This document shows positions 1 through 24,271 of a DNA stretch of 24,271 nucleotides, piece by piece. This stretch comes from a virus: positions 1 to 24,271 of IMG/VR virus record IMGVR_UViG_3300022868_000096; one strand, 5' to 3'. Each line of letters begins with the position of its first letter. Within the stretch, counting starts at the first letter, position 1. The position numbers were made by a program, and so were the translations under genes. The notes under the pieces are model-generated. The model made no database searches, was not told the origin of the DNA, and worked only from the letters and a program-made list of their open reading frames with translations.

Positions 1-109
1 CTACTGTATCTCCAATAAAGTCTAAAGTTTTAACTCTTTTGGTTTGCAAAACACCCTCGTCTTTTATGACGATAGGATTTCCATTTTCTTGTAGATTTCG
101 GTATACCAT
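1..109 (-). CDS. Partial 5' end of a fibre/receptor-binding-like gene
   Basis: Only the first 36 codons are present (starting MVYRNLQENGNP); the gene runs off the left edge. The ATG is at 107-109 on the complement, 7 bases after the stop of the LamG gene, with an AT-only leader. The visible peptide has a short polar start followed by IKDEGVLQTKRVKTLDFIGD. Phrases of the type 'DEG...l...v..ldFiGd' often open phage tail-fibre or tip proteins, which fits its place after two surface-protein genes. Function is inferred from context and this short resemblance only. Confidence 0.55.
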   Translation of the reverse strand, partial: MVYRNLQENGNPIVIKDEGVLQTKRVKTLDFIGDTV

Positions 110-116
110 ATATTAG

Positions 117-809
117 TTAAAAAAGTTGAAAGAAGTTTGATGAGATAACAGTAAAAGGATATTGTTTACCACTACCACTATTGTATAATTCTCCAACTTC
201 TGTACTTGTCAATGCTCTATCCCATAATCCTACTTCGTCCATATATCCATCAAACCACATATCTGAATAAGTCCACTCACTATTATTAAATCTATTTGAA
301 AGTCCGATGTTTAAAACTTGAGTACTTGTTCCAAAATCTAAACTTGTAACTGCTGTTTGTGCTGTTCCATCTAAGTATGCAGTAACTGTTGTCCCAGATT
401 TTACCATTACTAAATGATGCCAAGTTGTAGCTGATACTCCTGTTGCTATATCATTTTGTTGAACAGTAGTACCATTTGAGTTAGATAAAGTTACATCTCC
501 ATTATAAGACCAAATACTCCAACCAGCAGTAGTTCCACCAGAACCAATGGGACATTCACTTATCAATCCATCTGAATTTGCTAAAGTATTTTCATACCAC
601 CACAAAGAAACAGTGAAATTAGTATCACCACCCATTAAGTTATTACGGTATAATTTGTCATTAGTTCCATCAAAATCATAACCCTGATTTATCTTACCGT
701 AAGAAGCATTATTAGTAGCTCCATCTACTGTTAAATCATTTGAAGCAGAGCTATCAGTAGCTCCACCATCAAATTTATAATATGAAACTAAATTGGTTGT
801 TAAAGCCAT
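117..809 (-). CDS. LamG/concanavalin-like domain surface adhesin
   Basis: A 230-residue protein that is nearly all one LamG-type (Laminin_G_3) jelly-roll domain. The N-terminal LVSYYKFDGGATDSSASNDL, the central FTVSLWWYENT and TWHHLVMVKSGTTVTAYLDG strands, and the C-terminal signature YMDEVGLWDRALTSTEVGELYNSG (about residues 190-213) are all typical. Such domains bind glycans on tail fibres, spikes or capsid surfaces. It has no signal peptide or membrane segment, as expected of a virion protein. It lies between a tiny zinc-binding gene and another fibre-like gene at the distal end of the late operon, so host-surface recognition is the likely role. Whether it sits on tail or head cannot be told. 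Confidence 0.85.
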   Translation of the reverse strand: MALTTNLVSYYKFDGGATDSSASNDLTVDGATNNASYGKINQGYDFDGTNDKLYRNNLMGGDTNFTVSLWWYENTLANSDGLISECPIGSGGTTAGWSIWSYNGDVTLSNSNGTTVQQNDIATGVSATTWHHLVMVKSGTTVTAYLDGTAQTAVTSLDFGTSTQVLNIGLSNRFNNSEWTYSDMWFDGYMDEVGLWDRALTSTEVGELYNSGSGKQYPFTVISSNFFQLF

Positions 810-812
810 ATA

Positions 813-911
813 TTATTCGTTAAAAAATAAAGGTAAACCATTCCATTCTTTCTTAGAACAATTAATTGGTTTTTTAAATTCTTTATTACATTTTTTACAA
901 TTCTTTATCAT
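813..911 (-). CDS. Tiny CxxC zinc-binding-like protein (32 aa)
   Basis: A 32-codon reading frame, MIKNCKKCNKEFKKPINCSK and onward, fills the gap between the fibre and LamG genes. It starts at ATG 911 in an A/T-only leader like its neighbours and ends in TAA three bases before the LamG ATG, so the two are tightly packed. It has a CxxC pair (residues 5 and 8) and a third Cys at 18, plus many Lys, resembling half of a zinc ribbon. Short zinc-knuckle proteins of this sort are scattered through phage genomes and are often missed. Function is unknown; realness is inferred from spacing and composition. Confidence 0.6.
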   Translation of the reverse strand: MIKNCKKCNKEFKKPINCSKKEWNGLPLFFNE

Positions 912-924
912 ATTCTATATTATA

Positions 925-1728
925 TTAGCTCTGACTTACACTTGCTACGCATCCCCATTTAGCAGTCACTGTGTCATAAATAAATCCAACTGTTAAGACC
1001 TTTGATATAACTGTTGTTGTTGGTAATGCTACTCCTTTTGCTTCAAAATCAGAACCCCAAGCTATTGCTCTAGCAGTTCCATCATCTTTAATTCTAAATA
1101 TTAGTTTTTGAAAGTTTACTTCAGCAGTTCCTACCATATCTACATCTGTAATTGCTGCACCTAAAGCTGTAATTGTTACTGCATCATAATCGTCAGAATC
1201 AACTTCAGGAGTTGCATCAGTAGTAAATGTTAATACTCTTGGTGTAATTGTTTTATTAGTAAGAGTAACTTCAGCACTATTTTTAGTAGCATCTGAAGTA
1301 TTATCTACATTAGCTAAACCTACATCTGTGCTGTCTAAACCAGTAGGGTTATTTATAACTGGAGTAGTTAGAGTTTTATTAGTAAGAGTAACTTCAGCAC
1401 TATTTTTAGTAGCATCTGAAGTATTATCTACATTAGCTAAACCTACATCTGTACTATCTAATCCAGTAGGGTTATTTATCACTGGAGTAGTAAGTGTTTT
1501 ATTTGTAAGTGTTTGTTCACCTGTAAGAGTTACATCACCTGCAGTAGCACTTGTAACATAACCTTCATCATTAGTCCATTGAGAATTACTACCAGTTTTA
1601 TTGGTAAGATTTGCTGCACTACTTGCAGTCATACCACCACTTGTGATATTGGTATATCCAAGCATTTTGTTTTTGCTTCCTCTTATTTTATTAAATATCG
1701 AAGCTATAATTTTTTTAAGATATTTCAT
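925..1728 (-). CDS. Tail fibre-like protein with tandem repeats
   Basis: A 267-residue protein. After a basic, amphipathic first 21 residues (MKYLKKIIASIFNKIRGSKN) comes a Ser/Thr/Asn-rich stretch, then two near-identical 41-residue repeats containing GLDSTDVGLANVDNTSDATK and TLTNKTLTTPVINNPTG. The 'VGLANVDNTSDA' phrase is a recurrent motif of trimeric phage tail fibres; 'TLTNKTLT' repeats are likewise known from fibre shafts. The last 100 residues form a beta-rich tip-like domain (TLTNKTITPRVLTFTTDATP onward). It follows the coiled-coil gene by 8 bases. An internal ATG at codon 22 could be the true start, since the basic N-terminus is unusual for a fibre, but the upstream ATG has the usual AATTAATT leader. 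Confidence 0.8.
   Translation of the reverse strand: MKYLKKIIASIFNKIRGSKNKMLGYTNITSGGMTASSAANLTNKTGSNSQWTNDEGYVTSATAGDVTLTGEQTLTNKTLTTPVINNPTGLDSTDVGLANVDNTSDATKNSAEVTLTNKTLTTPVINNPTGLDSTDVGLANVDNTSDATKNSAEVTLTNKTITPRVLTFTTDATPEVDSDDYDAVTITALGAAITDVDMVGTAEVNFQKLIFRIKDDGTARAIAWGSDFEAKGVALPTTTVISKVLTVGFIYDTVTAKWGCVASVSQS
1251..1496 (-). repeat. Two tandem 123-bp repeats inside the fibre gene
   Basis: Copies at 1251-1373 and 1374-1496 differ at only about seven bases by eye, and a third, shorter copy of the unit start lies at 1497. Each encodes 41 residues, an exact multiple of three, so unit gain or loss keeps the frame and would lengthen or shorten the fibre shaft. Confidence 0.9.
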
Positions 1729-1736
1729 AATTAATT

Positions 1737-2582
1737 TTATATTGTCCTTTTAATTTTTATCTTGTAAGTTTGCTCTAAGTCTACTTTAACTTGTTTCAAA
1801 TGTTTTCTGTCTTCCTGTAGCCAATCTTCTCTTTCAGATAAATCTGATTCTTTTTTAACAATTTTTGCTTCTCTCTTTTTAACTGTTTCTAATTTAGCTT
1901 TAACTTCTTCTACTAATACATTATTTTTTTCTGTATTATTTTTTATTTCAACTTCTAATTCTTTAGCTTTACTAATTTGTTTATAGATAACTTTATTTAG
2001 ATCAGAAATATTTTTCTCTTTACTTTTGAAAGATGCTTCTTTTTCAGAAATTAAGTCGTCTTTTTTAGCAACTTCGTCATTAACTTTTTTAACGTCTTTA
2101 TTAACAGAATCTAATTCTTTTTTTTTCAATAAAACTGTAGCTGACAAAAAACTTAACCTTTCGTCTAATGAAACAAGGTCATTCTCTTTTTTTTGTTTTG
2201 TTTTATCTAAGTCAACTAAAGTATTATTTACTTCGGTTTGTCTTTTATTTATATCAGCAACAAAAGCATTGTAATCATCTTCTGATTCAATTTTTTCTTT
2301 AATTTTTGCAGTAATTTCTGAATCAATGCTATCTAACTCTCTTTTCTTTTCTTTAACAGCATTAGGAAAAACTGTAAGTTCATCTTTACTATCTTTAATT
2401 GCTTTTAGGTATTCATTTTTTTTGCTTTCAAGATCATTTATATCTTTTGTTAAGTCAGAAACTTTATCTGCTTCTTTTTTAGCTTGCTCAATTTTTTTAG
2501 CGTAATAATCTAGCTTGGAGGTATCAATTTTTTTAGATACCCCTTTTTCTTTTTTCTCTGTTCTAAGATTTGAATAAACCAT
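1737..2582 (-). CDS. Long coiled-coil, Lys/Glu-rich protein
   Basis: A 281-residue protein made almost entirely of charged heptad-like helix: from about residue 20 to the end, runs of K/E/D alternate with spaced L, V and I (for example IDTSKLDYYAKKIEQAKKEA and ERLSFLSATVLLKKKELDSV). There is no membrane segment, Cys pair or catalytic motif. It opens MVYSNLRTEK, resembling the MVYRNL start of the gene at the left edge, so both may share a short N-terminal docking segment. Its position between a beta-sandwich protein and a fibre suggests a structural rod or linker. Coiled coils of this composition give misleading similarity hits, so no family is assigned. Confidence 0.75.
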   Translation of the reverse strand: MVYSNLRTEKKEKGVSKKIDTSKLDYYAKKIEQAKKEADKVSDLTKDINDLESKKNEYLKAIKDSKDELTVFPNAVKEKKRELDSIDSEITAKIKEKIESEDDYNAFVADINKRQTEVNNTLVDLDKTKQKKENDLVSLDERLSFLSATVLLKKKELDSVNKDVKKVNDEVAKKDDLISEKEASFKSKEKNISDLNKVIYKQISKAKELEVEIKNNTEKNNVLVEEVKAKLETVKKREAKIVKKESDLSEREDWLQEDRKHLKQVKVDLEQTYKIKIKRTI

Positions 2583-2594
2583 ATTAATTTAAGA

Positions 2595-2969
2595 TTAAGC
2601 TTCTTGTAAAAAAGCGTGAGCTTCTACAGATGAACCTGTAACTGTACCAACTCCTTGATAAGTTATTTTTACAAAATTAGCACCCATTGGAAGTGATATT
2701 TTAAAGTTTCCGTCTTCAATAGTATTCCATACACCATTGTTTAAAGTTATGTCTGCTCCACTTACTGTTATATTTGTTTCATCTACATAATTAGTTCCAT
2801 CAATAGATGATTGAACTTTTACATTTAAAGAAGTCAAACTTCCTTTTGTATAATAAGTATAAAATACTACTTGATTATATTTTTGAACATTATCAACTAC
2901 TGTTGAATCTACATAACTTGTTGTAGTTATAGCAGCTGCTCTGATAGGGACATTTAAACTATTTCTCAT
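2595..2969 (-). CDS. Beta-sandwich virion-like protein
   Basis: A 124-residue, Thr/Val/Asn-rich protein with alternating hydrophobic strands (YNQVVFYTYYTKGSLTSLNV, then KVQSSIDGTNYVDETNITVS) and a C-terminal FVKITYQGVGTVTGSSVEAH. The 'VQSSIDGTNYVDE' phrase is typical of small jelly-roll or Ig-like phage virion proteins in head and tail clusters. It is likely an accessory structural protein. It is the first gene after the hairpin and candidate promoter at 2997-3036 and would head the distal fibre operon. Confidence 0.65.
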   Translation of the reverse strand: MRNSLNVPIRAAAITTTSYVDSTVVDNVQKYNQVVFYTYYTKGSLTSLNVKVQSSIDGTNYVDETNITVSGADITLNNGVWNTIEDGNFKISLPMGANFVKITYQGVGTVTGSSVEAHAFLQEA

Positions 2970-2996
2970 ATATTTATTATTATTTTAATTTACTGA

Positions 2997-3028
2997 CTTC
3001 TCCACCCTTAATAAGGAAAAAGGAGAAG
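2997..3028 (-). other. Intergenic RNA hairpin before the fibre operon
   Basis: Outer stem of 7 bp (CTTCTCC 2997-3003 with GGAGAAG 3022-3028) around an inner CCTT/AAGG stem (3006-3009 / 3013-3016). It has no adjacent T-run, so it is more like a processing or stability hairpin than a terminator. It overlaps the -10 and spacer of the candidate promoter. Confidence 0.65.
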
Positions 3029-3036
3029 CGTGTCAA
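3008..3036 (-). promoter_or_regulatory. Candidate sigma-70 promoter for the fibre genes
   Basis: Read on the minus strand: TTGACA (3031-3036), a 17-nt spacer, then TATTAA (3008-3013). The -35 is perfect but the -10 matches consensus at only four of six positions. It points at the gene starting at 2969, in an intergenic gap. The same 17-nt spacing occurs at the other promoters of this window. Confidence 0.45.
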
Positions 3037-3040
3037 AAAA

Positions 3041-3319
3041 TTAAGAATTTTTGAACGATTTATCATAATCTGGATCGCCATCTAGGAATAAGAATGTTGT
3101 ACCATTTGCTATCAATAATTCATTATATGATTTACCATTGATAACTTTTTCTGTTTTGCGTACTACTCTTTGTCCATGAAGTGTCCCCAAATTTATAATT
3201 TTTCTTTTTTTTGGAGTTTCAACTACTTTTGGAGTTTCAACTACTTTTGGAGTTTCAACTACTTTTGGAGTTTCAACTACTTTTGGAGTTTCAACTACTT
3301 TTTTTATTTTTTTAGCCAT
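3041..3319 (-). CDS. VVETPK-repeat small basic protein
   Basis: A 92-residue protein with three parts: a basic start (MAKKIKK), five perfect VVETPK hexapeptide repeats (residues 8-37), and a small globular tail (IINLGTLHGQRVVRKTEKVI to FLFLDGDPDYDKSFKNS). The repeat should form an extended Pro-rich linker. The tail has alternating strands, possibly a small beta domain. It sits between the beta-helix protein and the fibre operon. I do not recognise a family; a flexible tether in the virion is the simplest reading. Confidence 0.7.
   Translation of the reverse strand: MAKKIKKVVETPKVVETPKVVETPKVVETPKVVETPKKRKIINLGTLHGQRVVRKTEKVINGKSYNELLIANGTTFLFLDGDPDYDKSFKNS
3209..3298 (-). repeat. Five tandem 18-bp repeats encoding VVETPK
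   Basis: The 18-bp unit GGAGTTTCAACTACTTTT (plus strand) is repeated five times with no visible base change. The DNA identity, not just the protein identity, implies recent slippage or expansion, in frame at every unit. Confidence 0.9.
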
Positions 3320-3336
3320 AAACTAATTTGTTAAGT

Positions 3337-4317
3337 TTAAGCACCTGCTGTAGCAATTCCACCACCTGCTGATGCTGCTGGAGCAACTGCATCACTTAAA
3401 ATTGATGCGTCTGCTTCTACTGTTTTTACAGCATTAAATGAAGAACAACCTTGTAGGTATACATAACCTGAAGTAGCAACTGATGTTACTGCTTCTGCCA
3501 TAGCACCTGCTGTAGTTGCACCATCACCTAGATCTGCTGACATAAGTAGACAGTTTTTGAATATTACCCATCCGATAACACTATTTGCATCAGGTAAATC
3601 AATACAAGAAGCTGTTGTTTTATCAGAGAAATTGATAATATTACAATCTACAAAATAAGAATATCTTGCAGGAGTTTGGATAACTAATGGAGCTTGGTTA
3701 GCTGCTGTATGTTCTACAGTAGAGTTACCAATTTGACATTTTTCATAATGACAAGTATCTCCTTTGAAAAGTAATCCTTGAGTCACAGTTGTAAGAATTG
3801 AATTTACTTCAAAACTACAATTTTTAACAAAAGTACCTTCACCAGTATCAATCATAGCACTTGTTTGTGCTACATTTGTACCTGATTGAATAAATTTAAT
3901 ATTTCTAAAAGTATTTCTTGTACCTGTGTTGGTTACAACAGCAGTACTACCAGCAACAGAAGTTGCAGGAGTTGACCATTTAGCACCTTGAGAGTTTAAT
4001 CTTCCACCACCATCCATACCAATGAAATGGATTCTATTTTTAGCAACAGTTACCATAGCTTCGCTATGTGAACTATCTGCATCTAAAAGAATAACATCAT
4101 TGTTATTAGATGTTGCTGCTGCATAAGCTTCAGCAATAGTGTTGAAAAATCTTACTATTCCATTAGGATCTGTTTTCATAATTTCTTGCATCCTATCGTA
4201 GTTTTCTTCACCAGCATCAGATGCTGACATAACTACAAAAATACGACCAAAAGTTGGAATGATTGAAGAAACCATTGCCATTATACCTTGACCATATCCT
4301 GAATTTTTGTTATACAT
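3337..4317 (-). CDS. Beta-helix-like virion surface protein
   Basis: About 326 residues. The reading frame could begin at a GTG at 4342-4344, but I choose ATG 4315-4317 because it follows the AAATAAAT leader shared by neighbouring genes. The N-terminal part (GRIFVVMSASDAGEENYDRM to FNTIAEAYAAATSNNNDVIL) resembles the head of pectate-lyase-like proteins: a 'what follows is a list of events' domain, then repeated turns such as NTFRNIKFIQSG, FVKNCSFEVNS, CHYEKCQIGN, YFVDCNIINF and VIFKNCLLMS. These spaced 'F.(N/D)C.I' rungs are the hallmark of right-handed parallel beta-helices. It directly follows the capsid gene, so it may be a capsid decoration or spike rather than a tail tip. The C-terminus is low-complexity Ala/Gly. 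No depolymerase active site is evident. Confidence 0.75.
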   Translation of the reverse strand: MYNKNSGYGQGIMAMVSSIIPTFGRIFVVMSASDAGEENYDRMQEIMKTDPNGIVRFFNTIAEAYAAATSNNNDVILLDADSSHSEAMVTVAKNRIHFIGMDGGGRLNSQGAKWSTPATSVAGSTAVVTNTGTRNTFRNIKFIQSGTNVAQTSAMIDTGEGTFVKNCSFEVNSILTTVTQGLLFKGDTCHYEKCQIGNSTVEHTAANQAPLVIQTPARYSYFVDCNIINFSDKTTASCIDLPDANSVIGWVIFKNCLLMSADLGDGATTAGAMAEAVTSVATSGYVYLQGCSSFNAVKTVEADASILSDAVAPAASAGGGIATAGA

Positions 4318-4334
4318 ATTTATTTTGTTATTTA

Positions 4335-4380
4335 TAATCACCACCTACCACCAGTCTAGCTTTCGCTAATTACTTGATTA
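4335..4380 (-). other. Hairpin with GAAA tetraloop between capsid and beta-helix genes
   Basis: Outer stem TAATCA (4335-4340) with TGATTA (4375-4380) encloses AGT/ACT and TAGC/GCTA (4357-4360 / 4365-4368) closed by a GAAA tetraloop on the minus strand. A purine-rich GGTGGTAGGTGG lies inside the outer stem. No T-run follows, so it is more likely an mRNA stability or processing element than a terminator. Confidence 0.55.
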
Positions 4381-4412
4381 CAAATTTTGAATAAAGTTTT
4401 AAACTAACTATT

Positions 4413-5426
4413 CTAGCTAGTTGGAGTTGAACCTACGATTCCTTTTGGAGAAACCACAGCTATAGAATGAGAACCACGAACACCATAAGTCCAATCATCA
4501 TTACTTGCGTTTTGATCTGGAGTTTTAAGATTCATGTTTTCGAAAATTCCATAGTAAGCTTGCCATCCCATTTGTCCTTTACCAGTACAAGCTAGGAACC
4601 ACCATCTTTTCTTTGTACTATCGTGAGCACCAGTAGAAGTAGTAGCTAAGTAAGGAAGAACAACGTGTTTATATCTACCTTTTTGTTCGTTAGTAACGCC
4701 TGCATTTGGAGCAGCTAAGTCAGCTGTAGATTTCAATAATTGTCTTACTGAATTTACAGTTGTTTCATCGTCACCAGTTACAATAGTATTTGGTACCATA
4801 ACTCTTCTTTCACCGAAGTTAGAAAGGATATTTGTATTATACAAATTTCTTGCTACTTCTAAACCACCTTGTGAGAAAGCAGGATTACCACTTATAATAT
4901 TAGTATAAGTTTCTGTACTATGAGCTAATGTATGAACTGCTGATAATACAGCTAATTCATCACCAACTGAACCATCTACAGTTTCACCATCCATATTTGT
5001 GTATGAAGTAGCAGTAGCAAATGTTAATACGTGTGATAAGTCTAATTCTCTTCTTTGTGGAATGAAATTTGATAATGACATTAGGTCAGCTTTAACTTTA
5101 CTAGCATAAGCTTCACCATATCTTCTAAATTCCCAAGATACATTAATTTCCATTGCGTATCTTTTTGCGATCATTGTCTTGTTATAACCGATAGCTCCTC
5201 TTGCTTTAGGAGAATTTTCACTTTCTCTTTTTAGTTTAGCAAAAGTTTCTGTATCGACTTCGTCATATCTTTTACGATCATTTGGATATGAAGTTAAATC
5301 TTCTTGAATAAACAACTGTGCTGCCACAGGTGAGATCATTTCTGACAAATGTGTAAATTGTTTTTTTGTCAAATCTGAAAACTCACCCATTGTTGCTTTT
5401 GCCAAGTAAGTTGCAAAATTACCCAT
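4413..5426 (-). CDS. Major capsid protein (HK97-like fold)
   Basis: A 337-residue protein whose features match HK97-fold capsid proteins without an N-terminal scaffold extension. Residues around MISPVAAQLFIQEDLTSYPN and KMIAKRY-like AMEINVSWEFRRYGEAY correspond to the N-arm/E-loop and spine region. The middle carries MVPNTIVTGDDETTVNSVRQ-like A-domain strands. The C-terminus ends DWTYGVRGSHSIAVVSPKGI, a phrase very common at the end of such capsid proteins. Scaffold-like and decoration-like genes lie upstream, as usual. No protease gene is visible nearby, so prohead maturation may not involve cleavage or the protease lies elsewhere. ATG 5426 follows an A/T-only leader; stop is TAG. Confidence 0.85.
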   Translation of the reverse strand: MGNFATYLAKATMGEFSDLTKKQFTHLSEMISPVAAQLFIQEDLTSYPNDRKRYDEVDTETFAKLKRESENSPKARGAIGYNKTMIAKRYAMEINVSWEFRRYGEAYASKVKADLMSLSNFIPQRRELDLSHVLTFATATSYTNMDGETVDGSVGDELAVLSAVHTLAHSTETYTNIISGNPAFSQGGLEVARNLYNTNILSNFGERRVMVPNTIVTGDDETTVNSVRQLLKSTADLAAPNAGVTNEQKGRYKHVVLPYLATTSTGAHDSTKKRWWFLACTGKGQMGWQAYYGIFENMNLKTPDQNASNDDWTYGVRGSHSIAVVSPKGIVGSTPTS

Positions 5427-5455
5427 ATATTTAATATGTTATTATGAATTAAGTT

Positions 5456-5866
5456 TTAAACAAAAGCTTTTTTGTTTACTGTAAATACACCTGTAGTAGC
5501 TGAAACAAATTGTTTTAGTTTTACGATGTCTGCTGAAGATGCTGCTTGGTTAACTGTCTTTTCGTCAGTTAAATCCATTAATTCACCTTCGTCTGTTACT
5601 GCTATTGTACTTGATGTATCAGCTAGCATTTCGCTTGAAGCATCCAATGGTACTGCAACTAACACTCTTGTGTTATCTGCGTAGTCTGAATCTGTAGAAG
5701 CGATAGTTTGTAATATAATACCAACAACAGCTGTATCTGATGAATCAGCTGGTTCGATTATATCGTCACCTGAACCTTCTGCTACTAATGTGTTAGCAGC
5801 GAAAGCTGTTGATGCTGTTTTACGGAAATATTTATATTCCCATCTTCCTCTATAAATAGAAAACAT
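5456..5866 (-). CDS. Putative head decoration protein
   Basis: A 136-residue protein located directly before the capsid gene with a 29-bp gap. After YRGRWEYKYFRKTASTAFAA comes a run typical of small capsid-stabilising proteins: ANTLVAEGSGDDIIEPADSS, VVGIILQTIASTDSDYADNT and RVLVAVPLDASSEMLADTSS. The pattern 'fkaNtlv...g..i.pa...s..v.Gi....' is shared by beta-tulip decoration proteins (gpD-like and DUF2190-like). Role inferred: binds the outer capsid lattice after expansion. Its start lies about 20 bp downstream of a terminator-like hairpin, so expression with the capsid gene may be controlled by attenuation. Confidence 0.6.
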   Translation of the reverse strand: MFSIYRGRWEYKYFRKTASTAFAANTLVAEGSGDDIIEPADSSDTAVVGIILQTIASTDSDYADNTRVLVAVPLDASSEMLADTSSTIAVTDEGELMDLTDEKTVNQAASSADIVKLKQFVSATTGVFTVNKKAFV

Positions 5867-5886
5867 ATTTATAAATTTTAATGAAT

Positions 5887-5914
5887 AAAAAAAATATACA
5901 TAAAGTATATGTAT
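5887..5914 (-). terminator. Terminator-like hairpin before decoration and capsid genes
   Basis: On the minus strand, stem ATACATA (complement of 5908-5914) pairs with TATGTAT (complement of 5896-5902) around a 5-nt loop, followed by A and then eight Ts (5887-5894). The stem is pure A/U except one C-G pair, so intrinsic strength may be low. Its place just upstream of ATG 5866 suggests an attenuator rather than an operon end. Confidence 0.55.
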
Positions 5915-5929
5915 CTCTTTAATGCGTTT

Positions 5930-6053
5930 TTACAGAGGTTCGCTCCTCGTAAGAGATAGGTATTTTACAGGGTAAGCCCAACCCGATGATTGTGTTAGTA
6001 TTACGACCACTAACGAGGTGATACAGTAAGGGACAAATATCTTGATCCCCTAC
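5930..6053 (-). ncRNA. Structured leader RNA upstream of decoration/capsid genes
   Basis: Four hairpins can be drawn by hand: 6026-6053 (8-bp GTAGGGGA-type stem plus CAA/TTG and a 5-nt loop); 5994-6014 (GTTAGT/ACTAAC); 5970-5984 (GGGT/ACCC); and 5930-5952 (TTAC/GTAA plus GAGG/CCTC with hexaloop AGCGAA and one bulge). In addition CCTCGT at 5945-5950 is fully complementary to ACGAGG at 6013-6018, which would break two of these hairpins. This choice of folds, followed by a terminator-like stem, resembles a conditional attenuator or cis-regulatory RNA. There is no convincing protein-coding frame here. It is not a tRNA: no TTCGAAT-type arm. Confidence 0.5.
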
Positions 6054-6073
6054 TATAATGCTCGTTATAAATT

Positions 6074-6478
6074 TTACTTCTTATTCTCACTCTTTAATTG
6101 TATCACATCTTCAATGTTTTGTAAAGTTAAATCTCTAATGTTATCCACTCCAAAAACTTTACACTCTGCAATAGAAAAACTTTCTGCCATTTTATCATTA
6201 ATATAATTATTAGTATTATCAAATGCAACTTGTGCTACTTTCATAATATACATAACATCAACAAATTTAATGTTTTTATCTAAAAATAAATGTGCTATTT
6301 CTAAATAGATTGGAGCATAAGTTTTTTGTAATGCTTCTGCTGATTCGTGATTAGCTAAAGATGGTTTATGTTTAGCAATGATTTGAATTATCTCTTCTGC
6401 TATAGGAACACATCTTTTATCTTGGTCAGACATTTTTGTCTTAATTCTTTTTTCTTGTTGTTTAGTTAATTTATCCAT
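6074..6478 (-). CDS. Hypothetical helical protein in the head module
   Basis: 134 residues, Lys/Glu-rich and predicted all-helical by eye: MDKLTKQQEKRIKTKMSDQD at the start, then IAEEIIQIIAKHKPSLANHE and VDVMYIMKVAQVAFDNTNNY. There are no Cys pairs, membrane segment or catalytic motif. It starts 4 bp after the preceding gene's stop and lies between scaffold-like and decoration genes, suggesting a head accessory protein, but its family is not recognised. It is the last gene before the structured leader and terminator-like hairpin at 5887-6053. Confidence 0.65.
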   Translation of the reverse strand: MDKLTKQQEKRIKTKMSDQDKRCVPIAEEIIQIIAKHKPSLANHESAEALQKTYAPIYLEIAHLFLDKNIKFVDVMYIMKVAQVAFDNTNNYINDKMAESFSIAECKVFGVDNIRDLTLQNIEDVIQLKSENKK

Positions 6479-6482
6479 AGTT

Positions 6483-7046
6483 TTAATTTAATGCTTTTTC
6501 TGGTAATGTGATTTCTCTACCATCTTTTAATTTAAGTGTATACATATTTTTAGGTATTTTTACAACGTTTTCAACCTTTTCTCCAGTTTGATAACTTTTG
6601 TAATTTTTGTAATCATATTTAGTTTCATCTAGCATACCATTTTTGATTACTTCAAAACCTTGTTCTATATTTACAATTTCTCCTAATTCTTGTTTACCTT
6701 GATTCATAAAAGGTAGATATTCTACTTCATGAATTTTTTTATCATCAGTTATAACTTGTAGCATAAGGTATCTTCTGCCATCTACATCTTTCTTTTCATA
6801 AGTAGCTCCAAAACCAATTACAGGTTTTTCTTCTAAAAATCTAATTAAAGCTGTTCTGTTTTTAATTTCCTCTACTTCTTTTTCTTCTGTAACACTACCT
6901 TTTTCAATACTAGCAACTCTTTTAACTAGAGAATCAAAATCTTTTCTATTAATAGTTATTTTTTCTTCTTTAATTGGTTCTGGTGTTGATGTTGGTGTTT
7001 CATCTTGCAATGAATCAACCTCAACTTTATCTTTTTTATTATCCAT
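6483..7046 (-). CDS. Hypothetical acidic protein in the head module
   Basis: 187 residues. The first 65 are acidic, Pro/Thr/Glu-rich and probably disordered (VEVDSLQDETPTSTPEPIKE). The remainder forms a mixed beta domain: RTALIRFLEEKPVIGFGATY, KDVDGRRYLMLQVITDDKKI, then a C-terminal MYTLKLKDGREITLPEKALN that looks like a small SH3-like or beta-barrel ending. It lies between the scaffold-like gene and the 134-residue helical gene, with 10-bp and 4-bp gaps, so it is translated from the same message as the head proteins. A portal-associated or internal head role is possible; no family recognised. Confidence 0.65.
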   Translation of the reverse strand: MDNKKDKVEVDSLQDETPTSTPEPIKEEKITINRKDFDSLVKRVASIEKGSVTEEKEVEEIKNRTALIRFLEEKPVIGFGATYEKKDVDGRRYLMLQVITDDKKIHEVEYLPFMNQGKQELGEIVNIEQGFEVIKNGMLDETKYDYKNYKSYQTGEKVENVVKIPKNMYTLKLKDGREITLPEKALN

Positions 7047-7056
7047 ATATATTTAT

Positions 7057-7695
7057 TTATTTTTTATTAGTATAAGCTTTGTCACCCCAAATTTCTTTTA
7101 ACACAGCTTGTCCTTCGTCTGAATCAGCATGATTTGGTTTAGCTGTTGTATTGAATGAAGGTGCACTTCCATTTACATTTGGAGTTTTAATATCTTCAGG
7201 TGGTAAAGCTACCCCTGCTGCTTGATTAAAAATATTTTCAACTTTATCTAAGCTTACTTCTTCTCCTGCTGTCAACTTATCAAAATAATGATTTATCATA
7301 CCTTTTTGGTCATCATCATATTTCTCTAAAAGTTTATTTTTTTTCTCTGCAATCAAAGAATCAATAACAGCTTTCTTAGAACTTTCAGTAGCTTGCTTAA
7401 TTATATCATTAGCATCTACTTTTTGTTCTGCATCTACTATCTTACCATTTTCATCTAAAGTTTTTCCTTCTTCTTTTAGATTATTAATGATAGTATCTTT
7501 ATAAACCAAAGCTTCCCTAAGCTTTTTATAGTTAGGATCTTGATTTGCTTTAAGATCTTCGATGGTCTTATTATTTGCTTCTAAGTCAGTTTTCAACTTA
7601 AGAGCTTCTTCTCCTGATGCTTTAAAAGCATCTAATTCTTCTGAAGTTGGTACTTCTCTTTCTGTACCATCCTCCAAGATGATTGTTTCTGGCAT
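7057..7695 (-). CDS. Scaffold-like capsid assembly protein
   Basis: 212 residues, highly charged and mostly helical, with a coiled-coil N-terminal half (ELDAFKASGEEALKLKTDLE, ANNKTIEDLKANQDPNYKKL), a helical middle (KQATESSKKAVIDSLIAEKK, EKYDDDQKGMINHYFDKLTA) and a Pro/Asn-rich C-terminal linker ending in a short helix (QAVLKEIWGDKAYTNKK). This order, and the location between portal and capsid genes, is that of phage scaffolding proteins, which organise capsid assembly and leave the head. No protease Ser/His/Asp motif is visible. Sequence conservation in scaffolds is poor, so the call rests on composition and position. Confidence 0.6.
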   Translation of the reverse strand: MPETIILEDGTEREVPTSEELDAFKASGEEALKLKTDLEANNKTIEDLKANQDPNYKKLREALVYKDTIINNLKEEGKTLDENGKIVDAEQKVDANDIIKQATESSKKAVIDSLIAEKKNKLLEKYDDDQKGMINHYFDKLTAGEEVSLDKVENIFNQAAGVALPPEDIKTPNVNGSAPSFNTTAKPNHADSDEGQAVLKEIWGDKAYTNKK

Positions 7696-7708
7696 AAATT
7701 AATATTAT

Positions 7709-7756
7709 TCCCTACATCGCATATATATCAAGCCTGCGAGGTTGTGGCTGATGGGA
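7709..7756 (-). other. Intergenic stem-loop between two head genes
   Basis: AGCC (7731-7734) pairs with GGCT (7746-7749), and CATC (7715-7718) with GATG (7750-7753), with TCC/GGA outside. It occupies the 77-bp gap between the 136-residue gene and the scaffold-like gene. A T8 run on the minus strand at 7761-7768 lies upstream of the stem, so it is not an ordinary intrinsic terminator. Confidence 0.35.
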
Positions 7757-7772
7757 TTTTTAAAAAAAACCA

Positions 7773-8183
7773 CTACTTTTTCTTTGTTGTGTTGTTCGGT
7801 ACAATTATCTCTTCTAATCTATCTTTCAATAACTCAATTCCATTTGCTGTCATTTGGAAATCTCTTAGAGCTTGTGAATCTAAGCCCTCTAATACTGCTG
7901 CTTCTAAATGGTCTACTATTATATGTTTATATTCATTATTAAAAACTTTTGAACTTAATATCCTTTGAGCGTCATCATAATAATTTTGTAAATCTTCTGG
8001 TTTCAAATCTTGGTAATCAAACCATTTCAAACCTCTATTAAATATTCCTTCTACAACAGATTTAGGATTAGCTTTTTCACCTTCTACTAATTCTAATTTC
8101 ATTTCAAGAATAGCTACTTTTTCTTGGTAATCAAAAATTTGATTTTCCAAATCTTCTATTTTTTTTTTATTTATTTTAAACAT
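7773..8183 (-). CDS. Hypothetical coiled-coil head-module protein
   Basis: 136 residues. The first 35 form a coiled coil (KKIEDLENQIFDYQEKVAIL), followed by an all-helical body containing VEGIFNRGLKWFDYQDLKPE and LQNYYDDAQRILSSKVFNNE, and a Lys-rich end. The ATG overlaps the portal end (TAA-TATG, one base between stop and start), so translation is probably coupled to portal translation. Small helical proteins in this position often act in head assembly or as internal proteins, but I recognise no family. Stop is TAG. Confidence 0.65.
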   Translation of the reverse strand: MFKINKKKIEDLENQIFDYQEKVAILEMKLELVEGEKANPKSVVEGIFNRGLKWFDYQDLKPEDLQNYYDDAQRILSSKVFNNEYKHIIVDHLEAAVLEGLDSQALRDFQMTANGIELLKDRLEEIIVPNNTTKKK

Positions 8184-8184
8184 A

Positions 8185-10170
8185 TTATCTTGCTTCAGAT
8201 CCTACTTTATTAATTGAAGGTTTTGGTGTAGATTCTCTTCTTAATCCACCAGCTACCTGTGCACCTGTATCTCCACCCATTGATTTCATCTTATTCATTA
8301 TATCTTCTGCTTCTGATCTAACTTGTTCTTGATCTCCTTGAGCTTTTTCTTCTTGTTGACCTTGTCCAGGAGCTTGTTCTTGAAACCAATTCTTTGCCTT
8401 CCATTTTCTTTCGAAGTCTGTAACAAGTGAATCAGGATTTGGTTTTCTACCAGTAATTTGCATAATAGCAACACCTTGATTAAGTTGATCTTGGAATAAT
8501 ACTTTATCTAATGCTGTTCCTTCTTTATCTTGTGACTCTACTATTACATACCAGAACTTAGGTATAGTAAATAATTTTTTAATATTTATATATTTGAATC
8601 TCATTGATTTACCTCTCTTACCCATTTTCTCTTCTTCATCATATATACCTTGTCTTTCTTCTTGTGACAAATCTCTATCAACAAAGTTAATTTCTTTTCT
8701 TCCTGTCATTCCATTTTCGTACTTACCTTTATCTAATGAAAAAGCTCTATATACATTTTGGATTTTTCCACTTAATGGATCAAATTTTCTTCCTTGAGAT
8801 TTTGTATAGTTTTGTAATACATTATATAGTCTTGATTCTGTTAAATCTTTTTTAGCATAAGATATTGAGAATATAGCTACACCTAATTGTTTTATAAATT
8901 GTTTGTTCATTGTCAAAATTTCAGTAGCACTCTTATCTCCACTACTTGATAATCCTTGAGCTACATTACCAGCACCAATAAACTCTTCTGTTTTTTGTTC
9001 AATCAAATTATACATCTTGAACTCTGAATCTGTAACGCCATTGTGATCAATCATTTTCTCGAAGTCTTTTGCTTTCAAACCTTGAGTAGTTGATCCTGGA
9101 TTCCAAATATCCCTTGAATATAATTTTTTAGAAGTAGCTAATGGTGGTTCAACAGCTTGTTGGAATTTACGCATAAGTAATCTAAGCATTTCATCACTTA
9201 AATCTTGTAGGTTCTTAGCACTTGCTGCTAAAGGTCTACCATAAGCAAAATCCATTGCATTTTCTTTAAGAGAATACATTCTTAAATTATATTTGTTACA
9301 GAATTTATCTGGTAGCTTTGTTCCAACTGGGTACATCATTACACCATTTATAATTACTTGATACTCATCATCTGGTAATGATTCATAAGTAATGATCTCA
9401 ACTTGTCCATTTGCTACGTCAGAAAATCTATAACTTAATGCTCCACTTAAATATTCACTTCTAGTTCTATTATCAGGTTGAACGTGTTTCCAATTTTCTA
9501 AATGTCCGAACTCACTTTTAGCTGTATCAAAATTCATTACATCAACTGTAGCTATATAAGGTTGTCTATCAATTTCGTCAGCTGGAATACTTATATCACC
9601 TAAAAATACTTTAAGTCCAGAGATAAGTTGTTTTTTCGCCATTTTAATTTTTGATTTTCCATCTTTTAGCGTAAGCTCTAAAAATTTTTCTCTAACGAAA
9701 ACAGCTCTTTGGGTAAAGAGTTCAAAATAAAATTTCTTCCAGAAGTTATCATCTTCTTCTTGTTGGTTAGTTCTCATTACTATATCTGTCATATCGTCAC
9801 CCAATTCTAATAGTTCTTTATCTTCTTTATTAAAAGTTCTAATAGTAGGTTGGAAGTTCATTGTCAAAAGCTCATTGATAATAGTTTCAATTTTCTTTTC
9901 TAACAATCCAGAGTTTACTCTAGTTTCAGAATCATTTTTCTTTGGTTTCAAATAAGTATTACGAGCATTTTCGTTTTCAATATAATCTGTAATGTAATCT
10001 CTATCGTTAAAATACCTACTTGGGGTATTTCTCATTTCTTTTGCCTTGTCTAAATTTTTTAGATAAAAAGCATAAGCACTTAATTCTTTTTCGCTGTAAA
10101 CCTCCTGTATTTTGGAAAATCTTTCCATTAACTTTTCTTGGTTTACAACACCTGTTGATTGTTTGTCCAT
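8185..10170 (-). CDS. Portal protein
   Basis: About 661 residues. The frame stays open up to a TTG at 10207-10209, but that codon lies inside a strong hairpin; ATG 10168-10170 (MDKQSTGVVNQEK) follows an A/T leader typical of this phage and is preferred. Portal features: an N-terminal helical region with RETxx-like ENARNTYLKPKKNDSETRVN, a large stem/wing domain, and a C-terminal helical clip-and-crown region with GAGNVAQGLSSSGDKSATEI followed by LTMNKQFIKQLGVAIFSISY, a pattern seen in portals of this size. The end is Gln/Gly/Glu-rich and likely disordered. It forms the dodecameric DNA channel and docks the terminase. Confidence 0.8.
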   Translation of the reverse strand: MDKQSTGVVNQEKLMERFSKIQEVYSEKELSAYAFYLKNLDKAKEMRNTPSRYFNDRDYITDYIENENARNTYLKPKKNDSETRVNSGLLEKKIETIINELLTMNFQPTIRTFNKEDKELLELGDDMTDIVMRTNQQEEDDNFWKKFYFELFTQRAVFVREKFLELTLKDGKSKIKMAKKQLISGLKVFLGDISIPADEIDRQPYIATVDVMNFDTAKSEFGHLENWKHVQPDNRTRSEYLSGALSYRFSDVANGQVEIITYESLPDDEYQVIINGVMMYPVGTKLPDKFCNKYNLRMYSLKENAMDFAYGRPLAASAKNLQDLSDEMLRLLMRKFQQAVEPPLATSKKLYSRDIWNPGSTTQGLKAKDFEKMIDHNGVTDSEFKMYNLIEQKTEEFIGAGNVAQGLSSSGDKSATEILTMNKQFIKQLGVAIFSISYAKKDLTESRLYNVLQNYTKSQGRKFDPLSGKIQNVYRAFSLDKGKYENGMTGRKEINFVDRDLSQEERQGIYDEEEKMGKRGKSMRFKYINIKKLFTIPKFWYVIVESQDKEGTALDKVLFQDQLNQGVAIMQITGRKPNPDSLVTDFERKWKAKNWFQEQAPGQGQQEEKAQGDQEQVRSEAEDIMNKMKSMGGDTGAQVAGGLRRESTPKPSINKVGSEAR

Positions 10171-10192
10171 AGTGTTTATATAATTAGTATTC

Positions 10193-10226
10193 CACCAACC
10201 CCCACTCAAATTAGTGGTAATTGGTG
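10193..10226 (-). other. Stable hairpin in the portal gene leader
   Basis: CACCAA (10193-10198) pairs with TTGGTG (10221-10226), and CCACT (10202-10206) with AGTGG (10213-10217), with a symmetric 3x3 internal loop and a 6-nt apical loop. Its near end lies 23 bases upstream of the chosen portal ATG. No T-run follows. Confidence 0.7.
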
Positions 10227-10240
10227 CTAGGTTTTATTGC

Positions 10241-10285
10241 CAATCGCTACGACTTAGTCGTGAGAGGAGCGAACTCCTACGATTG
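10241..10285 (-). ncRNA. Compact three-way-junction RNA element upstream of portal
   Basis: A closing stem CAATCG/CGATTG (10241-10246 with 10280-10285) encloses two hairpins: ACGAC-TAA-GTCGT (10249-10261) and AGGAG-TTCG-CTCCT (10265-10278, UUCG tetraloop on the minus strand). All three stems are perfect Watson-Crick. A further GGAATA/TATTCC hairpin (10288-10309) precedes it in the message. This is far more structure than expected in AT-rich intergenic DNA and suggests a cis-acting RNA, for example regulatory, processing or protein-binding. Confidence 0.6.
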
Positions 10286-10363
10286 ATGGAATAGTAATTA
10301 AATTATTCCGTCTGCTATATTTTCGTTTTTCATATTGTTTTTTTCATTATGTTTATTATTTTA

Positions 10364-10570
10364 TTAAATATAAAATCCTATATCAAAACCATACCAATAT
10401 TTTCTAATCCAAAAACCTTTATAGTTTTTTTTAGTTATTTCTGCTCCTGCTGATGGAAAATCTAAGAGTTTAAAAATACCAAAATGAAACATAAACTGTC
10501 TAGTCCAATATACATTACAAATACCTAATTTAAAGTGCCATTTATTAATTGTAAATTCTCCTTTTTTCAT
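10364..10570 (-). CDS. Small aromatic-rich hypothetical protein
   Basis: 68 residues, rich in Trp, Phe, Tyr and Lys (KWHFKLGICNVYWTRQFMFH, FGIFKLLDFPSAGAEITKKN, WIRKYWYGFDIGFYI). It has no clear transmembrane segment, but alternating aromatic residues suggest a small beta-sheet protein. ATG 10570 has the AAATAAAT leader used by neighbours, which supports it as real. It lies between the terminase and portal genes and is the first gene behind the promoter at 10750. I recognise only a loose resemblance to small phage proteins of unknown function. Confidence 0.6.
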   Translation of the reverse strand: MKKGEFTINKWHFKLGICNVYWTRQFMFHFGIFKLLDFPSAGAEITKKNYKGFWIRKYWYGFDIGFYI

Positions 10571-10593
10571 ATTTATTTTAATTATTATCTTTT

Positions 10594-10617
10594 ACCCCCA
10601 CACAATGTGTGGTGGGT
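10594..10617 (-). other. GC-rich hairpin in the leader of the 10570 gene
   Basis: CCACAC-ATT-GTGTGG on the minus strand, extended by ACCC/GGGT with a single bulged base: ten pairs, mostly G-C, in DNA that is otherwise strongly A/T. It lies 24 bases upstream of ATG 10570. Confidence 0.65.
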
Positions 10618-10654
10618 ACATGTGACCATGCTTGTCGGAATAATCACACCTAGT

Positions 10655-10696
10655 AAGAAAAAATCTCCACCTACCATAAATACGTAATGATAGGAG
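10655..10696 (-). terminator. Terminator-like attenuator in the head-gene leader
   Basis: On the minus strand CTC-CTATCAT (complement of 10687-10696) pairs with ATGGTAG-x3-GAG (complement of 10665-10677), ten pairs with a 3-nt bulge and a 9-nt loop, followed by A and six Ts (10658-10663). It begins about 50 nt after the expected start of transcription from the 10750 promoter, so it could stop transcripts before the portal operon or define a short RNA. Confidence 0.55.
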
Positions 10697-10749
10697 TAAA
10701 GGATAACAAATTGTAAAGTAATTTGAGTTGCGAACGATAACTCAAATAG

Positions 10750-10778
10750 AGTATAACATATAACCAATAGAAAGTCAA
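10750..10778 (-). promoter_or_regulatory. Sigma-70 promoter for the portal/head operon
   Basis: On the minus strand: TTGACT (10773-10778), 17-nt spacer, TATACT (10750-10755), in the gap directly after the large terminase stop. Expected start of transcription is near 10743, where an 8-bp inverted repeat TTTGAGTT/AACTCAAA (10722-10746) would form a 5'-terminal hairpin. Confidence 0.8.
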
Positions 10779-10785
10779 TTATATT

Positions 10786-12396
10786 TTAAATACCCCTATA
10801 AATATTCTCTTTTGAGTCTGATTTTGGTGAGTGAGTTTTAACTTCACCCAAATCTTCTTCTATATTTGTTTTCATTTGGTAAGCAATAGTTAATGCTGTC
10901 AATAAATCGAAATGGTTTGATGCTTCTGGATCAAACTTAGTAGAACCTAATAATGATTTATCATAAGTAAGTATCTCATGGCAAATTATTTCACTCGGAC
11001 AATTTAAAGATCCAAGATTAACTAAAGCTTTTAATTCATAAAACATTTTAGGTTTAGAGTTTCCAGTAGTCAACCAACCAAGTCTTTCAGTTTCAGTTAT
11101 ATCAAATTTATCATCTTTAACTTCTTTATAGATTTTATCTTCAGGATAATTCCTTTTAAGTATAGCCAACGTAGCATGTCCAGAGTTATTTCTTTCAACA
11201 GCTACTAATGGAAAATAGTACATCTCACCAGCAAATTTAATTTCATAAGCAAGTTCATCTGGAGCAATAAATTTACTAGCATAAGTAGCAACTACTTTTG
11301 GATGTTTAAGAGATGGTGTCATATCTAATATAACAATCGCACTATGATCTCTTTTTACGCCTTCAGCAGGATCCACGCCCATTACATAAGTATGACCTGT
11401 TTTAGCTTCTTCATATATTTCCCAATCATAATTTATTACTTTAATAGGAGAAGTTGAGTTATCTTTCATCTGTTGAGCAATAACTCTATCAAATAAAGCT
11501 GCACCTGAACCAACAAAAGCTTCTTCTACATATATAGGATACTCTTGTTTCAGCAATTCCCAATTCTTATTCATACCTAACCAAAGATGATAATAATGAG
11601 TAAGTTGTCTATCATCCATATATTCATATCTACTAGGATGTTGTATTACTTTAATATTATGATCTTCTTGTATTTTCAAAAACTCTTTAGGAAATTCAGT
11701 TTCAATTTCTTCATCTTTAATTCTATTTAATTCTCTATCATCCCATTGCCAGTTGTAAAAGAACGCTTTAAATTCCGTAGGTTTAATTTTTTGCCCTGCT
11801 GGTCTATTCCAAGCTGTCCAAAACATATCATAGTAAAGACCACTATTACCTTCAGCTGTACTTTCTATAGTAACTTCCCCTGATGGTGGTACAGATTGAA
11901 TTGTACCAGACAATACTTCTTGAGCTTTTTTAGGATATTTAGCACATATCTTAGCAAACTCTGATATATGTAGTTTATTAGTAGTAGTACCACGACCAGA
12001 AGTCTTAACCAATATAGAAGAATAAGTACCATCACCAAAACCAAGTTTAAGTCTATTAGCACTTTCATTATCTACAGTATACAATTTCTTTAAGTCATAT
12101 CCTGGTATCTTAAAATGTTCCCATGCTAACATCACTTTTTCAAAGATTGTTTGTGAACTATCCTTATCATAAGACAATATAAGAGCATAAATATTAGGAT
12201 TAAAAAAAACATCATCTGCACTATCTACAGCAGCAAAGGTAGTAAAACCTAACTGCCTTGATTTACAAATAATGTTCCTTGAACCACGATTAGCTAAAAA
12301 ATGGGCTTGAGCTCTATTCAATTTAAAAGTAACGAGATTGGTATCTTTATCAACGATCTTATAATAATTATTTATTCTATGTTGTTTGTCAGCCAT
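10786..12396 (-). CDS. Terminase large subunit (TerL)
   Basis: 536 residues, the usual TerL length. ATPase half: a degenerate Walker A CKSRQLGFTT (44-53), as in many TerL with 'SRQ.G.T', and a Walker B-like LHISEFA (142-148, Glu 146), followed by the coupling-motif-like region GEVTIESTAEG (173-183). Nuclease half with RNase H fold: VDPAEG (341-346, Asp 342), AVERNNSG (399-406, Glu 401) and NHFDLLTAL (494-502, Asp 497), giving the three expected acidic residues. It packages DNA into the prohead through the portal and cuts the concatemer. It follows a hypothetical gene by 4 bp. Confidence 0.95.
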   Translation of the reverse strand: MADKQHRINNYYKIVDKDTNLVTFKLNRAQAHFLANRGSRNIICKSRQLGFTTFAAVDSADDVFFNPNIYALILSYDKDSSQTIFEKVMLAWEHFKIPGYDLKKLYTVDNESANRLKLGFGDGTYSSILVKTSGRGTTTNKLHISEFAKICAKYPKKAQEVLSGTIQSVPPSGEVTIESTAEGNSGLYYDMFWTAWNRPAGQKIKPTEFKAFFYNWQWDDRELNRIKDEEIETEFPKEFLKIQEDHNIKVIQHPSRYEYMDDRQLTHYYHLWLGMNKNWELLKQEYPIYVEEAFVGSGAALFDRVIAQQMKDNSTSPIKVINYDWEIYEEAKTGHTYVMGVDPAEGVKRDHSAIVILDMTPSLKHPKVVATYASKFIAPDELAYEIKFAGEMYYFPLVAVERNNSGHATLAILKRNYPEDKIYKEVKDDKFDITETERLGWLTTGNSKPKMFYELKALVNLGSLNCPSEIICHEILTYDKSLLGSTKFDPEASNHFDLLTALTIAYQMKTNIEEDLGEVKTHSPKSDSKENIYRGI

Positions 12397-12400
12397 AAGG

Positions 12401-12754
12401 TTATATAAACTTTTCTAAATATTTAATAGGGTCTTTTTTAAGTACCATTTTTTGAAGATGATATTGCCATCTTTCCCCATCAAAAAAGCAACCACTACCA
12501 CTACAACAAGATGTATGATGCCAATGTTCATCTTGATCTTCATATTGTTCCCATGGATAATCTCTACCAAAAAATGCTTTTGCAAAATCGTGGTCAAAGA
12601 TAAGTTCTGAAATAAGATAATCAAAATTATCATAAGAAAACCAACTATCTGAATAGTGGCTATCAGATGATTCAAACATTGATATATTTGAAAATTTATA
12701 TCCATTGTTAGTAGCTTTCTCAATAGCTTTTTTTAATATTTGTTCATTATTCAT
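12401..12754 (-). CDS. Hypothetical phage protein between terminase subunits
   Basis: 117 residues, rich in His, Asp and aromatics: ELIFDHDFAKAFFGRDYPWE, a His/Cys cluster DEHWHHTSCCSGSGC, and the C-terminal WQYHLQKMVLKKDPIKYLEK. The phrases 'hDFAKAFfG' and 'W.yHLq.MVl..DPikYLekf' are conserved in a widespread family of small phage proteins of unknown function. The cluster of three His and three Cys could bind a metal. ATG 12754 is followed by a Lys/Glu-rich helix. Lying between terS and terL suggests a packaging or regulatory role, but nothing in the sequence proves it. Confidence 0.7.
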   Translation of the reverse strand: MNNEQILKKAIEKATNNGYKFSNISMFESSDSHYSDSWFSYDNFDYLISELIFDHDFAKAFFGRDYPWEQYEDQDEHWHHTSCCSGSGCFFDGERWQYHLQKMVLKKDPIKYLEKFI

Positions 12755-12768
12755 AAGTAAGATTTATG

Positions 12769-12788
12769 AATAGGTATGAATACCTATT
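12769..12788 (-). other. Perfect 8-bp hairpin between terS and the next gene
   Basis: AATAGGTA (12769-12776) and TACCTATT (12781-12788) are exact complements around a 4-nt loop. It fills the 39-bp gap after the small terminase stop. There is no T-run, so it is probably an mRNA 3'-end or stability element, or an operator. Confidence 0.55.
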
Positions 12789-12793
12789 TCTGA

Positions 12794-13309
12794 TTAAGCT
12801 TCTTCGAAGTCTGCTTCTTTAACATTTTCGTTATCCTTATTAAGTTCATGGACAACTTCAGCAGCAGTTAGGGTTTTAATTGTAGTTACTTCACTCTTAT
12901 CAGTCCACCCTGCTATATTCTTTAACCAAGCAAAACATCCTGATGAATTTCTACCTGACAATAGACTTTGTTCCACAAGAGCAGTCAAATGAGTAAGAGC
13001 TTGTCTTATAACAGGAGCTACTATTGAATTATTATCTTTCATTATTTCTTTAAGGTTTTGCCAATTAGTACCAAGCGACAAGGCTAATCCACTTGAAGTA
13101 GGCATAAGCCCTTTTGACTGACAAAAGTTTAAGTAGCCTTCTATAGCAGCTTTCACTTCTTCAGGATTACTAAAAGTCAATTCAGTCTTAGGTTGAATTT
13201 TTGTTAGGAAGGGAGCATCGTCTACATCTTCAAAAATTAAATCTGGTGGTGTAGCCATATTCTCTTTAAACTCCACTAAGGACTTTTCATCTAAGTCGGA
13301 TTTGTTCAT
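12794..13309 (-). CDS. Terminase small subunit (TerS)
   Basis: 171 residues. After an acidic N-terminus come NPEEVKAAIEGYLNFCQSKG, then LMPTSSGLALSLGTNWQNLK, a helix-turn-helix typical of DNA-packaging small subunits ('p.t..gLa..lg...'). The middle helices (VIRQALTHLTALVEQSLLSG) form the oligomerisation core, and SSGCFAWLKNIAGWTDKSE closes it: 'g..f.LKn..gW.dk.e' is a signature of TerS. It recognises phage DNA and regulates TerL. Its ATG is directly after the stop of the metallopeptidase-like gene. The acidic tail (ELNKDNENVKEADFEEA) is probably flexible. Confidence 0.85.
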   Translation of the reverse strand: MNKSDLDEKSLVEFKENMATPPDLIFEDVDDAPFLTKIQPKTELTFSNPEEVKAAIEGYLNFCQSKGLMPTSSGLALSLGTNWQNLKEIMKDNNSIVAPVIRQALTHLTALVEQSLLSGRNSSGCFAWLKNIAGWTDKSEVTTIKTLTAAEVVHELNKDNENVKEADFEEA

Positions 13310-13310
13310 G

Positions 13311-13673
13311 CTAACTTTTTTTATATTTTTTTAAATTTACTTTCATACATTTTTTAAGCATTTTTTCTTGGAAATAAGCTATACATTCTTCATTTTCATA
13401 TCTAACTGGTACTCCTCTATTATCTAAAACATACAAACAATAGTGTAGTAATTCGTGATTTAAGTGTCTTAAAAATTCATCTGGTGGCAAATTATGATCT
13501 ACCCATATTAAACAAATACCTCCATCAGCCCAAAATATACCTTTAGATTCTTTTCTTTCTGTTCCTTCGTAACCATATTTTCTAGCAATTTCAAAAAATG
13601 TTTCTATATCACAATTATATATCCAACTTAATGGGGCATTGTAATGTTCTTCTTTTATTTTTATTAAATTCAT
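13311..13673 (-). CDS. HExxH metallopeptidase-like phage protein
   Basis: 120 residues with HELLHYCLYVLDNRGVPVRY (from residue 73): the HExxH zinc motif at 73-77, then ENEECIAY (93-100), whose Glu residues could give the third zinc ligand as in gluzincins. The fold looks like the small metallopeptidase domains of the ImmA/IrrE or SprT type. Proteins with 'HELLH..l..l...GvPv.yenEE.iaY' occur next to terminase genes in many phages. The substrate is unknown. It lies between the methyltransferase-like gene and TerS. Stop TAG immediately precedes the TerS start. Confidence 0.7.
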   Translation of the reverse strand: MNLIKIKEEHYNAPLSWIYNCDIETFFEIARKYGYEGTERKESKGIFWADGGICLIWVDHNLPPDEFLRHLNHELLHYCLYVLDNRGVPVRYENEECIAYFQEKMLKKCMKVNLKKYKKS

Positions 13674-13689
13674 AAGTGTTATATTATTA

Positions 13690-14202
13690 TTATATTTCTT
13701 TAAGTATTATATCTCTCGGTAAAAAATCACAACAATAATAAGATGTATTAAAAGTTATTTTATTATTTATTTTTCCATCAATTTGCTTAAAATTAATTCT
13801 TTTATCTAATAATAAAAGTTGCATATTTCTATTAAAATTTTTATATACCATTTTACTAGACCTATCATTGAGCCAATTAATATTCATTAACAATGCAAAA
13901 GGTTTATTAAAACTTAATGCTCTTTCAAAATATAATCTTTTATTTGTGAAGGGTGGGTTACTAATTATTATATCCCATTCTTTAGGTTCATATTCAAAAA
14001 AATCTTGATTAGTTTCTATATGACTATATATTACTTTATTAGTTTTAGATATTTCTTTAACAAAATTACTATCTTTAGTATCAAAAGGACACCAAATAAT
14101 TTTATCTTTAGGTATATATTTTATAATAGGCAGAACTCCTTCTAACGGAGTATAGCATTCATCATTTTTACCTTTTGAATAAAGTATTTTATTGCTGTCC
14201 AT
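13690..14202 (-). CDS. Methyltransferase-like protein, degenerate SAM site
   Basis: 170 residues with NPPF at 82-85 (motif IV of N6-adenine methyltransferases) preceded by WDIIIS, and an N-terminal NDECYTPLEGVLPIIKYI that resembles the DExYTP opening of phage adenine methyltransferases. The usual glycine-rich SAM motif I is replaced by IIWCPFDTKDSNFV (36-48). Relatives with this 'WCPFD..dSNFV...NPPF' layout occur in phages and are variously annotated, sometimes wrongly as nucleotidyltransferases; whether they methylate is unclear to me. First gene of the late operon, 39 bp downstream of the expected transcription start of the 14248-14276 promoter. Confidence 0.75.
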   Translation of the reverse strand: MDSNKILYSKGKNDECYTPLEGVLPIIKYIPKDKIIWCPFDTKDSNFVKEISKTNKVIYSHIETNQDFFEYEPKEWDIIISNPPFTNKRLYFERALSFNKPFALLMNINWLNDRSSKMVYKNFNRNMQLLLLDKRINFKQIDGKINNKITFNTSYYCCDFLPRDIILKEI

Positions 14203-14247
14203 ATTTATGTTATATTATTCTTATATTATTTGTTATATTATTATTAT

Positions 14248-14276
14248 ATTATAGCATACTTATAAATACTAAGCAA
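14248..14276 (-). promoter_or_regulatory. Late-operon sigma-70 promoter (minus strand)
   Basis: On the minus strand: TTGCTT (14271-14276), 17-nt spacer, perfect TATAAT (14248-14253). Expected start near 14241, 39 bp before ATG 14202. It is divergent from the plus-strand promoter at 14299 with 22 bp between the two -35 boxes, so shared regulation is possible. Confidence 0.75.
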
Positions 14277-14298
14277 GTTAATAAGTGGTAGTAGGGGG

Positions 14299-14327
14299 TT
14301 GACAAAACTCGTGGCGTGGTATATACT
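14299..14327 (+). promoter_or_regulatory. Sigma-70 promoter for the lone HTH gene
   Basis: TTGACA (14299-14304), 17-nt spacer, TATACT (14322-14327); expected start near 14334, ten bases before ATG 14344. The -35 TTG could be read as a start codon in frame with the gene, which would wrongly extend it. Confidence 0.85.
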
Positions 14328-14343
14328 TACTATATTATTATTA

Positions 14344-14586
14344 ATGTATTATATGAAATTTACGGAACAACAATATCAGATTGGAGTAATGCTCGGTGAG
14401 AAGTATGAGGATTATGTAAAACGATGGTATGAAAAAGAATATAGTCCCTTGCAGATAAGTAATATGATCTATGACAAATGTAAGATAAGGATCACCAAGA
14501 GGAGTATACAACGCCATGTGCAAGATTGGGGGATAAGCAGAACTACCAAGCAATCCTTCGCAATTTATATGAAAAATAAGATATAG
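14344..14586 (+). CDS. Small HTH DNA-binding protein, paralogue of the HNH gene
   Basis: 80 residues from ATG 14344 (or 77 from 14353). The protein is a single HTH-like module: YVKRWYEKEYSPLQISNMIY, then KCKIRITKRSIQRHVQDWGI. It aligns with residues 27-87 of the neighbouring HNH protein (YVKFVLDFYQNKNMSGVEIA ... ITPRSIQRVVAKYG), sharing YVK, the I-T-x-R-SIQR recognition helix and a final Gly-x-x-R. Likely a regulator or a nuclease remnant that keeps only DNA binding. The gene is less AT-rich than the early genes and has its own promoter and terminator, indicating an acquired cassette. Its stop TAG lies inside the terminator stem. Confidence 0.75.
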   Translation: MYYMKFTEQQYQIGVMLGEKYEDYVKRWYEKEYSPLQISNMIYDKCKIRITKRSIQRHVQDWGISRTTKQSFAIYMKNKI

Positions 14587-14607
14587 TAGAAATACTATAT
14601 TTTTTTT
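14581..14607 (+). terminator. Intrinsic terminator overlapping the HTH gene stop codon
   Basis: Stem ATATAGTA (14581-14588) and TACTATAT (14593-14600) closed by a GAAA tetraloop, followed by seven more Ts. The gene's TAG (14584-14586) is in the 5' arm. An identical copy follows the HNH gene 620 bp downstream. Confidence 0.85.
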
Positions 14608-14608
14608 A

Positions 14609-14617
14609 TGTGGATAA
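14609..14617 (-). other. Perfect DnaA-box sequence
   Basis: TGTGGATAA on the plus strand is the complement of TTATCCACA, the consensus DnaA box. It lies between the first terminator and the promoter of the HNH gene. A second copy in the opposite orientation is at 16122-16130. Binding by host DnaA is inference. Confidence 0.45.
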
Positions 14618-14633
14618 GTATTAGTGTCGTGTA

Positions 14634-14662
14634 TTGACAAGTGCGACATAGTGTGTTATAGT
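14634..14662 (+). promoter_or_regulatory. Sigma-70 promoter for the HNH gene
   Basis: TTGACA (14634-14639), 17-nt spacer, TATAGT (14657-14662); expected start near 14669, 31 bp before ATG 14700. The flanks GTCG (14626-14629) and CGAC (14644-14647) form an inverted repeat around the -35 box and may be an operator. Confidence 0.85.
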
Positions 14663-14699
14663 TACTACATAATTTAACTATACTACTAACAACAACAAT

Positions 14700-15206
14700 A
14701 TGAGTATGCACAAATGTGCTAAGCACAAACAAATCTTTATTGCTTTGAATAAAGACGTAGGATTCGAATATCCCAACTATGTTAAATTTGTTTTAGACTT
14801 CTATCAAAACAAAAATATGAGTGGGGTAGAAATAGCAGAATATATAGAGCAAAATACGGGGATTGAGATAACGCCACGTAGTATACAGCGAGTTGTAGCT
14901 AAATATGGGAGAGTTAGGAGTGTAAAAGAAGCTTATAACCTAGCAATTAAAAGGGGGAGAGTAACTTGGAAGTGTAAAGACTTCAAATATAAGAGATCCC
15001 GACTAAGTAATAAGCTACGCTATGCAATACTTAAACGAGATAACTCCAAATGCGTTTTATGTGGTAGGGGGATAGAAGATGGTATAATGTTACAAGTGGA
15101 GCACGTAACGCCTGTGAGCAAAGGGGGTCTAAGTAATCCTGACAATTTAAGAACCTTGTGCCATGAGTGTAATAAAGGCAAACAATTAAGCGAAAACGAA
15201 ATATAG
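14700..15206 (+). CDS. HTH-HNH endonuclease, homing-type
   Basis: 168 residues. Residues 25-85 are an HTH module paralogous to the protein encoded just upstream. Residues 105-160 are a zinc-stabilised HNH nuclease: KRDNSKCVLCG (Cys 118, 121), LQVEHVTPVSKGG (catalytic His 135), LSNPDNLRTLCHECNKGKQ (Asn 149; Cys 154, 157). Nucleases of this build make site-specific cuts and often behave as free-standing homing endonucleases. It is a single-gene transcription unit with a strong promoter and an intrinsic terminator, and is less AT-rich than the early genes, both signs of mobility. A role in DNA packaging is less likely because it is not in the late operon. Confidence 0.9.
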   Translation: MSMHKCAKHKQIFIALNKDVGFEYPNYVKFVLDFYQNKNMSGVEIAEYIEQNTGIEITPRSIQRVVAKYGRVRSVKEAYNLAIKRGRVTWKCKDFKYKRSRLSNKLRYAILKRDNSKCVLCGRGIEDGIMLQVEHVTPVSKGGLSNPDNLRTLCHECNKGKQLSENEI

Positions 15207-15227
15207 TAGAAATACTATATTTTTTTT
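15201..15227 (+). terminator. Intrinsic terminator overlapping the HNH gene stop codon
   Basis: Identical to the terminator at 14581: ATATAGTA/TACTATAT stem, GAAA loop, then Ts. TAG at 15204-15206 lies in the 5' arm. Identity runs for 29 bases (15201-15229 versus 14581-14609). Confidence 0.85.
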
Positions 15228-15268
15228 ATAGTGTTTTTTGAAATTAGATATACGTGCAATGTGGTATA

Positions 15269-15310
15269 GGTGGGGGGAAAAATCGAGCTAAGAAAAGACC
15301 CACCCCCACC
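15269..15310 (+). other. GC-rich hairpin GGTGGGGG/CCCCCACC
   Basis: Eight perfect pairs (15269-15276 with 15303-15310) around a 26-nt A-rich loop, in strongly AT-rich DNA. The G-run on one strand and C-run on the other could also act as a replication or packaging signal. Function unknown. Confidence 0.6.
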
Positions 15311-15337
15311 CTTGCTCATTTAAAGCAATAAAAAGAT

Positions 15338-15365
15338 AAAAAAGCATCTTAACAGGTGCTTTTTT
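15338..15365. terminator. Bidirectional intrinsic terminator
   Basis: AAAAAAGCATC (15338-15348) pairs with GGTGCTTTTTT (15355-15365) through eleven pairs including one G-T, with loop TTAACA. A/T runs flank both sides so it can terminate in either direction. It backs up the terminator of the HNH gene. Confidence 0.75.
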
Positions 15366-15374
15366 GTGTATTTG

Positions 15375-15494
15375 GCTATGTTTAGCTCTTTTTTGTTTTT
15401 ATTGTATAGTATAGCAAGAGGAAGCGTCGTAAAATAAACATTTGGCGACGCCTATGATATACGACATCAAGCCTTGTTTATAGCTATGTTTAGC
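15375..15494. repeat. Two copies of the inverted repeat GCTATGTTTAGC
   Basis: Exact 12-bp copies at 15375-15386 and 15483-15494, 108 bp apart, each of the form GCTA-N4-TAGC. Possible operator or initiator site. Confidence 0.55.
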
Positions 15495-15551
15495 ACAATA
15501 TACCTAAATACTTGTAAGACATACCAAACAAGACTTAAAAAACAAGCTCTA

Positions 15552-15567
15552 AAATTGACTTGTAAGC
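15552..15567 (+). repeat. Partial copy of the early-gene hairpin repeat
   Basis: AAATTGACTTGTAAGC is exactly repeated at 16996-17011, inside the second hairpin repeat between early genes. Only half of the hairpin is present here. Confidence 0.6.
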
Positions 15568-15822
15568 GTTTTATTTCCAATAGTTGATATGTTTATATCA
15601 TTACTCAAACGATATAATACAAGTGATATTACTCTGACAAAGTCAAACAAAAAGTATAACTAGTTTTATATATATTTTAAAAGTTATAAGAATAAAAAAA
15701 TATCAAACAGTTTGAAAAAATTAGCTGAAGTGTCGTATAAGTTTTAAATCAATTTTATTGCTAATTTAAGTCCTCATTATTATAATATAACCCATATAAC
15801 CGTGCTACTCTGACCGCGTTAT

Positions 15823-15838
15823 CAAGGTTATAACCTTG
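15823..15838. promoter_or_regulatory. 16-bp perfect palindrome, candidate operator
   Basis: CAAGGTTATAACCTTG is a perfect palindrome. Its half-site TTATAACCTT recurs at 15849-15858, and AAGGTTATAA recurs at 17027-17036. It looks like a dimeric regulator's binding site; the small HTH protein nearby is one candidate binder, by proximity only. Confidence 0.55.
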
Positions 15839-16121
15839 TGATGAATTTTTATAACCTTATACTTGGAACAGGATGGTATAGTAATAGTATAAATATATCA
15901 TAACTTCACGATAAATACCCTAAACATAACATATCTTAACAATACACAATTTTGCGACGCTTCACAATCATTTTTAAGACTTTTATATAATAGAGTTGAT
16001 ATAGTGTTCATCTTTTATTATAGACTAGATCCTGATACAAAAAAACACCACTTTTTGAACTTTTTGGCGGTATTATATATATGTTTTTTTGCTATTGATT
16101 GATTGATAATAATATACAAAG

Positions 16122-16130
16122 TTATCCACA
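16122..16130 (+). other. Perfect DnaA-box sequence upstream of early promoter
   Basis: TTATCCACA, nine bases before the -35 of the early promoter and opposite in orientation to the copy at 14609-14617. Confidence 0.5.
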
Positions 16131-16138
16131 TATAACAC

Positions 16139-16167
16139 TTGACAACATATAATATCTATGCTATAAT
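16139..16167 (+). promoter_or_regulatory. Consensus early promoter
   Basis: TTGACA (16139-16144), 17-nt spacer, TATAAT (16162-16167): a perfect match to sigma-70 consensus. Expected start near 16174. It probably drives the whole run of small genes to about 20089. Confidence 0.95.
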
Positions 16168-16173
16168 AAACTA

Positions 16174-16332
16174 TGTAAGAGATTAAGACTTTACATAAAT
16201 AGTTATTTAATAACTATATAGAGAGTATAAAGATATAATCGGCTCTGGCTGATATTATCTTTATACTTTCACCCGTAAAGTATACTATTATCTAACATTA
16301 TAAATCAATTTAATTAACTAATCATAAACATT
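16174..16332 (+). promoter_or_regulatory. Structured early leader with competing hairpins
   Basis: Arm 1 AGTATAAAGATA (16224-16235) pairs perfectly with arm 2 TATCTTTATACT (16256-16267), 12 bp, with GGCTCTGGCT in the loop. But TATACTTT (16262-16269), most of it inside arm 2, also pairs perfectly with AAAGTATA (16277-16284) around CACCCGT. The two folds exclude each other. A TAGTTAT/ATAACTA hairpin precedes. No T-run follows, so control would act on translation, processing or RNA stability, or be Rho- or protein-dependent. Confidence 0.55.
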
Positions 16333-16473
16333 ATGAAAACATTAAAACAAAGAAAAGCTTTTGATAAATACCAAAAAGCACAAAATAAATACTATATAGC
16401 ACTTGCTATAAATAAAAGAAATGAAAAAAAACTACTTGATAAAGTAAAAGAATTAAGAAAAAACTTAAAATAA
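16333..16473 (+). CDS. Small basic early protein (46 aa)
   Basis: First gene behind the early promoter: MKTLKQRKAFDKYQKAQNKY and then IALAINKRNEKKLLDKVKEL. It is very Lys-rich and helical, probably nucleic-acid binding or a host-takeover peptide. The ATG follows CATAAACATT with no Shine-Dalgarno. No family recognised. Confidence 0.6.
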   Translation: MKTLKQRKAFDKYQKAQNKYYIALAINKRNEKKLLDKVKELRKNLK

Positions 16474-16507
16474 ATAAACAATACATAATTTAATTAAACC
16501 TTTTTTA

Positions 16508-16535
16508 CTTGCTTATAACATAAATTACAAGCAAG
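16508..16535 (+). repeat. Intergenic hairpin repeat, copy 1
   Basis: CTTGCTTATAA (16508-16518) pairs with TTACAAGCAAG (16525-16535) with one mismatch and a 6-nt loop. A second copy lies at 16987-17014 after the next-but-one gene. Both are followed by ATAAAA. Confidence 0.65.
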
Positions 16536-16572
16536 ATAAAACAGATTTTAACTGTTATAACATATAATTTAT

Positions 16573-16773
16573 ATGACTAATTTAGAAAATTTAAAACAAG
16601 ATGAAGTTTTAAAACAAATACTTGCTGAAAGTTTTGGCGGTGTTATATATAATATAACAAATAAAAACAAATACAATACAAAAAAATTATTAAAAAAATG
16701 GGAGAAGCTAACAAATTGTGAAAAAGAAAATGTAGGTGGATTGATAACGGGGGCAATAAACTTTATAAAATAA
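16573..16773 (+). CDS. Small helical early protein (66 aa)
   Basis: MTNLENLKQDEVLKQILAES, a short GGVIYNITNKNKYNTKKLL segment, then KKWEKLTNCEKENVGGLITG and AINFIK. Mostly helical with a mixed charge; one Cys. It is bracketed by two intergenic regions carrying hairpin repeats. The start ATG has a TATAATTTAT leader without Shine-Dalgarno. Unrecognised; typical of variable early phage genes that interact with host factors. Confidence 0.6.
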   Translation: MTNLENLKQDEVLKQILAESFGGVIYNITNKNKYNTKKLLKKWEKLTNCEKENVGGLITGAINFIK

Positions 16774-16787
16774 ATAAACAAAAAAAT

Positions 16788-16946
16788 ATGAAAATAAAAC
16801 TAAAAACTTTTAGTAAATATAATATACTTGATAAAAAAGATTTTTATAAACAAATATATAATTATCTTATAAAAACAAAACAAGGTTTTTGTTTTACTTC
16901 TATTGGTATTATATCAAGAGAAGACTGCGAAAGAATTATAAACTAA
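16788..16946 (+). CDS. Small basic early protein (52 aa)
   Basis: MKIKLKTFSKYNILDKKDFY then KQIYNYLIKTKQGFCFTSIG and IISREDCERIIN. Lys/Tyr/Ile-rich, with two Cys. It starts 14 bp after the previous stop in an A-rich leader and ends in TAA before the second hairpin repeat. No family recognised. Confidence 0.6.
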   Translation: MKIKLKTFSKYNILDKKDFYKQIYNYLIKTKQGFCFTSIGIISREDCERIIN

Positions 16947-16986
16947 TAATATAATAAAGACTATAAACATCAAAAAATAGATTTTA

Positions 16987-17014
16987 CTTGCTTATAAATT
17001 GACTTGTAAGCAAG
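16987..17014 (+). repeat. Intergenic hairpin repeat, copy 2
   Basis: CTTGCTTATAA (16987-16997) pairs with TTGTAAGCAAG (17004-17014), one mismatch, loop ATTGAC. Stem sequence nearly identical to copy 1 while the loop differs, so the stem rather than the loop is conserved. Confidence 0.65.
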
Positions 17015-17031
17015 ATAAAATTTATTAAGGT

Positions 17032-17053
17032 TATAATATACCATTATATAATA
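17032..17053 (+). repeat. 22-bp AT repeat, copy 1
   Basis: Exactly repeated at 17811-17832; centred on TATACCATTA. Both copies lie 20-25 bp before a small gene, so it may be a regulatory or recombination site rather than chance. It contains TATAAT but has no good -35 at 17 bp. Confidence 0.5.
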
Positions 17054-17074
17054 ACTAAAACTAAAAAATGTAGT

Positions 17075-17248
17075 ATGACTAAACAAGAATTAAAAATCTC
17101 CAGACTGGAGCAAAAAGTTGCTAACATAAAACAAGAATTAGCAACAGAAGTGGGAAGTTATACCCTTGACTGTTTTGACATGGCTATATCTTTAACAAGA
17201 GAAGCTGAACAATTAAAACATAAATTTAATCTAACTAATAATAAATAA
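17075..17248 (+). CDS. Small helical coiled-coil early protein (57 aa)
   Basis: MTKQELKISRLEQKVANIKQ, ELATEVGSYTLDCFDMAISL, TREAEQLKHKFNLTNNK. Heptad-like Leu/Val spacing suggests a short coiled coil and dimer. An ATG six bases upstream is followed at once by TAG, so it is not the start. Three bases separate its stop from the next ATG, indicating a tight operon. Function unknown. Confidence 0.6.
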   Translation: MTKQELKISRLEQKVANIKQELATEVGSYTLDCFDMAISLTREAEQLKHKFNLTNNK

Positions 17249-17251
17249 AAT

Positions 17252-17473
17252 ATGAAATATACAACAGAACAAATAAATCAAATGGAATTAGAACAAGAAC
17301 AAAAAAACCTTTTAAATGATGAGTATTTAACAGGGAAATTTAATTCTATAATTGAACAGGTAAAAATAGAAAAAGAAAAGCAAGTTATAAATAAATTTAA
17401 ATTATCTATATTGAGGGTATTGAACGAAGTCTATAATGAGGCTTGGACTGATATCAGCAATGAAGGACAATAA
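17252..17473 (+). CDS. Small acidic helical early protein (73 aa)
   Basis: Glu/Gln/Asn-rich: MKYTTEQINQMELEQEQKNL, LNDEYLTGKFNSIIEQVKIE, KEKQVINKFKLSILRVLNEV, then YNEAWTDISNEGQ. All-helical by eye, no motif. ATG is three bases after the preceding stop. No family recognised. Confidence 0.65.
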   Translation: MKYTTEQINQMELEQEQKNLLNDEYLTGKFNSIIEQVKIEKEKQVINKFKLSILRVLNEVYNEAWTDISNEGQ

Positions 17474-17501
17474 AATAATTTAATTAACTAAACATAACAA
17501 T

Positions 17502-17771
17502 ATGTATAAAATAATAAAAGTAAAACAATACAACGACGAGCAAGAACAAAAATATAATCAAGATGTAAACGACTGGAAACCAAACGAGGGAGGTTTTCCA
17601 TTTTTACCAATGTATTTATTTATGAACGAGGAAACTGGGACAAAACATCACACTGGATATGTAGCAATTTTAGAAGGAGAAATGCATCTATATGCTAGAA
17701 CTAAAGAAGAAGCAGAAGCAAGAATAAAAAGAGAAATAAAAAATAATCCTTATTTAAACGATAAAGAATAA
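17502..17771 (+). CDS. Hypothetical early protein (89 aa)
   Basis: ATG follows the AACATAACAAT leader that recurs before many early genes. The protein starts MYKIIKVKQYNDEQEQKYNQ, has a Pro/aromatic turn region (GGFPFLPMYLFMNEETGTKH) and a beta segment HTGYVAILEGEMHLYARTKE, then an acidic/basic helix EEAEARIKREIKNNPYLNDK. It is probably a small alpha/beta fold with a C-terminal helix. It has His-His (residues 49-50) but no metal motif. Unrecognised. Confidence 0.65.
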   Translation: MYKIIKVKQYNDEQEQKYNQDVNDWKPNEGGFPFLPMYLFMNEETGTKHHTGYVAILEGEMHLYARTKEEAEARIKREIKNNPYLNDKE

Positions 17772-17810
17772 AGGCGAAACTATAATATAAATAACTATAA
17801 TTTAATTAAC

Positions 17811-17832
17811 TATAATATACCATTATATAATA
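17811..17832 (+). repeat. 22-bp AT repeat, copy 2
   Basis: Identical to 17032-17053. Positions 17781-17790 carry a further partial copy (TATAATATAA). Lies 21 bp before the ATG at 17853. Confidence 0.5.
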
Positions 17833-17852
17833 GTTAAACTAACAAAAACAAT

Positions 17853-18017
17853 ATGTCAAATAAAACTTTTATGGAAAAACAAATAGAAAAATTAGTAGAT
17901 ATATCAAAAGATATAGATAATTTTATAGGCGAACCAAAAGCAACTTGCTCACAAGAAGAAAAAGACTTGGTGGAAGAAATAACAGATAATATAAATATTT
18001 TACTAACTAACTACTAA
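17853..18017 (+). CDS. Small acidic early protein (54 aa)
   Basis: MSNKTFMEKQIEKLVDISKD, IDNFIGEPKATCSQEEKDLV, EEITDNINILLTNY. Helix, short loop with one Cys, helix. The ATG follows AAAAACAAT; the stop TAA is joined to CAATATG of the next gene (four bases between). Unrecognised. Confidence 0.6.
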   Translation: MSNKTFMEKQIEKLVDISKDIDNFIGEPKATCSQEEKDLVEEITDNINILLTNY

Positions 18018-18021
18018 CAAT

Positions 18022-18312
18022 ATGAAAACAATAACAACAACAACAAAACTTAATTTATATGCTTTTAGAGAGCTTGATGAAGAAGCACAAGATAAAGCAC
18101 TATATAACAGAGCTGAAGACTTAACTTGTATTAACTGGGACAACGAGGAGTTTATACCTGATTATATAGCAAGAGCTTTAAAAATTATAGGAAAAGATGA
18201 CAACGAACTTTTAGCACAAGAGATTTTATCTTTAGGCGAAACTGATTTACTTTTAGAGCTTGACGAGGACGACGAAGTTTATACAAAAGAAGGAGAAAGA
18301 TTTACTTACTAA
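18022..18312 (+). CDS. Acidic early protein with YAFRELDEEAQ motif
   Basis: 96 residues. The N-terminal LNLYAFRELDEEAQDKALYN resembles a motif ('y.f.EL..eAq.kAi') seen at the start of assorted phage proteins sometimes annotated as antitoxin-like. The rest is strongly acidic: LLAQEILSLGETDLLLELDE, DDEVYTKEGERFTY. Such acidity is common among DNA-mimic or inhibitor proteins, but that is speculation. Leader ACTAACAAT. Antitoxin identity is not supported by a toxin neighbour. Confidence 0.55.
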   Translation: MKTITTTTKLNLYAFRELDEEAQDKALYNRAEDLTCINWDNEEFIPDYIARALKIIGKDDNELLAQEILSLGETDLLLELDEDDEVYTKEGERFTY

Positions 18313-18327
18313 TTAACTAATAACAAT

Positions 18328-18483
18328 ATGAATAACACAAAAGAAACATTAAAACTAATATATAATGAAGGAATACCTGAAAAAGAAGCAGAAGAGAAAT
18401 TGGAAGAACTAGAAAAAGAGGAACTAATTGACTTTATATTATGGAATTTTAACAGGGGAAAATTTACTAATTTATTTAACTAA
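18328..18483 (+). CDS. Small acidic early protein (51 aa)
   Basis: MNNTKETLKLIYNEGIPEKE, AEEKLEELEKEELIDFILWN, FNRGKFTNLFN. A short acidic helical protein with a more hydrophobic C-terminus. ATG follows AACTAATAACAAT. It is separated from the next ATG (18491) by seven bases. Unrecognised. Confidence 0.6.
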   Translation: MNNTKETLKLIYNEGIPEKEAEEKLEELEKEELIDFILWNFNRGKFTNLFN

Positions 18484-18490
18484 TAACAAT

Positions 18491-18811
18491 ATGAAACAAT
18501 ATAACTTAATATATAAAGACAATAATTTATTTATAAATGATATAAAAATAAACGATGAAATTTTTGAAAAAGAATTATCTGATTATAAAATAGAAGAAAA
18601 AGAAAGTATGATTGATAACCTTATTGATTGGATAAGTGAAGCAACAACAGACAAAGAAATGATGAAAGACGATTTAAAATATATTATGGAAACAGAAGAA
18701 AGAGATGACGATTTATTTTTCTCTTCTATAAGTACAAATAAGTATGTTTTTAAAAGTGATAACGAGGGGACTTTTAATGATATATGTCAAGAAATTTTAA
18801 AACTTAATTAA
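18491..18811 (+). CDS. Acidic early protein (106 aa)
   Basis: The frame is open from 18428, but ATG 18491 has the AACTAATAACAAT leader and no overlap, so it is the start. Acidic: MKQYNLIYKDNNLFINDIKI, NDEIFEKELSDYKIEEKESM, IDNLIDWISEATTDKEMMKD and a C-terminal KYVFKSDNEGTFNDICQEIL. A beta hairpin at the start may be followed by helices. No motif, no family. Confidence 0.6.
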   Translation: MKQYNLIYKDNNLFINDIKINDEIFEKELSDYKIEEKESMIDNLIDWISEATTDKEMMKDDLKYIMETEERDDDLFFSSISTNKYVFKSDNEGTFNDICQEILKLN

Positions 18812-18825
18812 CTAATAATAATTTT

Positions 18826-19008
18826 ATGGCAATATTAACAGAAATACAAAAAGAAGCCTTAAAACACAAATGTCCAGCTTGTGGAGAAGGAGAACTCCAC
18901 GAAGTAGAAGGAAATAGTTGTGATGAAAATGGAGAAGTAATTGAAAATTATTTATGGTGTAATAACTGCGACTTATCTATGGATAGTTGTGGGGGTTATA
19001 CTAACTAA
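18826..19008 (+). CDS. Zinc-ribbon early protein (60 aa)
   Basis: Two CxxC knuckles: CPAC (residues 16-19) and CNNC (45-48), with additional Cys at 32 and 54. The pattern HKCPACGEGELHEVE ... LWCNNCDLSMDSCG matches small zinc-ribbon proteins that bind nucleic acid or proteins such as RNA polymerase. It starts MAILTEIQKEALK. ATG follows AATAATTTT, a variant leader. Zinc binding is inferred from spacing; target unknown. Confidence 0.7.
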   Translation: MAILTEIQKEALKHKCPACGEGELHEVEGNSCDENGEVIENYLWCNNCDLSMDSCGGYTN

Positions 19009-19019
19009 CTAATAACAAT

Positions 19020-19223
19020 ATGACAATAAATTTATCAAAACTAGAAAAAGAACTAATAGAAGCAAAAAAACAAGCTAAAAAACAAGCTAAAAAACCTAAA
19101 AATAAAAGAATAGAAATACCATTTTCTGAAAGAGATTTACAGGACTTGATAAATGGGGAAACTTTTGACTGGGTTTTTAATGATGTAGAAATACACTTAT
19201 TTAATGAAGATTTAACTAATTAA
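19020..19223 (+). CDS. Early protein with KKQA repeat (67 aa)
   Basis: A basic run KQAKKQAKKPKNKRIEI follows a short acidic helix (LSKLEKELIEA); the rest is acidic (FSERDLQDLINGETFDWVFN, DVEIHLFNEDLTN). The repeated CAAGCTAAAAAA encoding KKQA appears twice in a row (12-bp tandem). ATG follows AACTAATAACAAT. The basic segment may bind DNA or RNA. Unrecognised. Confidence 0.6.
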   Translation: MTINLSKLEKELIEAKKQAKKQAKKPKNKRIEIPFSERDLQDLINGETFDWVFNDVEIHLFNEDLTN

Positions 19224-19233
19224 CTATAACAAT

Positions 19234-19425
19234 ATGACAAAAATGCCTATGGACGAATTGTGCGAATTAGCACACGAAAAGCTAGTCAAGAAGTGTAAAA
19301 AATTAAATATAATAGTAGAAGAAGCACACGAAAATGGCGATATACACTATACAGAAGAAGCACAAGATATTTTTAATGTAATTTTAGACGAGCTTGATGA
19401 CAAATATAATTTAAATAATAACTAA
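19234..19425 (+). CDS. Small acidic early protein (63 aa)
   Basis: MTKMPMDELCELAHEKLVKK, CKKLNIIVEEAHENGDIHYT, EEAQDIFNVILDELDDKYNL. Two Cys and acidic, all-helical. Leader AACTATAACAAT. The next gene starts six bases after its stop. No family recognised. Confidence 0.6.
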   Translation: MTKMPMDELCELAHEKLVKKCKKLNIIVEEAHENGDIHYTEEAQDIFNVILDELDDKYNLNNN

Positions 19426-19431
19426 ACTCCT

Positions 19432-19653
19432 ATGGATAGACAACAAAAAAATAGACTACACCAAAAACAAAGGGAAACGATGGCGAATAAAGAGTATAAT
19501 AAATATTTTGATATGTATATTTATAATATAACAAAATCAACTACACACGCTATTGTAGACAAGGAGATCATACTTCGTTTTGCTCAACTTTTTAAAAGTG
19601 AGCTTATGGATATGATAGAACAATTATATAACTTAAATAAAAATAACAAATAA
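19432..19653 (+). CDS. Small early protein (73 aa)
   Basis: Basic N-terminus MDRQQKNRLHQKQRETMANK, then EYNKYFDMYIYNITKSTTHA, IVDKEIILRFAQLFKSELMD, and a C-terminal Asn/Lys-rich helix. Its leader ACTCCT before the ATG differs from the AACAAT motif. An internal ATG at codon 17 could also be used. Unrecognised. Confidence 0.6.
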   Translation: MDRQQKNRLHQKQRETMANKEYNKYFDMYIYNITKSTTHAIVDKEIILRFAQLFKSELMDMIEQLYNLNKNNK

Positions 19654-19657
19654 TAAT

Positions 19658-19765
19658 ATGGAAAATAAAAATGAAATAAGAACTTTAATAATTATTTTAT
19701 TATCAGGATACTCCTTTTCTTTTATTATCTGTGAAATAATAAATAATTTAACTAATAACAAATAA
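19658..19765 (+). CDS. Single-span membrane peptide (35 aa)
   Basis: MENKNEIRTLIIILLSGYSF then SFIICEIINNLTNNK. The hydrophobic stretch from about residue 9 to 28 is long enough to span the membrane. Four bases separate its ATG from the previous stop. It could be a small inner-membrane effector or a holin-like peptide, but no lysis gene is next to it. Confidence 0.55.
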   Translation: MENKNEIRTLIIILLSGYSFSFIICEIINNLTNNK

Positions 19766-19769
19766 CAAT

Positions 19770-19991
19770 ATGGAAAACACAACAGAAAATATCTTTACTA
19801 TTTATAAAATACATAAAGACAAAATGCTTTTATCTCCTAAAACAGGAAAACCTTATCTTAGTTATAATTCTATAATAGAATTAGCGACTAGACTTGGAGC
19901 AACAAAAACACCTAAGGGCAACTGGGAGATAACACAAGGAAATATTGATAGATGGAATAATGCTGTAAAAGTTATACAAGGATTAGAATAA
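19770..19991 (+). CDS. Hypothetical early protein (73 aa)
   Basis: MENTTENIFTIYKIHKDKML, LSPKTGKPYLSYNSIIELAT, RLGATKTPKGNWEITQGNID, RWNNAVKVIQGLE. Central YNSIIELATRLGATKTPKGN could be a helix-turn-helix, followed by a short basic strand and helix. The ATG follows AATAACAAT. DNA binding is a weak inference; no family recognised. Confidence 0.6.
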   Translation: MENTTENIFTIYKIHKDKMLLSPKTGKPYLSYNSIIELATRLGATKTPKGNWEITQGNIDRWNNAVKVIQGLE

Positions 19992-20002
19992 TAAATAATT
20001 AT

Positions 20003-20089
20003 ATGTTAGAACTAATATTTTATATTATTGTCTTTATTTTATGTATAGGGATACCAGCTTATATACATAGGAATGACGAAACATTTTAG
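20003..20089 (+). CDS. Single-span membrane peptide (28 aa)
   Basis: MLELIFYIIVFILCIGIPAY then IHRNDETF. A near-pure hydrophobic segment followed by a short charged tail. It ends in TAG three bases before the -35 of the next promoter. Too short to be certain. Confidence 0.45.
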   Translation: MLELIFYIIVFILCIGIPAYIHRNDETF

Positions 20090-20092
20090 CCC

Positions 20093-20121
20093 TTGACAAA
20101 ACATTATATCTATGATATTAT
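20093..20121 (+). promoter_or_regulatory. Second early promoter
   Basis: TTGACA (20093-20098), 17-nt spacer, TATTAT (20116-20121); expected start near 20128. An alternative TATAAT at 20119-20124 would need a 20-nt spacer. It drives the 20273 gene onward. Confidence 0.85.
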
Positions 20122-20129
20122 AATAATAT

Positions 20130-20245
20130 CAAGATATGAAAATCTTGTCTGGGCTAATCGTATAACCCTAATGACATTTTCTTCAACTTCTTTACGACTG
20201 CTTGGACTTCCCTTCCTGTTATGAAAATTAACAGGAAGGCGAAGT
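20130..20245 (+). promoter_or_regulatory. Structured leader of the second early operon
   Basis: Two hairpins: CAAGAT/ATCTTG (20130-20147, loop ATGAAA) and a very stable one in which ACTTC-CCTTCCTGTT (20206-20220) pairs with AACAGGAAGG-C-GAAGT (20230-20245), fifteen pairs with one bulged C. The second lies 27 bases upstream of ATG 20273. No T-run follows, so it is not an ordinary intrinsic terminator; perhaps it controls translation or RNA stability. Confidence 0.6.
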
Positions 20246-20272
20246 AAAACATTATTTATTTAATTATATATC

Positions 20273-20728
20273 ATGCTTTATATAAACATAAATATACCAC
20301 CTAAAAATTTGTCTGATGAACACTTGAAAAGAGAACATGCTAATATAAAAAAAATTCCTATTTATTTTAGGAAAGTTATAAATAGCAAAGAGAAGTGGCG
20401 AAAATTGGATCAAATTAAAAAGACAAAAGAAAATCATTTGTATTTTTTCTTAAACAAACCACAATTTACGATGTCAAGATATTTAAAACTTCATACCGAA
20501 TGTGAGAAAAGAGGATTTTATTTGAAAGATTATCGTGAGCAATGGGGGGTTTATGGGAATAAAAAATACTATGAGTGGTATAAACTATACAAACCGACCA
20601 AAAAAGACAAGGAAAAGGCTGTCAATCGCCTTGAACTTGATATAAAAACCATGATTGATAGAGAATTTTTAACTTATTACTCCTCACGATTAACCAAAGG
20701 CGGAGCAATAGACAAACTTAACAAATAA
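20273..20728 (+). CDS. T4 endonuclease V-like protein, probable inactive homologue
   Basis: 151 residues. The N-terminal ININIPPKNLSDEHLKREHA and the later LYFFLNKPQFTMSRYLKLHT-ECEKRGF follow the layout of T4 DenV, the pyrimidine-dimer DNA glycosylase ('iNl...Ls.qHL.aEyRel...' and 'hv.ffydk..fl..R...l..Ec..RgF'). In DenV the N-terminal Thr 2 amine attacks and Glu 23 and Arg 22 are essential. Here residue 2 is Leu, so the initiator Met may not be removed, and the Arg-Glu pair aligns with Ala-Asn (residues 23-24). A DenV fold with altered or lost catalysis is the likely reading. It is the first gene after the second promoter. The alignment is from memory and by eye. Confidence 0.65.
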   Translation: MLYININIPPKNLSDEHLKREHANIKKIPIYFRKVINSKEKWRKLDQIKKTKENHLYFFLNKPQFTMSRYLKLHTECEKRGFYLKDYREQWGVYGNKKYYEWYKLYKPTKKDKEKAVNRLELDIKTMIDREFLTYYSSRLTKGGAIDKLNK

Positions 20729-20731
20729 TAT

Positions 20732-21055
20732 ATGATAATGACAACAATAATTTTAACAATCGCCTGTTTAGGAGGTTGGAAAGCAGGGGAAATCTTAGCA
20801 AAAATAATTGTTAAGATAATGAAAAGAAGAGAAGAAAAAAAACAAGAAAAAGGTATGGAAAAAAGATTAAAAGATTTGGAAAAAGAAGCACTTAAAATTA
20901 AATTTAAAGAAATATCAAAATTACAATTAAAAATTATTGGTATTGAACTTGATAGAGTGGGAGATATTAAAACAATAAACTTTATACTTGCTGATTTTAG
21001 AAAAAGATTGGAAGCTTTAGAAGGTAAAAAAAAATCTAAAAAAAATAATAAATAA
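20732..21055 (+). CDS. Membrane-anchored coiled-coil protein (107 aa)
   Basis: An N-terminal hydrophobic segment (IILTIACLGGWKAGEILAKI, about residues 6-25) is followed by a basic turn (KIMKRREEKKQEK) and a long charged coiled coil (MEKRLKDLEKEALKIKFKEI, LQLKIIGIELDRVGDIKTIN) with a Lys-rich tail. A single membrane anchor with a cytoplasmic coiled coil is likely. ATGATAATG gives two possible starts in frame (20732 and 20738). Start context AATATATG. Function unknown. Confidence 0.6.
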   Translation: MIMTTIILTIACLGGWKAGEILAKIIVKIMKRREEKKQEKGMEKRLKDLEKEALKIKFKEISKLQLKIIGIELDRVGDIKTINFILADFRKRLEALEGKKKSKKNNK

Positions 21056-21059
21056 ATAT

Positions 21060-21332
21060 ATGTTTAAAAAAATAAAAGAAATAATAGTAAAAAAAGATTA
21101 TGTATTTTGTGAAGATTGTGGTATAGCAATTAAGAGAGAAAAAGCATACGAGGTAGAAGAAAATTTTTATAGGAATATTCCAGGTGATATAAAAAATATG
21201 ACTAAAAAATATTATTGTGAAAAACATAAAAAACCTTATGATTTTAAAAAACTATCTGATCCATTTTTTGGAAAACCAGAATATTATAAAACAATGATTG
21301 AAGTAGATGAAAAAGGTAAAGTAATCAAATAA
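21060..21332 (+). CDS. CxxC-CxxH zinc-binding protein (90 aa)
   Basis: Cys 17 and 20 (VFCEDCG) and Cys 53/His 56 (YYCEKHKKPY) could make one zinc site. Around them are AIKREKAYEVEENFYRNIPG and a C-terminal FFGKPEYYKTMIEVDEKGKV. Small zinc fingers like this are common in phage early operons, as DNA- or protein-binding modules. Stop and the next ATG are one base apart. Confidence 0.65.
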   Translation: MFKKIKEIIVKKDYVFCEDCGIAIKREKAYEVEENFYRNIPGDIKNMTKKYYCEKHKKPYDFKKLSDPFFGKPEYYKTMIEVDEKGKVIK

Positions 21333-21333
21333 T

Positions 21334-21540
21334 ATGTCAGCACTAGACAAACAAATAGGAGGAGGACATTATAAAGATATGGTAATCCAGCCAGTTGAAT
21401 TTATCACTAAGAACAACTTAGGATTTATTGAAGGCTGTATCATAAAATACATTTCTAGGTATAAAGACAAAAATTGTGTAGAAGATTTAAAAAAGATTAA
21501 GCATTATGTAGATTTGTTAATTGAAATAAATTATAAATAA
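21334..21540 (+). CDS. DUF3310 family protein
   Basis: 68 residues with the full DUF3310 signature: KQIGGGHYKDMVIQPVEFIT (residues 6-25), NNLGFIEGCIIKYISRYKDK, and VEDLKKIKHYVDLLIEINYK. The family is widespread in phages of many hosts; some members are called SaV-like or linked to nucleotide metabolism, but the biochemical role is not settled. The invariant 'GG.HYk.m.iQP.efi..n.l.f..Gn.iKYi.Ry' pattern is intact except that Asn is replaced by Cys in GC. Between a zinc-binding gene and a nuclease-like gene. Confidence 0.9.
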   Translation: MSALDKQIGGGHYKDMVIQPVEFITKNNLGFIEGCIIKYISRYKDKNCVEDLKKIKHYVDLLIEINYK

Positions 21541-21541
21541 T

Positions 21542-21949
21542 ATGAACGAAAAACAATTACAATCTTTATATACAAAATGGATAAGAGAACAGATTGAATT
21601 AGGTAAAATGGAAACTTTTGTTTATGAATTGAAAATTAAACCACGAGGGAAAAGACTGAACTTTAAAAGCGATTTAAGACCACAACAAATACCTTCTCTT
21701 TTACAAACTAAACATTCATGTCTTTCACATAAGATTTCGGATTTTTCAATGATGGATTCTAAACCTTTTGATGGTTTTGTGGTATGTAGAGAACCAGCTT
21801 ATTTAGTTGTTTGCTGGTATGAACCACGAAAACCAAAGATACTTTACCATCTGGATCCAGATATTATAAATGATATGATAAAAAGTGGTAAGAAATCTAT
21901 AAGTGAAGATGAAGCTAATATTATCAAAGACTTTTATAAAATAATTTAA
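21542..21949 (+). CDS. Possible PD-(D/E)XK nuclease-like protein
   Basis: 135 residues. After an N-terminal helix (LQSLYTKWIREQIELGKMET) comes the strand TFVYELKIKPRGKRLNFKSD containing ELK (29-31), then LRPQQIPSLLQTKHSCLSHK, ISDFSMMDSKPFDGFVVCRE and AYLVVCWYEPRKPK. The E-x-K, the H-K-ISD segment and K-P-F-D (74-77) match phage Holliday-junction-resolvase or recombination nuclease-like proteins I have seen ('fE.K...slpf..l..hQ...L..a.....y.i.D......pFD.f'). A recombination or replication nuclease is plausible. No other motif can be checked by eye. Confidence 0.5.
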   Translation: MNEKQLQSLYTKWIREQIELGKMETFVYELKIKPRGKRLNFKSDLRPQQIPSLLQTKHSCLSHKISDFSMMDSKPFDGFVVCREPAYLVVCWYEPRKPKILYHLDPDIINDMIKSGKKSISEDEANIIKDFYKII

Positions 21950-21953
21950 TTAT

Positions 21954-22229
21954 ATGAGTAAAGAAATAATAATAGAACAAAAATTAAATGGAGAAATTAT
22001 AACAACTATTGATGGAATTGTAGTAGAATATTTACCATCAAAATTTTTAAAAGAAGGAATGACTATAATAAAAAATTTTTACGTATCTTTTGATGAAGCA
22101 AGTATAAGATATGGGTGGTTTATAACACAAAAAGAAGAACTACCTAATTTTGAAAAAGAAAAGGAAATTGACGAAGATCAAGAATACGAACGCCAAAAGG
22201 ATTTAAACGAAGAAGGTTTACTTAAATAA
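21954..22229 (+). CDS. Acidic hypothetical protein (91 aa)
   Basis: Beta-rich first half (MSKEIIIEQKLNGEIITTID, GIVVEYLPSKFLKEGMTIIK, NFYVSFDEASIRYGWFITQK) and a very acidic tail (EELPNFEKEKEIDEDQEYER). It starts four bases after the preceding stop. Unrecognised. Confidence 0.65.
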   Translation: MSKEIIIEQKLNGEIITTIDGIVVEYLPSKFLKEGMTIIKNFYVSFDEASIRYGWFITQKEELPNFEKEKEIDEDQEYERQKDLNEEGLLK

Positions 22230-22240
22230 TAAATAATACT

Positions 22241-22492
22241 ATGGAAAATAAAATAATAGTTTTAGTAGGAAGTGGAAATAATGGAAAAACTACACTTACT
22301 AAAATGATAAAAGGTAAAAATGAAAAGATAAAAATTTACGAAGATTTAAACGAAGAAAATGAATTGGAAATTAAAAAAGATTTTGAAAATAATGATATTG
22401 AATTAGTTATAATAAATGTAAATGATGTAAAATCAATAACAGCAGGTATAAAAAGAAGGGCTTTAATATTTAATTTAGATAAAATAATTTAA
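22241..22492 (+). CDS. Minimal P-loop protein (83 aa)
   Basis: VLVGSGNNGKTTLTKMIKG (8-26) is a perfect Walker A (GxxxxGKT, residues 10-17). A later hydrophobic strand (IELVIINVNDV, 53-63) could be a degenerate Walker B, with Asn-Asp at the end. At 83 residues it is far below the size of a full nucleotide kinase or ATPase, and lacks a visible lid or adenine-binding part. The frame is intact with no frameshift, so this seems to be a real mini-NTPase-like domain or a remnant kept for nucleotide binding. Confidence 0.65.
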   Translation: MENKIIVLVGSGNNGKTTLTKMIKGKNEKIKIYEDLNEENELEIKKDFENNDIELVIINVNDVKSITAGIKRRALIFNLDKII

Positions 22493-22497
22493 ATAAT

Positions 22498-22842
22498 ATG
22501 GAAATCACAAAAGAAGAAAAAAACCATATAATTATATGGAGATTATTAAAAAAAATAAGTGTAAAACACGGAGAAGGTTATTATTCTTTAAATATATCAC
22601 CAAAAGAAATAAACACAGGATATTATTTACCTAAAACAGCTCATTCTAAATTTGATAATGAAAAAGAAACAATAAAATCATTAAATAATCTATTAAAAAT
22701 TTCTACAATAGAATATAAAACTGATTTAGAAGGAATGGAAAAAAGATTAGTAGAATTAAAAGAAAAAAAAAGAGAAATTGATAAAACACTAAAAAATTAT
22801 AAAAGAGATTATAATAAAGTAATCTCAAATTTAAATAAATAA
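22498..22842 (+). CDS. Coiled-coil hypothetical protein (114 aa)
   Basis: A short N-terminal helix (KEEKNHIIIWRLLKKISVKH), a Tyr/Ser turn (GEGYYSLNISPKEINTGYYL) and a long basic/acidic coiled coil at the end (GMEKRLVELKEKKREIDKTL, KNYKRDYNKVISNLNK). ATG is five bases after the preceding stop. No family recognised. Confidence 0.65.
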   Translation: MEITKEEKNHIIIWRLLKKISVKHGEGYYSLNISPKEINTGYYLPKTAHSKFDNEKETIKSLNNLLKISTIEYKTDLEGMEKRLVELKEKKREIDKTLKNYKRDYNKVISNLNK

Positions 22843-22845
22843 AAT

Positions 22846-23316
22846 ATGAAAATTACAAAAGAAGAAATCTTGGAAAATTTAGACCAAGTAAAAAAATATA
22901 TAAGTGAAATAGATAATAAACCAAAAATAGAAGAAGGAACAAAACATTGGTTTATAGATGGAGGAAATCAAAAAGGTTATACTTTTTGGAATAATGATAA
23001 TTTTGATAAAGAAAGATTAGCAAATCATAATGTATATCTAAAAGAAGCAAACTGCAATAAACAAGTAGCTAAAAACGAAGCACTAAACAAAATCAAAACT
23101 TTCATAAAAGATAATTTTGAAGAGTTTGTACCTGATTGGGAAGTTGAAGATGAAAATAAATATAGTATATATTATGATTATAAAGATGAAGAATGGAGAA
23201 TAGAATATAATCGTTATTGTAGAGAATTAACTTTATTACCCTTCCTAAAATCAGAAAAACAAGCAGAACAACTTGTAAAAGACTGCAAAAAAGAATTAGA
23301 TATTTTAATTAAATAA
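22846..23316 (+). CDS. Hypothetical phage protein with duplicated C-terminal tail
   Basis: 156 residues. The stretch EGTKHWFIDGGNQKGYTFWN, NDNFDKERLANHNVYLKEAN resembles a widely scattered phage protein type ('..yW.i...G.i....w.nd..D..R...gN.f.t.eeA') of unknown function, and the C-terminal FLKSEKQAEQLVKDCKKELD is its usual 'F.t.eeAe..i..c..eL' helix. The last 22 codons are duplicated in the gene at 23892-24023. Start ATG 22846 is three bases after the previous stop. Confidence 0.7.
   Translation: MKITKEEILENLDQVKKYISEIDNKPKIEEGTKHWFIDGGNQKGYTFWNNDNFDKERLANHNVYLKEANCNKQVAKNEALNKIKTFIKDNFEEFVPDWEVEDENKYSIYYDYKDEEWRIEYNRYCRELTLLPFLKSEKQAEQLVKDCKKELDILIK
23252..23316 (+). repeat. 65-bp direct repeat, copy 1
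   Basis: Matches 23959-24023 with two differences. It encodes EKQAEQLVKDCKKELDILIK at the end of the 156-residue protein. Confidence 0.95.
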
Positions 23317-23326
23317 ATATAACAAT

Positions 23327-23890
23327 ATGAATCAAGGTGGAAAATTAGCTGGTGGAAATCCAGCAAGAGGTAGGGTAAAAAATGATTACTATGCTACTCA
23401 TTCTGACAGTACAAAAGCCCTTTTAGAAGTAGAAGAAATTTTATACCCAGCCTTAGAACCTGCTTGTGGAGAAGGACATATAAGCAAATTATTATGTGAA
23501 AATGATACAGGTTCTTACGATTTAATATATAGAGGTTATGGAAAAGGTGGAATTGATTTTTTAAAACACGATTTTGAGTTTCCTTATAATACAGTAATTA
23601 CTAATCCTCCTTTTAAATACTTTCAAGAGTTTGTAGAAAAAGCATTAAAGATAGCTAACAAGAAAGTTATTATGTTTGGAAAACTGCAAGCATTAGAAGG
23701 ACAAAAAAGAGCAACCTTTTTAGAAACAACACCACTAAAGACTGTCTATGTTTTTAAAAAAAGACAACAACCAATGAGAAATGGAAAAGAATTAGATGAT
23801 AATGGTAAAAAGATGGGTAGTACAATGGCTTTTGCTTGGTTTGTCTGGGAAATTGGATATGAAGGTAGTCCTATAATTAAATGGATTTAA
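23327..23890 (+). CDS. N6-adenine methyltransferase-like protein
   Basis: 187 residues with motif I EPACGEG (44-50), which binds SAM, and motif IV ITNPPF (91-96), as in N6-adenine or N-type methyltransferases of phages. The N-terminal KNDYYATHSDSTKALLEVEE is the known 'DfY.Tp...t..ll' opening with His for Pro. The C-terminal AFAWFVWEIGYEGSPIIKWI is the usual end. It probably methylates DNA or possibly another target, perhaps to evade restriction. Preceded by TATAACAATATG. It is flanked by the 65-bp direct repeat, so this gene or the block around it was recently moved or duplicated. Confidence 0.85.
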   Translation: MNQGGKLAGGNPARGRVKNDYYATHSDSTKALLEVEEILYPALEPACGEGHISKLLCENDTGSYDLIYRGYGKGGIDFLKHDFEFPYNTVITNPPFKYFQEFVEKALKIANKKVIMFGKLQALEGQKRATFLETTPLKTVYVFKKRQQPMRNGKELDDNGKKMGSTMAFAWFVWEIGYEGSPIIKWI

Positions 23891-23891
23891 T

Positions 23892-24023
23892 ATGACAGTA
23901 AAAACATTCGGCTATCTAATAAATAATTATAAATATCCTATTGATATAAAAGCTAAAACAGAAAAACAAGCAGAACAACTTATAAAAGACTGCGAAAAAG
24001 AATTAGATATTTTAATTAAATAA
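23892..24023 (+). CDS. Short chimeric protein with duplicated C-terminus (43 aa)
   Basis: MTVKTFGYLINNYKYPIDIK is unlike the 156-residue protein, but the remaining AKTEKQAEQLIKDCEKELDI-LIK repeats its C-terminal helix almost exactly. Either the C-terminus was copied onto a new start, or this is the remains of a second full-length copy. A TAA stop ends the protein as in copy 1. Confidence 0.65.
   Translation: MTVKTFGYLINNYKYPIDIKAKTEKQAEQLIKDCEKELDILIK
23959..24023 (+). repeat. 65-bp direct repeat, copy 2
   Basis: 63 of 65 bases identical to 23252-23316, 707 bp apart. The differences are G/A (CTTGTA versus CTTATA) and A/G (TGCAAA versus TGCGAA). Confidence 0.95.
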
Positions 24024-24059
24024 AAAATCTAGCAATTAAGCTGGGGTAAAAATAAATAT

Positions 24060-24271
24060 ATGGAAAAAAAATTAGTAAGAGTTTACACAAAAATTACAGT
24101 AAACCAAATTAATGTATTTGAATCAACTAAAACTGAATATCAAAATACAAAAGAAAAAGACGAAAAAGGTAATGATATTTGGAGTGACGTAGAAATTCCA
24201 AATCAAATAACTTTAAATGAAACAGAAGAAAAATTGTATGAACAGAAATTTGAAGAAGGAGATTTAAATGT
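24060..24271 (+). CDS. Partial hypothetical protein at the right edge
   Basis: From ATG 24060, 70 codons before the window ends: MEKKLVRVYTKITVNQINVF, ESTKTEYQNTKEKDEKGNDI, WSDVEIPNQITLNETEEKLY. Basic start, acidic body. The leader AAATAAAT matches other genes. No function can be given from the fragment. Confidence 0.6.
   Translation, partial: MEKKLVRVYTKITVNQINVFESTKTEYQNTKEKDEKGNDIWSDVEIPNQITLNETEEKLYEQKFEEGDLN

What the first reader, a model, noticed from the sequence alone, without database searches (positions are those of the whole stretch)
14299..15229. Twin HTH and HTH-HNH cassettes, each a complete transcription unit
Two neighbouring plus-strand genes have separate near-consensus promoters (14299, 14634), paralogous HTH modules (shared YVK, R-SIQR, Gly-x-x-R) and an identical 29-nt terminator. 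One gene is HTH only; the other is HTH plus zinc HNH nuclease. Both are less AT-rich than the early genes. This looks like a mobile nuclease cassette with a duplicated, nuclease-free partner that may regulate or restrain it, or be a homing remnant kept as a repressor.
Basis: partly seen in the sequence, partly recalled or inferred. Interest (0 to 1): 0.7.

Follow-up and report, generated by a model that had tools for sequence, protein, structure and literature searches.

The report
HTH-HNH nuclease plus nuclease-free relative
A small AT-rich phage carries a DNA-cutting gene next to a stripped-down relative that keeps only the DNA-binding part; the family turns out to live mainly in ultra-small (Patescibacteria) genomes, wedged between the chromosome-terminus site dif and the recombinase that acts on it, which gives a possible host for the phage and a testable repressor/homing model.

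Summary
Two plus-strand genes (14353-14586, 77 aa; 14700-15206, 168 aa) each have an 11/12 sigma70-type promoter and share an identical 29-nt hairpin-plus-T8 terminator. The shared HTH module is real: a profile built without window sequences finds both (E 1e-19 and 1e-14; next frame 0.5). The second protein has an intact zinc HNH domain.

No library family covers the HTH part. The intact relatives found are chromosomal genes of Ca. Falkowbacteria-like Patescibacteria, always between a single dif-like site at the GC-skew maximum (5-1,700 bp away in four genomes) and the adjacent xer gene; they are present, decayed or absent there, as expected of an invading homing-type gene. One is a fused HTH-HTH-HNH. 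A second phage has an HTH-HNH with a catalytically dead HNH but a kept HTH.

Both phages share a motif (AGYGTCGYA) around these genes; all six window copies lie at 14624-15960, two inverted across the nuclease promoter's -35 box. I infer a free-standing HTH-HNH homing-type nuclease with a nuclease-free relative acting as repressor (I-TevI-like logic). 'Recent duplicate' and 'always a block' are not supported: no other genome found has the pair.

The parts
14299..14327 (+). promoter of the HTH-only gene, TTGACA-17-TATACT
   Evidence: 11/12 consensus match
14353..14586 (+). HTH-only gene, 77 aa (alternative start ATG 14389)
   Evidence: ORF; family HTH profile without window sequences E 1.9e-14; four-helix AlphaFold2 model, pLDDT 77
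14581..14609 (+). terminator copy 1 (ATATAGTA-GAAA-TACTATAT-T8), contains the stop codon
   Evidence: identical 29 nt to 15201-15229; z -4.9
14609..14617 (-). perfect DnaA box TTATCCACA upstream of the HNH promoter
   Evidence: 2 in window, 0.32 expected; same box lies upstream of most bacterial dif/xer promoters
14624..14631 (+). operator-like motif copy (AGTGTCGTG), left arm of inverted pair around the -35 box
14634..14662 (+). promoter of the HNH gene, TTGACA-17-TATAGT with TG extension
   Evidence: 11/12
14642..14649 (-). operator-like motif copy (ATGTCGCA), right arm of inverted pair around the -35 box
14657..14682 (.). interrupted palindrome TATAGTTA-N10-TAACTATA overlapping the -10 box
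   Evidence: read directly; its RNA fold is not above chance (z -0.01); no match to the bacterial dif
14700..15206 (+). HTH-HNH gene, 168 aa
   Evidence: Pfam HNH 2.4e-10
14757..14960 (+). HTH module of the HNH gene (residues 20-87)
   Evidence: family HTH profile E 1.7e-19
15051..15182 (+). zinc HNH nuclease domain (residues 118-161)
   Evidence: PF01844 and PF14279
15201..15229 (+). terminator copy 2, contains the stop codon of the HNH gene
15424..15431 (+). operator-like motif copy (AGCGTCGTAAAAT)
15460..15467 (-). operator-like motif copy (ATGTCGTATA)
15730..15737 (+). operator-like motif copy (AAGTGTCGTATA, 12 nt shared with phage L225)
15953..15960 (-). operator-like motif copy (AAGCGTCGCAAAAT)

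Best explanation
The 14700-15206 gene is a free-standing, homing-type HTH-HNH endonuclease of a so far unnamed family shared by Patescibacteria chromosomes and a few phages. Its HTH module (ITxRSIQR recognition helix, followed by a conserved R...A-x-N-L-A-I-K-x-G-R tail) finds DNA and its zinc HNH domain cuts it. The 14353-14586 gene is an old nuclease-free member of the same family, kept as a DNA-binding protein. It, and perhaps the nuclease's own HTH, most likely binds AGYGTCGYA sites in the 14.6-16.0 kb intergenic region, including an inverted pair across the -35 box of the nuclease promoter, and so limits nuclease expression. Each gene is its own transcription unit (promoter, gene, terminator). 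The identical terminators bracket the promoter-plus-HNH unit 14610-15229, so it could have entered or could leave by recombination between them. Shown by sequence: family, intact catalytic residues, transcription-unit anatomy, motif clustering, patchy decaying distribution of relatives. Inferred: DNA target, repression, homing, route of entry, Patescibacteria host.
For: Independent HTH profile finds both window proteins. Bacterial HTH-HNH relatives about 39-43% identical over full length (found). At one chromosomal junction they are intact (G376, G238, G407, G001, G177), decayed (G333, G398, G401) or absent (G275, G399, G406): the life cycle of an invading homing-type gene. Phage L225 has the family HTH with the catalytic H, N and N of the HNH replaced (VDF, EDL, ECL) and no Pfam HNH match: nuclease lost, HTH kept. 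Motif: 6 of 6 window copies in 14624-15960, 0.26 expected; a pattern derived from L225 alone occurs 3 times in the window against 0.18 expected, reached in 1 of 400 shuffles; absent from 62 kb of five TerL-related viruses without the HTH gene; overlaps the promoter of the HTH-HNH gene in both phages. Precedent: I-TevI, an HTH-bearing homing endonuclease, autorepresses through an operator overlapping its promoter (PMC2988022).
Against: No binding or cleavage data. The motif was first noticed by comparing two phages, so its significance is partly after the fact, and it may belong to another factor. The small gene's own promoter has no copy. The bacterial family loci lack the multi-copy motif. 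No related phage with an empty site is available, so homing in phages is not shown. Shine-Dalgarno signals are weak for both genes.
Confidence: 0.45

Rival explanations
1. The HTH-only gene is a passive decay product or an unrelated small phage regulator (e.g. of the late/early switch) and has no regulatory tie to the nuclease; the HNH gene is simply a moron-like cargo gene.
For: The two HTH modules are only about a third identical and the tree does not join them; no other carrier of the HTH-HNH found has a solo HTH gene; HTH-only decay remnants do occur in bacteria (G401).
Against: The small ORF is intact, has its own near-consensus promoter and terminator, and keeps the invariant family residues I-x-IT-x-RSIQR...G..R, unlike the stop-riddled G401 remnant; a motif pair sits on the HNH promoter.
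Confidence: 0.3
2. The HTH-HNH acts in phage DNA processing: an HNH protein near the terminase helps packaging by nicking, as in several phages with an HNH gene next to the terminase; the HTH-only gene is a DNA-recognition partner.
For: The genes lie about 1.4 kb from the small terminase gene (12794-13309), and in phage L225 the gene lies between the large and small terminase genes. HNH-terminase cooperation is known from other phages (own knowledge, not tested).
Against: Opposite strand and own promoters; L225's copy is catalytically dead; bacterial members sit beside xer/dif, not terminase.
Confidence: 0.12
3. The family recognises the dif/xer region: bacterial members home into the dif-xer junction and the phage copies act on the host terminus (cleavage, decoy or capture of the Xer system).
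For: All intact bacterial members lie directly between dif and xer; the phage HNH promoter has the same order of DnaA box, TTGACA-17-TATAxT and a palindrome starting at the -10 box.
Against: No dif match in the window at up to 3 mismatches; the phage palindrome is not similar in sequence; no integrase seen in the 24 kb.
Confidence: 0.13

Closest known systems
I-TevI of phage T4 (PMC2988022)
   Same: HTH DNA-binding part plus nuclease part; operator overlapping its own promoter; separable binding function
   Different: GIY-YIG nuclease inside a group I intron; a single protein does both jobs; here HNH, free-standing, and a separate nuclease-free relative
Free-standing HNH homing endonucleases of phages (HNH PHROGs such as 589 and 14314)
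   Same: zinc HNH domain, separate small gene with own promoter and terminator, patchy distribution
   Different: N-terminal HTH not covered significantly by Pfam, PHROGs or NCBIfam; bacterial copies fixed between dif and xer
Patescibacteria HTH-HNH genes at the dif-xer junction (L086, L195, L196, L197, L223)
   Same: same full-length architecture, about 39-43% identity
   Different: chromosomal, upstream of and in operon-like order with xer; one with two HTH modules; no solo HTH gene found
IscB/Cas9-type HNH (NCBIfam guided_IscB 4.7e-15)
   Same: HNH domain similarity only
   Different: no RuvC or guide-RNA parts; match is far below the curated cut-off (55.5 against 175 bits)

Membership tests
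HNH nuclease superfamily (PF01844) | CxxC...H...N...CxxCN zinc HNH motif above gathering score | tested here: met
   40.8 bits against cut-off 21.4; C118, C121, H135, N149, C154, C157, N158 present
HNH nuclease superfamily (PF01844) | DNA cleavage | not testable with these tools
   needs biochemistry
Free-standing homing endonuclease | separate gene with DNA-binding plus nuclease domain | tested here: met
Free-standing homing endonuclease | occupied and empty alleles at the same site in relatives | tested here: inconclusive
   met for bacterial relatives at dif-xer; no close relative of the phage was found to test the window
Free-standing homing endonuclease | copying into an empty allele after site-specific cutting | not testable with these tools
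   needs crosses or cleavage assays
I-TevI-like autorepression | binding site overlapping own promoter | tested here: inconclusive
   enriched motif pair flanks the -35 box; what binds it is unknown
HTH-HNH family of this report | HTH module matching a profile built without the window | tested here: met
   E 1.7e-19 (HNH gene) and 1.9e-14 (small gene)
IscB / RNA-guided nuclease | RuvC and guide-RNA binding parts | tested here: not met
   168 aa; match limited to residues 95-164 and below the curated cut-off
Xer-integrating element (IMEX) | dif-like attachment site in the element | tested here: not met
   no match to the Falkowbacteria-type dif in the window at up to 3 mismatches; a dif of another host lineage was not tested

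The most novel reading that the evidence does not exclude
A selfish HTH-HNH family targets the dif-xer junction, the replication terminus of Patescibacteria; phages carry members and have split off nuclease-free or nuclease-dead versions as repressors of the nuclease or as binders of host or phage regulatory sites. The solo HTH in the window would be a naturally evolved restraint on a homing nuclease, encoded as a separate gene.
Probability: 0.2. Interest if true: 0.75.

Novelty: new variant of a known kind. Interest (0 to 1): 0.5.

Why it matters
It ties an orphan phage to the barely accessible Patescibacteria through a shared gene family that the libraries searched do not describe; shows a homing-type nuclease gene repeatedly gained and decaying at the site where chromosome dimers are resolved; and offers a testable case of a nuclease gene with a separate nuclease-free relative, which bears on how phages tame homing nucleases. 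In passing it points to a dif site and a single-Xer system at the skew maximum in this bacterial group.

Tried and rejected
Megablast of the whole window against phages: no match. Small HTH against phages by tblastn: no match. Single-sequence queries and badly chosen patterns in viral contigs: nothing. HNH-only viral hits (L087-L157): HNH domain shared but no family HTH. Foldseek of the small model: best hits are small-terminase HTHs at E about 1, not significant; the HNH model was too poor to be informative. PADLOC defence hits are generic HNH matches. Rfam and tRNA scans empty. The palindrome in the HNH leader as an RNA structure: no better than shuffles. A dif-like attachment site in the phage: none. 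The HTH tree does not resolve the order of duplication. A TerL search of 381 Patescibacteria genomes gave five distant matches, not proof of host.

Full report
What is there. The window is an entire 24,271-base IMG/VR virus record: minus-strand late genes (terminase, portal-like, structural) on the left, plus-strand AT-rich early genes on the right, and the finding at their junction. The HTH-only ORF runs 14353-14586 and the HTH-HNH ORF 14700-15206. Promoters at 14299 and 14634 match 11 of 12 positions; weaker promoter-like sites in the region are at chance. The 29-nt terminator occurs exactly twice in the window, folds far better than shuffles and contains both stop codons. The terminator scan missed it because its stem is almost all A-U. 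GC is 35% and 36.5% against 25% for the early and 30% for the late region.

Homology of the two HTH modules. Direct alignment scores 82 against a shuffle mean of 25. A profile built only from bacterial and other-phage members finds the HNH gene at 1.7e-19 and the small gene at 1.9e-14, the next frame in the window being at 0.48. AlphaFold2 gives the same helix order for both, but fold searches had no significant hit. The modules are only about a third identical, and the small one is as far from the window HNH as from bacterial members; the tree is unresolved. So they are relatives, but a recent duplication in this phage is not shown. The identical terminators are then probably younger than the split of the genes (copied or homogenised), and they bracket the promoter-plus-HNH unit 14610-15229.

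Relatives. A genome scan gave one full-length relative, in a Ca. Falkowbacteria MAG (L086; 39% over residues 7-165). Searching Patescibacteria genomes gave G177, G376 and G238 and G407. The intact copies lie directly upstream of a tyrosine recombinase gene and, where the contig reaches that far, downstream of an FtsQ/POTRA-type gene. In G177 the HNH stop overlaps the recombinase start. Of nine genomes in one family that carry this recombinase, three have the gene intact, three have remnants (G333 and G398 the HNH part, G401 the HTH part) and three lack it. G376 carries two HTH modules in front of one HNH; the first module matches the family at 2.9e-9. An HTH-only search of 381 genomes found no solo HTH gene.

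The site. Just upstream, in every one of these eleven loci with or without the nuclease gene, lies a version of ATTGAGTATAA-TAACTC-TTACACTCAAT, an 11-6-11 dif-like site (0 to 6 mismatches in 28). It overlaps the -10 box of a promoter, in most loci with a DnaA box (TGTGGATAA) before it. It occurs once on each of four long contigs, and the cumulative GC-skew maximum falls 5 bp (G238), 255 bp (G333), 522 bp (G407) and 1,678 bp (G376) away. [quoted passage not shown] I read this as the dif site of a one-recombinase system, with the HTH-HNH gene invading between dif and xer. That reading is inference from position and sequence.

A second phage. IMGVR_UViG_3300001866_000016 (L225; L226 is the same virus) encodes a relative (5956-6438) between its large and small terminase genes. 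The HTH is well kept (DPRSIQRTIARMGVIRSPKEAFNLAIKRGR); the four cysteines remain, but the catalytic H, N and N are F, D and L, and Pfam no longer sees an HNH. Its promoter reads TTGACA-17-TACAAT (from the sequence). This is a natural case of the nuclease being lost while the DNA-binding part stays.

A shared motif. Intergenic DNA around the gene in L225 and in the window shares 12- and 13-mers beyond chance. The degenerate form RYGTCGYR occurs six times in the window, all at 14624-15960, against 0.26 expected in that stretch; in L225 it clusters around the HTH gene. A pattern taken from L225 alone hits the window three times (0.18 expected; 1 of 400 shuffles reaches 3), and is absent from five TerL-related viruses lacking the gene. 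In the window an inverted pair (14624+, 14642-) flanks the -35 box of the HNH promoter; in L225 one copy overlaps the -10 box. This is what an operator for the HTH proteins would look like, but other factors could bind it.

Mechanism. The most economical model is a homing-type HTH-HNH nuclease with a nuclease-free relative that binds the same class of sites and limits nuclease expression, comparable in logic to I-TevI autorepression (PMC2988022) but with two proteins. Shown: anatomy, family, catalytic residues, motif clustering, site-specific gain and decay in bacteria. Inferred: binding, repression, cutting, mobility in the phage, and a Patescibacteria host.

Noticed in passing
L196:4743-4770 and the same element in L197, L218-L224, L086, L195: A single-copy dif-like 28-mer ATTGAGTATAATAACTCTTACACTCAAT directly upstream of a lone Xer-type recombinase gene, at the cumulative GC-skew maximum (5 bp away in G238) in Falkowbacteria-like genomes; it overlaps the promoter of the operon.
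   Followed up: yes
L196:4786-5508: G376 protein with two tandem HTH modules fused to one HNH domain, a fused counterpart of the window's split pair.
   Followed up: partly
window 14609-14617 and 16122-16130: Two perfect DnaA boxes (TTATCCACA), each shortly upstream of a strong promoter (14634; 12/12 promoter at 16139), as in the bacterial dif-xer promoters.
   Followed up: partly
window 15230-16570: A 1.3-kb non-coding region with many inverted repeats, motif copies and a perfect-consensus promoter at 16139, possibly an origin or control region.
   Followed up: no
window 13690-14202 and 23327-23890: Two short EcoRI-type adenine methyltransferase-like proteins (PHROG 799, E 2e-31 and 4e-55), each covering only part of the profile.
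   Followed up: no
L225:5956-6438: Phage HTH-HNH relative with a catalytically dead HNH domain that keeps its four cysteines.
   Followed up: yes
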